Source: Methylocystis echinoides
GTDB taxonomy: Bacteria > Pseudomonadota > Alphaproteobacteria > Rhizobiales > Beijerinckiaceae
Direction: 5' to 3'
NCBI RefSeq assembly: GCF_040687965.1
Contig: NZ_CP156084.1
Coordinates: forward strand, 1,750,501-1,814,500
DNA: 64,000 nt
The notes beneath the pieces were generated by a model. That model was not told the DNA's origin. It worked only from the letters and a program-made list of their open reading frames with translations, and made no database searches. A program made the translations under genes and the position numbers. Below, piece after piece: positions 1 to 64,000 of this stretch. The first letter of the stretch is position 1. Each line of letters opens with the position of its first letter.

Positions 1-2
1 TG

Positions 3-410
3 TCCGCCGCGGACGCCTCGGCCGGTCTTGCAATGATCGGGGATTTCGGCGGCGCGCTCACGGCGCTGTTCCTGGCCGGAGTCGGCGGGCTTGCGCTTGG
101 GATTCTCGCGCTTCTCGACGTCGCGCCGCTCGCCTTGACGGCCGTGGCCGTGATCGGCTTCGGGGGAGCGCTTCTATTGAGCAATGGCGCCGGCGCGCTC
201 ATGCGCAACGTCCCGGATGGAGCGCAGGCTTCGGAAATCGCGCCCGCGATCGCGGGTCTCGTCGCGCTCGTGCTTGGCGTTCTGGCGCTGGCGCAGACCG
301 GGGGCTTCCCGCTCGTGCTGTCGGCGCTGCTCATTCTCGGCGCCGGGGTCCTGATCTCCGGCGGCGGCCTCGCCCTGATGATGCAGGCGGTGACGCTGCG
401 TCGCGCCTGA
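3..410 (+). CDS. Hydrophobic repeat membrane protein, 5' end outside window
   Basis: The frame is open from the first bases of the window. The first ATG (33) has no Shine-Dalgarno sequence, so this is probably the 3' part of a longer gene. The visible part is almost entirely hydrophobic, with paired helices of the pattern GhhxLhLGhLAL followed by a loop and a second Gly-rich helix. The same module recurs in the next two genes; the end of this protein (LGVLALAQ, then LLILGAGVLISGGG) closely resembles the end of the protein at 1122-1790 (LGILALAG, then LLQLGVTLVVTGGA). The pattern recalls HdeD/DUF308 membrane proteins, but that is inference. Function unknown. Confidence 0.7.
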   Translation, partial: SAADASAGLAMIGDFGGALTALFLAGVGGLALGILALLDVAPLALTAVAVIGFGGALLLSNGAGALMRNVPDGAQASEIAPAIAGLVALVLGVLALAQTGGFPLVLSALLILGAGVLISGGGLALMMQAVTLRRA

Positions 411-424
411 ACGGGAGACGCGCC

Positions 425-1063
425 ATGGCGACTGCGGCGGAAACCCGCGCCGGCTGGACCTATGAAGCCTTTGACGTGGTCGCGAGCTTGAGCGCAATCA
501 CGCTTGCGGCGTGTGGCCTCGCCGGCGTCGTTGCGCCCATCATGGCCGTAGCGGCGACAATGGTGCTCGGCGTCGCTTTGGCCGCGAACGGCGCGCGTCT
601 CTTGCGCTGTTACGCGCGTCGCGACGCGAGCGGCCCGCTGCGTTATTCGATCGTCGTCGCAGGGTTGGCCGGCGCAGCGCTTGCGGTCATCGCGCTGGCG
701 GGGGCCGATCCCGCGGTGCTGACGCCTGTCGCAAGCATGGTTTTCGGCGCCGGCCTCGTGCTCAAAAGCAACGTTCTGTGGGAACTTCAGTCTATCCATG
801 AGATCGGCGGGGGTCAGAGCGAAGGCGCCGCGACGGGGGGCAGCCCGGCGTTCCTGTCTCTCGCCGGCTTTACGTCGGGCGCTCTCGGGGCCATCGCCGC
901 CGCAGGGGGGCCAAATGATCTTACGCTCAATCTTGCCGCCCTGATCGTTGCGGCGTCCGCCCTTGTCCTGTCGAGCGCCAGCGCCACGGCCGTGACGGCG
1001 CGGATCGTTCGTCCGTTCTCTCTGATGCGCCATGCCGTGCGCGAGCCGCGCAAGGCGGGCTGA
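425..1063 (+). CDS. Multi-spanning membrane protein with repeated Gly-rich hydrophobic modules
   Basis: A 212-residue hydrophobic protein starting at an ATG behind GGGAGACGCGCC, 14 bases after the preceding gene, so likely the same operon. After a short polar N-terminus it has about six hydrophobic segments arranged as pairs, with the sequence CGLAGVVAPIMAVAATMVLG typical of the module shared with both neighbours. A basic loop (residues about 60-72) separates the first two pairs. The HdeD/DUF308-like resemblance is weak and inferred; no catalytic motif is visible. It is probably a sister of the genes on each side, arisen by duplication. Confidence 0.75.
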   Translation: MATAAETRAGWTYEAFDVVASLSAITLAACGLAGVVAPIMAVAATMVLGVALAANGARLLRCYARRDASGPLRYSIVVAGLAGAALAVIALAGADPAVLTPVASMVFGAGLVLKSNVLWELQSIHEIGGGQSEGAATGGSPAFLSLAGFTSGALGAIAAAGGPNDLTLNLAALIVAASALVLSSASATAVTARIVRPFSLMRHAVREPRKAG

Positions 1064-1121
1064 GTTTCTCTCATCGACCAAAGCTGCGCTTCGGATCGTG
1101 GCCAAGTAGAAGGACAAAGCC

Positions 1122-1790
1122 ATGTCAGTCGCACCTGAAAGCCCTATGCGCCAGAATGCGCCGGCCGCCTTCGGCGGCCTGGTCGACGCCATCGGCGGCG
1201 TCGCCACGGCCGTTCTTGCGATTTGCGGCCTGGCGGACATCAATCCGCCGGTCATGATCGCGGCGGCGACCATCATTTTCGGCGTGGCTTTGCTCCTGGA
1301 GGGGAGCGCCTGCGTCGCCGAATTCGCGCAGATCGCAAGATCGGATCGCGACGCCATCGAGATGGAGCCGGGTGGCAATGTCGCCGCCGTTCTGCTTATC
1401 GGGGCGGCCGGGATCGTGCTCGGCGTTCTCGCCCTCGTGGGATTCAACGCGGGCCTTCTCGTTCCGTCGGCGGTGATCGCCTTCGGCGTCGCCATGGTTT
1501 TGGGCAGCAGCCTGGTTCCGCAACTCCATGCGATGCGCCATGCCGCGCACCCCGGCCTCGCCGAGAGCCGCTTCGCCGCGCGCGAGGTTCTCGTCTCGCA
1601 GATCGCGTCCGGCTCGTCCGTGGCTCAATCGCTCGCCGGCCTCGCGGCGATCGTGCTCGGGATTCTCGCGCTCGCCGGCCTCAATCAACCGACCCTCATT
1701 CTCGTGGCGCTGTTGCAGTTGGGCGTGACGCTGGTCGTCACCGGCGGCGCGTTGACGGCGACGCTTTTCGGCGCGATGCAGCGACGCTGA
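1122..1790 (+). CDS. Multi-spanning membrane protein with three tandem hydrophobic modules
   Basis: A 222-residue protein with an AGAAGGA ribosome site ahead of the ATG. Three similar blocks can be read: residues about 20-60 (AVLAICGLADINPPVMIAAA), about 85-130 (LGVLALVGFNAGLLVPSAVI) and about 170-215 (LGILALAGLNQPTLILVALL). Each block is a helix ending in LALxGhN, a short turn, and a second helix ending in a Gly-rich stretch. Polar, partly basic linkers lie between blocks. The last block matches the end of the protein at the left edge of the window. HdeD/DUF308-like membrane proteins are the nearest family I can think of. Function unknown. Confidence 0.75.
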   Translation: MSVAPESPMRQNAPAAFGGLVDAIGGVATAVLAICGLADINPPVMIAAATIIFGVALLLEGSACVAEFAQIARSDRDAIEMEPGGNVAAVLLIGAAGIVLGVLALVGFNAGLLVPSAVIAFGVAMVLGSSLVPQLHAMRHAAHPGLAESRFAAREVLVSQIASGSSVAQSLAGLAAIVLGILALAGLNQPTLILVALLQLGVTLVVTGGALTATLFGAMQRR

Positions 1791-1840
1791 CCGCGCGCGC
1801 TTCGTCCAAGGCTCCCGCGCGGGACGGCGTTGCGTAGCGC

Positions 1841-2101
1841 CTACCGCGCCTGATAGGCGACGATCCGAAGGACGGGCGTCCGGGGCGGGGCCGCGGACGC
1901 CCGCGCCCTCGGCGCATAAAACAAGAGAAGGCAAATAAGACCCGCCGCAAGCGCGCAGACGCCGGTCAGGAGCAAGCCAATGGCCGCAGCCGTCCAGTCT
2001 TGGTCCTTGGCGACCTTGTAGGTCGAGCGGCCGAGAAGCAGGCCCGAGGCGACGAACGCCGTGACGCCGAAAAGAAGCACCGCATCGTATGCCGTCTGCA
2101 T
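1841..2101 (-). CDS. Small membrane protein, two predicted helices
   Basis: The protein begins MQTAYDAVLLFGVTAFVASG and has two hydrophobic segments (residues about 6-22 and 39-60) with a basic Ala/Pro/Arg tail. The ATG at 2101 is chosen because helix one follows directly and a GGTGG lies upstream. An in-frame TTG further out would add 26 polar residues without a ribosome site. It points towards the preceding membrane-protein gene, with 50 bases between their stops. I do not recognise a family. Confidence 0.6.
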   Translation of the reverse strand: MQTAYDAVLLFGVTAFVASGLLLGRSTYKVAKDQDWTAAAIGLLLTGVCALAAGLICLLLFYAPRARASAAPPRTPVLRIVAYQAR

Positions 2102-2207
2102 GAGTGGCGTTCCACCGTGTTCATGTTTCCGCGCCGCGCCAGACTCTAGACCTGATCGATCCTGATTTTCAATTGACAAGTTTTCTCGCCCGCGACCAGC
2201 GCGGCGC

Positions 2208-2330
2208 TTATCCGAGCCGCCCGAGCTCGGGCGCGAGCGAGATCAGAGCGACGATCACGGCGACGCCGGCCAGCACCTTGTAGAGAATTCTCAGGCGCGC
2301 GCGCGGCCCGCCGTCGCAAAGTCGTATCAC
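2208..2330 (-). CDS. Very small (40 aa) single-helix membrane protein
   Basis: A GTG-initiated reading frame of 40 residues with a strong Shine-Dalgarno sequence, GGAGG, 7 bases before the start. The peptide has a basic N-terminus (DGGPRARLRILYK) followed by one hydrophobic helix (VLAGVAVIVALISL) and a short polar tail (APELGRLG). Positively charged N-terminal flank plus one helix fits an inner-membrane miniprotein. A longer frame in the same region (2146-2337) lacks hydrophobic character, and its GTG sits too close to the GGAGG. Function unknown; translation is inferred. Confidence 0.55.
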   Translation of the reverse strand: MIRLCDGGPRARLRILYKVLAGVAVIVALISLAPELGRLG

Positions 2331-2488
2331 TGTTCACCCTCCGATAACCATGCGCTCATGCCACAGCGGCGGCCGGGCGAAAAGCTGCACGATTTTCAAC
2401 CGGGTGTTGCGCCGCCGCAATAGCCCGCCTTGCGAAGCTGCGTCACAGTGGCTGCTTGATTGATTCTTTCATTCTCGGACGAAAACCA

Positions 2489-4105
2489 ATGCGCCCTCCC
2501 CCTCGCCGCATCGTCGGCTCGCTGCTCGCAGCGAGCGTTTCGTCCTTTGTACTTTTGACCCATCCGGCTTTGGCCCTGGATTTCTTCGCTTTATTCGATC
2601 GCGAACCGCCGCGCAGCGAGGCGGCGCCCGCCGCGCCGACTCATCTGCAGAAGGCGACCCCCGCGCCGCCGCCGGCGAAGGCCGTCCGCCGCGAGCCGCC
2701 GAAGCCCGCGCGCCCTGTGGTCGCCGCCCCCCAGCGAGACGCGAAGCCGTATCCCGAGGCGGCTCCCGGCCTGCCGCTCTTCGGCGTGGTGTCGATCGCC
2801 GACCAGCAGATTTCGATCTACAATCACAACGGCCTGGTGACGCGCTCGCCCGTCTCGACGGGAATGGAGGGGCATGCGACGCCGAAAGGCATTTTCACCA
2901 TCATCGGGCGCGAGCGCTTCCATAAGTCGAATATCTATTCGGGCGCGCCCATGCCCTTCATGCAGCGCATCACCTGGTCGGGGATCGCCATGCATGTCGG
3001 CGTGGTCCCAGGCCATCCGGCCTCGCATGGCTGCGTGCGGCTGCCGGCCGACTTTGCCGAGAAGCTCTGGGGCATGACCAAGATCGGCGAGCGCATCGTC
3101 ATTGCGCCGGACGACGTCCCTCCGGCGGTCATTTCGCATGCCGTGTTGCCGGAGCCGAAAATCTATGTGGCGGCGGAGCCGGGCCGCGAGGCTTTCGTCT
3201 ACGGCCCGCCCGATTCCGGCGACGAGCCCGGACCCAGCCCGCGGCTGAACCCGCGGCAATACGCCGAGCGGCTCAAGGCGCGCGCCGCCGCCGAGGCGAT
3301 TTCGGCGTCCAAGGCCTTGAAGGCCGCCGCAGCCCTCGAGCGCGCGGCGCAGGACGAGGCCGCGTCGGCCGCCCGCGCGCTCGCCGCGGCGGAGGCGGCC
3401 TCGTCGACGGCGCAGGGGAAGGCCGACGCCGCTGACGAGGCCTATCTCGCGGCGACGGCAAAGGCCCATGCGCTGCAGACGGAGGCCTCGCTCGGCGATA
3501 CGGACGACAGCCTGCGCCGAACCAGATATGCGAGCGCCATGGAGGCCGCGGCGACGGCGCGCGCCGCCGCGGCCGCCGCAAAGGTCGCCTTCGCGACGGC
3601 CTCGATCGAGGCGAAGACGGCGCTTTCGGCGGCAAGAGCGTCGCTCGCCGCCAAAGAGGCGGCGCTCTCGGACGCGGCGGGGCGATTAACCCAGGCGACG
3701 GCCGCGTCGGCGGCCGCCTCGAAAGCCGATGCGGAGGCGAGGCGACGTCTCGCCCCGCTCTCGGTGCTGATCAGCAAAAAGGATCAGCGCCTCTATGTGC
3801 GGCAGGGGCTCACGCCCTTGTTCGACGCGCCGATCAGCGTGCGAGACCCGGAGAGGCCGCTCGGCTCCCATCTCTTCATTGCAAGCGCCGCCAATGAGGA
3901 CGCCACGGGGCTGAAATGGTCGGTCCTCTCCGTGCCCGGCGTTTTTGACGCCGCGGAAGCGCTCGACCGGATCGACATGGCGCCCGAGATTCGCGCCCGC
4001 ATCGGCGAGCGCCTGTGGACCGGCGCGTCGATCATTGTTTCGGATCAGCCGCCGAGCAGCGAGACCGGCGCGGATGGAACCGATCTGACGGTGAAATTGC
4101 GCTGA
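2489..4105 (+). CDS. Periplasmic L,D-transpeptidase (YkuD family) with Ala-rich linker and degenerate second domain
   Basis: 538 residues. Residues 1-30 form a signal peptide (basic MRPPPRR start, hydrophobic core, cut near ALA). A proline-rich linker (about 40-90) leads to a YkuD catalytic domain (about 97-205) with His169 and the active-site motif SHGCVRL containing Cys182. This family crosslinks peptidoglycan (3-3 links) or anchors proteins to it. From about residue 235 to 420 runs a long Ala/Lys/Glu/Arg-rich stretch, probably helical coiled coil. From about 425 a second segment (ISKKDQRLYV ... PLGSHLFIAS ... GASIIVSDQP) resembles the beginning and end of a YkuD domain but has no SHGC motif. 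The ATG at 2489 is preferred over an upstream TTG because it begins the signal peptide. Confidence 0.88.
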   Translation: MRPPPRRIVGSLLAASVSSFVLLTHPALALDFFALFDREPPRSEAAPAAPTHLQKATPAPPPAKAVRREPPKPARPVVAAPQRDAKPYPEAAPGLPLFGVVSIADQQISIYNHNGLVTRSPVSTGMEGHATPKGIFTIIGRERFHKSNIYSGAPMPFMQRITWSGIAMHVGVVPGHPASHGCVRLPADFAEKLWGMTKIGERIVIAPDDVPPAVISHAVLPEPKIYVAAEPGREAFVYGPPDSGDEPGPSPRLNPRQYAERLKARAAAEAISASKALKAAAALERAAQDEAASAARALAAAEAASSTAQGKADAADEAYLAATAKAHALQTEASLGDTDDSLRRTRYASAMEAAATARAAAAAAKVAFATASIEAKTALSAARASLAAKEAALSDAAGRLTQATAASAAASKADAEARRRLAPLSVLISKKDQRLYVRQGLTPLFDAPISVRDPERPLGSHLFIASAANEDATGLKWSVLSVPGVFDAAEALDRIDMAPEIRARIGERLWTGASIIVSDQPPSSETGADGTDLTVKLR

Positions 4106-4224
4106 CGCGCCTCTCGCGTCGAGACGCCTGTCGCCCCGGCGCTCGGGTCCGCCTTTAGACGCGCGGATCAGGCGCGCTCTTGAAGGCCGCACTGCGTTCT
4201 CTCTGATAAGAAGGACCGGAGCCC

Positions 4225-5631
4225 ATGCTGTCGAGACGCGCCTTGCTGAGGAACGCAGCGGCGCTCGCCGCTGCGAGCGCATGTCCCGCGCGGGCGGAGG
4301 CGCCCCTGCGCGTCTTGAAGCTGCAGCGCAAGACGATCGAGGTCGCGGGTCGGCCCGCCTCGGTCTATGCGATCGCCGGCGCGGATGGCGAAGAGGGTTT
4401 CACCGCAAACGTCGGCGGCCGCTTTCGCGTGCGGGTCGAAAATGCGCTCGATGAGCCGAGCCTCGTGCATTGGCACGGACTCGCGCCGCCCTGGCGCCAG
4501 GACGGCGTGCCAGAGATTTCCGGCCCCGCCATCCCGCCCGGCGGCGCGGCGGATTATGATTTTCCGCTCGGCTTCGGCGGCACCTATTACATGCATTCGC
4601 ATTACGGCTTGCAGGAGCAACTGCTCTTCGCCGCGCCGCTGATCGTTAAAGATCCAAGGCGGTTTGCGCAGCGGCAAGAGATCGTCGTCATGCTCGCCGA
4701 CTTCAGTTTCGCCTCGCCGCAGGAAATCTATGCGGGGCTCGTCGCGACGGGATCGCGCCACGGCGCGAGCCGCATGAAAATGCGCATGGGCAAGGAAGCG
4801 GCGGCGCGCAAAACCGCCGCGCCCGACCTCAATGACGTCGCCTATGACGCCTTCCTCGCCAATGAGCGCACGATCGACGCGCCCGACGTCATCCCGGTCG
4901 AAGCCGGCGGGCGGATTCTTCTGCGCCTCGTCAACAGCGCCTCGATGAGCAATTTCAGGGTGGATCTTGGCGCGCTCGACGGCAGCCTCGTCGCGGTGGA
5001 CGGTCAGGACGTCGTTCCGGTAACCGGGCGGAGCTTCCCCATCGCCGTGGCGCAGCGGCTCGATATTCTCGTCGATCTCCCCAAAGGCGCCCGCGCTTTT
5101 CCAATCTGCTTCGTGCTCGAGGGAGAGAGGAGGCAGGCGGCCGTCATCCTCTCGGCGCCGGGCGCGCCCATCGAGAAGTTGCCGCAGGCGGCCGCCGAGC
5201 CCGCCGCGGCGCTCGATCTCGCTTTGGAGTCACAATTGCGGGCCGCCTCTCCGCTCGCCGCGCGAAAAGCGGATCGCACGATCCCGATTGATCTTACCGG
5301 AGACATGGCGCGCTATGTCTGGTCGATCGACAATCGCGTCTGGAACGACAGGACCCCGCCCTACGACGTCAAGGCCGGGGAGCGCGTCGAGCTCGCTTTG
5401 ACCAACAAGACGATGATGTCCCACCCGATGCATCTGCACGGCCACAGATTTCAGGTGATCGAGATCGACGGAACGCGGTTTGCGGGAGCGTTGCGCGACA
5501 CTGTGCTCGTTCCGCCCGGCAAACGCGTCGTCATCGCCTTCGACGCCGATAACCCCGGGCGCTGGGCCTTTCATTGTCATTTGCTCTATCACGCTCAGGC
5601 GGGAATGTTCGCAAGCTTGCGCTATGTGTGA
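4225..5631 (+). CDS. Multicopper oxidase, Tat-exported
   Basis: 468 residues. The N-terminus MLSRRALLRNAAALAAASA has the twin-arginine plus hydrophobic pattern of a Tat signal, fitting export of a folded copper enzyme. Copper ligand motifs are all present: HWHG (82-85), HSH (124-126), HPMHLHGH (about 398-405) and HCHLLYHAQAGM (450-461), the last giving the type 1 Cys451, His456 and Met461. The family oxidises phenols or metal ions, including Cu(I), and reduces O2 to water. A Met-rich patch (MKMRMG) near residue 185 recalls the methionine segments of CueO-type cuprous oxidases, but it is short. Substrate not assignable. The start follows a GGA/GGAG-rich stretch. Confidence 0.92.
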   Translation: MLSRRALLRNAAALAAASACPARAEAPLRVLKLQRKTIEVAGRPASVYAIAGADGEEGFTANVGGRFRVRVENALDEPSLVHWHGLAPPWRQDGVPEISGPAIPPGGAADYDFPLGFGGTYYMHSHYGLQEQLLFAAPLIVKDPRRFAQRQEIVVMLADFSFASPQEIYAGLVATGSRHGASRMKMRMGKEAAARKTAAPDLNDVAYDAFLANERTIDAPDVIPVEAGGRILLRLVNSASMSNFRVDLGALDGSLVAVDGQDVVPVTGRSFPIAVAQRLDILVDLPKGARAFPICFVLEGERRQAAVILSAPGAPIEKLPQAAAEPAAALDLALESQLRAASPLAARKADRTIPIDLTGDMARYVWSIDNRVWNDRTPPYDVKAGERVELALTNKTMMSHPMHLHGHRFQVIEIDGTRFAGALRDTVLVPPGKRVVIAFDADNPGRWAFHCHLLYHAQAGMFASLRYV

Positions 5632-5694
5632 CGCGTTGAGAAGCGACCGGGCCTGCGTTATCGTCCCGCCGCCGAGACATCCGGAAGCTTTGTC

Positions 5695-6462
5695 GTGAAC
5701 CCGCTGCTCATTAGCGTTCTGTCCTTCGCTACTTTCATGGCCGCGTCGCTTGTCGGACTGTGGCTTGGCCGCGCGCTTCCCGAAACGCAGCTCACGGACC
5801 GCAACCGCGATCTCGTCAAGGAGGCGCGGCGCATGCTCGTGGCGCTGGCGTCCCTGACGCTCGGCCTCATCATCGCCTCGGCCTCGACCTCCTTCGAGCA
5901 GCGCAACACGGAAGTCGAGGCGAGCGCCGCCAAGATCATTGCGCTCGACGCGGCGCTCTCAAAATATGGGCCGCAGGCGCACGAGAGCCGCGAAATGCTG
6001 CGCGGCATCGTCCTGCGCGGCGTCGAGCGGATCGAGATCGCCGCCCATGACGGCTTCAACACGGAGAAGACGCGCAGGGGCATCGGCGTCAACAAGCTGC
6101 AATTGAAGCTGCTGGAGCTCGCGCCGCAGAACGAGCGTGAAAGCTGGCTGCGCGCCAATGCGCTGACGCTGACGAATGAACTCGGCGCCTTCAGATGGCT
6201 CAAATACGCCGGCTCGGACGGCTCCATCCAATGGCCGTTCCTGGCCATTCTTATTTTTTGGCTTTGCGGCGTCTTTGCGAGCTATGGCGTGGTCGCGCCC
6301 CATAACGCCATGTCGGTTGCGACCCTGACGATCGTCGCTCTGTCCATGGCCATGGCGATCCATTTAACGCTCGATCTCGATACGCCCAATCGCGGGCTTA
6401 TCCAGATGTCGAGCGCGCCCTTGCAAATGGCGCTCGCCCAGATCGGCCCCGTCGCGCCGTGA
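5695..6462 (+). CDS. DUF4239-like membrane protein
   Basis: 255 residues from a GTG start with GGAAG 7 bases upstream. Two N-terminal hydrophobic segments (residues about 3-25 and 48-62), a soluble helical middle region (about 65-175), and two C-terminal segments (about 180-200 and 208-225). The two-plus-two arrangement, with a LxLGLIIASAxxSF motif at the end of helix two, matches my knowledge of the bestrophin-like DUF4239 family, whose role is unknown. It lies 28 bases ahead of the D-lactate dehydrogenase gene and may be cotranscribed. Confidence 0.7.
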   Translation: MNPLLISVLSFATFMAASLVGLWLGRALPETQLTDRNRDLVKEARRMLVALASLTLGLIIASASTSFEQRNTEVEASAAKIIALDAALSKYGPQAHESREMLRGIVLRGVERIEIAAHDGFNTEKTRRGIGVNKLQLKLLELAPQNERESWLRANALTLTNELGAFRWLKYAGSDGSIQWPFLAILIFWLCGVFASYGVVAPHNAMSVATLTIVALSMAMAIHLTLDLDTPNRGLIQMSSAPLQMALAQIGPVAP

Positions 6463-6490
6463 GTCGTTTCGTCGAATGTCAGGAGCCCTC

Positions 6491-7945
6491 ATGTCCTCTG
6501 TCGCAAACCCGCGCCTGCCCGACGACGAGACCGTGACCCCGGCGCCCGCGCCGAAAGTCGCACAGCGGCCGACGCCGCCTGAACTCTCGCGCGCGCTCGC
6601 CGCGCGCTTCGGCGCCGCCTTCTCCACGGCGCCGGCGCTGCGCGAACAGCATGGCCGCGACGAATCCGCCTATACTCATGTGCCGCCGCCGGCGGCGGTC
6701 GTCTTTGCCGAAAGCGCGGAGGATGTCGCTGACGCGGTGCGGCTCTGCGCGCAACATAAGACGCCGATCATCCCCTTTGGCGTCGGCTCGTCGCTCGAAG
6801 GCCATCTGCTCGCGGTCGAGGGCGGCGTCAGTCTCGACGTGTCGCGCATGAACCGCGTGCTCGCCGTTCAGCCCGAAGACCTCACCGTCGCCGTCGAGCC
6901 CGGCGTCACGCGCGAAGCGCTCAATCGCGCACTGAAGTCCTACGGCCTGTTCTTTCCAATCGATCCCGGCGCCGACGCTAGCATCGGCGGCATGTGTGCG
7001 ACCCGCGCCAGCGGCACCAACGCCGTACGCTATGGCACGATGCGTGAAAATGTGCTGGCGCTCGACGTGGTGACCGCGAAGGGCGACCTCATTCGCACCG
7101 GAACCCAGGCGCGCAAATCGAGCGCCGGCTACGACCTGACGCGCCTCTTCATCGGCAGCGAGGGCACGCTCGGCGTGATGACGAAAATCACACTGCGCGT
7201 CTATCCGCTGCCGGAGGCGATCTCGGCGGCGATCTGCTCTTTCGCCGACATCGCCGACGCCGTGCAGACGGTGATCGAGATCATTCAGCTCGGCGTTCCC
7301 ATTGCGCGCGTCGAACTGCTCGACGGCCCGTCCGTCGCCATGGTCAACCGACACTCAAAGCTCGCGCTCATCGAGGAGCCGATGCTGCTGATGGAGTTTC
7401 ATGGGTCTCCCGCCGGCGTGAAGGAGCAGGCCGAGACCGTGCAGGAGATCGCGTGCGCGCATCGGGGCCGCGCTTTCGAATGGGCCGCGACCCCCGAGGC
7501 GCGCACGCGATTGTGGACCGCACGGCATCACGCCTATTTCGCCGCCGTGCAGAGCCGGCCGGGTTGCCGCGCGATCGTCACCGACGCTTGCGTGCCGATC
7601 AGCCGGCTCGCCGATTGCCTCCTCGAGTCGAAGGCCGAAGCCGACGCCAGCGGCATTCCCTATTTTCTCCTCGGCCATGTCGGCGACGGCAATTTTCACT
7701 TCGGCTATCTCATCGGTCCCCACGACGCGCAGGAGCGCGCGACTGCCGAGGGACTCAATCAGCGGCTCGTCGCGCGCGCGCTCAGCATGGGCGGCACCTG
7801 CACCGGCGAGCATGGCGTCGGCCTGCATAAGATGGGCTTTCTGATCAGCGAGGCGGGCGCCGGCGCCATCGAGACGATGCGCACGATCAAACATGCGCTC
7901 GATCCGGACAATATCATGAACCCTGGCAAGATCGTCGCCTGGTGA
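6491..7945 (+). CDS. FAD-linked D-lactate dehydrogenase (LDHD/GlcD family)
   Basis: 484 residues, start chosen at the ATG with AGGAG 5 bases upstream rather than the ATG at 6476. The N-terminal PCMH-type FAD domain (about 60-240) shows IIPFGVGSSLEGH and the segment DPGADASIGGMCATRASGTN, which closely follows mitochondrial LDHD. The C-terminal oxidase domain carries HVGDGNFH and GEHGVGLHKMGF, the metal/substrate motifs of the family. It should oxidise D-lactate or a related 2-hydroxyacid and pass electrons to the respiratory chain. Glyoxalase II (16588-17364), which produces D-lactate, lies 9 kb away. Glycolate oxidase subunit GlcD is the main alternative; no glcE or glcF is adjacent. Confidence 0.88.
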   Translation: MSSVANPRLPDDETVTPAPAPKVAQRPTPPELSRALAARFGAAFSTAPALREQHGRDESAYTHVPPPAAVVFAESAEDVADAVRLCAQHKTPIIPFGVGSSLEGHLLAVEGGVSLDVSRMNRVLAVQPEDLTVAVEPGVTREALNRALKSYGLFFPIDPGADASIGGMCATRASGTNAVRYGTMRENVLALDVVTAKGDLIRTGTQARKSSAGYDLTRLFIGSEGTLGVMTKITLRVYPLPEAISAAICSFADIADAVQTVIEIIQLGVPIARVELLDGPSVAMVNRHSKLALIEEPMLLMEFHGSPAGVKEQAETVQEIACAHRGRAFEWAATPEARTRLWTARHHAYFAAVQSRPGCRAIVTDACVPISRLADCLLESKAEADASGIPYFLLGHVGDGNFHFGYLIGPHDAQERATAEGLNQRLVARALSMGGTCTGEHGVGLHKMGFLISEAGAGAIETMRTIKHALDPDNIMNPGKIVAW

Positions 7946-7972
7946 GGGTTTCGCCGCGGCGGGAGGATGAAT

Positions 7973-8179
7973 ATGGGCTGGCGCAAGAGGCTCGAAAAAG
8001 AGCCGCACGAGCGCGATCCGCGCCCGATCTATGTCGCGGCGGCGGGCCTCACGCTCTCCGTTGCGAGCTATTGGATCCCCAGTGAAGATCTCGCCGGGAC
8101 GCTTTACGGCAGCGGGCTCATCACAGCGGCCTTCTGCCTGCTCTACTGGATTGCGCGCCCGCCGCAGGACGGCGCGTGA
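7973..8179 (+). CDS. Small two-helix membrane protein
   Basis: 68 residues starting at the second of two close ATGs, because GGAGG lies 6 bases ahead of it, whereas the first ATG (7967) directly abuts the GGAGG. A charged N-terminus (RKRLEKEPHERDPR) is followed by two hydrophobic segments (residues about 20-35 and 45-60) and a short tail. It follows the dehydrogenase by 27 bases and is probably in its operon. No family recognised. Confidence 0.6.
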   Translation: MGWRKRLEKEPHERDPRPIYVAAAGLTLSVASYWIPSEDLAGTLYGSGLITAAFCLLYWIARPPQDGA

Positions 8180-8421
8180 ACGCCACGCGGCTGCGGTCGC
8201 CCTCGCGTCTAGAGTCGGGAGAGGGGCGCGACGCCGCCGCTCGCTCACAATTTGCATTAGCAGGGGTCGCAACGATCAAGGAAACGCTTGTTTCGGTGAA
8301 ACTACCTAATCCGTTCGGGCGCCTATCCGAATGGGCGCCTGTCGGCCTGTCTGGCGCGCGTTACGTCCTTCATCGAAGCTCCTGAAGACAGCTTCGCGTT
8401 GCAAAAGTGGAAGGACTCATC

Positions 8422-8721
8422 ATGAAGAAGCTTCTTTTGATTCCTGTCGTTCTGGCTCTTTCGACCAGCTTCGCATTTGCTCTTGATCTCAGCCAGACCG
8501 CGAACGTCACCCAGGCGATCGGCAACACCTCGAAGGGCGGCTTCGCGCTCAACAAGGCGTGGGTGGTGCAGGCCCAGGTCCCGGTCAACCAGTGGCATGG
8601 CGATCTGTCGCAATCGGCGACCGTTAATCAGTCAATCGGCAACACCTCGAAGGGCGGCGCCGCCATCAACAAGGCGACCGTGATTCAGGCGCAGGTTCCG
8701 CTGAACTTCGGCAATTGGTGA
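8422..8721 (+). CDS. Secreted protein with two curlin-like repeats
   Basis: 99 residues; ATG with AAGGA upstream. Signal peptide MKKLLLIPVVLALSTSFAFA, then two near-identical repeats of about 39 residues: DLSQTANVTQAIGNTSKGG... and DLSQSATVNQSIGNTSKGG..., each ending in VVQAQVP or VIQAQVP. The SxxxxxQxxGN pattern resembles the curlin repeat (Ser, Gln, Gly, Asn at fixed spacing) that stacks as beta-strand-turn-strand in bacterial amyloid. The 117-base repeat is also visible in the DNA. Two repeats is few for a curlin; it could be a nucleator or minor subunit. The amyloid role is inferred. Nearby genes encode more small exported proteins, but no csgG, csgE or csgF is visible. Confidence 0.7.
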   Translation: MKKLLLIPVVLALSTSFAFALDLSQTANVTQAIGNTSKGGFALNKAWVVQAQVPVNQWHGDLSQSATVNQSIGNTSKGGAAINKATVIQAQVPLNFGNW

Positions 8722-8752
8722 GAGCCGTCTTGAGACCCTCCTGATTAGATCG

Positions 8753-8783
8753 GATCGCGGCCCGAGGCCGCGATCTTCTCTTC
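8753..8783 (+). terminator. Hairpin terminator after the curlin-like gene
   Basis: A perfect 10-base-pair stem (GATCGCGGCC / GGCCGCGATC) with a 3-base loop, followed by a T-rich run (TTCTCTTC). It lies 31 bases after the stop. The T tract is interrupted, so termination may be partial, which would allow some readthrough into the next small gene. Confidence 0.6.
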
Positions 8784-8844
8784 GGGCGCGGCGCCCCTGC
8801 CTGTCGCCATCGGCGCATCGGCCGAAAAACGAGGAGCACAAGAA

Positions 8845-9177
8845 ATGCGATATTTCATCATTGCGGTTCTCGTCTCGATCGGGGCCGGTGGAGCGCAGGC
8901 GCAAAATTTCCTGAGCGTCAATCCGAGCTTCGTCGGCGTCCAATTCAGCAATCCGCTGGTGAGCGCCACCGCCGGCGCGCAATTTGGACATAACAATACG
9001 ATCGCGACCCAGCAGAACAGCCTCGCCAATTATTTCGCCGTTCAGCAGGTCGCCGTCGGCAAGCCGGGAAGCTCGCTTTCCAATACGGCGACAGTCGGCC
9101 AAACAGGACCTCAAAGTTATACGGGCCTTGGTCAGGCCATCGAGACCTTGCCGCTTCTGCCGGCGGGTCATCCCTGA
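8845..9177 (+). CDS. Secreted Gln/Asn-rich, curlin-like protein
   Basis: 110 residues; GAGGAG upstream of the ATG. Signal peptide MRYFIIAVLVSIGAGGAQA, cut before QNFLS. The mature part is rich in Gln, Asn, Ser and Gly, with irregular curlin-type spacing: QFGHNNTIATQQNSLANYF, then VQQVAVG and SNTATVGQTG. This supports a second amyloid-like subunit next to the repeat protein upstream. No cysteines in the mature part and almost no charged residues, also typical of such subunits. Curlin assignment is by eye and moderate. Confidence 0.65.
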   Translation: MRYFIIAVLVSIGAGGAQAQNFLSVNPSFVGVQFSNPLVSATAGAQFGHNNTIATQQNSLANYFAVQQVAVGKPGSSLSNTATVGQTGPQSYTGLGQAIETLPLLPAGHP

Positions 9178-9267
9178 TGAAAGCTGACGCGAACGTCCTT
9201 TGAAAACGCCGCGGCTGGCGTTTGCGCGCCGGCCGCAAGGGATTTTCGAAGGCTTCAGGAGGTTTCG

Positions 9268-9540
9268 ATGCAAAATCAAAAGCGCGGCGTCGCCCTTTTT
9301 CTTTTGATTCTGCTCGCGGGGCCCAACATCGCCTTTGGCGACGTGCTGATCGCTACGACGACTGGCGCGCAATCGATTAGCGTCACCGACGTCAACGGCG
9401 TCGTGCGCGCGACCGTCAACGGCGTTCCCGTCGCGACGCCATATAATCGACACGGGACAATCATCAAAATCGTTCCTGGCGGCAAAATCACAATGCCGTC
9501 CTCCTCCTGGCGCGCGAGGGAAATGGATTCTGGGCGCTAG
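9268..9540 (+). CDS. Small secreted protein, third of the cluster
   Basis: 90 residues behind an excellent ribosome site (AGGAGG, 5 bases from the ATG). A signal peptide (basic QNQKR, hydrophobic LFLLILLAG, cut near AFG) precedes a 65-residue mature region, predicted mostly beta-strand with many Val, Thr and Gly (ISVTDVNGVVRATVNGVPV). It ends in a basic tail. I recognise no family. Position and size suggest a partner of the two curlin-like proteins upstream. Confidence 0.6.
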   Translation: MQNQKRGVALFLLILLAGPNIAFGDVLIATTTGAQSISVTDVNGVVRATVNGVPVATPYNRHGTIIKIVPGGKITMPSSSWRAREMDSGR

Positions 9541-9594
9541 ATGAGGAGATTTTTTCAGCTTCGAGCGTTAACAAATAAAAAAAGTTCGACAACG

Positions 9595-9966
9595 ATGGAT
9601 GCGGCACTCACAACAGAACATGCAGGCAATTGCGCACGGATCGATCGGCAATGGCGCGCGGCGAAACACGCCATCCTTGCCTATCACGTCGGCGCCTGGC
9701 GGGTGGGCGAGTCGCCCCTCGACGCGCTCGCGCGCGCACTCGACCTTCCGCGCGAGGAGATCCTGGCGGCCCTGGCCAATCATCGCGCCGAGCGCGACGA
9801 GCTCGACGCTCTGTCCGCCTGCCTCGGCCCCGGCTGGGCGGAGCTCGCCGGGCTCAGCATCAAGGGCGGCGTCTCGCTCGCCGTGACGATGGTGAACGAA
9901 AAGCTGGCGCGCGTGCCGCCCGAGGTGCGGACGTTCTTTGGCGCGCCGCGAAAGCTCGAGCCGTAA
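9595..9966 (+). CDS. Hypothetical cytoplasmic protein, 123 aa
   Basis: Soluble helical protein without a signal peptide. Residues about 35-55 (GESPLDALARALDLPREEIL) look like a helix-turn-helix of the sigma/MerR type, but this is only suggestive. The start is uncertain: ATG 9595 lacks a clear ribosome site, while an in-frame ATG at 9541 directly follows the previous stop and could be translationally coupled, adding 18 residues. It might regulate the small secreted-protein genes it follows; that is inference from position. Confidence 0.5.
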   Translation: MDAALTTEHAGNCARIDRQWRAAKHAILAYHVGAWRVGESPLDALARALDLPREEILAALANHRAERDELDALSACLGPGWAELAGLSIKGGVSLAVTMVNEKLARVPPEVRTFFGAPRKLEP

Positions 9967-10060
9967 GGGAGTCCAACGGCTTTGCGACGGCGCCGCTTTA
10001 CGAGGCGGGGCGCCATCTGCTAGCGACGGGCTACGCTTCAAAAAAAACCAAGGTCCTCCA

Positions 10061-10303
10061 ATGCGTATGTCAGCATTTTGCGCGGCTTGCTGCCTGATCT
10101 GGGCGCAGGCCGCCTCGGCGCAGCAGGTCATCAATCCCACTGTTCTCGCCCCCTCGGCGCGTCGCGCCTTGCCGCAGGGCGGGGTGATCGTCGAGCCTCC
10201 AATAACCGGCCGGCGCCTGGATCGCTTTGCGCGACCTCGCCCCCATCAGCCGCGCCGCGTCGCTCCGATCCACAACCATCGTCACTTCATCGGCGAGCAC
10301 TAA
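10061..10303 (+). CDS. Small exported protein, basic mature region
   Basis: 80 residues. Signal peptide MRMSAFCAACCLIWAQAASA followed by QQVINP. The mature 60 residues are Pro/Arg/His-rich (RRLDRFARPRPHQPRR, HNHRHF) and likely disordered. An AAGG lies about 9 bases upstream of the ATG. It is the fourth small exported protein between 8.4 and 10.3 kb. No family recognised. Confidence 0.5.
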   Translation: MRMSAFCAACCLIWAQAASAQQVINPTVLAPSARRALPQGGVIVEPPITGRRLDRFARPRPHQPRRVAPIHNHRHFIGEH

Positions 10304-10363
10304 GCGGAACGCGGCACTCGTTGCTCGTTGCAATCGGCGGGCGCGGCGCTAACTCAAAGCCGC

Positions 10364-11941
10364 ATGACCAAAACGCTGCGCTTCCTCCTCGGCGACCAGC
10401 TCACGCGCGCCATCTCGGCCCTCGACGGGCTCGCGCCCGGCGACGTGGCGCTCATGGCCGAGGTTGCCGACGAGACCCGCTACGTTCGCCACCACAAGCA
10501 GAAAATCGTCCTCATCCTCTCGGCCATGCGCCATTTCGCGCTGGAGCTCGCCGCCGAGGGCGTCGCGGTCGACTATGTGCGCCTCGACGATCCCGCCAAT
10601 ACAGGCTCCTTCACCGGAGAACTCGCGCGCGCCGTCGCCCGCCATCGGCCGTCGCGCGTCGTCGTCACCGAGCCCGGCGAGTGGCGGGTGCGGGAGATGA
10701 TGAGCGAGTGGTCCGCGGCGCTCGGAGTTCCCGTCGAAATTCGCGACGATGACCGCTTTTTCTGCTCCCGCGCCGATTTCGCGCGCTGGGCCGAGGGGCG
10801 CGCGGCGCTGCGCATGGAGTTTTTCTACCGCGACATGCGGCGGCGCACCGGCTTTCTGATGAGGGACGACGCGCCAGTCGGCGGGCGCTGGAATTTCGAT
10901 GTGGAAAATCGCCGGTCGCTGCCGGACAAGTTTCGCGCGCCGACGCGGCGGCGCTTCGCGCCGGACGCGCTCACGCAGGAGGTCATGGCGCTCGTCGAGA
11001 CGCGCTGCGCCGATCATTTTGGCGATCTCGACTCTTTCGGCTGGCCGGTCACGCGGGCGCAGGCGCTGGCCGCGCTCGACGATTTTCTCGCGAAGTCCCT
11101 GCCTTCTTTCGGCGATTATCAGGACGCCATGCGCACGGGCGCGCCTTTCCTGTACCATGGGCTGCTGTCGACGTCGCTCAACATTGGCCTGTTGACGCCG
11201 CATGAGGTCTGCGTCGCGGCCGAGCGCGCCTTCCTGGCGGGGCGCGCGCCGCTCAACGCGGTCGAGGGCTTCATCCGTCAGATCCTCGGCTGGCGCGAAT
11301 ATGTGCGCGGAGTCTATTGGCTGTGCATGCCCGACTATCGCGAGAGCAACGCTCTGCGCGCCGCGCGCCCCTTGCCATGGTTCTACTGGTCCGGCGAAAC
11401 GCGCATGAACTGTCTCGCGCAGACGGTCGCCGACACGCGCCAAAACGCCTATGCGCATCATATTCAGCGACTGATGGTCGCCGGCAATTTCGCGCTGCTC
11501 GCCGGCGTCGCGCCGGAAGCGATCGAAGAATGGTTTCTCATCGTTTACGCCGACGCATTCGAATGGGTGGAACTCCCCAATGTGCATGGCATGGCGATTT
11601 TCGCCGACGGCGGCCTCCTCGCCTCCAAGCCTTATGCGGCCTCGGGCGCCTATATCGACCGCATGTCGAATTATTGCAAAAGCTGTTTCTACGAGGCGCA
11701 GGCGAAAAGCGGCGCGAGAGCCTGTCCCTTTAATTATCTTTACTGGAATTTCTTTCTAGAAAACCGCGAACGTCTCGCCAAGACCCCGCGCCTCGCCATG
11801 CCGCTGAAGGCCCTCGACGCCATGAGCGCCGAGCGCAAGGCGGAAATCGTACGAGACGCCGCGTCTTTTCTGAAAGGTCCGGAGATGGCCCCGACGCCCG
11901 GCGGCTCGGAGACCGAGGCGCAGGGCCGGCTTCCGCTCTGA
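10364..11941 (+). CDS. phrB: Iron-sulfur bacterial cryptochrome/photolyase (PhrB type)
   Basis: 525 residues. The N-terminal antenna/Rossmann domain begins with LRFLLGDQLT, the signature of the deoxyribodipyrimidine photolyase-related (FeS-BCP) family. Four cysteines for the [4Fe-4S] cluster are at positions 350, 438, 441 and 454 (RMNCLA, YCKSC, RACPF), the same numbers as in Agrobacterium PhrB. The FAD-binding C-terminal half contains AYAHHIQRLM and EWVELPNVHGM. Members of this family repair (6-4) photoproducts with light. An in-frame ATG 36 bases upstream would add a non-conserved extension and is not used. Monocistronic by appearance. Confidence 0.92.
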   Translation: MTKTLRFLLGDQLTRAISALDGLAPGDVALMAEVADETRYVRHHKQKIVLILSAMRHFALELAAEGVAVDYVRLDDPANTGSFTGELARAVARHRPSRVVVTEPGEWRVREMMSEWSAALGVPVEIRDDDRFFCSRADFARWAEGRAALRMEFFYRDMRRRTGFLMRDDAPVGGRWNFDVENRRSLPDKFRAPTRRRFAPDALTQEVMALVETRCADHFGDLDSFGWPVTRAQALAALDDFLAKSLPSFGDYQDAMRTGAPFLYHGLLSTSLNIGLLTPHEVCVAAERAFLAGRAPLNAVEGFIRQILGWREYVRGVYWLCMPDYRESNALRAARPLPWFYWSGETRMNCLAQTVADTRQNAYAHHIQRLMVAGNFALLAGVAPEAIEEWFLIVYADAFEWVELPNVHGMAIFADGGLLASKPYAASGAYIDRMSNYCKSCFYEAQAKSGARACPFNYLYWNFFLENRERLAKTPRLAMPLKALDAMSAERKAEIVRDAASFLKGPEMAPTPGGSETEAQGRLPL

Positions 11942-11945
11942 GGGA

Positions 11946-12066
11946 GCGCGCCCCGTCTTGCTTCGGCGGAACGCCTTTTCCCGCAAGGGGAGAAAGGGGA
12001 ACCCAAAAAGCGGCGCCGTCATGCGCCTTTCCCTCGCGGGAGAGGCCAAGAAGGCTCCGGGTGAGG
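11946..12066 (-). repeat. Decayed palindromic intergenic repeat
   Basis: Read on the minus strand, the spacer contains CCCTCACCCGGAGCC, then CTCTCCCGCGAGGGAAAGG, then CCCTTTCTCCCCTTGCGGG, two imperfect hairpins in a row. Elements of the form CCTCACCC...CTCTCCCGCAAGGGAGAGG are common in intergenic DNA of Hyphomicrobiales; this looks like a degraded or doubled copy. It fills the gap between two convergent genes and may also act as a bidirectional transcript end. Confidence 0.55.
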
Positions 12067-12074
12067 GTGTTTCG

Positions 12075-12284
12075 TCAGTGCTTTGTAACGACGGAGAAGC
12101 CCTCGTCCTGAAGGTCTTCGGCGAGCGCCCCCGCGGACAGATAGTCGACGACGAAACGCTGGCCCTGCCACAGCCACTCGTCCACGTTCACACTCTCGCG
12201 GACGAAGCGTTGCGCAGCTTCGGTCAGGGGCTCGAACAACCATACGCTCGACTGGTCCGTGACGATGAAGTCTTGCCTCGTCAT
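12075..12284 (-). CDS. Small conserved hypothetical protein, 69 aa
   Basis: Starts at an ATG with a strong GGGGGAG ribosome site. The sequence pattern FIVTDQSSVWLFEPLTEAA ... WLWQGQRFVVDYLSAGALAE ... DEGF matches, as far as I recall, a widespread family of about 65-residue proteins of unknown role that contain a PLT-aA motif near residue 20 and a V(E/D)xRY/Y motif near residue 47. No membrane segment or signal. It lies 141 bases downstream of the kinase gene on the same strand. Confidence 0.65.
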   Translation of the reverse strand: MTRQDFIVTDQSSVWLFEPLTEAAQRFVRESVNVDEWLWQGQRFVVDYLSAGALAEDLQDEGFSVVTKH

Positions 12285-12425
12285 GGCTCTCCCCCTTTTT
12301 CAAGGGTCGCCGCCTCTACATGCGACGGCGACCCGCAAAGCTTAGAACAAAAGCAAAGCAGGGCAATTCCGCATTTTGCCGCAGATGCGAGGCGGAGAGG
12401 CGCTCGCCATTGCTTCGCAAGGCGG

Positions 12426-13718
12426 TCAGATTTCCTTCAGCGCTTCCGCCATAAGCGGTCGGGCGCGTACATCCTTCTGGACACAGGCGCGCGCCAGACC
12501 GCGCAGTTTTTCGCCGCCGTCGGGTGCGGGCGCGCAACGATCCAAAATTTCGTCGAGCAGCAATCCGAACGCGCGGACCTCGATTTGGCGCCAGGCGTCG
12601 CCTTCATCGCCCGAGGGCAGGGCGCAGGCGGCGCCGAAATCGCCCAGAGTCGCCTCTCCGCTCGCCTCGTCCCACAGAATGTTATGGGCGTAGAGATCGC
12701 CATGCATCAGGCCGCGCGCGTGCAGATGCGCGACCGCCGCCGCGACGCCGCGCACAAGGGCGCGCCCGGCGTCGGCCGACATGCGCATTCCGGCGTCGTA
12801 AACGTCGCGGCTGCAGGTTTCGAAGCTCGGCGGATCGGCGAGCCGGCGCCAGTGCGGCGGCAGCAGCGGCATGAGCAGCGCCTGCGCGCCGTCGGGATGA
12901 TCGGTCAGCCGGCCGAGCGCGGCCGTCAGATTGGGGTGGTCTCCGGCGGCGAGACAAGCGGCCATTTCGCGCGCGGGCAGGCCGTCGCTCGTCATCGCGC
13001 CCTTGAAAATCTTCAGCGCGACGGGTCGCCCTGCGTCGCCGTTCCGGCGCCAGGTGGCGCGGTGCACGCGTCCCGAGGCGCCTTCGCCCAACAGCGCGTC
13101 GACCTCGAGATGCGCCCAGGCGGCGGGCGCGGCCGCCGCCGTCTCGATCTCGCGCTCGAAAGGATTGCCGCCCCATGAAATCCAGGCGAGGGCCGGCAGC
13201 GTCCGAAGCCACGACGGCAGCGCGTCGAAACGGTTCGAGCTCAGCCGAACCAGTTCGAGCCTTTCCGCGTAACGCAATGTCGCGGGCAGGGAATCGAGCC
13301 GATTGCCGGCAAGCATCAGCTTCTGCAAATGCGGCCTTTCGCCGAGGGCGTCCGGGAGGCGTTCGATGTGGTTGTCGGTCAGCGTGAGCCAGCGCAGGAG
13401 CGGCGGCAGTGCTTCGCCCGGAACTTCGCGCAGTCCCGTGCGGCGAAAGCCGATCATGCGCAGCGCGGCGCAGTCGCCGAGCGACGGCGGCAAAATCGCG
13501 AAGTTGTTATTGGAGCAAAACAGCACCTGCAATTTGCGCAGGCGGCCCATGTCGTCGGGCAGTTCGCGCAATTCCCCGCCGCCGAGATCGAGCGCTTCCA
13601 GCGTCTCGGCTAATCCGAAAACTTCGCGTGGGAACTCGGCGAGGCCCGGGAGGCGCAATTCGCGCGCGCCCGCGAGGTCGCCGCGCCGAAGCGCCTCGAG
13701 TGTCTGTTGCGGCTCCAT
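12426..13718 (-). CDS. Leucine-rich-repeat protein kinase
   Basis: About 430 residues. Residues about 20-200 hold some seven leucine-rich repeats (for example LRKLQVLFCSNNNFAILPPS and LPDALGERPHLQKLMLAGN). Residues about 205-430 form a protein-kinase fold: glycine loop LGEGASGRVHRA, ATP lysine in VALKIFKG, catalytic loop HGDLYAHNIL (HGD replacing HRD) and metal motif DFG. It should be an active Ser/Thr-type kinase with LRRs for protein recognition. No membrane helix is visible, so it is cytoplasmic. Start uncertain: ATG 13718 or 13730; upstream in-frame sequence is low-complexity and overlaps the neighbouring gene. No phosphatase or obvious substrate gene is adjacent. Confidence 0.85.
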   Translation of the reverse strand: MEPQQTLEALRRGDLAGARELRLPGLAEFPREVFGLAETLEALDLGGGELRELPDDMGRLRKLQVLFCSNNNFAILPPSLGDCAALRMIGFRRTGLREVPGEALPPLLRWLTLTDNHIERLPDALGERPHLQKLMLAGNRLDSLPATLRYAERLELVRLSSNRFDALPSWLRTLPALAWISWGGNPFEREIETAAAAPAAWAHLEVDALLGEGASGRVHRATWRRNGDAGRPVALKIFKGAMTSDGLPAREMAACLAAGDHPNLTAALGRLTDHPDGAQALLMPLLPPHWRRLADPPSFETCSRDVYDAGMRMSADAGRALVRGVAAAVAHLHARGLMHGDLYAHNILWDEASGEATLGDFGAACALPSGDEGDAWRQIEVRAFGLLLDEILDRCAPAPDGGEKLRGLARACVQKDVRARPLMAEALKEI

Positions 13719-13797
13719 GGCGGGGCTCATAGCAGAGCCGCCGCCCACAGGCCAGTTGCGTGAGAGGCGAGGCGGGTGCGACGCCTCGCCTGTCAAT

Positions 13798-14103
13798 TCA
13801 TCTTTCGCCGCTGCGCCACAGCGCGCCGATGGCGAGGCCTGCGACGGCTGCGATCGCCAGCGCCGCAATCGGTTGAGCGCGCACCGCCGTCTCGAGACTC
13901 GAGCGCCATTCCTCCATGGCTTCGCCCGCGTTTTCTGCAACCTGCGCGCCTTGCTCCCGCGCAGTCGCGATCGCGCGATTGGCCTGGTCGACGCCCTCTT
14001 CCATCATGCGCTGCGCCTGATCGGCCGCGGCCGAGGCCTGCCGGGCTACGACGCCGCCGATGTCGCGGGCGTCACGTTCACGATTTCGTTTGAAGATCTG
14101 CAT
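13798..14103 (-). CDS. DUF883/ElaB-like membrane-anchored helical protein
   Basis: 101 residues; ATG with GAGGG 7 bases upstream. A basic start (MQIFKRNRERD), a long amphipathic helix rich in Ala, Gln and Glu (about 15-75), and a C-terminal hydrophobic helix (PIAALAIAAVAGLAIGALW) ending in RSGER. This layout matches the ElaB/YqjD/DUF883 family, C-tail-anchored inner-membrane proteins some of which bind ribosomes in stationary phase. Two ATGs further upstream lack a ribosome site. Assignment is by architecture. Confidence 0.7.
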   Translation of the reverse strand: MQIFKRNRERDARDIGGVVARQASAAADQAQRMMEEGVDQANRAIATAREQGAQVAENAGEAMEEWRSSLETAVRAQPIAALAIAAVAGLAIGALWRSGER

Positions 14104-14226
14104 GTCGACACCCTCGGCCTTTGCCGCCCCCATCGTTTTGCGTAATCGATCAACCAGAGGCGCCAAGGGTTGTTCCTGACGCCCGCGTCAAAAGACGAAG
14201 CGTCACGGCCATGCCGCGCGCCCATC

Positions 14227-14427
14227 TCAGCGGTTGAGGAGCCAGAAGACGACGCTCAATGCGAGGCTGAGGAGGAGCGACGTCGCGAGCGGGAAATAAA
14301 CCCGGATATTGCCGCGCTCGAAAACGATGTCGCCGGGCAGTCGGCCCAGTCCGAACCGCTCCCCGAGCGACCACAGGAGGCCGAGCGCGATCAGCGCAAC
14401 GCCCACGAAGATCAACAGTCTCGGCAT
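14227..14427 (-). CDS. DUF2905 small membrane protein
   Basis: 66 residues. Two helices (LLIFVGVALIALGLLWSL and the C-terminal LATSLLLSLALSVVFWLL) flank a conserved loop GRLPGDIVFERGNIRVYFP. LPGDI followed by FYFP-like residues is the hallmark of DUF2905, a widespread bacterial family of unknown function. The internal ATG is chosen so the protein begins MPRLLIFVG as in other family members. It is 123 bases upstream of the DUF883-like gene, same strand. Confidence 0.85.
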   Translation of the reverse strand: MPRLLIFVGVALIALGLLWSLGERFGLGRLPGDIVFERGNIRVYFPLATSLLLSLALSVVFWLLNR

Positions 14428-14743
14428 ATCGAAACGCCTGTCATTGGAGCTTCCACGCACGCTGCGTTCCCGAAGTGACATATTGTCGCGAAACGCCCGA
14501 TTACGAAGGCTGTCGCTTGCAAAAGCGCCTGTCGAAAGCTACCTCGACGCAAGGTTTTCGAGATGGAGCGCGTCGCCAAGGGTGCGACGAAATTGCTCAG
14601 TCGAAAGAAGGCGTAATGGCGCGCCTTTCGCAAGGGCCTGATCGAGACGCAGACGCCCCGAACCTTAAAACGTCTCTTCTCCTCCGCGGGAATGCAGGAA
14701 GCCGCGCGCGGCGCCGTGAGCGTATTTGGAAGGGTTACGAAAC
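14428..14743. other. Intergenic stretch without a supported gene
   Basis: No convincing coding sequence on either strand; frames here (for example + strand 14475-14747) have no ribosome site, no hydrophobic or domain pattern and typical off-frame Arg-rich composition. It probably carries the divergent promoters for the DUF2905 gene and whatever lies to the right. I could not fix a -35/-10 pair. Confidence 0.5.
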
Positions 14744-14860
14744 ATGATGAGGCCGGACCATATTTTTCTCGCAATGACCATGGTGAAGCACGGCACGCTG
14801 GCTGGCGCTTTCATCTTCGCCTTCAAGATTCTTCGCTTCGTTGTGAACACGTCGTTTTGA
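14744..14860 (+). CDS. Possible 38-residue membrane miniprotein
   Basis: ATG ATG start with GGAAGGG about 9 bases upstream. The peptide runs MMRPDHIFLAMTMVKHG, then a hydrophobic stretch (TLAGAFIFAFKILRFVV) and NTSF. Four bases after the stop a perfect 7-bp hairpin follows (TGCGGCC / GGCCGCA, 14864-14884), with no T run. Its composition is unlike the off-frame noise around it, and it sits in an otherwise gene-free 600-base gap. The remaining gap, 14885-15041, shows nothing further. Coding status is inferred. Confidence 0.4.
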   Translation: MMRPDHIFLAMTMVKHGTLAGAFIFAFKILRFVVNTSF

Positions 14861-15041
14861 AGCTGCGGCCGTCGAGAGGCCGCATGCCCGGCTCCTGACG
14901 AGCCCTCTTGACCTTCGAGCGACAACCCCCGAGAGCTTTAGCGTTCCTAGACGTCGCGAATCTCTTCGCGCCCGGGACGCTTCTAGACAGAAAACGCCCG
15001 CATCCGCGGCCCGTCCCGGACCGGCGTAAGGGGAGCATGGC

Positions 15042-15728
15042 ATGACGGTTGAGATCGACGGTCCGAGGGTCGCGGCCAAATCCGGCAAGGCCCGGCAACT
15101 CGTCGTTTTTCTCCATGGGTTCGGCGCGGACGGCCAGGATCTCATCGAGATCGGCCGCCAATGGCGCGGCTTTCTCCCCGACGCCGATTTCGTCGCGCCG
15201 CATGCGCCCGAGCGGTGCGCCATGTCGCCCATGGGGCGGCAGTGGTTCCCGCTGTTCACCCGCGATCCGGACGAGCGCTGGCGCGGGGTCAACGCCGCCC
15301 GCCCCACGCTCGACGCTTTTCTCGACAAGGAGCTCGCCAAGCGCGGCTTCGACGAGCGTGCGCTCGCGCTCGTCGGCTTCAGCCAGGGCACGATGATGGC
15401 CCTGCACGCCGGCCTGCGCCGTCGCATCCCGCCCCGCGCCATTCTCGGCTATTCCGGCATCCATGTGCTCGGCGCGGCGACGCCCGGCTCCGAACCGGCG
15501 CCGCAAAATCCCCCGCCCGCGGTGCTGCTCGTTCATGGCGAGGAGGATGAACTCATCCCCGCCGAGGCCCTGCTGCTCTCCGCCGGTTCGCTCGCCGACA
15601 TCGGCGTGCCGACGCAGTGGCACATGTCAGCCGGCCTCGGCCATGGCATCGACAACGCGGGGCTGATCCATGGGGCGCTGTTTCTGGCGCAGTCGTTCGG
15701 GATCAAGGTCGACTATGGTCGGCGCTAA
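15042..15728 (+). CDS. Carboxylesterase/phospholipase (alpha/beta hydrolase, YpfH-like)
   Basis: 228 residues; AAGGGGAG upstream of the ATG. Features: VVFLHGFGADGQDLI (oxyanion-hole HGFGADG), nucleophile elbow GFSQG with the catalytic Ser near 120, the Asp region LVHGEEDELIP and His in GLGHGID. All three catalytic residues are present. This is the phospholipase/carboxylesterase family acting on short acyl esters or lysophospholipids; the natural substrate is not predictable. No signal peptide, so cytoplasmic. It converges with the methyltransferase gene, with only 11 bases between stops. Confidence 0.9.
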   Translation: MTVEIDGPRVAAKSGKARQLVVFLHGFGADGQDLIEIGRQWRGFLPDADFVAPHAPERCAMSPMGRQWFPLFTRDPDERWRGVNAARPTLDAFLDKELAKRGFDERALALVGFSQGTMMALHAGLRRRIPPRAILGYSGIHVLGAATPGSEPAPQNPPPAVLLVHGEEDELIPAEALLLSAGSLADIGVPTQWHMSAGLGHGIDNAGLIHGALFLAQSFGIKVDYGRR

Positions 15729-15739
15729 GGCCGCGCGCC

Positions 15740-16498
15740 TCACGCCGGCTCGGCGCCCTCGGGCTCGAGCGCCGGCTCGAGCTCCGGCTCGGCGATGACG
15801 GGCGCGCGCCGCACGGCCCGGCGCAGCGCCGGCCGGTAGAGCTGCTTCATCGCCTCGACGACATGGACGCCCCCGCCGGGCAGTGAAAAGCGCCCGGCGA
15901 TGCGCTCGAAGGCGGGCGCCGAGCGCAGCAGCGTCACGCGCTGGAAGGGCGGCACGTACAGCGCCTCGCCCCAGAAAACCGGCAGGAACTGCGCTTCCTG
16001 GAGCAGCGTCTGCAGCTGGCCGCGCGAATAGGGGTGGCCATGGCCGAAAGGCGTGGTGTCGAGGCGCGCCCAAAGGCCGGTGCGGCTCGGCGCAATGATC
16101 ACCACCCGCCCGCCCGGGGCGAGGATGCGCCAGACCTCCTCGAGCAAATCCTGCGGATGCTCCTCGACCTCGAGCGCATGCACCAGCAGCAGGCGGTCGA
16201 TGCTGGCGTCGGGCAAGGGCATCATCGAGGCTTCGACCAGCGCCGTGGCCGAGCGGCCGTCGAGCGGCCAGTGCACGACCCCCTGCGTCGCCGGCATAAA
16301 GGCCAGAACCCGCTGAGCCTTCTCGCGAAACCCGTCCAGATAGGGCGTCGGATAGCCGAGCCCGAGCACCCGCATGCCGGCATGGTCATCCCAGCGGGTC
16401 CGCAGCAGGCGCCCGACCACGCGGCGCGCCACCTCGCCCAGGGCGGTTTCGTAAAAGGCTCTCAGTTCCACCACGTCGGGGGCCATGGGCCGGATCAT
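15740..16498 (-). CDS. SAM-dependent methyltransferase (type 11)
   Basis: 252 residues. The SAM-binding region is modified: VLGLGYPTPYL replaces the usual GxGxG, followed by MPLPDASIDRLLLVHALE, LLEEVWRILAPGGRVVIIAP and FGHGHPYSRGQL, all recognisable class I methyltransferase elements. The C-terminal 30 residues are a Pro/Glu repeat tail (PELEPALEPEGAEPA). It is divergent from gloB, with about 90 bases between start codons; a methyltransferase next to glyoxalase II is a layout I recall from other alphaproteobacteria. Substrate unknown. Confidence 0.85.
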   Translation of the reverse strand: MIRPMAPDVVELRAFYETALGEVARRVVGRLLRTRWDDHAGMRVLGLGYPTPYLDGFREKAQRVLAFMPATQGVVHWPLDGRSATALVEASMMPLPDASIDRLLLVHALEVEEHPQDLLEEVWRILAPGGRVVIIAPSRTGLWARLDTTPFGHGHPYSRGQLQTLLQEAQFLPVFWGEALYVPPFQRVTLLRSAPAFERIAGRFSLPGGGVHVVEAMKQLYRPALRRAVRRAPVIAEPELEPALEPEGAEPA

Positions 16499-16587
16499 CT
16501 TCTTATTCTCTCAGCGTGGCAAGGCTTGACCTGGTCGCATTTTTGCGCGCCTCCGCTATGATGCGGATCAATAATGCGGAGATCGGC

Positions 16588-17364
16588 ATGTCCATAGAGG
16601 TGGCGCAGTTTATTTGCCTGAACGATAATTTCGGGCTGTTGGTTCACGATGCGCGGACGGGCGCGACGGCGACCGTGGACGCCCCCGACGGCGCGGCGAT
16701 CGCCGCCGAGGCGGAGCGGCGGGGCTGGCCGGTCACGCATCTCCTCATCACCCATCATCATCTCGACCACATCGAGGGAGCGGAAACGCTCAAGAAGCGC
16801 TTTCCTCAGATGAAGATCGTCGGAGCCGCGGCGGACGCCCACCGCCTGCCGCCGCTCGATCAGGCGGTGTCCGACGGCGACGAAGTGGCGATCGGCGCCG
16901 CCCGCGCCAGGGTCATCGCCACGCCGGGCCACACGACCGGCCACGTCGCCTATTATTTTCCCGAGGACGAGGCCGTCTTTGTCGGCGACACGCTGTTCTC
17001 GCTCGGCTGCGGCCGCGTCTTCGAGGGGACGACCGACGAGATGCGGCTATCGCTCGAAACGCTCGCCAATCTGCCGCGCGAGACGCTGATCTATTGCGGC
17101 CACGAATATACGCAGGCGAACGGCCGCTTCGCCCTCACGGTCGACCCGGAAAACCCCGTGCTGCGCGACCGGGTGCAACGCGTCGCCGAACTGCGCGCCG
17201 CCGGCAAGTTCACCCTCCCCACCACGATTGCGCTCGAAAACGCCACCAACCCCTTCCTGCGCGTGGAGGACCCGGAGGTGAAGAAGGCGATGGGCATGGC
17301 GGACGCCAACCCCTTCGCCGTCTTCGCCGAAATGCGCGAACGCAAGAACCGCTTCGCCGGATGA
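16588..17364 (+). CDS. gloB: Hydroxyacylglutathione hydrolase (glyoxalase II)
   Basis: 258 residues starting MSIEVAQFICLNDNFG, with GGAG 6 bases ahead of the ATG; upstream in-frame ATGs add unconserved sequence. Metallo-beta-lactamase motif THHHLDH near residue 57, then GHTTGH, FVGDTLFSLGCGRVFEG, YCGHEYT and the C-terminal ERKNRF typical of GloB. It hydrolyses S-lactoylglutathione to D-lactate and glutathione in methylglyoxal detoxification. Its stop overlaps the start of the cupin gene (ATGA). Confidence 0.95.
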   Translation: MSIEVAQFICLNDNFGLLVHDARTGATATVDAPDGAAIAAEAERRGWPVTHLLITHHHLDHIEGAETLKKRFPQMKIVGAAADAHRLPPLDQAVSDGDEVAIGAARARVIATPGHTTGHVAYYFPEDEAVFVGDTLFSLGCGRVFEGTTDEMRLSLETLANLPRETLIYCGHEYTQANGRFALTVDPENPVLRDRVQRVAELRAAGKFTLPTTIALENATNPFLRVEDPEVKKAMGMADANPFAVFAEMRERKNRFAG

Positions 17365-17792
17365 GCGCTTTGTCCGGTCTCTCTGCGCAGGAGGTTGCGC
17401 GCCTCCTCGACCTCGCGCCGCATCCCGAGGGCGGCTATTATCGCGAGACCTTCCGCGACCCCGCGGGCGGCGGCGGGCGCGCGGCCTCGACCGCGATCTA
17501 CTACCTCCTGCCGGCCGGCCAGATCTCCGCCTGGCACCGGGTCGACGCCGCGGAAATCTGGCACTGGCACGCTGGCGCGCCGCTGGAACTGTCGCTATAC
17601 GACGAGGGTCGCCGCACAGTCTTGCGGCTTGGCGCTGATCTTTTGGGCGGCGAGCGACCCCAGGGGATCGTGCCGGCGGGGGGCTGGCAATCGGCGAAAA
17701 GCCTCGGCGCCTGGACGCTCGTCGGCTGTACGGTCGCGCCGGGCTTCGAATTCGCCCATTTCGAGCTCGCCGCGCCGGGGGAAATTCCCTAG
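17361..17792 (+). CDS. Cupin (DUF985/Cupin_5 family)
   Basis: 143 residues, translationally coupled to gloB through an ATGA overlap. Typical family features: LDLAPHPEGGYYRETFR near the start, TAIYYLL, SAWHRVDAAEIWHWHAG (metal-binding His residues) and VAPGFEFAHFELA at the end. The family has a cupin beta-barrel; its biochemical role is not settled. The tight pairing with gloB hints at a link to aldehyde or sugar-phosphate metabolism, but that is inference. Confidence 0.9.
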   Translation: MSALSGLSAQEVARLLDLAPHPEGGYYRETFRDPAGGGGRAASTAIYYLLPAGQISAWHRVDAAEIWHWHAGAPLELSLYDEGRRTVLRLGADLLGGERPQGIVPAGGWQSAKSLGAWTLVGCTVAPGFEFAHFELAAPGEIP

Positions 17793-17817
17793 GACCCGAA
17801 AACCGCCTGGAGCGAGC

Positions 17818-17852
17818 GCTCCCGTTTTCAAGAGCGGGGGCTTTTTGCTTTT
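17818..17852 (+). terminator. Rho-independent terminator of gloB-cupin operon
   Basis: Stem GCTCCCG / CGGGGGC (7 pairs, one G-T) with a 10-base loop, followed by TTTTTGCTTTT, 25 bases after the cupin stop. Confidence 0.75.
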
Positions 17853-17904
17853 CCCGGGATGGTGTATCGGGGCGCGTAAAAGAAAATCAGAGGAAACGAC
17901 ACCC

Positions 17905-18723
17905 ATGTGCTGGAGCGGGGAAGCTTCGACTGTATTGGCGGCCACGGGCATTGCCGGCGCGGCCTATTCCGCTCTGAAAAAGAACCCGGAGCCGATGGCG
18001 CTCTGGATCTGCCTTCTGTATTTCGCCAGCATGGAGTCGCTTCAGGCGGTCGCCTATTCGGTCCTCAACCAATGCGACTCGCCCTTAAATCAGATGATGA
18101 CCATGTTCGGTTATCTTCACATTACGTTTCAGCCCTTCTTCATCAACGCCGTTGCGCTTTACTTCATGCCCAAGGACAGCGCGCGCATCGTCGCGCCCTG
18201 GGCCTATTTCGGCTGTTTCGTCGCGGCCATCGCCATGCTGATCCAGCTTTATCCGTTCAGCTGGGCGGGCCACTGCGCCATCGGCCGGCCGCTCTGCGGC
18301 GACGTTTTGTGCACGGTGCGCGGTGAATGGCACATCGCCTGGCTGCTGCCGACCAACGGCATCGGCAACAGCATGGCGGACAACGCCTGGCTCGGGCGCG
18401 GCTATCTCGGCTATCCGCTGATGTCCTTCTTCATCCCGACGCTCTACGGCAGCTGGCGCTTCATTCTTTTCTCCTGGTTGGCCGGCCCGTTCCTCGCGGG
18501 GCTGACGACCAGCAACATCAATGAATGGCCGGCCGTCTGGTGCCTGTTCTCAATCGGCTTGGTGCTCGCCATCATCAAGACGCCGCTGCGCTATCACCTG
18601 CATGTCGGCGATCCTTGGTGGATGATGGTCTGGAAGTGGTGGAAACGCCGCGGCGCCGTCGAGGCGCCCGCGCCGGTCGACGAGACGCCGGTGCTGGTGA
18701 AGATCGAGGAGCCGGCGGAGTAA
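17905..18723 (+). CDS. Multi-spanning membrane protein (DUF5765-like)
   Basis: 272 residues beginning MCWSGEASTVLAATGIAGA, with AGAGGA about 10 bases upstream. I recall the MCWSxxAS start as typical of the DUF5765 family. Seven or so hydrophobic segments span residues 8-240, with conserved Cys residues in the first extramembrane loops (NQCDSPLNQ; GHCAIGRPLCGDVLC). The C-terminal 35 residues are a soluble Pro/Glu/Val tail after KWWKRRG. A long apparent frame extending upstream to 17395 is out-of-frame sequence over the cupin gene and is not used. Function unknown. Confidence 0.75.
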   Translation: MCWSGEASTVLAATGIAGAAYSALKKNPEPMALWICLLYFASMESLQAVAYSVLNQCDSPLNQMMTMFGYLHITFQPFFINAVALYFMPKDSARIVAPWAYFGCFVAAIAMLIQLYPFSWAGHCAIGRPLCGDVLCTVRGEWHIAWLLPTNGIGNSMADNAWLGRGYLGYPLMSFFIPTLYGSWRFILFSWLAGPFLAGLTTSNINEWPAVWCLFSIGLVLAIIKTPLRYHLHVGDPWWMMVWKWWKRRGAVEAPAPVDETPVLVKIEEPAE

Positions 18724-18808
18724 AGGGCCGCCGCCTCGGCGTCTCGGCGCTTTATCCGATCGCCGCCGCTCCCGCTGTCCTGGCCGGGCCATGACGGCAG
18801 GCGAGCTG

Positions 18809-19807
18809 CTAATCTCGCGCGTTCACCACGCCGCCGATGAGATTGACCGCCAACAGCGCCTCGGTGGAGAGTTCGGCGGCGAGGGGCCTCAAAACAGGGC
18901 CGGCCGCGACTTGCGCTTTCAGCGCGGCGCGCGCCGCGACCGCCGCGTCCCAATCGACCGCCGTGAACCGCAGAGCCGCGCCGGGGCGACGCTGGGCCAT
19001 GCGGCCGAGGTCGGCGCCGATGACGGTCGCGATCTTGGGGTAGCCGCCGGTCGGCTGGCGATCGGCCATCAGCACGAAGGGCGCGCCGGAGCCGGGAATC
19101 TGGATGGCTCCCATGGCGGTGCCGTCCGAGACGACGTCATGGCCGCGCGCATGGGTCAGCCGCGGCCCCTCCAGCGCATAGGCCATGCGGTCGCTGCGCG
19201 CCCCGACCCGCCATTCGGCCGCGAGCAGCGCCGCGATCGACTCGGGCGCAAAATAATCGTCCTGCGGCCCGAGCATGACGCGGATGGGCGCGTCGTCCTC
19301 CACGAGCCAGGGCGCATCCAATTTCTGCGGCTCGGCTGGCGCGGGGGCGACGTCGACGACGGGCAGGGCGTCGCCGGAGCGAAGCGGCGGGGGACCGATC
19401 CCGGAGCGCGAATGGGTCGCAAGCGATCCGAGCGTCGGCGCGACGTCGATGCGGCCGCCGACCGCGACGTAGCACCAAGCTCCCGTCGGCCCGGCGCGGA
19501 TGGCGAGCCTTGCGCCGGGCGCAAGTGGCGCAACGGCGGCGTGGGGGAGCGACGTCGCGTCGAGCCGGATATCGAAGGCTCCGCCTGCGATGGCGACGGC
19601 GAGCGTCGCTCCCTCCGCCGCAAGCTCGACGCCGCCGAGCGAGACTTCCAGCGCCACGGTCGCGCCCACGGCCCGCGTCGCTGTCAGAAAGGCCGGCCAG
19701 TCCATCGGCCCCGCGGGCGTCACGCCGACGCGCGAATAGCCGAAGCGGCCGACGTCCTGCAATGTGACGCCCGGCCCGGCGGCATGGACGAGGAGCCGCG
19801 CGCTCAT
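18809..19807 (-). CDS. pxpC: 5-oxoprolinase subunit C (biotin-dependent carboxylase-like)
   Basis: 332 residues. LLVHAAGPGVTLQDVGRFGY and GVTPAGPMDWPAF at the N-terminus, then GGYPKIATVIGADLGRMAQ near 260, all characteristic of PxpC/KipA. With PxpA and PxpB it hydrolyses 5-oxo-L-proline to glutamate using ATP. Its start overlaps the pxpB stop by 4 bases (ATGA), showing translational coupling. It is the last gene of the minus-strand operon. Confidence 0.93.
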   Translation of the reverse strand: MSARLLVHAAGPGVTLQDVGRFGYSRVGVTPAGPMDWPAFLTATRAVGATVALEVSLGGVELAAEGATLAVAIAGGAFDIRLDATSLPHAAVAPLAPGARLAIRAGPTGAWCYVAVGGRIDVAPTLGSLATHSRSGIGPPPLRSGDALPVVDVAPAPAEPQKLDAPWLVEDDAPIRVMLGPQDDYFAPESIAALLAAEWRVGARSDRMAYALEGPRLTHARGHDVVSDGTAMGAIQIPGSGAPFVLMADRQPTGGYPKIATVIGADLGRMAQRRPGAALRFTAVDWDAAVAARAALKAQVAAGPVLRPLAAELSTEALLAVNLIGGVVNARD

Positions 19808-20559
19808 GCCCCCGTCTCGCGCCGGGCGACCGTCTCGCCCGCCGCCGCACGGGACTCCAGCGCCGCGAACGTCGCGGCGTCAACGGGCTCGAAGCGTAAT
19901 GTGTCGCCGGGCGCGACGAAAAAGGGCGGCTTCCTCTGCGGGGAGAAGAGCCGCTCCGGCGTGCGGCCGATGACATACCAGCCGGTCGGCATGGGATTGG
20001 CGCCGATGAGGGACAGGCCGCCGCCGATCAGCACGGCGCCTTGCGGGGTCGGCCCGCGCGGGGCCAGGCGTCGCGGCAATGCGAGCGCCTCCGGCAGGCC
20101 GCCGAGATAGCACCACCCCGGCGCGAAGCCATACATATAGACGCGATAGAGGGCGCCAGCATGTTGCGCGGCGAGCGCCGCCGGCGACAGGCCCAGCAGA
20201 GCCCCCGCCTCGACGATGTCTTCGGCGAGCGCCGGATCGTAGCAGCAAGGGACGGCCCAGTTTGCGCCGTCGGCGTGAGCGGCGCTCGGGTTGGACTGTT
20301 TCTCTCCGGCCGCAGGGCGCGCGAGGCGGTCATTGATCCACGCGATCAGCGCAGCGCGGGAGATCGCCAGCGGCTCGTAATGCACAAGCAGCGAGCGATA
20401 GGTCGGCGTCGTCTCTTTCACGCCGGGGGGCGGGGCGCCGCGAAAGGCCTCGTCGAGAGCCAGCACGCGCGCGTTGACGCGGGGATCGACGACGTCGCCG
20501 AATTCGACCGTGAGCGCCGTTTCGCCCTGATCGAGAAAGCGCGGTCCGGCGTCGTACAT
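19804..20559 (-). CDS. pxpB: 5-oxoprolinase subunit B
   Basis: 251 residues from the ATG giving MYDAGPRFLDQGETALTVEFG, where the FLDxGExALxVEFG segment is typical of PxpB/KipI. Further motifs: the VPCCYDPALAEDI region, MYGFAPGWCYLGGLPEAL and PTGWYVIGRTPERLF. The start lies one base after the pxpA stop. A longer frame to 20655 runs into pxpA and is not used. Confidence 0.93.
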   Translation of the reverse strand: MYDAGPRFLDQGETALTVEFGDVVDPRVNARVLALDEAFRGAPPPGVKETTPTYRSLLVHYEPLAISRAALIAWINDRLARPAAGEKQSNPSAAHADGANWAVPCCYDPALAEDIVEAGALLGLSPAALAAQHAGALYRVYMYGFAPGWCYLGGLPEALALPRRLAPRGPTPQGAVLIGGGLSLIGANPMPTGWYVIGRTPERLFSPQRKPPFFVAPGDTLRFEPVDAATFAALESRAAAGETVARRETGA

Positions 20560-20560
20560 G

Positions 20561-21337
20561 TCACGCCTCGACGAAGGCCCGAAGCGCAAAGCCCTCCGCC
20601 TCGAGGCCCGCGCGCAAGCGCCGCGCCATCTCGACGGCGTGGGCGGAGTCGCCATGCACGCAGATCGAGTCGATCGGCGTCGGCAGGCGCTTCCCGGAAA
20701 TGGTCACGAGCGCGCCCTCGGCGAGCATCGCGCGGACCCGGGCCAGCGCTGCGTCGGCGTCGACCAAAACCGCGCCCGGCTGGCCACGCGGCTGCAGCCG
20801 TCCGTCGTCGACATAGGCGCGGTCGGCGAAAATCTCATGCGCCACCTTCAGCTCGGCGCGTTCGCCGGCCCGAACCTGTTCCGAACGCGCAATGGCGAGC
20901 AATGTCAGCGACGCGTCGACGGCGCGCGTCGCCCGCGCCAGCGCGTCGGCGACCTCCACATCCTTCTCGGCGAGATTGGCGAGCGCCCCGTGCGCCTTCA
21001 CATAGGCGACGCGATGGCCGGCGAGCGCCGCGAGCCCCTGCGCTGCGCCGATCTGATAGGCGACCGCGCGCTCGATTTCGATCGCCGTCAGGGGCAGGGG
21101 CCGGCGTCCGAAGCCGATGAGATCGGGAAAGGCGACATGGGCGCCCACGGCGACGCCCTTCTCCCGCGCGCGCGCGAACGTCCTCGCCATGATGTCGGGA
21201 TCGCCGGCATGAAAGCCGCAGGCGACATTGGCGCTCGTGACAATGCCGAGCATGGCGTCGTCGTCGCCCATGCGCCAGGGGCCATAGCCTTCGCCGAGAT
21301 CGGCGTTGAGATCGACGCTTTTGGCCGCTTTGGTCAT
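20561..21337 (-). CDS. pxpA: 5-oxoprolinase subunit A (LamB/YcsF family)
   Basis: 258 residues: VDLNADLGEGYGPW, SANVACGFHAGDPDIM, VGAHVAFPDLIGFGRR and CVHGDSAHAVEMA are the core motifs of PxpA. First gene of the pxpABC operon, which clears spontaneously formed 5-oxoproline. Divergent from the SRPBCC-like gene, with 113 bases between starts holding both promoters; I could not identify them. Confidence 0.94.
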   Translation of the reverse strand: MTKAAKSVDLNADLGEGYGPWRMGDDDAMLGIVTSANVACGFHAGDPDIMARTFARAREKGVAVGAHVAFPDLIGFGRRPLPLTAIEIERAVAYQIGAAQGLAALAGHRVAYVKAHGALANLAEKDVEVADALARATRAVDASLTLLAIARSEQVRAGERAELKVAHEIFADRAYVDDGRLQPRGQPGAVLVDADAALARVRAMLAEGALVTISGKRLPTPIDSICVHGDSAHAVEMARRLRAGLEAEGFALRAFVEA

Positions 21338-21450
21338 GCCCTCATCCTAGCGTGTTCGACGCTCGCGGACAGGGGTTCCTCGGCGCGGCGGTGGCCAGCG
21401 GCCACGAGCGCGCTACGTTGACGCCTGAAGGCGTTTCAGAGGAGGCGTTC

Positions 21451-21861
21451 ATGGTCGGCGTCGCGCTCGTTCTTCTCTATTTCCTGCTGGCGCTGCTCGC
21501 TGCGGCGCTCATCATGCAATCGGACCGCTACGCCGTGAGGCGCACGGCCGCTATCGCCGGCAAGGCCAGCCGGGTTTTCGCGCTGGCCGCCGATCCGGCC
21601 TCCTGGGCGCCGCTCGGCGCCGTCTCCGTCGTTGAGACGGAGCCGAATGCGCGCGTGGTTCTGAGGCTCGTGAACGGCGGCGGCGCGGAAAGCCATGCGA
21701 CCATCGCGCTCGCCCCGGAAGGCGCGCAAACGCGCGTCGACTGCGTCGTCGCCGGGCGCAATGGCCTTATCGACAAGGCGCGCGATTTTTTCGGCTTTCG
21801 CGAGAAGACCTGGGGGCCGAAAATAGAACAGGCGCTCGCCGGTCTCGCCGCGAGCGCCTGA
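21451..21861 (+). CDS. Membrane-anchored SRPBCC-like (polyketide cyclase-type) protein
   Basis: 136 residues; GAGGAGG 6 bases before the ATG. One N-terminal hydrophobic helix (residues 2-25) precedes a domain with KASRVFALAADPASWAPLGA, TEPNARVVLRL and a final long helix (TWGPKIEQALAGLAASA). That layout fits the START/SRPBCC (polyketide cyclase) fold with a membrane anchor. Ligand unknown. Assignment is by pattern only. Confidence 0.6.
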   Translation: MVGVALVLLYFLLALLAAALIMQSDRYAVRRTAAIAGKASRVFALAADPASWAPLGAVSVVETEPNARVVLRLVNGGGAESHATIALAPEGAQTRVDCVVAGRNGLIDKARDFFGFREKTWGPKIEQALAGLAASA

Positions 21862-21867
21862 ATTGGC

Positions 21868-21895
21868 GGATGGCCGGGACGAGCCCGACATGACG
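21868..21895 (-). repeat. Dispersed palindromic repeat, copy A
   Basis: Minus strand CGTCATGTCGGGCTCGTCC then CGGCCATCC. Copies B (26422) and C (47351) share this core (GGCTxGTCCCGGCCA). A family of such GGCCGGGACAAGCCCGGCC elements is common in Hyphomicrobiales intergenic DNA. Here it lies between the convergent stops of the SRPBCC-like gene and leuB. Confidence 0.6.
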
Positions 21896-21909
21896 TGAGC
21901 GGGAGCCGC

Positions 21910-23019
21910 TTACGCCAGAATCGTCTTCAGTTCCGCGACGATGGCGTCGCCCATCTCGCGGGTCGAGATCGACGCGGGCGCGTCGCCCTTGATGTCGGCG
22001 GTGCGCAGGCCCTTGCCCAGCACGCCGGAGATGGCGGCGTCGATGGCGTCGGCGGCCTTGGGATTGTCGAAGGAATAGCGCATCGCCATGCCGAGCGAGC
22101 CGATCATGGCGATCGGATTGGCGACGCCCTTGCCGGCGATATCGGGCGCCGAGCCGTGGCAGGGCTCGTACATCGCCTTGCGCTTGCCATTGGCGTCGGC
22201 CGCGCCGAGCGAGGCCGAGGGCAGCATGCCGAGCGAGCCGGTGAGCATGGCGGCTTCGTCCGACAGCATGTCGCCGAACAGATTGTCGGTGACGACGACG
22301 TCGAACTGCTTGGGCCAGCGCACGAGCTGCATGGCGAGCGCGTCGGCGAGCATGTGCTCGAGCTGCACGTCCGCATATTCGCGCTTGTGCAGCGCGGTAA
22401 CAACCTCGCGCCACAGATAGCCCGATTTCATGACGTTCGCCTTCTCGGACGAGGTCACCTTGTTGCGGCGCTTGCGGGCGAGTTCGAAGGCGACGCGGCC
22501 GATGCGCTCGATCTCATAGGTTTCGTAAACCTGCGTGTCGACGGCGCGCTTCTGGCCGTCGCCGAGATCGGTGATCTCCTTGGGTTCGCCGAAATAGACG
22601 CCGCCCGTCAATTCGCGCACGATCATGATGTCGAGCCCGTCGACCAATTCGCGCTTGAGCGAGGAGGCGTCGGCGAGCGCCGGATAGCAGATCGCGGGGC
22701 GCAAATTGGCGAAGAGGCCGAGATCCTTGCGCAGGCGCAGGAGGCCCGCCTCGGGGCGCACGTCATAGGGCACGCCGTCCCATTTGGGGCCGCCGACGGC
22801 GGCGAGCAGCACGGCGTCGGCGGCCTGCGCCAGCGCCATGTCGCCTTCGCTGATCGCCACGCCATGGACGTCATAGGCCGCCCCGCCGACGAGTCCGCGC
22901 TCGATCTCGAAAGAGGCGACGCCCGCCCGACCCAGAAAGTCGATCACCTTCTCGGCCTCGGCGGAGATTTCCGGACCGATGCCGTCGCCGGGCAGGAGCA
23001 GGATCTTGTAGGCGGACAT
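21910..23019 (-). CDS. leuB: 3-isopropylmalate dehydrogenase
   Basis: 369 residues. [13 protein letters not shown] at the start, [13 protein letters not shown], the catalytic Tyr region [28 protein letters not shown] and [14 protein letters not shown] identify LeuB. It oxidatively decarboxylates (2R,3S)-3-isopropylmalate with NAD+ in leucine synthesis. leuC and leuD are not adjacent. Full family length, no anomalies. Confidence 0.96.
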
Positions 23020-23270
23020 GAAACCCTCTTCGTTGCGTTCGGGAAAGCAGAAGCGCCGTCAATAGAGCGGCGGGGAGCCCTGCGCAACATGGGCGCGCGG
23101 GCAGGGACGCGCGGGCGGCCGTGCGACAATTCGCGCGGCTCCTTTCCCTTGCCCGAAGCGGCGAAGCCGTGCAGCTTGAAAAAGGTCAAGGAACAAGAAA
23201 TTGCGCCAGAGTCGCGGCCGCCAAACGAGCCCCGGACATGCGCAAATTCAAGAGGGGAGACGTTGCGACC

Positions 23271-23738
23271 ATGAAACTTCTCAAGATCGGCGCGCTAGCC
23301 ATCTTCGCGGCCTTTGCCGGGGCTGTTCCCGCCAAGGCCTTCTGCGTCTTCAACTGCGAGCCGAAGCCCGAAGACGCGCGCAAGGTTTTCGAAAATCTGA
23401 TCAAGAAGAAGTTCGACGAGACCGCCGTCGTCGAGAAATTCGACATCACCCGCTTCTGGCCGCTCGACGTCGAGGGCGCCGGCCACGCCGGCTACGAATT
23501 CTATTTCACGGCGAATGTGCGCTTCCCGAAAGGCGCCAATCTTCAGTGCAAACCGGAGGGCGGCGCGCCGAAGCCCGGCTGCTCCGACAATACGAGCTAT
23601 TACTCGACCACGATCCAGAACCAGATGATCAAGGACAAGCAATATATCGAACCGGGCAAGGTCATCGAGTTCAAGGACGAGACCCGCTTCGACCAGGACG
23701 GCGGCAAGTGGAAGGGCCAGGACGGCAACTTCTACTGA
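23271..23738 (+). CDS. Exported protein of unknown function
   Basis: 155 residues. Signal peptide MKLLKIGALAIFAAFAGAVPAKA, cut before FCVFNC. Four cysteines in the mature part (FCVFNCEPKP; LQCKPEG; PGCSDN) could form two disulfides. The mature region is about 130 residues of mixed strands and loops with many Lys, Asp and aromatic residues. An upstream ATG (23238) is possible, but the signal peptide supports 23271, although the GAGGGGAG ribosome site is then 11 bases away. No family recognised. Confidence 0.65.
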   Translation: MKLLKIGALAIFAAFAGAVPAKAFCVFNCEPKPEDARKVFENLIKKKFDETAVVEKFDITRFWPLDVEGAGHAGYEFYFTANVRFPKGANLQCKPEGGAPKPGCSDNTSYYSTTIQNQMIKDKQYIEPGKVIEFKDETRFDQDGGKWKGQDGNFY

Positions 23739-23762
23739 AAGCCGCGCGCGGCTCTACGCAGG

Positions 23763-23791
23763 GCGGGCCTTCGCGGGCCCGCTTTTTTTTT
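23763..23791 (+). terminator. Strong rho-independent terminator
   Basis: Perfect 7-bp stem GCGGGCC / GGCCCGC with a 6-base loop and nine consecutive T residues, 25 bases after the stop of the exported-protein gene. Confidence 0.9.
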
Positions 23792-23969
23792 CTCGCGCCG
23801 CCTCTTCCAGGACGCGCGCTCCTTTCGGCGACGCCGGCGGCTCCGCCGTCAACATTTTCGTAAGCGCCCGGCCCCCTTCCGTGCGCGTCCCGCATGGTGT
23901 AGAAGCGCCGCCAGGGATTGGCGTCGAGCTTGGCTACGGCTTGGGCTCCGCTAGCGAAGAAGGTTGGAA

Positions 23970-24653
23970 ATGCAGCAGGTCATTATCGCGATCCACCTGA
24001 TGGTGGTGACGGCGCTCGTCGTTCTCGTGCTCTATCAGAAGTCCGAGGGCGGGGCGCTCGGCATGGGCGGCAGCGGCGTCTTCACGGGTCGCGGCCAGGC
24101 CAACGCCCTGACCCGCGCCACCGGCATTCTCGCGACGATCTTCTTTTTGACCAGCATCGCTCTGACCGTGCTGCCGGCCTGGCAGCGCCACACCGAGGGC
24201 GGCGACGACTGGACCAAGGCCATCGACCAGGGCGACGTCAAGTTCAAAGAGGTCAAGCCCGGCGAGAAGACGCCCGAGGCCGGCAAGGATTCGATCTTCG
24301 ACCAGCTCCAGCGCGCCCAGCAGAAGCGCCAGCAGGGCGCTTCCCCGACCGCTCCCGGCGAGGCTCCCAAGGCGGACGCTCCCAAGGCGGACGCTCCGAA
24401 GGCGGAGGCTCCCGCGGAGGCCCCCAAGGCCGACGCGCCGAAAGCCGACGCTCAGCCCGTGACGGAAGCGCCCAAGGCGGCGCCTGCCGCCGAAGCGCCT
24501 GCCGCTCCGGCCCCGGCCGCCGAGGCGCCCAAGCCCGAGGCCCCCAAGCCCGAGGCCGCGCCGAAGGCCGACGCCGCGCCGGCCGCTCCCGCCCCGGCGG
24601 CGCCCGCCGCGCAGTCCGCGGCGCCGACCCAGTGGAAGTCGCCCACGCAGTAA
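23970..24653 (+). CDS. secG: SecG translocase subunit with long Ala/Pro/Lys tail
   Basis: 227 residues. Residues 1-75 are a normal SecG: first helix QQVIIAIHLMVVTALVVLVL, the conserved loop QKSEGGALGMGGSGVFTGRG, then a second helix ATGILATIFFLTSIALTVL. The remaining ~150 residues are cytoplasmic or periplasmic low complexity, with repeats of PKADAP and PKAEAP and Ala/Pro blocks, ending APTQWKSPTQ. SecG stimulates SecYEG-dependent protein export. A Pro/Ala tail on SecG is common in Hyphomicrobiales, but this one is long. The ATG at 23970 has AAGG 7 bases upstream. pyrG follows, a neighbour order I recall from other alphaproteobacteria. Confidence 0.92.
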   Translation: MQQVIIAIHLMVVTALVVLVLYQKSEGGALGMGGSGVFTGRGQANALTRATGILATIFFLTSIALTVLPAWQRHTEGGDDWTKAIDQGDVKFKEVKPGEKTPEAGKDSIFDQLQRAQQKRQQGASPTAPGEAPKADAPKADAPKAEAPAEAPKADAPKADAQPVTEAPKAAPAAEAPAAPAPAAEAPKPEAPKPEAAPKADAAPAAPAPAAPAAQSAAPTQWKSPTQ

Positions 24654-24748
24654 GCGGCGGGTCCTTCCTTTCCACATCGAGAACGGCGCTGGGGAAGAGT
24701 CCTTCTCCGGCGCATTAAACGCTATCCAAATCCAGCGAAAGGCGTTAG

Positions 24749-26389
<1,641 letters not shown>

Positions 26390-26421
26390 CTCTCCGCATT
26401 CCTTGTCAGCTATGACGTCCC

Positions 26422-26449
26422 CGTCATAGCCGGCTTGTCCCGGCCATCC
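26422..26449 (+). repeat. Dispersed palindromic repeat, copy B
   Basis: CGTCATAGCCGGCTTGTCC then CGGCCATCC, the same element as copy A in the same sense relative to its CGTCAT...GGCCATCC orientation. It sits 32 bases after the pyrG stop, between pyrG and the DUF433 gene, and an AGCCGG...CCGGC hairpin can form. Confidence 0.6.
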
Positions 26450-26508
26450 CCATGGGCGATTGGGAGAGGGCGTGGGACGATCTATACTGCCCGAAGGAGG
26501 CCGTCCGC

Positions 26509-26709
26509 ATGACTGACCAGCCCCGAATCACCCTCGACCCCGACGTGCTCGCCGGCAAGCCAGTCGTGCGCGGCACGCGCCTGTCGGTCGAGTTTATCAT
26601 CGGCTTGATGGCGGACGGCTGGAGCGAGACCGATATTCTGCGCAATTATCCGACCCTGGCGCATGAGGATATTTCGGCGTGTCTCGGTTACGCATTTTTC
26701 CGTGATTGA
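26509..26709 (+). CDS. DUF433 antitoxin-like protein
   Basis: 66 residues; strong AAGGAGG 8 bases before the ATG. Sequence ITLDPDVLAGKPVVRGTRLSVEFIIGLMADGWSETDIL then LRNYPTL and EDISACLGYA is diagnostic for DUF433, a winged-helix fold protein usually paired with a PIN-like (DUF5615/Mut7-C) toxin as a VapBC-like module. No toxin gene follows within 130 bases, nor is one upstream, so it is an orphan here. It may be a solitary regulator or a remnant. Confidence 0.88.
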   Translation: MTDQPRITLDPDVLAGKPVVRGTRLSVEFIIGLMADGWSETDILRNYPTLAHEDISACLGYAFFRD

Positions 26710-26841
26710 ATCAGGCCGCGTAAGAATGCGCGCTTTGGCCGAGCCTTGACTCTTCACGTTTGCCCGACGGCGTGCCGGCGGCGCACGGGAAGACGGCGGG
26801 TGAGGTCATATCGGTGATCCCCGCAGGGTCGATGGCGGCTG

Positions 26842-29490
26842 TCACTCCGCCGCCAGCACCTGCGGCGGCGGGAAGGCGATTTCGATCAGCGTGCCTTCGT
26901 TCTTGCGGCTCCTGATCGTGAAGCTCGCCTGGTTCGCTTCGATCAGCGCCTTGGTCAGCGGCAGGCCGAGGCCGGTGCCGGGCCTTTTGTGCGAGATCGC
27001 CACCTGCTTGAACGGCTCGAGCGCCGTCTGCACGTCCTCGTCGCTCATGCCGATCCCGGTGTCCTTCACGCGGATCACGACATGGCCCGAGTCGGTGAGT
27101 GCGCTCGAGACGATGACCTGACCGCCCGGCTCGTTGAACTTCACCGCATTGGAGAGAAGATTGAGCAGGATCTGCTTCAAGGAGCGCGCGTCGGCGCGCA
27201 CCGGCGGCAGGCGCTCGGAGAGCGACAGGCGCATGACGATGCGCGCCTTGTTGGCCTGCGCCTGCATGATCGCGGCGCATTCCGTGATGACGGCGTTGCC
27301 GTCGACGCGGTCGAATTCCAGCTCCATCTTGCCCGCCTCGATTTTCGAGAGGTCGAGAAGATCGTTGACGAGCGACAGCACATGCTCGCCCGAGGCGTGC
27401 ATGTCCTTCAGATATTCCTTGTAGCGCTCCGAGCCGACGGGCCCGAGGCGCTCCTGCATCATCACTTCGGCGAAGCCGAGAATGGCGTTGAGCGGCGTGC
27501 GGATTTCGTGGCTGACGCGGGCCAGGAAATCGGATTTCGCGGCGTTCGCCTGTTCGGCCGCGTCGCGCGCCGCCCGCAGCGCCTCGGCGCGGGCGTCGGC
27601 CGCCTCCGCGCGCAGCGTGAGGCAGGGCTTTTGCGCCGGGCCGAGACGGCGCAGCGTCGCCTCGAAGGATGCGCCGCCGAGCCGAGCCGACAGGCGCAAA
27701 GCGGCGTCCGGCTCGCCCGCGCGGAAGCAGGCGGCGAGCTTGCGCGTATCCTCCGCCGATAAGAGCGCGGTGAGCGGCAGGCCGTCGAGCGCGCCCTTCT
27801 CGGCCTCGAACAGCGCGGCGAAGGCGCCCGTGGCGCTCTCGATGCGGCCCTCTTCGCTCAGCACGGCGACGGCGACGCCGCTGGTTTCGAGAAGGCCGCG
27901 CAGCAGGCTGTTGTCGGCGCGGGCGCGGGCGAGCTTTTCGTCCCGCGCGCGGGCGAGCGCCAGCGCGCTTTCATCGGGGCCGGGGAGCCGGCTGCGGTTG
28001 CGGCGCAGGGTGACGAGCGTCGCCGGCGCGCCCTCCCAGTCGACGCTTTGCAGATGGACGTCGACGTCGAGCGCCTCGCCGTCGCTCGACTGCACCGCCG
28101 CGGCCCGCGCCCCGGCGTCGCCCGGCGGGCGGCCGAAAAACATGCGGGCGAGCCCGCCGTCCGCTTCGAAGGCGGCGGCGTCGGCATAGCCGAGATAATC
28201 GAGCAAGGTGCGATTGGCGAAGAGCGTCTTGGCCCCGCGCGCGATGAGCACGCCGACCGGCAGGCAGTCGAGCACGCCGGTCGCCGTCGAGGCTGCGGGC
28301 GGCGGCGCGGGCGCCGGCTCGCCCCCGATCAGCGCGGCAAGCTCCGCGGCGATTTCCTGAACCGCGACAGCGGAGAGCGGTTCCTCGACGGGCGCGGTCG
28401 CGGCCTCCCCGGCCTCGGCCTCGACAAGCGCCGGCGCCGCGGCGCCGCTTTTGAGCGCGCGCGCGATCTCCTCGAAATTCATGCGCTCGGCGGCGGTCAA
28501 CGCGTCCCTGTCCGGCGGCGGGGCGGCGCTCGGCGCCTCCTCGCGTGGCGCAGGGACGGGGCGCAAGGGCACGACATTGTCGGCCGCATAGACGGGCTCC
28601 GGCGCCGGCTCTTGCGGCGGTTCGCGCGTCTCGACAGGCGGGAGGGCGACGGCGTCCGCGACGAAAGCCCGGTCGAGATGAAGAACGCCATAGCCCTGAA
28701 AGCCGGCGAAGCGGCGGTCGGCGTCGCTGGTTGGCAGTCCGCCCAGCGTCACCGGCGCGCGGGCGCCGGTGCCGGCGAGCGGCCAGTCGACCTCGATCCC
28801 CGCAAAGCTCTTCCGCGCCGCAATCGCCGCGGCGAAAGCCCGGCCCAGCGCCAAAGCCGCGGCGACGTCCGCGACTCCCCGGCCGACGATCTCCGCGCTT
28901 TCCGGGCCGACAACGTCGGCGAGCACGTGCGTCACGTCGATGAAACGGCCGTCGGCGTCCGTTTTCCAAAGGAAGCGGGGCGCGCGGGCGCCATGGCGGC
29001 TCATCAGTTGCTCGCGCAGCGCGCGGCTGTCGCCGATGGGGGATGAGTGGCCGGCTGTGGGCGTCTGAGGGGCTAGGGCGTCGACGGGCGAAGGAGCAGG
29101 CCGGACCCCGAGCGCTGCAAGGACGAGAAAATCGGGCGCGCCGGCGGCTGTCGGAAGCTTTCGGCACAGCAGGGTGACGGTCTGCTGGGAGGGACCGAAA
29201 TTGAACCGCAGGCGCTCCAGCCGCAACGCGGCGCCCTGGCGCACGGATTCGACGAGATCCGTCAGCCGCTTCGCGCTTGGCGCGTCGCTTTCGAACAGCC
29301 GCTCGGCCAGGGCCGTCGCATCTGCGCCGAAGACGGCGCGCGCCGAATCGTTGAGATAGACAATCCGGAGCGGAGTTCCGCAGGCGGCGAAAATCGGGGC
29401 CCCCGACGCGTCCAGCGCCGAAAAAGCAGGATCGGCCGCGATGCGGCTGGCGGCCACCTCTCCTTCGACCTCTGCCTGCGAAGAGCCCAT
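26842..29490 (-). CDS. Large PAS-domain sensor histidine kinase
   Basis: 882 residues. PAS-like segments near 35-150 (IVYLNDSARAVFGAD) and further ones near 400-500 (LPVGVLIARGAKTLFANRTL) and 540-620 (EEGRIESATGAFAALFE), separated by Pro/Ala-rich linkers. A HisKA domain carries His661 in RVSHEIRTPLNAILGFAE; the HATPase_c domain has NLLSNAVKFN, DTGIGM and PGTGLGLPL. No transmembrane helix and no receiver domain. The architecture and HisKA sequence resemble the cell-cycle kinases PleC/DivJ/PdhS of Alphaproteobacteria that act on DivK; that partner is inference. No response regulator is adjacent. The ATG at 29490 is preferred over a TTG at 29565. Confidence 0.88.
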   Translation of the reverse strand: MGSSQAEVEGEVAASRIAADPAFSALDASGAPIFAACGTPLRIVYLNDSARAVFGADATALAERLFESDAPSAKRLTDLVESVRQGAALRLERLRFNFGPSQQTVTLLCRKLPTAAGAPDFLVLAALGVRPAPSPVDALAPQTPTAGHSSPIGDSRALREQLMSRHGARAPRFLWKTDADGRFIDVTHVLADVVGPESAEIVGRGVADVAAALALGRAFAAAIAARKSFAGIEVDWPLAGTGARAPVTLGGLPTSDADRRFAGFQGYGVLHLDRAFVADAVALPPVETREPPQEPAPEPVYAADNVVPLRPVPAPREEAPSAAPPPDRDALTAAERMNFEEIARALKSGAAAPALVEAEAGEAATAPVEEPLSAVAVQEIAAELAALIGGEPAPAPPPAASTATGVLDCLPVGVLIARGAKTLFANRTLLDYLGYADAAAFEADGGLARMFFGRPPGDAGARAAAVQSSDGEALDVDVHLQSVDWEGAPATLVTLRRNRSRLPGPDESALALARARDEKLARARADNSLLRGLLETSGVAVAVLSEEGRIESATGAFAALFEAEKGALDGLPLTALLSAEDTRKLAACFRAGEPDAALRLSARLGGASFEATLRRLGPAQKPCLTLRAEAADARAEALRAARDAAEQANAAKSDFLARVSHEIRTPLNAILGFAEVMMQERLGPVGSERYKEYLKDMHASGEHVLSLVNDLLDLSKIEAGKMELEFDRVDGNAVITECAAIMQAQANKARIVMRLSLSERLPPVRADARSLKQILLNLLSNAVKFNEPGGQVIVSSALTDSGHVVIRVKDTGIGMSDEDVQTALEPFKQVAISHKRPGTGLGLPLTKALIEANQASFTIRSRKNEGTLIEIAFPPPQVLAAE

Positions 29491-29664
29491 GACGCCGGCT
29501 CGCTGTTGCGACGGGAACACGCGCCCGCGCCCGACCGCCTCGAAAATTCCCAAAGACGCGATCAAGTTTGAGCTTAACGCAAACTTAAACGGTCGCCGCG
29601 TCGCGGTCCATCCGACCCCGCCTGCTTTCAGGTCATTTTTTTGCTAACATTCACCTGCCTTATA

Positions 29665-29694
29665 CTGCGCTGCACAATTTATGTTGCAGCGCAG
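29665..29694 (+). promoter_or_regulatory. Probable PhaR operator upstream of phasin genes
   Basis: A perfect 10-bp inverted repeat, CTGCGCTGCA and TGCAGCGCAG, separated by 10 AT-rich bases. PhaR, the repressor of phasin genes, is known to bind CTGC/GCAG-type TGC-rich sites. A good -10 candidate (TATACT, 29661-29666) overlaps the left arm, so binding would block the promoter. It lies about 80 bases before the first phasin start. Confidence 0.7.
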
Positions 29695-29771
29695 CAAAAA
29701 ATCAGGCATTGTCCTCTTGTCTGCCCCGGCCCACCCGCCGGCCGCGGGCGCAGCCAAATGAGGAGACGTTC

Positions 29772-30131
29772 ATGGTTGATCCAATCTATCAGGTTCCAAA
29801 CGAGGTTCGCGACTTCGCCGAGAAGAGCGTCGAGCAGGCGCGCAAGGCCTTCGAAGGCTTCGCCGGCGCCGCACAGAAAGCGCTCACCTCCACGACCGAG
29901 CTGCCGATCGTGCCGCCGGGCGCGAAGGATGTCGGAGCCAAGGCCTTTTCTTTCGCCGAAGCCAATGTGAATGCGGCTTTCGATCTCGCGCAAAAGCTCG
30001 TCAAGGCGAAGGACCCGCAGGAAGTGTTCCAGCTTCAGGCCGACTTCGTGAAGTCGCAGTTCGAGGCCATTCAGGAGCAGACCAAGGAGCTCGGCGCCGC
30101 GTTTCAGCGCTCGACGACCCTGAAGTCCTGA
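29772..30131 (+). CDS. Phasin (polyhydroxyalkanoate granule protein)
   Basis: 119 residues; GAGGAG 6 bases before the ATG. Almost entirely amphipathic helix. The segment ANVNAAFDLAQKLVKAKDPQ followed by EVFQLQADFVKSQFEAIQEQ is the core of the phasin_2 family. It coats PHB granules and controls their size. Alternative start upstream (29709) lacks a ribosome site. First of two phasins in tandem, 41 bases apart, presumably one operon under the palindrome at 29665. Confidence 0.92.
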   Translation: MVDPIYQVPNEVRDFAEKSVEQARKAFEGFAGAAQKALTSTTELPIVPPGAKDVGAKAFSFAEANVNAAFDLAQKLVKAKDPQEVFQLQADFVKSQFEAIQEQTKELGAAFQRSTTLKS

Positions 30132-30172
30132 TCCGACAGTTTGTTCACTCGAAATCTTTGAGGAGCGGGAAG

Positions 30173-30667
30173 ATGGCGACGAAAAGCAAGGCTGACAAAA
30201 GCATTCCCCTCGACGCCGGGCAGGCGGCCCCTGCCGAGGCGCCGGAGGAGGCGCTGCGCGCCGAAATTCCCGCCCAAGAGCCGGTCTTGAGCGAAGCCGC
30301 TTCCCCAGCGGCCCCCGCGCCGACGCCGGAGCCGGAGATTGTGGACATCGTCTCGGCGCCGCTCGCCGTGATCGAGGAGGCGGCCGAATCCGCGGCGGAG
30401 TCCTTCTCCGCCTCGTTTGAATTCGACACGTCCGCCTGGTCGAAGAAGTCGCTGGAGCTCTGGGCCGAGAACGCCGCCGCTTTCCTCGAGTTTGCGGAAC
30501 AGGTCGTCAAGGCGAAAAGCTTCGAGGAGGCCGTCGACATTCAGTCGCGCTTCGCCAGCGAGCGCTTCGAAGCCTTCGTCCGTCAGTCGCAAGAGCTGAT
30601 GGACGTCGCGAAAAACCTGGCGAGCTTCGCGGCCGCCCCGCTTTGCGACGTGCGCAAGGCGGCCTGA
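30173..30667 (+). CDS. Second phasin, with Ala/Pro-rich N-terminal extension
   Basis: 164 residues. The C-terminal ~90 residues repeat the phasin pattern (ENAAAFLEFAEQVVKAKSFE, then EAVDIQSRFASERFEAFVRQ). The first 75 residues are acidic, Ala/Pro/Glu-rich and probably disordered. It is a diverged paralogue of the gene before it, likely cotranscribed. Extension may modulate granule association or PHB depolymerase contact; that is speculation. ATG preceded by GAGGAGCGGGAAG. Confidence 0.88.
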   Translation: MATKSKADKSIPLDAGQAAPAEAPEEALRAEIPAQEPVLSEAASPAAPAPTPEPEIVDIVSAPLAVIEEAAESAAESFSASFEFDTSAWSKKSLELWAENAAAFLEFAEQVVKAKSFEEAVDIQSRFASERFEAFVRQSQELMDVAKNLASFAAAPLCDVRKAA

Positions 30668-30698
30668 GCGGCAAGAACAGATTTCGCTTTTTTTGCGG

Positions 30699-30734
30699 GC
30701 GTCGGCGGCCGTTGGGGCGCTGACGCTTTTTTTT
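30699..30734 (+). terminator. Terminator of the phasin operon
   Basis: Stem GCGTCGGC / GCTGACGC (8 pairs, one G-T), 12-base loop, then eight T residues. The T run reaches into the stop codon of aroE, which converges from the other strand. Confidence 0.8.
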
Positions 30735-31575
30735 AGAGCGTCGCCTCGATCAACGCGCGCAGCTCGGGCGTGACCTCGGGCGCGACTCCGGTCCAGTCGC
30801 GGAAGGCGGGCCGCGCCTGATGCAGCAGCATGCCGAGACCGTCGACCGGCGTCGCCCCCCTGGCCCGGGCTGCGGCGAGGAGCGGCGTCTCCAGCGGGGC
30901 GTAGACGATGTCGGCGACGACCGCCGAAGCCGGCAAGGCGGCAAGCGAGAGATCGAGCGGCTCCTGCCCGACCATGCCCTGGCTCGTGGTGTTGACGAGA
31001 AGCGCGGCGCCGGCGAGCGCGTCGTGGCGCTCCTCCCAGTCATAGGCCGCGACGGGCGCGCCGAAGTCCTGGGCCAGCCGGTCGGCGCGGGCGCGGGTGC
31101 GGTTGAGCAGGCGGATTTCGCGCGCCCCCGCCTCGATGAGCCCCCAGACGATCGCCCGCGCGCCGCCGCCGGCGCCGATGACGACGCAGGGGCCGGCCTC
31201 CCCCCGCCAATGGGGCGCGCCCTCCTGGAGCGAGGCGACGAAACCGAAGCCGTCATAATTCCGGCCGATGAGCGCGCCAGCTTTATCCACGACGACGCAG
31301 TTGACGGCGCCGATTCGTTGCGCCGCCGGGTCGACCGAGTCGAGAAAGGCGAGCGCGGCCTCCTTGTGCGGGATGGTGAGGTTGCAGCCGGAAAAACCCA
31401 GCGCCGGCAAGGCCCGCAGGGCGGTTTCGAGTTTGCCGGGCTCGACGGGGAGCGGGACATAGGCGCCCTCGACGCCATAGCGCGCAAACCAGTAATTATG
31501 GATCTTGGGGCTGCGCGAATGGGCGATCGGCCAGCCCATGACGCCGGCGAGAATAAATTTTTGGCGATGCGTCAC
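30733..31575 (-). CDS. aroE: Shikimate dehydrogenase
   Basis: 280 residues. GWPIAHSRSPKIHNYWF (shikimate-binding SxS), NLTIPHKE with the catalytic Lys, VIGAGGGARAIVWGL for NADP+ and LLNRTRARADRL. Reduces 3-dehydroshikimate to shikimate in aromatic amino acid synthesis. Full length. It starts about 90 bases from the divergent hypothetical gene at 31666. Confidence 0.95.
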   Translation of the reverse strand: MTHRQKFILAGVMGWPIAHSRSPKIHNYWFARYGVEGAYVPLPVEPGKLETALRALPALGFSGCNLTIPHKEAALAFLDSVDPAAQRIGAVNCVVVDKAGALIGRNYDGFGFVASLQEGAPHWRGEAGPCVVIGAGGGARAIVWGLIEAGAREIRLLNRTRARADRLAQDFGAPVAAYDWEERHDALAGAALLVNTTSQGMVGQEPLDLSLAALPASAVVADIVYAPLETPLLAAARARGATPVDGLGMLLHQARPAFRDWTGVAPEVTPELRALIEATL

Positions 31576-31665
31576 GGCGTGCTCTTAGTCTGTGGCCATT
31601 GGTTGCGGAGAAATCCTACCATATGTCAACCGCAGGCGCGGGCGTTTACCTGGAGGCGAACGGGA

Positions 31666-32067
31666 ATGAATGCGGCAAGGAACCGGCGATTGGACGCGCT
31701 TCTCGAAGACGCGGAGCACTCCATCGCCGCGCATTGGGAGCGCTGCCGCGACAGCGGCGTGGCTGGCGCGACGCCGGAGGCGACGGCTCGTGTCGACGCG
31801 CGCATCCGCGCCTATTTCGAGGCGCTGAAGGCGCTGCCGCCGCGCGCCCCCGAAGCGCGAATCCTCGAGGCGCTCGTCAGCGTCTTCGACGATCTCATGC
31901 GACTCGACGAAGAGACAGGCGGCGCGCTCCTCGAAGAAGCCGAGCGCGACCTCTTGCAGCCCTTGATCCTCAACGCCGCCGAAACGGCCGGGCTCGACCC
32001 GCATAAATTCCCCCGCCGGGAGCCCGGCGGGCGGCGGCTGGACTTCAGCGTGGCGCGAGCGCGGTGA
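31666..32067 (+). CDS. Hypothetical helical protein, 133 aa
   Basis: ATG with GGAGG 9 bases upstream. Soluble and mostly helical, acidic; ends [21 protein letters not shown]. No motif I recognise. Its 3' end overlaps the 3' end of bioB on the opposite strand by 23 bases, so at least one of the two transcripts is antisense to the other there. Real coding is supported by the ribosome site and by amino acid composition unlike the other frames. Confidence 0.6.
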
Positions 32068-33004
32068 AGAGCGCGTCGTCCTCGTTGACGCCGGCGTTGC
32101 TGGTGGTGAGCAGCTTCTCGCCGTAGAAAATCGAATTGGCGCCTGCGACGAGGCAGAGGATCTGCGCTTCTTGCGTGAGGAAGGAGCGTCCCGCGGAGAG
32201 ACGCACCCGCGCGCGCGGCATGACGATGCGGGTCGTGGCGATCATGCGCACGAGATCGAGCGGATCAACCTTGTCGCGATCGGCGAGCGGCGTGCCTTCG
32301 ACGGCGACGAGCGTATTGATCGGCACGCTCTCGGGATGCGGGTCGAAGCTCGCGAGAACCTGCAGCATGCCGGCGCGGTCGCGCACAGTCTCGCCCATGC
32401 CGATGATGCCGCCGCAGCACATTTCGAGCCCCGCGCCGCGCACCGCCTTCAGCGTGTCGAGGCGGTCCTGATAGGTGCGGGTGGTGATGATGTCGCCATA
32501 GAATTCGGGGCCGGTGTCGAGATTGTGGTTATAAGCGGTGAGGCCCGCCTCGACGAGGCGCTTCGCCTGCGCGTCGTCGATCATGCCGAGCGTGACGCAG
32601 GCTTCCATGCCGAGTTCACGGACGCCGCGCACCATCTCGACGACCGCGTCGAAGCGCTTGTCCTTGGGGGCGGCGCGCCAGGCCGCGCCCATGCAGAAAC
32701 GGTCCGCCCCCGCCTCCTTCGCCGTCCTGGCGGCGGCGAGAACGTCCGCCGTCGACAGGAGGTCGACGCGGTCGAGCTTCACCTCGCGGTGATGCGCCGA
32801 CTGCGGGCAATAGGAGCAGTCTTCCGGGCAGCCGCCGGTCTTGATCGAGAGAAGCGCCGCCTTCTGCACGTCGTTGACGTCATGATAGCGGCGATGCGCG
32901 GCGTTGGCCTGGGCGATGAGATCGAGCAGCGGCAGATTGTGGACGCCGACGATTTCGTCGACCGTCCAGTCGTGGCGGATGTTGAAGTCGGCGGGGGCGT
33001 TCAT
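32045..33004 (-). CDS. bioB: Biotin synthase
   Basis: 319 residues. Radical-SAM motif [13 protein letters not shown], then [12 protein letters not shown]-like, [15 protein letters not shown] and GGIIGMGE, as in BioB. Inserts sulfur into dethiobiotin. The ATG at 33004 overlaps the stop of the upstream membrane protein (TGATG), so the two are translationally coupled. The rest of the biotin operon is absent here. Confidence 0.96.
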
Positions 33005-33489
33005 CACGCGGCTCCCTTGCGGTTCTGCGAGCGCGCCGCGAGCTTGCGCGCGGGAGCGGCCCCGGCCGCGTCAGCCTGCTTGCCGCGCAACGTCATATAG
33101 GCGACATAGAGCGCGACCGCCACGTCGAAGCCGACGGTCGCGACGACGAAGGGGGCGGGAGCGAAAGCCTGGCCGGCGCCCACATAATGCTCGTAAAGCG
33201 TCCAGGCCGCATGCAGGGCGAAGCCCGCGACCACGAACCAGGGCGAGCCGACGATCGACATGCCGGCGAGCGTGCCGAAAAAGGCGACGGCGGTCATCTC
33301 GAAGCCGATCCACATCTCGTAGTTTTCGGCGCGGATGGCGAAGCCGACATAAAGGAAGCAGACCGCGATGAGCGCATAGGCCGCGAGCAGCGCCGGCCGC
33401 GTCTTCGACCAGCGCGAAAGGACGATGAGGCCGATGGCGAAGAGAACCCCGAGCCCCGCGAAGAGGGCGATTTCCACAGTGTCGAGCAT
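33004..33489 (-). CDS. Membrane protein coupled to bioB
   Basis: 161 residues with four to five hydrophobic segments (for example [39 protein letters not shown] and [19 protein letters not shown]) and a basic C-terminal tail ([14 protein letters not shown]). The overlap with bioB suggests a role in biotin or precursor uptake, but it shares no recognisable feature with BioY. The start at 33489 has no good ribosome site; a longer form from 33546 would add 19 basic residues. Confidence 0.6.
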
Positions 33490-33659
33490 GGCGTGACCGA
33501 TTGGCGCGCGGAAAGCGCGGGCGATTGACGTTTTCTGGCCGCGCAAGGTCTATAAGGGGGGCGGGGGTTTCGAACAAGGGGCGCGGCGCTACGGCTTGCC
33601 AAAGCCGCGATCCGGACGCACATTCGGCCAAGCCCGCGGACGGACGCAAAGGCCGGAAG

Positions 33660-33938
33660 ATGAAGATCGTCGCTCTCGGATTAGCTTTCCTGATCTGCGG
33701 ATCAGCTCCGGCCCGCGCCGTGAACACCTGGGCGGGAAACACGGCCGAGGACATGGCGGAGGAGCAGGACGCCTGCGCCTATGACGCCGACCGCTTCTGC
33801 GGCGGCAACACCGTCTTCATCTTCGAGATGGAGAACTGTCTGAAACGCCATATGCCCCAGCTGACGCGGGCCTGCCGTCACGAGCTGACGCCCACCGACT
33901 TCAGGAAATATCACACCGACCCGTTCAACTTTTTCTGA
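33660..33938 (+). CDS. Small exported cysteine-rich-repeat protein
   Basis: 92 residues. Signal peptide MKIVALGLAFLICGSAPARA followed by VNTW. The mature part contains DACAYDADRFCGGNT ... MENCLKRHMPQLTRACRHEL, that is four cysteines in the order AC-D-FC / CL-H-L-C, which matches the cysteine-rich repeat (GLG1-type, PF00839) found in small alphaproteobacterial periplasmic proteins. Role unknown. ATG preceded by AGG/GGAAG. Confidence 0.75.
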   Translation: MKIVALGLAFLICGSAPARAVNTWAGNTAEDMAEEQDACAYDADRFCGGNTVFIFEMENCLKRHMPQLTRACRHELTPTDFRKYHTDPFNFF

Positions 33939-34062
33939 CGCCGCAAGGGGCGCCGGACGGCGCCTCTGCGCCTCTTCGGCGCCAAGATCGTCAATGGCCT
34001 CGAGGCCTGCTATAGGCTCTACCGGGCCGCGGGGGCGGGCGCTTTGATTTCATAGGTTCACC

Positions 34063-36864
34063 ATGCAGCGCGACGCACAACTGAAAGAAGCGCCGACCCA
34101 GATTTCCGCTCCGGCCGAGCCCGAGGCGAAGAGCGATCTTCCGCTAAACGAGGATATCCGTCTCCTCGGCCGGCTGCTGGGCGACGCCGTTCGCGAGCAC
34201 GAAGGAAGCGAGGCCTATGAGCGGATCGAGACGATCCGCCGCCTCTCCGTCGCGGCGAGCCGCAACAAGGACCAGGACGCCGCAGCCAAGCTCGACGCGC
34301 TTTTGCGCTCGCTTACCGCCAAGGAGGCGATGGCCGTCATCCGCGCCTTCAGCTACTTCTCACACCTCGCGAACATCGCCGAGGATCTGCATCCGCTGAA
34401 AGAACGGGCGCGGGCGCTCGCCGAGGGCGGCGTCCTCGACGAGCCGAGCCTTTCGCGCTCCTTCGCCCATTTGCGCAAGGCGGCCGTCGGCCCCGGCAAG
34501 ATCGCGGCGGCGCTGTCGCGCGGCTGGATATCGCCCGTGCTCACGGCGCATCCCACCGAAGTGCGCCGCAAGAGCCTGCTCGACACCGAGCGCGCCATCT
34601 TCACTTTGCTCGCCGCCCGCGAGCAGCTCAAGAGCAAGTCCGAGCGCGCGCAAAACGAGATGCAGCTGCGCGCCCGCGTCATGCAATTGTGGCAGACCGA
34701 GCTCTTGCGCGAGTCGCGCCTCACCGTGCGCGATGAAATCGAAAACTCCTTGAGCTACTACCGTTCGACCTTCCTGCGCGAGATTCCGAGGCTCTACGCC
34801 GAAATCGAGGCCAAGCTCGACGGCCTGCGCGTCCCGCCTTTCCTGCGCATGGGCGCCTGGGTCGGCGGCGACCGCGACGGCAATCCCAATGTCACCGCCG
34901 ACTCGCTCGCGACGGCGCTGCGCATGCAGTGCGAGACGGCGCTGCGCTATTATCTCGTCGAGGTCCATGAACTCGGCGCGGAGCTCTCGATCTCGCGGCG
35001 CTACGGCGGCGCCACGCGGGCGCTGGAGGAGCTCGCCGCGCGGTCCGGCGACGACAATCCGCACCGCGACAACGAGCCCTACCGGCGCGCGCTGATCGGC
35101 GTCTATTCGCGCCTCGCCGGCACGCTGGAAAAGCTCACCGGCGGGCAGGCCATGCGCCACGCCATCGCGCCGGGCGCGCCTTACGCCAATTCCTGGGCGC
35201 TGCTCGCCGATCTCGTGACGATCGACGAATCGCTACGCATCCACCACAGCGACGTGATCGCCTCGCAGCGGCTCGAGCCGCTCATCCGCGCGGTCGAGGT
35301 CTTCGGCTTCCATCTCGCGACGCTCGATCTGCGCCAGAGCTCGGACCGCCACGAGGAGACGATCTCCGAGCTGCTCGCCGCCGCGCGCATCGCCGAAGAT
35401 TATGCGGCGCTCGCCGAGGTCGAGAAACAGCAGCTGCTGATGCGCCTTCTCTCCGATCCGCGCCCCGTGCGCCTCCCGGAGAAGGTCTACAGCGACCGCA
35501 CGATGAGCGAACTGGCGATCTTCGAGCGCGCCGTGGAGATGCGCCGCCTCTATGGCGACGAGGCGATCCGCCATTACATCGTGAGCCACACGGAGACGGT
35601 CAGCGATCTTCTCGAAGTGCTGCTGCTGCAGAAGGAATGCGGCCTGATGCGCGGCACGCTCGACCCGCGCGACGGGGAAGCGGTGGCGGCCGATCTCATC
35701 ATCGTGCCGCTGTTCGAGACCATCGGCGATCTGCGTAACGCCGCGCCGATCATGCGCGCCTTCTACGCCCTGCCGGGCGTGCAGCGCCTCGTCGTCAATT
35801 CCGGCGCGCAGCAGGACATCATGCTGGGCTATTCGGACTCCAACAAGGACGGCGGCATTCTGACGAGCATCTGGGAGCTTTATCGCGCCTCGACCGCGCT
35901 CGCCGAATTCTTCGCCTCCATGCCCAATATCGCCATGCGCCTGTTCCACGGGCGCGGCGGCACGGTCGGGCGCGGCGGCGGGCCGAGCTATGACGCCATT
36001 CTCGCCCAGCCGCCCGGCACGGTGAACGGCCAGATCCGCTTGACCGAACAGGGCGAAGTGATCGCGGCGAAATACGCCAATCCGCAGATCGGCCACGTCA
36101 ATCTCGAGCTGCTCGTCGCCGCGACGCTGGAAGCGACGCTGCTCTCCCAGCACAAGGCGCCGCCGCCGGAATTTCTGGAGATTACGGAAGAATTGTCGCG
36201 CGCCGGCATGGCGGCTTATCGCGGCCTCGTCTACGAGACCGACGGGTTCGTCGACTACTACTTCGCCTCGACGCCGATCACGGAAATCGCCTCGCTCAAC
36301 ATCGGCTCGCGCCCGGCCTCGCGAAAACCCTCGCGCAAGATCGAGGATTTGCGGGCCATCCCGTGGAGCTTCTCCTGGGCGCAGGCGCGCGTCGCGCTGC
36401 CGGGCTGGTTCGGCTTCGGTTCGGCCATCGCCGGCTATCTGGCGCGCGACGGGAAGGCGCGGCTCGAACTGTTGCGCCGCATGGCGCGCGAGTGGCCCTT
36501 CTTCCGCTCGCTGCTCTCCAATATCGACATGATCCTGTCGAAGACCGATTTAGAGATTGCGCGCCGCTACGCCGATCTCGTCGAGGACCGGGCGCTGGCC
36601 GAGCGCATCTTCAGCATGATCGAAGCGGAACACGCCCGCTCGGTGGACGCGCTCGAAAAAATCCTCGGCACGAAGGAGCGGCTCGCCGACAATCCGACGC
36701 TCGCGCGCTCGATCAAACATCGCTTCCCCTATATTGCGCCGCTCAATTACATTCAGGCCGAGCTCATCCGCCGCCACCGCGCCGGCATGACGGATGCGGA
36801 GATTCGCGAGGGCATTTTGATGTCGATCAATGGCGTGTCGGCGGGCCTGCGCAATACCGGGTGA
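34063..36864 (+). CDS. ppc: Phosphoenolpyruvate carboxylase
   Basis: 933 residues. [15 protein letters not shown] with the essential His, [25 protein letters not shown] and [14 protein letters not shown], ending in NTG as PEPC does. Carboxylates PEP to oxaloacetate; in methylotrophs with the serine cycle it is a central step, otherwise anaplerotic. Full length, no anomaly. It is alone, convergent with the GGDEF-EAL gene. Confidence 0.97.
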
Positions 36865-36923
36865 CAAACGTCGGGCGGGCCCAGCGTCCAACGGGCGCTA
36901 GACGCGTCTTCAATCGCCGCGCG

Positions 36924-38729
36924 TCAAACGCGCGCGCGTCCGTCCGCCGGCGGGCGCGTCTCGGCGCAGCCGAAGAACGCCCCTTGAAGATAGTCGACGC
37001 CCCACGCGCGCAGGATGCGCGCCGTGGCGTCGTCTTCGACCCATTCCGCGACGACCTTCAGCGAGAGATGGTTTGCGAGATCGATGAGGGTCTTCACGAA
37101 GAAGCGGTCGTCTTCGGAGGTCGCGATATTGCGGATGAAGGCGCCGTCGATCTTGACGATGTCGAAGGCGAGGTCGCGTAGATTGCGGAAGGAGGTGTGG
37201 CCCGCGCCGAAATCGTCCATCGCGACTTTCACGCCGAGGCGCTTGCAGGCGGCGATCCGCGACCGCGTCGCCTCGAAGTCCTCGATCATCGCCGTCTCGG
37301 TGATTTCAACGATCAGCCGGTCCTTGAGAGCGGGGTTCGCCGCCGCCGCCTGCGCCAGGCGCTCCGGCCACTCGGCGTCGAGCAGAGTCGCCATCGAGCA
37401 ATTGACGGAAACGCGCAGATCCGCTTCGGCGGCGAGCCGCTCGAGCGCAAGCTCCATGACGCGCTGATCGAGAAGCTGGACGAGTCCGGCTTTCTCGGCC
37501 ACGGGCAGCAGCGTCGCGGGGGAGATCGAGGCGCCGTCCGGCAGGCGCACGCGCAGCAGCGCCTCATGGAAAGCGACCCCGCCCGTGGCGGCGTCAACGA
37601 TCGGTTGGAAGGCGAGTTCGACGCGCTTGTCGCTCAAGGCGGACACGATGTTGTCGGCGACGCGCAGCGCGCGGAGCCGCGCGTCCTGACGGGCGAGCGA
37701 CGCCGAATAGGCGACGAAGCGCTTGCCGGCGCCCTGACGCGCGACATCGAGCGCTTCCTCGGCGTGCCGGAACAGGGCCTGCGGGCTGCGCCCCTCGCGC
37801 GGCGCGATGACGCCCCCGATGCGGATCGTTGCGGGAATGGGGCCCGCCGACGTTTCGAAAGGCGCGTCCTTCACGACGCCGATCAGCCGATGGGCGGCCG
37901 AGAGCGTCTCTTCCGTGTCGCAGGCGTCGAGCAGCAGGGCGAATTTATTGCCGGCGTGACGCGCGACGACGTCGGTGGCGCGGACATTCTCGCGCAGGCG
38001 TCTGGCGAGCCCTGCAATGACCTCGTCGCCCGCGTCGTATCCATAGGTGCGGTTCAGCGCGAACAGATTCTCCAGCGCCACGAGCAGCACCGCGAAGGGC
38101 TTGCGGCTCGCTTCGCTGCGCTGCAGGGCGCTGTCGAGATGTTCGGCGAACTGGGCGCGGTTGAGAAGGCCCGTCAGCGAATCGATCTGCGCGCCGAGCG
38201 CCGCCCTGCGCTCCGCCTCGTGGCGTTCGGTGACCACGCGCAGCACGCCATGGGCGTAGGCGGGCTTGCCGTCCTCGCCGGCGAACCAGCGCCCCGTGTC
38301 CTCGACCCAGACGATGGGCGCCGGTCCCAGATGGCGGGGCGCTGCGAGCCCATAGACGATCTGATAGGGCACGCCCGCGCCCTCGTCCCGCTGCGTCGAC
38401 TGCATGACGGCGTCATAGCGCGAGAGGGCGCTCTCGGGGGCGACCAGCTCGCCATAGGCGTGGCCGAGATCGATATCCGCGTCCGCGACCAGGCCGAGCG
38501 TTTCCCGTCGATTTGGGCCCCAACTGAGCCGGTCGGGGCCGATGTCCCAATGGTAGGCCAGCTCCCCGATCGAGGAGAGGATCAGGCCCGCGTCCGGACC
38601 CGGCGCGGGGAAGGGCGCCGGCGGACGGAGGGGGGCCGACGTTGCGGGCGGATGGGCCGCAGCCAGAGGCGCACGACCGGCGGGGGTCGACCCCTCCAGA
38701 CCGCGACTGGCGAGATGGCGCAATTGCAT
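36924..38729 (-). CDS. PAS-GGDEF-EAL cyclic-di-GMP protein with degenerate GGDEF
   Basis: 601 residues. A PAS-like domain (about 55-185: ELAYHWDIGPDRLSWG), a GGDEF domain (about 195-345) and an EAL domain (about 355-595). In the GGDEF domain the catalytic signature reads AGNKF, so cyclase activity is unlikely. The EAL motif is intact (FHEALLRV), with IVEITETAM, MDDFGAGHTSF and VKIDGAFI, supporting phosphodiesterase activity. No membrane helix. The net prediction is a PAS-controlled c-di-GMP hydrolase. Confidence 0.88.
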   Translation of the reverse strand: MQLRHLASRGLEGSTPAGRAPLAAAHPPATSAPLRPPAPFPAPGPDAGLILSSIGELAYHWDIGPDRLSWGPNRRETLGLVADADIDLGHAYGELVAPESALSRYDAVMQSTQRDEGAGVPYQIVYGLAAPRHLGPAPIVWVEDTGRWFAGEDGKPAYAHGVLRVVTERHEAERRAALGAQIDSLTGLLNRAQFAEHLDSALQRSEASRKPFAVLLVALENLFALNRTYGYDAGDEVIAGLARRLRENVRATDVVARHAGNKFALLLDACDTEETLSAAHRLIGVVKDAPFETSAGPIPATIRIGGVIAPREGRSPQALFRHAEEALDVARQGAGKRFVAYSASLARQDARLRALRVADNIVSALSDKRVELAFQPIVDAATGGVAFHEALLRVRLPDGASISPATLLPVAEKAGLVQLLDQRVMELALERLAAEADLRVSVNCSMATLLDAEWPERLAQAAAANPALKDRLIVEITETAMIEDFEATRSRIAACKRLGVKVAMDDFGAGHTSFRNLRDLAFDIVKIDGAFIRNIATSEDDRFFVKTLIDLANHLSLKVVAEWVEDDATARILRAWGVDYLQGAFFGCAETRPPADGRARV

Positions 38730-38905
38730 GGGAACGAAGGCCTTCAGCTCGACGGTGAGGCGACACTCTGGCGGTCAAACGTAAATGCGGCGTTCACACG
38801 CGACGCAACGACGGCGTCCGGCCTCTGCTTCCCCACGCCGCTCTGGACGGAACCGCCGCCCGCATGCGAATGAAATCGCAAGACCAACAGCTGGAGAGAA
38901 AGCCC

Positions 38906-39241
38906 ATGAACGCCTCCGCCTTCAACGACATCGGCCTCGACGAGCTCAAGGCCGGGCTTGCAAATGGCTCGATCCTCCTCGTCGACGTTCGGGAGGCGGA
39001 CGAATTCGCGGCCGGCCATATCGCCGGGGCTTTGTTCAATCCGCTGTCGCGGTTCAACCCCGCCGCCCTGCCGGTCGTCGGCGACGGGCAGAAGGTCGTG
39101 ATCTATTGCCGCTCCGGGCGCCGGTCGGTGACGGCCATGGAGCAGGCCCGGCTCGCCGGGCGGCGCGACGCCAACACTCATTTCGGCGGCGGCATTCTCG
39201 CCTGGCTCAACGCCGGCGAACCGGTCGTGCAGGGCATGTGA
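38906..39241 (+). CDS. Single-domain rhodanese (sulfurtransferase)
   Basis: 111 residues; GGAGAG upstream of the ATG. One rhodanese domain: LLVDVREADEFAAGHIAGA, active-site loop YCRSGRRS with the catalytic Cys near 75, and GGGILAWLNAGEPV at the end. Cytoplasmic. Transfers sulfane sulfur; physiological partner unknown. The gene is convergent with the epimerase gene, 12 bases apart. Confidence 0.92.
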   Translation: MNASAFNDIGLDELKAGLANGSILLVDVREADEFAAGHIAGALFNPLSRFNPAALPVVGDGQKVVIYCRSGRRSVTAMEQARLAGRRDANTHFGGGILAWLNAGEPVVQGM

Positions 39242-39253
39242 TCGGACAGGCGA

Positions 39254-40237
39254 TCAGCCCCAGAGCGCCGGCGGCGGCGGCGTCAACGTCGAGCCCTCGT
39301 AGACCAGGCCCGGCTCCCGATCCCTGGCGAGCAGCAGCGGGCCGTCGAGGTCGACGAAGGCGGCCATCTGGCCGATGAGAACGGCCGGCGCCATGGCGAG
39401 CGACGTGCCCACCATGCAGCCCGCCATGATCTCGAACCCCATTTTCTGCGCCGCCTGCGCCATGGCCAACGCCTCGGTCAGCCCGCCGGTCTTATCAAGC
39501 TTGACGTTCACGGCGTCATAGCGGCCGCGCAGGGCGTCGAGCGAGGCGACGTCATGGGCGCTCTCGTCGGCGCAGATCGGGATCGGGCGGGCGATCCGGG
39601 CGAGCATGTCGTCCTGCCCGGCGGGCAGGGGCTGCTCCACGAGCGCGACGCCGTGGCGCGCGCAGGCCTGGAGCTGGCTGACGAGCGTTTCTTCGGTCCA
39701 GGCCTCATTGGCGTCGACGATCAGCCGCGCATGCGGCGCGCCGGCGCGCACGGCGGCAAGGCGGGCGTCGTCGCCTTCTCCGGCGAGCTTTACTTTCAGG
39801 AGCGGACGATCGGCCGCCTTCATCGCGGCAGCGCGCATGTCGTCGGGCGACCCGACCGACAGCGTGTAAGCCGTCGTGAGCGGGACAAGCCGTGCGAAGC
39901 CCGCCGTTTGATGGGCGCGCCTGCCGGTCATTTTGGCCTCGAGGTCCCACAGGGCGCAGTCGAGGGCGTTGCGCGCCGCGCCCGGCGCCAGGAGACGCTG
40001 CAAAGCTACCCGTCCCGCGCCCGATTCGATCTGGCCGCGCACGCGCTCAATCTGGGCCGTCACGCTTTCGACGCTTTCGCCGTATCGTGAATAGGGCACG
40101 CATTCGCCGCATCCGACCGCGTCGCCGGCGCGCAGGCGGGCGACGACGACCGTCGCCTCGGTCTTGGCCCCGCGGGAAATGACGAATCGCCCGGCGATGG
40201 GAAAAGCCTCGACGGCTGCTTCGAGTTCGATCCGCAT
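39254..40237 (-). CDS. Dipeptide epimerase (enolase superfamily, L-Ala-D/L-Glu type)
   Basis: 327 residues. MRIELEAAVEAFPIAGRFVI start with GGAG-containing ribosome site, catalytic LLKVKLAG (KxK), metal ligands VDANEAW, VEQPLP and ADES, and the second Lys in VNVKLDKTGG. Together these match the YcjG/YkfB L-Ala-D/L-Glu epimerases that recycle murein peptides. Fits with murI in the same window only functionally. An extended start to 40303 is not supported. Confidence 0.88.
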   Translation of the reverse strand: MRIELEAAVEAFPIAGRFVISRGAKTEATVVVARLRAGDAVGCGECVPYSRYGESVESVTAQIERVRGQIESGAGRVALQRLLAPGAARNALDCALWDLEAKMTGRRAHQTAGFARLVPLTTAYTLSVGSPDDMRAAAMKAADRPLLKVKLAGEGDDARLAAVRAGAPHARLIVDANEAWTEETLVSQLQACARHGVALVEQPLPAGQDDMLARIARPIPICADESAHDVASLDALRGRYDAVNVKLDKTGGLTEALAMAQAAQKMGFEIMAGCMVGTSLAMAPAVLIGQMAAFVDLDGPLLLARDREPGLVYEGSTLTPPPPALWG

Positions 40238-40363
40238 ATGTCGCTCCGCGTTCTCCAAGCTTCGATTTACCACGCTGTGCGCCGGCGCGCTTGTCGACCG
40301 CATGTCACGAAGTTAAGACCGCTTACAAGGCTTCGCCGACTGCAACTCTCTTGATGAGGTCCG

Positions 40364-41506
40364 ATGGCTCTCGACGCCGCACCGACGCCGCCAGACGTGA
40401 AGCCCCTCGAGGGCGGCGCGCGTCTGACGCTGCTCGGCGACTGGACGCTTGCGGCCTCGCATCGGCTTGAACAGAAGGCGCAGGAAATCGTCGATCTCAG
40501 CCAAAGCGCTGGTTTCGTCACGCTCGATCTCGCCGGCGTCACGCGGCTGGACACCGCGGGCGCCTGGCTGATCAACCGGGCCCGGCGCATGCTGGCGCGC
40601 GAAAATGTCGGCGTTGCGGTCGAGCATGCGCGGGCGGAGCATGGCGTCATGCTGGAACAGGCGGCCTGGCGCGACTTCGGGCCGCCGCCGCGCCGCGGCC
40701 CGCCGGCGATCGTCGCGCTGCTCGCCGACCTCGGCCTGTCGGTCGTGGAGGGCTTTTCGGAATTCTACCGGGGCATGGCGTTTCTTGGAGAATTCGTCGC
40801 CGCCATGGCCTATGTCGCCTTGAACCCGCGGCATTTCCGCATGACCTCGCTCGTCGTGCATATGGAGTTGATCGGGCTGCGCAGCGCGCCGATCATCATT
40901 TTGATCAATCTCCTCGTCGGCGGCATCGTCGCCCAGCAGGGCATTTTCCAGCTGCTGAAATTCGGCGCGTCGAGCTACACGGTCAGCCTCATCGGCATTC
41001 TCGTGCTGCGCGAGATGGGCGTGCTGCTCACCTCCATCATGATCGCCGGCCGCTCGGGTTCGGCCATAACCGCCGAAATCGGTTCGATGAAGATGCGCGA
41101 AGAGATCGACGCGCTCAGAGTGATGGGCTTGTCGCCGATCGAAGTGCTGATCGCGCCGCGGGTCTTGGCGCTCATCCTGTCGCTGCCGCTGCTCACCTTC
41201 GTCGCCGACATCGCGGCGCTGTTCGGCGGCATGCTCGTTTCCTGGGCCTATGGAGGCATCAGCCCGGCGGCTTTCGTCTCCCTGCTCAAGGACGCCATCG
41301 CGTTTCACACTTTCATGGTCGGGATCATCAAGGCGCCCTTCATGGCGCTGGTCATCGGCCTCATTGCGGCCATGGACGGGCTCGCGACGGAGGGCTCGGC
41401 GGAATCGCTCGGGCGGCAGGTCACGTCGTCGGTCGTCAAGTCGATCTTCATGGTCATTTTGCTCGATGGGCTCTTCGCCGTGTTTTTCGCGGGGATCAAC
41501 TACTGA
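40364..41506 (+). CDS. mlaE: Mla/MCE ABC transporter permease with N-terminal STAS domain
   Basis: 380 residues. Residues about 15-105 form a STAS-like domain (TLLGDWTLAASHRLEQ, VTLDLAGVTRLDTAGAWLI). Residues about 140-380 are a MlaE permease with five to six helices and the motifs EMGVLLTSIMIAGRSGSAITAEIG-type (AGRSGSA), MKMREEIDAL and LFAVFFAGINY. First gene of a three-gene operon (mlaE-mlaF-mlaD) for phospholipid transport across the envelope. The fused STAS domain replaces a separate MlaB, as in other alphaproteobacteria. Confidence 0.93.
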   Translation: MALDAAPTPPDVKPLEGGARLTLLGDWTLAASHRLEQKAQEIVDLSQSAGFVTLDLAGVTRLDTAGAWLINRARRMLARENVGVAVEHARAEHGVMLEQAAWRDFGPPPRRGPPAIVALLADLGLSVVEGFSEFYRGMAFLGEFVAAMAYVALNPRHFRMTSLVVHMELIGLRSAPIIILINLLVGGIVAQQGIFQLLKFGASSYTVSLIGILVLREMGVLLTSIMIAGRSGSAITAEIGSMKMREEIDALRVMGLSPIEVLIAPRVLALILSLPLLTFVADIAALFGGMLVSWAYGGISPAAFVSLLKDAIAFHTFMVGIIKAPFMALVIGLIAAMDGLATEGSAESLGRQVTSSVVKSIFMVILLDGLFAVFFAGINY

Positions 41507-41517
41507 GGGAAGGGACG

Positions 41518-42327
41518 ATGACGGCCGTCGAGGACAAAGCGATAGACGCGGCGGCGCGCGGCGCGCCGATCATCAGCGTGCGCGGGCTCGTCGTCGGCTT
41601 CGGGGACAAGCTCGTCATGAACGGCCTCGATCTCGACGTCCGCCGCGGCGAGGTGCTGGGCTTCGTCGGCGGCTCCGGCCAGGGCAAATCGGTGCTCACC
41701 CGCGCCATTCTGGGACTCGTCCCGAAGCGGGCGGGCGAGATCCGCATTTTCGGCAAGGACCGCGACGCGCTCTCCGCGCCCGAGCGGCGGGCGCTGGAGC
41801 AGCGCTGGGGCGTCTTGTTCCAGAACGGCGCGCTGTTCTCCGGCCTCACGGTCAAACAGAACATTCAGGTGCCCATGCGGGAGACGCGCGACATCTCGCA
41901 GGGGTTGATGGACGAACTCGCCATGCTCAAGATCGCGCTCGTCGGCCTGAAGCCCGACGCCGCGGACAAATTTCCGTCGGAATTGTCGGGCGGCATGGTC
42001 AAGCGCGCGGCGCTGGCGCGGGCGCTGGCGCTCGATCCCGAACTGGTCTTCCTGGACGAGCCGACTTCGGGCCTCGACCCGATCGGGGCGGCGGAGTTCG
42101 ACGATCTGATCGCCACGCTGCAGGAGACGCTCGGCCTGACCGTGTTCATGGTGACGCATGACCTCGACAGCCTGTATTCGATCTGCGACCGCGTAGCGGC
42201 GCTCGCCGACGGCAGGGTCATTGCAGAAGGCGCCCTCGGGACTTTACTGAAGTCGGATCACCCCTGGCTGAGGGCCTATTTCCACGGGGTTCGCGGCGGC
42301 AGGCTCGCCGGCTCGCTTCTGGACTAA
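41518..42327 (+). CDS. mlaF: Mla/MCE ABC transporter ATPase
   Basis: 269 residues. Walker A GGSGQGKSV, Q-loop region WGVLFQNGALFS, ABC signature LSGGMVKR, Walker B LVFLDEPTSGLDP and H-loop VTHD. FQNGALFSxLTV is typical of MlaF. It pairs with the permease 11 bases upstream. Confidence 0.95.
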   Translation: MTAVEDKAIDAAARGAPIISVRGLVVGFGDKLVMNGLDLDVRRGEVLGFVGGSGQGKSVLTRAILGLVPKRAGEIRIFGKDRDALSAPERRALEQRWGVLFQNGALFSGLTVKQNIQVPMRETRDISQGLMDELAMLKIALVGLKPDAADKFPSELSGGMVKRAALARALALDPELVFLDEPTSGLDPIGAAEFDDLIATLQETLGLTVFMVTHDLDSLYSICDRVAALADGRVIAEGALGTLLKSDHPWLRAYFHGVRGGRLAGSLLD

Positions 42328-42338
42328 GAGGAAGACGG

Positions 42339-43244
42339 ATGGAAACCCGCGCCAATTACGCCCTGATCGGCGCCTTCACGCTGGCCGTGATCTTCGCCGC
42401 CTTCGGCTTCGTCTACTGGTTCTCGGGGTCGGGCCAGAGCGGCAAGCAGGACATCTATCAGATTGTCTTCACCGGGTCGGTGTCGGGCCTGTCGCGCGGC
42501 TCCTCGGTCTTGTTCAACGGCGTCAAGGTCGGCGAGGTGACGCATCTCGCCATTTCGGCGACAGACCCGAGCAAGGTCGACGTTCTCGTCAAGATCAACG
42601 AACTCACGCCGGTGAAAACAGACACGCGCGCGAGGCTCGAGACGCGCGGCTTCACGGGGGTCGCCGACGTGCTGCTTGTCGGCGGCACGGAGAAAGCGGC
42701 GGCGCTCGTCGCGCAAAAAGGCCAGCGCTATCCGCAGATCCAGGCGGAGCGCTCGGAGATCCAGAACCTCCTCGGCAACGTCAACGAGCTCTCGACCAAG
42801 GCGGCGGAGGTTTTGGTCAAGCTCGACAGGCTGCTCGACGACAACAAGGACTCGATCCGCGGCACGCTCAAAAACGCCGAGGCTTTCACCAAGACGCTCG
42901 CCGACAACTCGGCGCAGATTTCGTCCTTCATCAAGGACGCGTCGGAGACGGCCCATGCGTTGAAGCCGGTCGCGGCGCGGCTCGACAAGTTTCTCGCCGC
43001 CGGGGAACAGACGATCAAGGCGATCGATCCCAAGCAGCTCAAGACCATCACCGGCAACATCGCCGGGGCCTCGGCCAATCTCAAGCATTTCTCCGCAAGC
43101 GGCCTGCGCCAATATGAGCAGCTCGCGGTCGACGCCAGAAAGGCGGTCGATACGCTCGATCAGGCGATCAAATCCATCGAGCGCGACCCGTCTCAATTCA
43201 TCTGGGGCCCGTCGCAGCCGGCGACGCCGTCGGGCGGCCGTTGA
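42339..43244 (+). CDS. mlaD: Mla/MCE periplasmic substrate-binding protein
   Basis: 301 residues. One N-terminal helix (ALIGAFTLAVIFAAFGFVYWF) anchors the protein; the MCE domain follows (about 38-115: IVFTGSVSGLSRGSSVLFNG, VGEVTHLAI). Residues about 125-280 are helical and coiled-coil, which in MlaD/PqiB-type proteins forms the hexamer pore. It ends RDPSQFIWGPSQPATPSGGR. No mlaC or mlaA is nearby; alphaproteobacterial Mla operons sometimes lack them or place an ABC-type lipoprotein last, absent here. Confidence 0.94.
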   Translation: METRANYALIGAFTLAVIFAAFGFVYWFSGSGQSGKQDIYQIVFTGSVSGLSRGSSVLFNGVKVGEVTHLAISATDPSKVDVLVKINELTPVKTDTRARLETRGFTGVADVLLVGGTEKAAALVAQKGQRYPQIQAERSEIQNLLGNVNELSTKAAEVLVKLDRLLDDNKDSIRGTLKNAEAFTKTLADNSAQISSFIKDASETAHALKPVAARLDKFLAAGEQTIKAIDPKQLKTITGNIAGASANLKHFSASGLRQYEQLAVDARKAVDTLDQAIKSIERDPSQFIWGPSQPATPSGGR

Positions 43245-43482
43245 AACGGCGCGTTTCACGCAGGAACGGCGGCCGCGCGCTGGTCTCGGCGACGCTGGGC
43301 CAGCCCTGAAATTTGCGCCCCCGAGGCGTTTGCTCAAGGGGGCTAGCGCGGCACACGGTCGGGTGCTAATCGAGCGCGGCAAGTACACGAACATTCGGCC
43401 GAGCCCGACGGAACGGGCGACGGCGCTGCGGTTAAAAGAGCTGCGCAAGCGCCGCCGGGAATTGAGGGAAGAGACGCGCGTC

Positions 43483-43872
43483 ATGGTGAAGATGAGCTTC
43501 GACGACACCGCCACCCGATATGGCGCCGAACCCGGCGGCGGCGCGCCGACCAAGGTCAAGATCACCTTCGTCGATTCCACCGGCCAGGCCCGCACCGTCG
43601 AGGGCGAGGTCGGCTCGACGGTCATGGAGACCGCCCGCCGCAACGACATCCCGGAAATCGCCGCGGAATGCGGCGGCGCCTGCGCCTGCGCCACCTGCCA
43701 TGTCTATGTCGATGAAAAGTGGACCGAGAAGGCCGGCAAGCCCTCGCAGATGGAAGAGGACATGCTCGACTTCGCCTTCGACGTGAAGCCCAACTCCCGC
43801 CTGTGCTGCCAGATCACCGTGCGGCCCGAACTCGACGGCCTCGTCGTCGTGACGCCCGCCCAGCAGGGCTAA
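43483..43872 (+). CDS. [2Fe-2S] ferredoxin, adrenodoxin type
   Basis: About 129 residues. Iron-sulfur ligands CGGACACATC and CCQI in the order C-x5-C-x2-C-x(n)-C, with CHVYVDEKW, PSQMEEDMLDFA and a final PELDGLVVVTP. This is the vertebrate-type/adrenodoxin family, distinct from the Isc Fdx only by context. The start could be ATG 43483 or 43492. It is followed 225 bases later by ferredoxin-NADP reductase, its probable electron donor. The 238 bases before it hold no gene I can support. Confidence 0.9.
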   Translation: MVKMSFDDTATRYGAEPGGGAPTKVKITFVDSTGQARTVEGEVGSTVMETARRNDIPEIAAECGGACACATCHVYVDEKWTEKAGKPSQMEEDMLDFAFDVKPNSRLCCQITVRPELDGLVVVTPAQQG

Positions 43873-44094
43873 AGGCGAGCGCGAGGGCGGCGCCACGCCG
43901 CAGCGCTTTGGTGTTGCATCGCCCGACGAATGCTATAGACGAACGTCACGAGGCGGCGGATCATGCGTCCGCCGGCCGGCTGGCCGCATCCGACGATCCT
44001 CCCCGCTTTCTCGGTCCGGCCCTTTTGATCGTCCAGGCGTCCCGCGTTGCAGGGCTGCGCGGCTCGCGCCGCCCGTGAGACATTGAGGATTTAG

Positions 44095-45147
<1,053 letters not shown>

Positions 45148-45152
45148 CGCCC

Positions 45153-45881
45153 GTGGACGTTGCGGTCCAATCGCTCGATTTGCGGGGCGCCGCCCCGGAG
45201 CACTGGCCGCGGCTCGCCGCCTTGCTGAACGAAGAGGAGCGCGCGCGGGCGGGGCGCTTCGCCTTCGAGGAAGACCGTCAGGCCTATATCGGCGCCCATG
45301 CGCTGCTGCGCGCGGAACTGTCCCGACGCGCGGGCGGGGCGCCGCAGGACTGGCGCTTTGCGGCGGCCGAGCGCGGCAAGCCTTTCCTCGTCGATCCGCC
45401 GCAGGATCTGCGTTTCAGCATGACCCATACGCGCGGCATGGTCGCCGTGGCGCTGGCCGAGGGGGTCGAGATCGGCGTCGACGTCGAGCCCGCCCATCGG
45501 CGCGCCGAAAGCATGAAGCTTGCGGAGCGATTCTTCGCCCCGGAAGAAGCCGCCTTGCTGCGCGCGCTCGAGGGCGAGGCCCGGCGCGACGCCTTTTTTG
45601 CGATCTGGACGCTCAAGGAAGCGGTTGTGAAGGCGACCGGCGAGGGGCTTTCCCGCCCGCTCAACAGTTTCGTCATTTCGCTCGATCCGCCGGGCGTGAC
45701 GATGCGCGACGTCGCCGCCGGGGACGATTGGCGCCTCGCGCATTGGCGGCGCGGCGCGCATCATTTCGCGCTCGCGGGCCGCTGCGCCGACTGGCGTCCG
45801 AGCCTCTCCGAGACGAACATCGCGACGCTGCTCGGCGAGCCCGTCGCTCTCTCCCCGGGCGCGGCGACAGGGTTGGGATGA
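45153..45881 (+). CDS. 4'-phosphopantetheinyl transferase (Sfp type)
   Basis: 242 residues from a GTG start 5 bases after the FNR stop. Conserved motifs: RxxFxEDRQAYIGAHALLR, the KPFLV loop, FSMTHTRGMVAVALA, IGVDVEP (Mg-binding Asp) and FAIWTLKEAVVKATGEGL (WxxKEA). It attaches phosphopantetheine from CoA to carrier proteins. No polyketide or peptide synthetase is in the window, so the carrier is unknown. Confidence 0.9.
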   Translation: MDVAVQSLDLRGAAPEHWPRLAALLNEEERARAGRFAFEEDRQAYIGAHALLRAELSRRAGGAPQDWRFAAAERGKPFLVDPPQDLRFSMTHTRGMVAVALAEGVEIGVDVEPAHRRAESMKLAERFFAPEEAALLRALEGEARRDAFFAIWTLKEAVVKATGEGLSRPLNSFVISLDPPGVTMRDVAAGDDWRLAHWRRGAHHFALAGRCADWRPSLSETNIATLLGEPVALSPGAATGLG

Positions 45882-45899
45882 AGGTCCGGGCCGCTCGGT

Positions 45900-46802
45900 T
45901 CAGAACGGCAGGTTGAAGACGCGCGAGGGAACGAGCGCGCCCTCGACGACTTCGCCGAAGGCGACGGGCGCGCCGCCGCAGGCGGCGTAGACCACGCCCC
46001 CGTGCGGCGCGTCGCGGCCGCGCAGGATCACCGAGCCGCCGCGCCGCAGGCGTGCGGCCGTGTCGCGATCGACGACGACGCAAGGCAGTTCCGACAGGCC
46101 CGCCTCGACCGAAAGCAGCGCGTCGGCGGCCATGCCCTGCGTCTCGATTTCGTCGAGCGTGAAGGAGTCCTCTTCCAGAAAGGGCCCGACCCGCGTGCGC
46201 CTCAACGCGGTGACGTGGCCGTAGCACGTCAGCAGTCGGCCGAGATCGCGGGCGATGGCGCGCACATAAGCGCCCTTGCCGCATTCCATGACGAAGACCG
46301 TCTCCTCGGGAGAAAACGACTCGATCGTCAGCGCATGGATGGTCACTGCGCGCGCCTTCAACTCCACCTGCGCGCCGCCGCGGGCGAGGTCATAGGCGCG
46401 TTCGCCGGCGATCTTGATCGCCGAGAACTGCGGCGGCGTCTGCAGGATGTCGCCGATGAACTGCGGCAGCAGCCGCTCGATGTCGGCGCGCTCAGGCCGC
46501 TTCTCGCTCACGCGCGCGATCTCGCCGTCGGAATCGTCCGTATTGGTTTCGGCGCCCCAGCGCACGGTGAAGCGATAGGCCTTTTCGCCGTCCTGAACGA
46601 AGGGCACGGTCTTGGTCGCTTCGCCGAAGGCGACCGGCAGAATGCCAGACGCGAGCGGATCGAGCGTGCCGGCGTGGCCGGCCTTCTGGGCGTTGTAGAT
46701 GCGCTTGAGGCGAGAGACGGCCTGGGTCGAGGTCATCCCGACAGGCTTGTCGAGCACCACCCAGCCGTCGACGACGGCGCGATTGGATTTTTTCTGACTC
46801 AT
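45900..46802 (-). CDS. truB: tRNA pseudouridine-55 synthase
   Basis: 300 residues. GWVVLDKPVGMTSTQAV, KAGHAGTLDPLASGILPV with catalytic Asp, KAYRFTVRWG and GAYVRAIARDLG. Modifies U55 in the T-loop of tRNA. Last gene seen of the rimP-nusA-ylxR-infB-rbfA-truB operon; 6 bases separate it from rbfA. rpsO, which often comes next in relatives, is replaced here by the convergent phosphopantetheinyl transferase. Confidence 0.96.
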   Translation of the reverse strand: MSQKKSNRAVVDGWVVLDKPVGMTSTQAVSRLKRIYNAQKAGHAGTLDPLASGILPVAFGEATKTVPFVQDGEKAYRFTVRWGAETNTDDSDGEIARVSEKRPERADIERLLPQFIGDILQTPPQFSAIKIAGERAYDLARGGAQVELKARAVTIHALTIESFSPEETVFVMECGKGAYVRAIARDLGRLLTCYGHVTALRRTRVGPFLEEDSFTLDEIETQGMAADALLSVEAGLSELPCVVVDRDTAARLRRGGSVILRGRDAPHGGVVYAACGGAPVAFGEVVEGALVPSRVFNLPF

Positions 46803-46808
46803 TGTCTC

Positions 46809-47231
46809 TCAGGCGTTGTCCGGCGCGTCGTCATCCTCGGCTTCGAGGTCGCGCTTCACGCGTTCGGAAGTGAGGATCGCGTCGATGCGCGAGACCGTGT
46901 CGAAACTGTCGTCGATGCGGAAACGGATTTCCGGCGCGAATTTGAGATTGACTTCATGCGCGATCTCGCCGCGCAGAAATTTCTTGTGGCGGTCGAGCGC
47001 CGCCAACACATCCGGCTCGTCTTTGCCGCCGAGCGGCATCACATAGATGGTCGCGAGTTTGAGGTCGGGGCTCATCTTCACCCGCGAGACGGTGACGACA
47101 TGCTTGTCCAGCACCGGATCGCTGACGTCGCCGCGCGACAGCAGCTGCGCGACGGCGTGGCGCACGAGTTCGCCGACCCGCAACATGCGCTGCGACGGCG
47201 CGGAGCCGGCTGAATGATGGGATCGAGACAT
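46809..47231 (-). CDS. rbfA: Ribosome-binding factor A
   Basis: 140 residues. [42 protein letters not shown] and [21 protein letters not shown] are typical of RbfA, which matures the 16S rRNA 5' end in 30S assembly and cold response. Lies between infB and truB. Confidence 0.95.
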
Positions 47232-47350
47232 AAGGCAACTACGCTGTTGGCAACACGTCGCGCCCGCGCTCGACGCGGGCGTTCCCGTTTCGATGGTTCA
47301 AACTCGAGAGGCGCCGCATCGGCGCTCGCAGCTTCCCGCCGCCCGGCGTC

Positions 47351-47378
47351 GCTGGCCGGGACGAGCCCGGCCAAGACG
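47351..47378 (-). repeat. Dispersed palindromic repeat, copy C
   Basis: Minus strand CGTCTTGGCCGGGCTCGTCC then CGGCCAGC, the longest palindrome of the three copies (TGGCCGGG / CCCGGCCA). It lies in the 161-base gap between infB and rbfA, inside the operon, so it is transcribed as a hairpin. Confidence 0.6.
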
Positions 47379-47392
47379 CAAGGAAGCGGGGG

Positions 47393-49988
<2,596 letters not shown>

Positions 49989-49996
<8 letters not shown>

Positions 49997-50735
49997 CCAG
50001 CTTCCGATCCTCGGCCGCTTCCGACCCGCTTGAATTCATCGCCTCGTCCGCACGCCCCTCGGCGTCCGGCTGCCCATCCCGCATCGCCTGCGCCACAAGG
50101 GGCGCGCCGTCGAGCGCCACGCCCCGGTAAGCCGCCAGTCGGCGGCAGCGCGCCAGAAAACCCGCGCTCGGCCCGCCGGGGGCGAGCGCAGCATGTATCA
50201 CATTTGTGCGCCCTAAAGCCAAATCCAATTGGCTCGAGGTAAATAAGCCGACGATGGGCAAAACGCCATCGTTTTCCTGTTTTCCCGCGCTCGCCCGGCG
50301 CGCGCCCTGACGCAGCTTGCGCTTGCCGTCGGCGCCGCCGTCCGCCGCTTCAACCAGAATCGCGGCCCCGCCTTTCGCCAATAAATCCTCGACCTTGTTG
50401 AAACCCGCGGTCACCACGCCCGCCTTATTGGCCAGGGCGAGCATCTGCAGACAATCGGCCTCGAGCAGCCGGTCCACGTCCTGGACGAGTTCGGGCGGCG
50501 TCTCCACCTGCTCCTTCAGTCCGCGCGCGAACATGCGCTTTTTTGCCGCCTCGGCGACGAGCGCCGCCCGGGCGCCGACCCAGACGCCGCGGCCGGGCAG
50601 ACGAGCGCGAATATCCGGCGCGACGACGCCGTCGGGGCCGCGCACGAAGCGGATCAGCCCCTCCGGCGGCTCGCGCCGCCGCGTGACGATGCAGGTCCGC
50701 TCGCTCTCGCGCTCATTCGCCGCCACGGCCGTCAC
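49989..50735 (-). CDS. YlxR (DUF448) and L7Ae-like RNA-binding protein
   Basis: 248 residues. N-terminal YlxR domain ([28 protein letters not shown]) and, from about 90, an L7Ae-like region ([20 protein letters not shown], then [11 protein letters not shown]). A disordered tail of about 60 residues ends RKLDE and overlaps infB by 8 bases. Fusion of YlxR to an L7Ae-like domain is the usual alphaproteobacterial form. Binds RNA; role in the NusA/IF-2 context is inferred from the operon. Confidence 0.9.
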
Positions 50736-50739
50736 CGTC

Positions 50740-52338
50740 CTATTCGCCCTCCGCCGCGGTCGCTTCGGCCGCTTCGGATTCCTCGGCCTCCGGCGCCTCG
50801 ATCCAGCCGGCGCGCACGCGCGCGGCCATGATCATCGCCTCGGCCTCTTCCCGCGACAGGTCGATCCCGTCGAAAAAGCCCGCGTGCTTGGTGGTCTCGC
50901 CATCCTTCTTTTCGGTCCATCCGACGAGATCGTCGGGCACGCAGCCGGCGAAATCCTCGATGGTCTTCACGTCGTTCTCGCCCAGCTTGACCATCATGGC
51001 GCTGGTGAGGCCTTCGATCTCGCGCAATTCGTCGGAAACGCCGAGCGCCACGCGGCGCGCTTCGTTCTCCGCCTCGAGCCGCTCGAGATAATTGCGGGCG
51101 CGGGCCTGAATCTCGCCGGCGGTCTCCTCGTCGAAGCCTTCGATCGAGGCGAGTTCCGGTAGCTCGACATAGGCGAGCTCCTCGACGGAGCGGAAGCCTT
51201 CCGAGGCCAGCAGGCGGCCCACGACCTCGTCGACGTCGATCGCGCTCATGAAGACGCGGGTGCGCTCCTCGAATTCGCGCTGACGGCGTTCGGATTCCTC
51301 GGCCTCCGTCAGAATGTCGATGTCCCAGCCGGTAAGCTGCGAGGCCAGACGCACGTTCTGGCCGCGCCGGCCGATGGCGAGCGACAGCTGATCGTCCGGC
51401 ACCACCACTTCGATGCGGGAGGAGTCTTCGTCCAAAACCACCTTCACCACTTCAGCGGGCTGCAGCGCGTTGACGATGAAGGTCGCGGCGTCCGCCGACC
51501 AGGGGATGATGTCGATGCGTTCGCCCTGCAGTTCCTGCACGACCGCCTGCACGCGCGACCCGCGCATGCCGACGCAGGCGCCGACGGGGTCGATGGAGGA
51601 ATCGCGCGAGATGACGGCGATCTTGGCGCGCGAGCCCGGATCGCGGGCGACCGACTTCACCTCGATCACGCCGTCGTAGATTTCCGGCACTTCCTGCCTG
51701 AACAGTTTCGCCATGAACTGCGGATGGGTGCGCGACAGGAAGATCTGGGGGCCGCGCTGCTCGCGGCGCACGTCGTAGACATAGGCGCGCACGCGATCGC
51801 CGGGGCGGAACATTTCGCGCGGGATCATCTCGTCGCGGCGGATGACGCCCTCGCCGCGGCCGAGATCGATGATCACATTGCCGTATTCGACGCGCTTGAC
51901 CACGCCGTTGACGATCTCGCCGATCCGGTCCTTGTATTCTTCATACTGGCGGTCGCGCTCCGCCTCGCGCACCTTCTGCACGATGATCTGCTTCGCCGAT
52001 TGCGCGGCGATGCGGCCGAAGTCGAAGGGCGGCAGGGTTTCGGAAATCCAGTCGCCGGACAGCGCCGCCGGATTGCGCTTGCGCGCGTCCTCGATCGAAA
52101 TCTGCGTCGCGTCGTTTTCGACCTTGTCGACGACGAGCAGGAGACGCGAGAAGCGGACTTCGCCGGTGCGCGGATTGATCTCGGCGCGCACCTCCGTTTC
52201 CTGGCCGTAGCGCGAGCGCGCCGCCTTCTGCAGCGCGTCCTCCATGGAGGCGATCACAATGTTGCGGTCGATCGACTTTTCGCGCGCGACGGCGTCGGCA
52301 ATCTGCAAAATCTCGAGTCTGTTGGCGCTGACGGCCAT
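50740..52338 (-). CDS. nusA: Transcription termination/antitermination factor NusA
   Basis: 532 residues. N-terminal RNA polymerase-binding domain ([20 protein letters not shown]), S1 domain (about 135-200, [14 protein letters not shown]), KH domains ([39 protein letters not shown]) and a C-terminal pair of helix-hairpin repeats with an acidic tail ([15 protein letters not shown]). Third gene region in a classic order; 4 bases from ylxR. Confidence 0.97.
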
Positions 52339-52341
52339 GGC

Positions 52342-53109
52342 TCAGTCTCCCTGAGAGCGGGGGGCGCGGGGCTTCGCGGGCCCCGGACCTTTCTTGAAGT
52401 GCGTCTGCACGCCGGCGGGGACCAGCGGCTTGGCTTTGCCTTTCTGCGGACCGCGGAAACGGCCCGGCCCCCGGCGCGGGCGTTCTGCTTCGTCTTCGCC
52501 TGGGACCTCCTCGTCCTCGGCGGCCTGCTGAAGCTTGCCGGCGCGCAGCGACTCGCGGATGAGCGCCTCGGTGAGCATCAGCTTGCCTTCGTCGAGGTCG
52601 GCGAGCGGCAGCACGACGAGCTTCTCTTCATCCGAGCGCGCATCGGTGCGCTCGAGCGCCAGATTGGCGCCGCGGCCTTCGCCCTCGACGCCCCGAATGA
52701 GGCCGCGGAAGCGCTTGCGCCCGGATTCGAGCGGATGCGTGAGCTCGATGCGCGCCTCATGGCCGATGGCGCGGGCGAAATCCGAAACGCGGACGAGCGG
52801 GCGGTCGACGCCGGGAGAGGAAACCTCCAGCCGATATTCGTTTGTAATGACGTCGGCGACGTCGAGTTCCGGCGACAGAGCCTGGCTCGCCGCCTCGCAA
52901 TCGTCGATGGTCATGGTCCCGTCCGGACGCTCGGCCATGATCTGCAGGGTCTGGCCGTTCTGCTGCATGAGCTTGACGCGCACCAGGCGGAAGCCCAGCT
53001 GCGCGAGCACCGGCTCGGCCAGATGCGCCACGCGCGCGGCGACGCCCGTCTCGCCGACGAGGCGGGGCTCGTCCAGGGCGGCGTCGATGGAGGCGGCGTT
53101 TTCGGTCAA
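52342..53109 (-). CDS. rimP: Ribosome maturation factor RimP
   Basis: About 255 residues from a TTG with AGGA 7 bases upstream; the sequence further out is the RNA leader, so this start is preferred. [38 protein letters not shown] and [14 protein letters not shown] define RimP. The last 65 residues form a basic Pro/Arg/Lys tail found in alphaproteobacterial versions. It matures the 30S subunit. First gene of the operon. If the TTG is right, initiation is weak by design, which fits attenuator control. Confidence 0.9.
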
Positions 53110-53140
53110 GCTTCGGTCCTGCGGTTCGGGTGAGCCAAAC

Positions 53141-53173
53141 AAAAAAGAGCGGGTCCCCGGCGGGGCCCCACTC
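53141..53173 (-). terminator. rimP leader attenuator hairpin
   Basis: On the minus strand: a 27-base hairpin starting GAGTGGGGCCCCGCC with an 11-pair stem plus one G-T wobble and one mismatch, directly followed by TTTTTTGTTT. It ends 31 bases before the rimP start, inside the operon's own leader. A rimP-leader attenuator family has been proposed by computation for Alphaproteobacteria; this element has the expected place and form. Confidence 0.8.
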
Positions 53174-53220
53174 TCAACGGCGACCACCCTGGATGATCGT
53201 TATGAGATGGAATTTGACGC

Positions 53221-53250
53221 CTTATACACCAGAGGGGCGGGGGAGGGCAA
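53221..53250 (-). promoter_or_regulatory. Sigma-70-like promoter of the rimP operon
   Basis: Minus-strand -35 TTGCCC (53250-53245), 18-base spacer, -10 TATAAG (53226-53221). Transcription would start near 53214, giving a leader of about 105 bases that contains the terminator hairpin before rimP. Confidence 0.55.
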
Positions 53251-53303
53251 GGAAAAGCGGCGACGTAGGGTCGCGGCGCAGGCCCCAGAAGAACGCGCCA
53301 TCG

Positions 53304-53352
53304 CCCCTCGCGCTTCGAAACGCCGCCTTCGGCGGCTCCTCGGCATGAGGGG
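53304..53352 (-). repeat. Palindromic intergenic repeat (GAGGAGC...GCTTCGAA type)
   Basis: Minus strand reads CCCCTCATGCCGAGGAGC, then GCCGCCGAAGGCGGC, then GTTTCGAAGCGCGAGGGG. Outer CCCCTC/GAGGGG and inner GCCGCC/GGCGGC arms pair. This matches a repeat of the form CCTCATxCTGAGGAGC...GTCTCGAAGxAxGAGG that is abundant between genes of Hyphomicrobiales. On the plus strand a TTTTT follows, so it may also end transcription that way. Confidence 0.75.
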
Positions 53353-53438
53353 CTTTTTATTCCTTTAATTAGACGCTTATGCCTCATCCCCGACCTGCGC
53401 CTCAGTCTCGCGGCCGCGACCCTTTCCCCTTTAGCCTG

Positions 53439-54479
53439 TCACTGCCCGATGAATTTGAAGGGCTCGGCGGGCGCGAATTTATCCGACACCTCGTCGGCGA
53501 GGATGGGATGCCCCTTGAGATCGAGCTTCATGGGCTTCGCGCCGGCGTCGAGCTTCAGCTTGTCGAGATCGACCCAGAAGATCGACGGGCTGTACGACGA
53601 TTCGAAATAATAGCGCTTGGCCCTGGAGTCCGAGACCGTGCGCCAGATCGTCGAGGCGATATTGGGCTCTTTGGGGTCGCTGATGCCGAGCGGGACGGAG
53701 ACGGCGCGGATCAGCGAGAAGACGGTGGCGGTTGCGAGCCGCGGGTCCTTTTCCTTCGGCGCGGCGTAAAGATTCCAGCTGACGCGCGCAAAACGGTCGG
53801 AGGCGCGCGCCGTGCCGGGGAGGAATTCCAGCCCGCCAACCGTATTCCAATAGGCGGTGATCGCGAGCTGATGATCATAGGACGGCGAATTGGTCATGAC
53901 CCGGTATTGCGGCCCGTGATGAATGACGAGCTTGCCGCCGAGATATTCGAAAATGGCGCTGTCGCCGGCGGCGTCGGCGAGCGAAAGATGGCCGGCGGCC
54001 TTTTTTCCCCCCGGCAGGTCCGGCGCGACGAGAACGAAAGGCTCCTTCTTCAGCGCCGTCACCGCGTCGGCGACCGTCGCGAAATTGTCGAGCGCATATT
54101 GCGCCCAGGCGCCGATGGAGAGCTTCGGCTTCCTGGAGGCCGCGGCGTCGCCGTAATCGGCTTCGACGAGATAGAGCACATTGGCGACGAGCCCGGCGTC
54201 GTTGATTCCATCGACCGTGGCGAGATTGTAGAAGGAGCTGATCACCGAACCGTGCTTGGCGGACCATTTGATCGAGCCCGGCCCCGCGGAGCCGTCCCGG
54301 CTCATGCCGCGCGGAAAGGCCCAGAGATCGGTGGCGGGATCCACCATCCAGTCCATGGTGCGTCCGACGATGTAGGACCCATCGCCGGTGTCGTAGACGA
54401 TGCGCGTGCAGGCCTGCGCCGCGACGTCGGAAAGAGCCAATGACGTTCCCAAAAGCAGGCTGAAAATGCTTTTCTTCAT
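53439..54479 (-). CDS. Choloylglycine hydrolase/penicillin V acylase family amidase
   Basis: 346 residues; GAGG 6 bases before the chosen ATG. Signal peptide MKKSIFSLLLGTSLALSDVAAQA and then Cys at position 24, which becomes the N-terminal nucleophile after cleavage, followed by TRIVYDTGDGSYIVGRTMDW. RTMDW and the later NSPSYDHQL-type motifs are those of linear-amide C-N hydrolases (Ntn fold). Periplasmic. In Gram-negative bacteria relatives degrade acyl-homoserine lactones or penicillin V; which applies here cannot be read off. Confidence 0.9.
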   Translation of the reverse strand: MKKSIFSLLLGTSLALSDVAAQACTRIVYDTGDGSYIVGRTMDWMVDPATDLWAFPRGMSRDGSAGPGSIKWSAKHGSVISSFYNLATVDGINDAGLVANVLYLVEADYGDAAASRKPKLSIGAWAQYALDNFATVADAVTALKKEPFVLVAPDLPGGKKAAGHLSLADAAGDSAIFEYLGGKLVIHHGPQYRVMTNSPSYDHQLAITAYWNTVGGLEFLPGTARASDRFARVSWNLYAAPKEKDPRLATATVFSLIRAVSVPLGISDPKEPNIASTIWRTVSDSRAKRYYFESSYSPSIFWVDLDKLKLDAGAKPMKLDLKGHPILADEVSDKFAPAEPFKFIGQ

Positions 54480-54634
54480 GACAATCCTCATTCATGAAAG
54501 GTTGGCGCGTTCATTGTTACAACCCGCCACAGAGGATGGCCACGCCTAAGTCGTTTCACGCGCGTTTGATCTTGCCCGCGAAAACGCGTCCTATCCTCCC
54601 TGCGCGATTCCCGCGCCTTTTCGCACAACGCCAG

Positions 54635-55435
54635 ATGACCCGACCGCCCAAAATTCTCGTTTTCGACTCCGGCCTCGGGGGCCTCACGGTTTTTTCCGAG
54701 ATCATCAAGCTGCGGCCGGGGGCCGATTACGTCTATTGCGCCGACGACGCGGGATTTCCCTATGGCTCCTGGAAGGAGGGGGATCTCGTGCAGCGGGTCA
54801 GGGCGGTGATGGAGACGCTCATCGCCGGCCATGCGCCCGATCTTGTCGTCATCGCCTGCAACACCGCCTCGACGCTGGTGCTTCCCGATCTGCGCGACCA
54901 CTGGCCGCAACTCCCCTTCGTCGGCACGGTGCCGGCGATCAAACCCGCGGCGGAGCGCTCGCGGTCGCATCTCATTTCGGTGCTCGGCACGCCCGGCACG
55001 GTGGCGCGCGATTATACGCAAAATCTCATCGCGCAATTCGCCGCGCATTGCCGCGTGACGCTCGTCGGCTCGGGGACGCTGGCGCGCATCGCCGAAAGCC
55101 AGATGCAGGGGCAGGGAGTCTGTGACGAAGACATCGCCGCGGAGATTGCGCCCTGCTTCGTCCAATCGGATGGACGGCGGACCGACGCGGTCGTTCTCGC
55201 CTGCACGCACTATCCGCTGCTCGTCGACGATTTTCGGCGGCTCGCGCCCTGGCCGGTGGACTGGATCGATCCGGCTCCCGCCATCGCCCGGCGCGCGGAC
55301 CAGGTGCTGCGCGAGCGCGGTTTCGACGAGCCTTTCGCGGGAACGGGTCAGGCGCGCGCGGTCTTCACCAGCGGCAAGACGCCGGACGCGCAGCTGCGCG
55401 CGACGCTTGCCCGCTTCGGGCTCGTCGCAGGGTGA
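54635..55435 (+). CDS. murI: Glutamate racemase
   Basis: 266 residues, beginning MTRPPKILVFDSGLGGLTVF. Catalytic cysteines in ACNTAST and LACTHYPLL. Supplies D-glutamate for peptidoglycan. A frame extending upstream to 54494 is not conserved-looking. No strong ribosome site. The 155-base gap to the divergent amidase gene should hold both promoters. Confidence 0.94.
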   Translation: MTRPPKILVFDSGLGGLTVFSEIIKLRPGADYVYCADDAGFPYGSWKEGDLVQRVRAVMETLIAGHAPDLVVIACNTASTLVLPDLRDHWPQLPFVGTVPAIKPAAERSRSHLISVLGTPGTVARDYTQNLIAQFAAHCRVTLVGSGTLARIAESQMQGQGVCDEDIAAEIAPCFVQSDGRRTDAVVLACTHYPLLVDDFRRLAPWPVDWIDPAPAIARRADQVLRERGFDEPFAGTGQARAVFTSGKTPDAQLRATLARFGLVAG

Positions 55436-55458
55436 TCGACGCGCGGCCCTGTGGCCGC

Positions 55459-55794
55459 TCAGCGCGGGGCCTGCTCCAGATGCGCGAGCGCGGCTTTCGC
55501 ATGTCGGGTGGCGGCCGTCGCCCGGTTCTTCTCGCCTTGCTTGATCGCCTGTTTCAAATGCACGATCCCGGCGCGGACATGGCGGTTGGATTTTTCCTTC
55601 TGCGCCGCCTCGGCGTGCTCGAGCGCCTGTTTGGCGTGGTCCGTCAACCCATCCGCCTTGCCGTCGAGGCCCTGGCCGACGGCCTCGCGCGCATGGGAGA
55701 TCGCCTCGGCGACGTGGTTTTCCTGAGCGACTGAAAGGCCCGGGCGCGCCAGGAGCGCAGCGCCCATGAGCGCCATCAAAGTCCTGCGATTCAT
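55459..55794 (-). CDS. SmbP-like small metal-binding protein
   Basis: 111 residues. Signal peptide MNRRTLMALMGAALLARPGLSVAQ. The mature part is a helical repeat with regularly spaced His: ENHVAEAISHAREAV, DHAKQALEHAEAAQK, NRHVRAGIVHLKQAI, TRHAKAALAHLEQA. This matches SmbP of Nitrosomonas europaea, a periplasmic four-helix bundle that binds several Cu(II) and other metals. About eight His residues lie on one face. In a copper-dependent organism a copper buffer role is plausible. It converges with murI. Confidence 0.85.
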   Translation of the reverse strand: MNRRTLMALMGAALLARPGLSVAQENHVAEAISHAREAVGQGLDGKADGLTDHAKQALEHAEAAQKEKSNRHVRAGIVHLKQAIKQGEKNRATAATRHAKAALAHLEQAPR

Positions 55795-55878
55795 GTCATT
55801 CTCCCAAACGGACGAGCGAGCGGCCTCCTCGCAGAAGGGAGATAGTCAGCGGTCGAGGGCGGGCAATCCCGCCGAGAC

Positions 55879-57099
55879 TCAAGGTTTCGGCTTGTCCGTC
55901 AGCGTTTCCAGGAAAGCGACCAATGCGTCTATGTCCTTTTCGGAGAGGCGCGGCTTCTCGCCGAGCTTGCGGTCATAGGGCGCTTCGTCAGTATTGACGT
56001 TCCCGCGATAATCCGCCGGCAGATCGTCGAATTTCTCGGCCTTGCCGTACCAGCGCTTCGGATCGGTGTCGCGCGTCGCGTAGAAGGCGACGACGTCGCG
56101 CAGCTTCGTGAAGACGCCATTGTGCAGATAGGGGCCGGTGACGGCGATATTGCGCAGGGTCGGCACTTTGAAAGCGCCGCAGACGCTTGCGACGTCGAAG
56201 CCCGCGGGCGCGAACTTGTCGAGGCCGGGGCGCTTGCACAGCCCGAGATCGGGCGTCGTCGCGGTCGCGGCGATCGCCGCATTCTTCGGACCGCCGAGCG
56301 CGTCGTAAGTGAAGTCGGTGAAGAGCCAGTCCTGCGGCGCGCGCGACTCTTCCGCGCCGGCGTGGCAGGCGAGGCAATTGCCTTTCTTGGGGTCCTTGAA
56401 GAGCGCGAAGCCCTTCTTTTCGAGCGGCGTCAATTCCGCCTTGCCGCGCAGAAAATCGTCGAATTTCGACGCGAAAGGATGGAAGCGCGGGCTCGATTCA
56501 TAGGCGACGACGGCCTGGGCGAGCTTTTCGAAGGCGGCGTCGGGCTCATCGAAGAGCTTGTCGCCATAGACCTCGCGGGCGAGCGGCGCATAGACGCCGT
56601 CGCGGATCGTCTCCACGGCGAAGCGCTTGGAAGGCGCGTTCATTTCGAGGGGGTCGAGCAGCGGGCCTTCGAATTGCGCGAGCAGGTCGCTCGCCCTTCC
56701 GTCGAGGAACTGTCCGCCCGCGGGAATCTTCTCGACCTTGCCCGTCTCTTCGTTCTTTTCGTCGATGAAGCCGAAGGGCGGCGCGAAGGAGGCGTACATG
56801 ATCGAAGGCGTATTGCGCTTGCCGAGCGACTCGGGCTTCGAGCCGCGCGCCACGGCGGGGACGGGCGAGCCGTTGGCGCCCTGAAAGGCGGTCGCGGCGT
56901 CGTGACAGGAGGCGCAGGCGACCCCGGCCGGGCGCGACAGCGACTTATCCTCGAAAATGCGTTTGCCCAGCCGCTCCAGCGGCGTGAGCCCCGCCTCGTC
57001 GGACGCCGTCTGCGGCGCTTCCAGCGCGAGGGCGTTAGAGGCGAGCAGGGTCAGGACAAGCGATAAAACGAGACGCGCCGGGCGTGCAGTCTGGGGCAT
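55879..57099 (-). CDS. Diheme cytochrome c peroxidase/MauG-family protein
   Basis: 406 residues. Signal peptide ending near residue 26 (SNALA). Two haem-binding CxxCH motifs, CASCH (62-66) and CLACH (242-246), with FQGANGSPVP, GQFLDGRASDL, TPTLRN-like VPTLRNIAVTGPYLHNG and VVAFYATRD typical of this superfamily. Members either reduce H2O2 or, as MauG and MbnH, oxidise a partner protein. No MbnP or amine dehydrogenase gene lies next to it, so peroxidase is the default. Start choice at the ATG in front of the signal; longer basic extension rejected. Confidence 0.9.
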   Translation of the reverse strand: MPQTARPARLVLSLVLTLLASNALALEAPQTASDEAGLTPLERLGKRIFEDKSLSRPAGVACASCHDAATAFQGANGSPVPAVARGSKPESLGKRNTPSIMYASFAPPFGFIDEKNEETGKVEKIPAGGQFLDGRASDLLAQFEGPLLDPLEMNAPSKRFAVETIRDGVYAPLAREVYGDKLFDEPDAAFEKLAQAVVAYESSPRFHPFASKFDDFLRGKAELTPLEKKGFALFKDPKKGNCLACHAGAEESRAPQDWLFTDFTYDALGGPKNAAIAATATTPDLGLCKRPGLDKFAPAGFDVASVCGAFKVPTLRNIAVTGPYLHNGVFTKLRDVVAFYATRDTDPKRWYGKAEKFDDLPADYRGNVNTDEAPYDRKLGEKPRLSEKDIDALVAFLETLTDKPKP

Positions 57100-57279
57100 A
57101 AGCCGCTCATTTCTCAACCTTAAACGCCGCTTGCGGCGGTTGAGCCCGAATTTACGGAGCGGCAAGCCTCAAGGTCAATTTGACTTTCTTACATTCCTTC
57201 CAGGGAAGGCGCTGCCCATTGTCGCAGTAAGCGCGAGAGGTTCAGCGCCCGGCAAATGCTGCGCAGAGGCGTTTTCAGC

Positions 57280-57546
57280 CTATCGGCCGAAAGGCCAGCC
57301 GCCCGAGGCGAGCGCAGAGCCAAACCACACCATGAAGAGACCCACGAGGATCATCGCCAGCCATTTCGGCGCCTTGGCGAGCGCCTCGATCACCTTGGGC
57401 AGGGCGCCCAGAACCTTGGCGAGCGTATCCTCGGCCTTGATCATCCCCGCGCCTCGCTCCGCGCCGACCTTTAGCGCGGCGGCGACGACGCCGATGAAAA
57501 TGAGCACAACGCCAAGAAACGCAATGAGATATCCGAGAAAAACCAT
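57280..57546 (-). CDS. Small membrane protein, two helices
   Basis: 88 residues. Helix one FLGYLIAFLGVVLIFIGVVAAAL, a soluble amphipathic middle (KAEDTLAKVLGALPKVIEAL) and helix two KWLAMILVGLFMVWFGSAL. GGGAG precedes the ATG. No family recognised. Next gene on the strand is the peroxidase, 180 bases on, so a link is weak. Confidence 0.6.
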   Translation of the reverse strand: MVFLGYLIAFLGVVLIFIGVVAAALKVGAERGAGMIKAEDTLAKVLGALPKVIEALAKAPKWLAMILVGLFMVWFGSALASGGWPFGR

Positions 57547-57660
57547 GGGGAGCGCTCCCAGCTGAGCAATGCCTCACTCTTCCCCGGAAACGGGCGCCGC
57601 GCAAGAGCGGCGTCAGAGAAGGGCTCCGTCGCCGCTGCGCGCCGGCCCAGCGGACAGCGA

Positions 57661-58836
57661 TCAGAGCGCGAAGAGCGCCCGCGCCGGTTCCGACAGCAGC
57701 GCAACCCCCTTGCCGAGGCCCCCCAGCATCGCGCCGCGCATGTCTTGCGGCAGGAACACGCAGTCGGGGTCGGGTTTTTCAAGGTAGCGCACCAGAGTCG
57801 CGGCGAGTTCGGTCTGTTCCGCGGCCGTCAGATCCCTTTGGGTCAACTCCCACATCTCAGGAAACCGGCCGGGCGCCTGTCGGCCGCAGCCGATCTCCTG
57901 CAGCACGGCGATCATCCTGACACGCGCCTGCCAGAGCCGGTCGAGCCGGGGTTGGTCAGGCTTCCCCAGCCGACGGTCGACGTCGTCCATCATGTCGAGA
58001 TGAGCGACCAAGATCGTCGACGCTTCGTCGTAGAATTGCTGGCTGGGGCTGAAGGCGCGGAGTTCCTGCAGCATGTTTTGGACGCGCGCGCCGCAAGGCG
58101 GATAGGCGGCCGAGAAGCGTGCGCCAGAGCGTTCCAGCGCGGCGATGATCCTCACCGCCAGCACGGCGCCGGCAAAGGCGGTTCTGACCCCGACAAGCTG
58201 GCTCGCCGGCTGGGCGTAGAAGCCCAGCCCGAGCATGTCCGCGCTCGTCTCCTCATTGGCGAGACGCGGTTTGGTGAGGCCCAGATTGAAACAGGCGTGC
58301 GCCAATTCGTGCGCGATCATGAACAGTTCGGCCGAGGAGGCCAGATCCTCGGCGATCGCGAGTATCTGCGGCGCAACCGGGAAGCGCGCATGTTCGATCG
58401 GCCCCTTCTTGCGCCAGAGGTCGATCAGCGTCGGTTGGCAATGGCGCCGCCACATTTTGAATACGTCCGCAATGAGCGCGACCGCCTCTTCGACGGATTT
58501 GGCCTGGGGCGTCGTCGGAGCGCCATTGCTGGTGAACGTCGCCACGCCGCTCATCGCGCGCGTCACTGCATAAACGAAGTGCATCATCCCGCTCGTGACG
58601 ATGATGGCGTTGCTGCCGTCCTCGAAGCGCACCGTTTCCGCGTCGGGGTCAGGCCGGCCCACTTCGCCGATTGCGACGGATCCGCTGTCGATCCGCGCCC
58701 GGAAATTCTCGGGCAGATTGGGTCGAAGCACGGCGGCGAGCGCCTGAACCCGGTCGGCGCCGCTCGCATTCGACGGGAAGGTCGGCGGACGCTCGGCCTT
58801 GAGGCGCTGCAGTTGGACTTCCGCGAGAGTCGCCAT
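57661..58836 (-). CDS. Uncharacterised HEXXH zinc-metallopeptidase-like protein
   Basis: 391 residues, no signal peptide or clear membrane helix. Zinc motif HELAH at 176-180 in FMIAHELAHACFN, then NEETSADMLG (residues 194-203), where Glu196 and Asp200 would be the third ligand and structural partner, as in gluzincins such as M48. A hydrophobic segment follows (VRTAFAGAVLAVRIIAAL). The N-terminal 170 and C-terminal 170 residues show no known domain. Family not recognised. Confidence 0.75.
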   Translation of the reverse strand: MATLAEVQLQRLKAERPPTFPSNASGADRVQALAAVLRPNLPENFRARIDSGSVAIGEVGRPDPDAETVRFEDGSNAIIVTSGMMHFVYAVTRAMSGVATFTSNGAPTTPQAKSVEEAVALIADVFKMWRRHCQPTLIDLWRKKGPIEHARFPVAPQILAIAEDLASSAELFMIAHELAHACFNLGLTKPRLANEETSADMLGLGFYAQPASQLVGVRTAFAGAVLAVRIIAALERSGARFSAAYPPCGARVQNMLQELRAFSPSQQFYDEASTILVAHLDMMDDVDRRLGKPDQPRLDRLWQARVRMIAVLQEIGCGRQAPGRFPEMWELTQRDLTAAEQTELAATLVRYLEKPDPDCVFLPQDMRGAMLGGLGKGVALLSEPARALFAL

Positions 58837-58945
58837 CGCGTCGTTTCCTCGCCGCCGCAGGCGGGCGGGCGTCCAGACCTGCCGGCCAGTCAGAGCTTAT
58901 GCAGTCTCCCGCCATCGCTGGCGCTTGGCAAGGCCTGGGGCTGGA

Positions 58946-60763
58946 TCAACCCGCCCGCGCCTGCGGCGCCGTCGGCTCGATCAGCCCTTCGAGACCCGCC
59001 GCCGGCGTCGTGGGCTCGGTCATGAATTGCGCCGCCGCCAGCGTCGCGAAGCGGCCGCCTTTGGCGACGAGGGCGTCGAAGGAGCCGGCTTCGACGATCT
59101 CGCCCTGATCGAAGACCAGAATGTGATCGGCGTTGCGCACGGTGGCGAGGCGATGGGCGATGACGAAAGTGGTGCGGCCCCGGGTCGCCGCCTCCAGCGC
59201 CTTCTGGATCTGGCGCTCGGTCGTGGCGTCGAGGGCGGAGGTCGCTTCGTCGAAGACGAGGATCGGCGGGTCCTTGAGCAAAGCGCGGGCGATGGAGAGG
59301 CGCTGGCGTTCGCCGCCCGAGAGCGAGCGGCCGCGCTCGCCGACGAGCGTCTCGCGGCCGTCGCTCTGGCGCAGGACGAAATCGGAGGCCTGCGCCAGCT
59401 CCAGCGCCCGCGCAATGTCGGCGTCGGTCGCGTCGGGGTCGCCGATGCGCAAATTCTCTTCGATGGTGCGGGCGAAAAGCATCGGCTCCTGAAACACGAC
59501 GCCGATGTTGCGACGAAGCGACACCAGCGTGAAAGCGCGGATGTCGACGCCGTCGATCGTCACGGCGCCCTCGTCCGGGTCGAAGACGCGATGCAGCAGG
59601 CCGAGCGTGGTCGACTTGCCCGACCCCGTCGCGCCGACGAGCGCGATGGTCTGGCCGGGCTTGGCCTTGAAGCTCACGTTCTTCACGGCCTTGCGGCGCC
59701 CGTCATACGAATAAGTGACGTTCTCGAAGGCGACCGCTCCCGCGAGGCGGCCGGCGTCGCGCGCGTCGGGCCGGTCGGCGACGGACGGCTGCGTATCGAG
59801 CACGGCGAAGAACTCGGCGATCTTCGCTGACTGCTGAAACAGCACATTGACGAAGCCGACGACCTGCTCCAGCCGGCCGATGAGCATGGTGGCGAAATTG
59901 GTGAAGGTGACGATCTCGCCGATCGACGCCTGGCCATGGAGATGCAGCCAGGTCCCGAGCAGGAAGATCGACAGGATGGTCAGCGTCGCCGAGGCGCGGC
60001 TCGCGACCGCGACGAGCGCCCACCAGGACAAGACCGGCATTTGCGCGGCGAGCAGATCATCGATGATGCGCTTGAGCGCATGGGATTCGCTCTCGATGCG
60101 CGTGAAGCTCTGAACGACGGGGATATTGCCGAGCGCGTCGGAGGCGCGTTCGGCGAGAGAGGAGTTGTGGCGCTCGACCGCGCCCTGCAGGGCCTCGGTG
60201 CGGCGCAGCACATAGCTCGTCGCGACATAAAAGACGGCGACGAGCAGCATCAGCAAGCCGCCCAATCGCCAATTGAGAAGGAGCGTCGCCGGCAAGAGAA
60301 TGAAGAGCGCGACGAAGGAGGCGCAGTTCTCGCGAAAGAAGGACAGCCACAGGCCGAACATGGCCGAAGACCCTTCGAGCATCGTCCTCAGCAGCCGTCC
60401 GGAATGGACGCCGGTGTGGTAGGTCAGCGGCAGATTGAGCACATGCTCGAAATAATCCGACAGAACCGCGAGCCGGCGTCGATGGGCGAGGCGGTCGGCG
60501 TTGAGGCTGACGAGAATGGCGCCGCCGATCGAAAACAGCCCGAAGCCCGCCCACGCCAGAAGCAGCGGCAGAAGATCGCTCCAGGTCAGGGTCTGTCCCG
60601 GCGCCTGGGCTTGGGTCATCCGGTCGATGATCCGCCCGAACAGCGTCGGCTCGGCGAATTGTGCGATGGCGAGAGAGAGATTGGCGGCGACGAGAATGAG
60701 CGACAGCCGCGCCTGCGGGCGCAAGAGGCCGAGAACCCGCCCATAGATCTTGAGGACCGACAT
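58946..60763 (-). CDS. ndvA: NdvA-like ABC exporter (beta-1,2-glucan type)
   Basis: 605 residues. A six-helix transmembrane domain (about 15-310; [20 protein letters not shown]) fused to an ATPase domain with Walker [13 protein letters not shown], signature [10 protein letters not shown] and Walker [13 protein letters not shown]. The N-terminus and [11 protein letters not shown] match NdvA/ChvA, exporters of cyclic beta-1,2-glucan. No glucan synthase (ndvB) is in the window, so the substrate rests on similarity. Homodimer in the inner membrane. Confidence 0.85.
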
Positions 60764-60938
60764 CGCTCTTGTCCGCCGTTGCGCCCGACGAAAGGCGCTT
60801 ACAGGCGTAGGCGGCGCCGCGCAAGAACTTTGCGGACGCCGCGGAACTTCGCCGGGCCCGGATGGTTACGATGCGGCCACGTTTTAAGGCGGAACCCGGT
60901 TCTTTCGCCACATAGATGAAGCTTCGAAAGGAACGCCA

Positions 60939-61481
60939 ATGCCGGTCGAGGGCGTGTCCTCTGATTTGCAGCAGGTCGATGCGCCGCCGCCCGCCGCGGC
61001 GCGCCCCGCCGCGACGGGCGGCGTCCCGGTGCGTCTGAACGTCAATGGCTTGCCCTACTCGGTCACGCTCGATCCCCGCACGTCGTTGCTCGATCTGTTG
61101 CGCGAGCATCTCGATCTCACCGGAACGAAGAAGGGCTGCGATCAGGGCCAGTGCGGCGCCTGCACCGTGCTGGTCGACGGGCGGCGCATCAATTCCTGCC
61201 TCACTTTCGCGGTGATGCTCGACGGGGCGGAGGTCACGACGATCGAGGGTCTTGCGACGAATGGCGCACTGCATCCCGTGCAGCAGGCCTTCATCGACCA
61301 TGACGCTTTTCAATGCGGCTACTGTACGCCCGGACAGATCTGCTCGGCCGTGGGGTTGCTCGCGGAGGGCAGGGCCAAGACCGCCGACGACATTCGCGAA
61401 CTGATGAGCGGCAATATCTGCCGCTGCGGCGCCTATCCCCATATCGTCGCGGCGATCGAAGACGTGATGAGGCGATCGTGA
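60939..61481 (+). CDS. Aldehyde oxidoreductase iron-sulfur subunit (PaoA/YagT-like)
   Basis: 180 residues. A 28-residue Ala/Pro-rich N-terminus without twin arginine, then a plant-type [2Fe-2S] domain ([17 protein letters not shown], with INSC) and the C-terminal [2Fe-2S] domain ([21 protein letters not shown]). Small subunit of a molybdenum hydroxylase of the xanthine oxidase family. Its stop overlaps the next start (GTGA). E. coli PaoA has a Tat signal; none is evident here. Confidence 0.93.
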
Positions 61482-62494
61482 TCCCCTTCCGCTACGCGCG
61501 CTCGGCCGATGTCGCGGACGCCATCCGGTTGATCGCCGCAGATCCAACCGCGAAATTCGTCGCAGGCGGCACCAATCTCATCGATCTCATGAAGATGGAC
61601 GTCGAACGACCGACGACCGTCATCGACATTACGCGGCTGCCGTTGAAGCAGGTCGAGAACACGCCCGGCGGGGGCCTGCGGATCGGCGCGCTCGTCCCCA
61701 ACGCCGATCTCGCCTGCCATCCGCTCATCGAGCAACGCTATCCGGTCCTCGCCAGCGCCATCCTGTCCGGCGCGTCGCAGCAATTGCGCAATATGGCGTC
61801 GACGGGCGGCAACCTCCTGCAACGCACGCGCTGCCATTATTTCTACGACACGGCGACGCCCTGCAACAAGCGCGCGCCGGGAAGCGGCTGTTCGGCGATC
61901 GGCGGGCAAAATCGCATGCATGCGATTCTCGGCGCCAGCGACGCCTGCATCGCCACGCACCCATCCGACATGTGCGTGGCGCTCGCGCTGTTGGAGGCGA
62001 CTGTGCACGTCGCGAGGCTCTCTGGAGACCGGGCGATCCCGTTCGCCGATTTCCACCGCCTGCCGGGCGATGCGCCGGAGCGCGACTCGACCCTCGAGCC
62101 AGGCGAGATCATCACCGGCGTAGAGTTGCCGCCGAAAGGCTTCCCGACGCACTACACTTATCTTAAAATCCGCGACCGGCTCTCCTACGCCTTCGCATTG
62201 GTCTCGGTGGCGGTCGGGCTCGAACTCGACGGCGGCGTCGTCGTGGAGGGACGTATGGCGCTGGGCGGCGTCGCCCACAAGCCCTGGCGCGATCCGGAAG
62301 CCGAAAGGGCCCTGCGGGGCCAACCCGCCGACGCGGCCGTCTTCGCGCGCGCGGCGGACGTGCTGCTGCGCGGCGCCAAAGGCTACGGGCGCAACGACTT
62401 CAAGCTCGATCTCGCGCGCCGTTGCATCCTGCGCGCGCTGACCCAGGCCGCACGCGGCGCGCCGCAATCGCAGTCGTCCAAGAGAATCAGCTGA
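61478..62494 (+). CDS. Aldehyde oxidoreductase FAD subunit (PaoB/YagS-like)
   Basis: 338 residues from a GTG that overlaps the previous stop. FAD motifs [11 protein letters not shown] and [13 protein letters not shown]. The insert [16 protein letters not shown] then APGSGCSAI carries the cysteines that bind an extra [4Fe-4S] cluster in E. coli PaoB, so this operon belongs to the PaoABC branch rather than to xanthine dehydrogenase. Passes electrons from molybdenum centre to FAD. Confidence 0.92.
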
Positions 62495-62501
62495 GCACGC
62501 C

Positions 62502-64000
62502 ATGACCCGTTACATCGGCGCCCCCACATCCCGTGTCGACGGCTTCGCTAAAGTGACGGGGGCTGCAAAATATGCGGCGGAATTCGACGCGCCGGGGCTG
62601 GCCTACGGCGGCGTGGCGACGTCGACGATCGCCAAGGGCCGCATCCTGCGCATCGATTGCGAAGCCGCCTTGCGCGTCGCCGGCGTCATCGAGGTCTTCA
62701 CGCACGAAAACCGGCCGCCCCTGCCGGACGACGACGAGGCCTATAAAGACGCCACGTCGCCTGAGGGCGCGCCGTTCCGGCCGCTCTTCGACGACCGGAT
62801 CATGTTCGATCGCCAGCCGATCGCGCTCGTCGTCGCCGAAACGTCCGAGATCGCGCGCTTTGCGGCTTCATTGATCGTGGTGGACTATGAAAGCGAGCCG
62901 CATCGGACCGATATGTTTCGCGACCTCGCGGCCGCCATTCCCCTAAAGGCGCCGTCGGACTCGTCGCAAGACGCGCAGTTCACCCCGCCAAAGACCCGCG
63001 GTCGGCCCGACGAGGCGCTCGCCGCTGCGACGACCCGCCACGCCGGGGACTACTTTGTCCCGATCGAGCATCATAATCCGATGGAGCTTTTCGCCTCGAC
63101 AGTCGTCTATGAGGGCGACGGCAGGCTCACCGTCTATGACAAGACGCAAGGCGTCCAGAACGTCCAGCAATACTTGTGCAAGGTGTTCGAGATGCGGCCG
63201 GAAGACTTGCGCGTCGTCTCGCCCTTCGTGGGCGGCGCGTTCGGCTCGGGCCTGCGCCCGCAGTTTCAGGTCATGCTGGCGGTCCTCGCGGCGCGCGCGC
63301 TGCGACGGTCGGTCCGGGTCGCGTTGACGCGACAACAAATGTATGTGCTGGGCTACCGCCCCGCCATGCGCCAAAGCGTCGAGCTGGGCGCAAACGCCGA
63401 CGGAACTCTCGCCGCCATCGCCCATGACGCGCTGACGATCACCTCGACATACGAGGATTTCTACCGGCAAGAAACAGCCTGGTCGGGCCTGCTGTACAAA
63501 TGCGCGAATGCGAAATACGCGCATCGGCTCGCGCGGCTGGATCTTCCGACCCCTTGCGACATGCGCGCGCCCAGCGCGCCGACGGCGTTATTCGCGCTCG
63601 AATCCGCCATGGACGAACTTGCCGTCGCGCTCGAGATCGATCCGCTCGAGCTGCGTTTGCGGTGCTACTCCGATCGCGATCAGAATAACGATCGACCGTT
63701 CAGCAGCAAGGCGCTGCGCGAATGCTACCGCCAGGGGGCCGAAGCCTTTGGCTGGGAGAAGCGCAATCGGGAACCGCGTTCGATGCGGGACGACGGCGAG
63801 CTGATCGGCTGGGGCATGGCGACCGGCATGTGGGAGGCGCTGCAGATGCCAATCGCCGTGCGCATCGCGCTCGGCGCGAACGGCCATGCAGAAGTCGCCT
63901 GCGCAACCTCCGACATCGGCACCGGAACCTATACCATCATGGCGCAGGTCGCGGCCGACATGCTTGGGTCGCCTCTCGACAGCGTCAGCGTGAAGCTCGG
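62502..64000 (+). CDS. Aldehyde oxidoreductase molybdenum subunit (PaoC/YagR-like), 3' end outside window
   Basis: The frame from ATG 62502 stays open to the end, about 499 residues. MTRYIGAPTSRVDGFAKVTG opening, then QPIALVVAET, EHHNPMELFASTVVY, TQGVQNVQQYL, PFVGGAFGSGL, CDMRAPSAPTALFALESAMD and SDIGTGTYTIMAQ, all typical of the molybdopterin cytosine dinucleotide-binding subunit. It oxidises aldehydes to acids. The catalytic C-terminus and any paoD chaperone lie beyond the window. Confidence 0.92.
   Translation, partial: MTRYIGAPTSRVDGFAKVTGAAKYAAEFDAPGLAYGGVATSTIAKGRILRIDCEAALRVAGVIEVFTHENRPPLPDDDEAYKDATSPEGAPFRPLFDDRIMFDRQPIALVVAETSEIARFAASLIVVDYESEPHRTDMFRDLAAAIPLKAPSDSSQDAQFTPPKTRGRPDEALAAATTRHAGDYFVPIEHHNPMELFASTVVYEGDGRLTVYDKTQGVQNVQQYLCKVFEMRPEDLRVVSPFVGGAFGSGLRPQFQVMLAVLAARALRRSVRVALTRQQMYVLGYRPAMRQSVELGANADGTLAAIAHDALTITSTYEDFYRQETAWSGLLYKCANAKYAHRLARLDLPTPCDMRAPSAPTALFALESAMDELAVALEIDPLELRLRCYSDRDQNNDRPFSSKALRECYRQGAEAFGWEKRNREPRSMRDDGELIGWGMATGMWEALQMPIAVRIALGANGHAEVACATSDIGTGTYTIMAQVAADMLGSPLDSVSVKL

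Follow-up and report, generated by a model that had tools for sequence, protein, structure and literature searches.

The genes g1 and g2, which lie in the 64-kb stretch of DNA analysed here (the window), are best explained as divergent curlins, that is, as short exported subunits whose predicted strands follow the pattern N/Q-x-Psi-x-Psi-x-Q. We consider it somewhat probable that they belong to a divergent curli-like system in which a TpsB-type exporter takes the place of CsgG. The curli-like nature of this putative system is argued from the kernels of the subunits, from their invariant Gln residues, from the ranking produced by a g2 profile and from the Curlin_rpt, CsgA and CsgB matches of a relative in another genus; the exporter role is argued from linkage and co-occurrence. 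A preliminary description had suggested that four genes of the region could make up a surface fibre together with a dedicated regulator. As a unit complete in itself this did not hold up: g1-g2-g4 turned out to be a repeated cassette, and the candidate exporter and LuxR-type regulators are found at a second locus about 1 Mb away (L041), which we call the hub.

Table 1. Genes and upstream elements of the window locus (8422-10303); positions are those of the window.
Feature	Position	Strand	Description
promoter element ATCCGAATGGGCGCCTGT	8325..8342	+	97 bases before g1; PWM score 23.4
inverted repeat CGAAGCT..AGCTTCG	8374..8396	+	in the g1 leader; arm 7, p about 0.05; tentative
g1	8422..8721	+	99 aa; putative exported curlin-like subunit; four kernels (at residues 25, 44, 64 and 83) in two repeats of 39 residues
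g2	8845..9177	+	110 aa; putative exported divergent curlin, assigned from kernels and the g2-family profile
g3	9268..9540	+	90 aa; small exported protein, zero kernels
g4	9595..9966	+	123 aa; small HTH-like protein that has no signal peptide and belongs to the cassette
g5	10061..10303	+	80 aa; small exported protein with NPTVLAP near the mature N-terminus

Judged by eye, signal peptides stand at the start of g1, g2, g3 and g5, and none is present on g4. The claim of four consecutive genes for secreted proteins is thus upheld as far as the four signal peptides are concerned but not in the word consecutive, because the HTH-like g4 splits g3 from g5. In the g5 region, a simple gene finder favoured an antisense ORF over g5. 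Scans against Pfam, NCBIfam and PHROGs assigned no confident family to the window proteins, and the proposal of a fibre was not displaced by a confident match to an unrelated family. The matches of g4 to transcription regulators are weak (PHROG E 0.055; PDB XRE E 0.58), and its predicted structure is helical and unreliable; at a pLDDT of 45.7, the model was too poor for use and was set aside. PDB sequence searches with the g1 and g4 profiles, as well as with the profile and the sequence of the hub transporter, returned nothing useful. Among the regions compared, relatives of g3 occur only in one cassette each of G018 (L049) and G017 (L055), at 44% identity, and g3 has no detectable relatedness to the third gene of the G015 hub. 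That hub gene and its counterparts in third position in the G054 and G018 hubs contain two kernels each. A kernel regex scan found zero curlin kernels in g3, g4 and g5 of the window, and neither g3 nor g5 resembles a curlin.

The curlin kernel N-x-Psi-x-Psi-x-Q is described in the available part of a 2023 survey (PMC10192328). For our scan, the N was widened to N/Q/S after inspection of g1, and signal peptides were cut crudely at residue 20. With this regex, widened after g1 had been seen, we counted four kernels in g1 compared with 0.50 in shuffles (p 0.0015); with the same widened regex, g2 contains five, two of them overlapping (residues 50/51, 62, 80 and 91), compared with 0.55 (p 0.0005). 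Both proteins therefore exceed chance, which agrees with the curlin-type spacing that had been proposed for two of the proteins, and the further proposal that one of them consists of two 39-residue repeats is correct for g1. Among the paralogues tested, 15 of 17 g1 and 12 of 13 g2 proteins reached p < 0.05, as did five of six g1 and four of six g2 relatives from hubs. The four kernel-final Gln residues are invariant across 16 aligned g1 proteins.

The Pfam model Curlin_rpt (PF07012), which the preliminary description had suggested as a check, gave zero matches above its cut-off for g1, g2, the other window proteins and the whole genome, while an E. coli control was matched. The check turned out positively for one relative, the subunit L180:11682-12065, which is encoded in the hub of G054, a genome that belongs to another genus, and scored 26.5 bits (cut-off 20.7). 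The same subunit matched the CsgB and CsgA models at 1.5e-7 and 3.4e-6, respectively, below the equivalog cut-offs. We built a g2 profile without the proteins of G005, G006, G015, G022 and G054 and ran it against 269 predicted proteins taken from 42 loci; the set is enriched in curlins, as 30 of these loci had been picked for holding them. Among these 269 proteins, the top ranks were taken by the four distant hub g2 proteins of the same genus (2.1e-10 to 4.7e-7), and the next ranks by G054 subunits (5.5e-5 and 3.3e-4) and the ordinary curlins of L130 (1.7e-4), L126 (0.0022) and L112 (0.0035). In the same set, the g1 profile matched the four hub g1 proteins of the genus (1.8e-6 to 0.013) and did not separate ordinary curlins from noise. 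Kinship of g2 with curlins is well supported by these sequence comparisons, and that of g1 is supported by its kernels.

An AlphaFold2 model of g1 made from five sequences is of low confidence (mean pLDDT 66.7) and beta-stranded, with strands at residues 23-33, 41-55, 62-72 and 80-91 that hold one kernel each. Its top Foldseek match was the amyloid FapC (E 0.089, not significant), and the top row of VIA-align was a CsgA fibril (Z 3.9, rmsd 7.8 over 58 residues), closely followed by rows for SufB/SufD. The model is consistent with a curlin-like fold and is no evidence when taken alone.

The hub transporter of this genome (G000) has 1,175 residues, within a range of 1,134-1,180 aa across hubs, and matches POTRA_2 (4e-6), ShlB (1.2e-6) and, in two stretches, OMP_b-brl. 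Judged by these domains, it is a two-partner-secretion-type transporter (POTRA plus ShlB) fused to two small outer-membrane barrels. Homologues in G054, G015 and G005 contain the same families, with POTRA_2 of G015 at 19.3 bits, under the cut-off of 24. One g1 gene of G000, located in L041, is divergent from the transporter, and the same divergent arrangement with g1-g2 was found in the other hubs read. Regulator, transporter, divergent g1-g2, Cyclase-like, membrane and L,D-transpeptidase-like genes follow each other in G005, G006, G015 and G022; the last three were named by Pfam for L041 members alone and by likeness as judged by eye elsewhere. The G000 and G018 hubs have the same core plus extra regulators and copies. 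LuxR-type regulators are located near the transporter, and the LuxR-type hub regulator matched the CsgD model at 6.6e-12 and other response regulators better, the best being MadR (2.9e-21). In the G054 hub, the transporter is accompanied by five small divergent genes, one of which is above the curlin cut-off and three more of which match weakly.

Strong transporter and g2 matches occur in exactly the same seven of 39 genomes of the genus, which are related and do not represent independent events. One other genome (G027) has a single weak transporter match (2e-14) and zero g2. A search for CsgG (PF03783) gave zero matches in G000 and G005, and of the earlier statement that the known curli secretion genes are absent, the part on CsgG can thus be extended to the whole of this genome. 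CsgG is present in 15 of 149 genomes of the family, a sample that we infer to include G054 as a negative. A TPS-domain protein (PF05860) was found in none of G000, G015, G017 and G018, and plain two-partner secretion was set aside for this genome on that ground. Such a protein is encoded away from the hub in G005, G006 and G022, and also in the hub-less G001 (4 of 39 in total), so that the transporter could serve another partner in these three hub genomes. With the three best candidates per genome scored, related TpsB proteins at 1e-20 were found in 20 of 397 genomes of the order, G000 and G054 included; elsewhere in the order they are mostly of single length, and two that were read adjoin very large ORFs (L181, L182). 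Across 25 loci examined with 1.5-kb flanks, in which ORFs running off the ends are missed, G000 alone had a small ORF with at least three kernels beside the transporter. The G054 curlins were seen in a stretch wider than these flanks.

Two further features touch on the transporter and the subunits. NPTVLAP is found near the mature N-terminus of the transporter, of g5 and of three more small exported proteins; one further such protein (178 aa, L041) has it in its interior. The corresponding coding pattern has six forward matches in G000 and zero in the reversed control. Three of the five small NPTVLAP proteins are encoded at most 2.9 kb from g1 or g4, and the other two are 94 and 497 kb away; NPTVLAP might have a role in docking or as a plug. 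In addition, an outer-membrane-barrel-like protein of G018 (L053) and G017 carries an inserted g1-like repeat that is flanked by a Gly-rich and a Pro-rich run (matches 4.9e-6 and 4.6e-6). The protein has no Pfam match, and its barrel and the position of the loop were read by eye; it might be a surface-displayed nucleator.

The window locus is one of many copies. At E 0.01, g1 was found 12 times in G000, 10 times in G017, 8 times in G018 and once, weakly, in G022, with zero matches in the other 35 of 39 genomes of the genus; this threshold misses the g1 genes in the hubs of G005, G006 and G015, which are more divergent. G000 has nine intact g2 copies and one copy broken into two pieces, and by coordinates each of its eight g4 copies follows a g1-g2 pair, which gives eight cassettes including that of the window. 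The remaining g1 copies are solitary or in the hub. Cassette neighbours vary between copies. Conservation of gene order, another check suggested for the locus, is accordingly seen for g1-g2(-g4) and not for the four exported genes as a set. The closest pair of copies, one on contig C1 and one on C2, shares 96% identity over 1,344 nt. The similarity extends from 111 bases before g1 as far as the stop codon of g4, and neither a target duplication nor a terminal repeat was seen by eye at these edges. A broken g2 and IS21 genes are found near the C2 copy. An empty-site comparison for the window locus found the downstream photolyase gene with different upstream neighbours in the three genomes read.

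A simple Nei-Gojobori count on chosen copies of G000 and G018, signal peptides included, gave a median dN/dS of 0.33 for g1 (91 pairs), 0.21 for g2 (36 pairs) and 0.19 for g4 (27 of 28 pairs); by this measure, all three genes are under purifying selection. In the pair L045/L046, dS is 0.08 for g2 and 0.65 for g4, a difference that points to sequence exchange among the copies. A g4 match was found in one of 248 genomes of the family, a sample that contains G005, G006 and G022 without a match and from which the g4 carriers G017 and G018 are absent. No g1 or g4 match was found in 72,556 plasmid records, from which records near this genome were possibly left out. Some plasmids of Methylocystis and Methylosinus carry DNA like one cassette stretch, and most of this similar DNA is made up of insertion-sequence genes.

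The copies share an 18-base element near AGCCRAAARGGCGCCTAT, located 79-106 bases before g1. Using a PWM built from 17 copies of G000 and G018, the runner-up sites in the window scored 14.5, at 16 bases upstream of the element listed in Table 1, and 13.2. All four hubs outside the training set (G005, G006, G015, G022) have the element at the same place with scores of 25.9-27.7, the next best being at most 14.4; it is absent by PWM from the G054 hub, where the best site scored 13.4. In the 4.35-Mb genome, the IUPAC form occurs 11 times, always before g1 (11 of 12 copies, that of the window included), and the twelfth g1, the second of a tandem pair, is preceded by a variant. Because the pattern was drawn from these sites, its informative part is that it has no matches elsewhere in the genome; the reversed control had one match. 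Of the five matches in G018, four precede g1 genes and the fifth precedes a solitary g4. The fifth lies at the orthologous position to L045, a complete cassette of G000; the flanks agree at 83% over 1,405 bases on one side and at 78% over 1,351 bases on the other, and g1 and g2 are missing there in G018. Nine hub-less genomes of the genus contain six matches at unrelated genes vs four for the reversed control and are therefore at about chance level. Four hub genomes have one extra match each outside the hub, and the three that were read lie at unrelated genes. Since one promoter element is common to nearly all copies, these probably form a regulon. We also considered the inverted repeat in the g1 leader. 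A GAAGC/GCTTC-type stem recurs in several, not all, copies, and it was rejected as a shared feature, as it fell short of significance in the majority of 23 upstream regions.

Our working model builds on what is well known of Sec export, of TpsB/Omp85 transporters as a class and of CsgB as the nucleator of curli. Subunits g1 and g2, given their signal peptides as judged by eye, would reach the periplasm by Sec export and would cross the outer membrane via the hub transporter, a TpsB/ShlB-type protein standing in for CsgG. An enlarged inner turn in the g1 repeats would give a period of 39 residues instead of about 23. At the surface, the subunits would assemble into fibres that are rich in beta structure and probably amyloid, and curlin repeats on outer-membrane barrels would perhaps act as nucleators. 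The copies are perhaps driven by NarL/CsgD-like hub regulators; the window locus would be one scattered copy, in which g4 may act as a local modulator beside g1-g2. A wider formulation is put forward tentatively, namely a curlin-family functional amyloid that passes through an Omp85/TpsB-type transporter with extra barrels and not through CsgG, with barrel-displayed repeats nucleating it in some species and a genome-wide regulon of a dozen subunit genes from which composite fibres are possible.

The export step is where another explanation deserves most weight. The curlin-like subunits could leave by another route, such as a type I system or a channel that escaped recognition, or they could be retained in the periplasm or at the outer membrane; the hub TpsB-type protein would then serve another partner or be a barrel-bearing surface adhesin in its own right. 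The TPS-domain proteins encoded elsewhere in three of the seven hub genomes speak for this, and one g1 copy (L043) adjoins a gene set that looks type-I-like by eye. We nevertheless regard it as unlikely, given that transporter and g2 co-occur exactly, that their divergent adjacency and conserved order are found in another genus as well, and that G000, G015, G017 and G018 yielded no TPS-domain protein.

The scatter of the cassette raises a different question, whether g1-g2-g4 is a selfish or gene-conversion-driven repeat that has no needed function and was spread by recombination or by neighbouring insertion sequences. Near-identical copies on two contigs, the broken g2 and IS21 genes beside one of them and the unequal silent-site divergence of g2 and g4 in one pair would all fit; however, dN/dS is well below 1, the exact promoter pattern precedes 11 of 12 g1 copies, zero recombinases are predicted between g1 and g4, and the edges bear neither of the marks sought by eye, which makes this reading improbable. 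Many divergent paralogues, each with a small cytosolic gene, could also recall kin discrimination, with g1/g2 as secreted peptides that serve in signalling or recognition or are toxin-like, and with g4 as their immunity or regulatory partner. Conserved kernel positions and purifying selection argue against it, as do the g1-g2 hubs of G005, G006 and G022, which have no g4 match, and the persistence of a solitary g4 in G018; we consider it very improbable. The reading that we retain as the most probable is a divergent curli-like system whose exporter is of the TpsB type.

Curli are encoded by csgBAC/csgDEFG in E. coli and by gene sets of the csgA-csgH-csgB type in Alphaproteobacteria. The system proposed here resembles them in its small exported subunits with kernels, in having two kinds of subunit side by side and in the LuxR-type regulator at the hub. 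It differs in that no CsgG was found and the transporter is TpsB-type, in its few 39-residue repeats and in its many dispersed cassettes; two repeats in g1 are few beside the 4 to 62 of surveyed curlins, as given in the available part of PMC10192328. Nor does it match the curlin-CsgH-like-curlin arrangement (CsgH named by eye) of other families in the order. With two-partner secretion (type Vb, FhaC/ShlB) it shares POTRA_2 and ShlB in the hub transporter, which in contrast is fused to two OMP_b-brl barrels, has no TPS-domain partner in G000 and has small curlin-like proteins as neighbours. The Fap system shows a likeness through FapC, the non-significant top Foldseek match of the g1 model, whereas the kernels and profile kinship of g1/g2 point to curlin. 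Multi-barrel fusions of Methylosinus/Methylocystis were set aside as different in kind; the available part of their description (PMC4827864) places them in the alginate-exporter family and mentions no ShlB.

In the open-licence PMC literature, we found no description of a curlin paired with a TpsB-type or two-partner transporter. The commoner curlin loci of the order are left unexplained by the hub; no such transporter was present within the 1.5-kb flanks of eight loci with genes listed, six of which are curlin loci. Curlins without CsgG are a known pattern, as the 2023 survey reports, in its available part, 1,033 CsgA genomes (2%) that lack CsgG (PMC10192328). For Alphaproteobacteria with curlin genes and no recognisable export genes, a 2012 survey inferred unnamed "alternative proteins", according to its available part (PMC3521004). 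In one such lineage, the hub transporter is a testable candidate for these proteins.

Between two copies of the g1-g2-g4 cassette in the source genome, in regions L045 and L046, silent sites of the curlin-like subunit gene g2 are nearly identical (dS 0.08) whereas the small HTH-like gene g4 has diverged (dS 0.65), a contrast that suggests mosaic exchange between cassette copies. L046 also carries an IS21-type istA/istB pair and, near the cassette, a second, broken copy of g2. In the same-genus genome G018, g4 stands alone downstream of the cassette promoter, at a site corresponding to a full-cassette site in the source genome (G000); g1-g2 may have been either lost there or never gained.

The hub transporter carries the motif NPTVLAP, which also occurs in five small exported proteins, g5 included; a pattern search of G000 gave six forward matches and none for the reversed control. 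Four NarL/LuxR-like regulator genes surround the hub, and Pfam GerE matched in two of them.

G018 further encodes an outer-membrane-barrel-like protein (barrel read by eye) containing a g1-like curlin repeat flanked by Gly- and Pro-rich runs, with a counterpart in G017. A Pfam search with the G018 protein returned no match; proteins of this type could possibly be surface-displayed nucleators.

Coordinates of the features described
Feature	Region	Position
NPTVLAP, g5	window	10061-10303
NPTVLAP, other sites	G000:C1	291654, 493915, 1037244, 2799902, 2801340
Hub surroundings	L041	G000:C1:2786001-2806000
NarL/LuxR-like regulator genes	L041	3786, 6857, 12621, 18837
Broken g2	L046	G000:C2:122201-122468
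istA/istB	L046	G000:C2, around 127-130 kb
Solitary g4	L210	G018:C2:2583424
Barrel-like protein	L053	G018, 4775-5995
Counterpart		G017, C12:22170-22283
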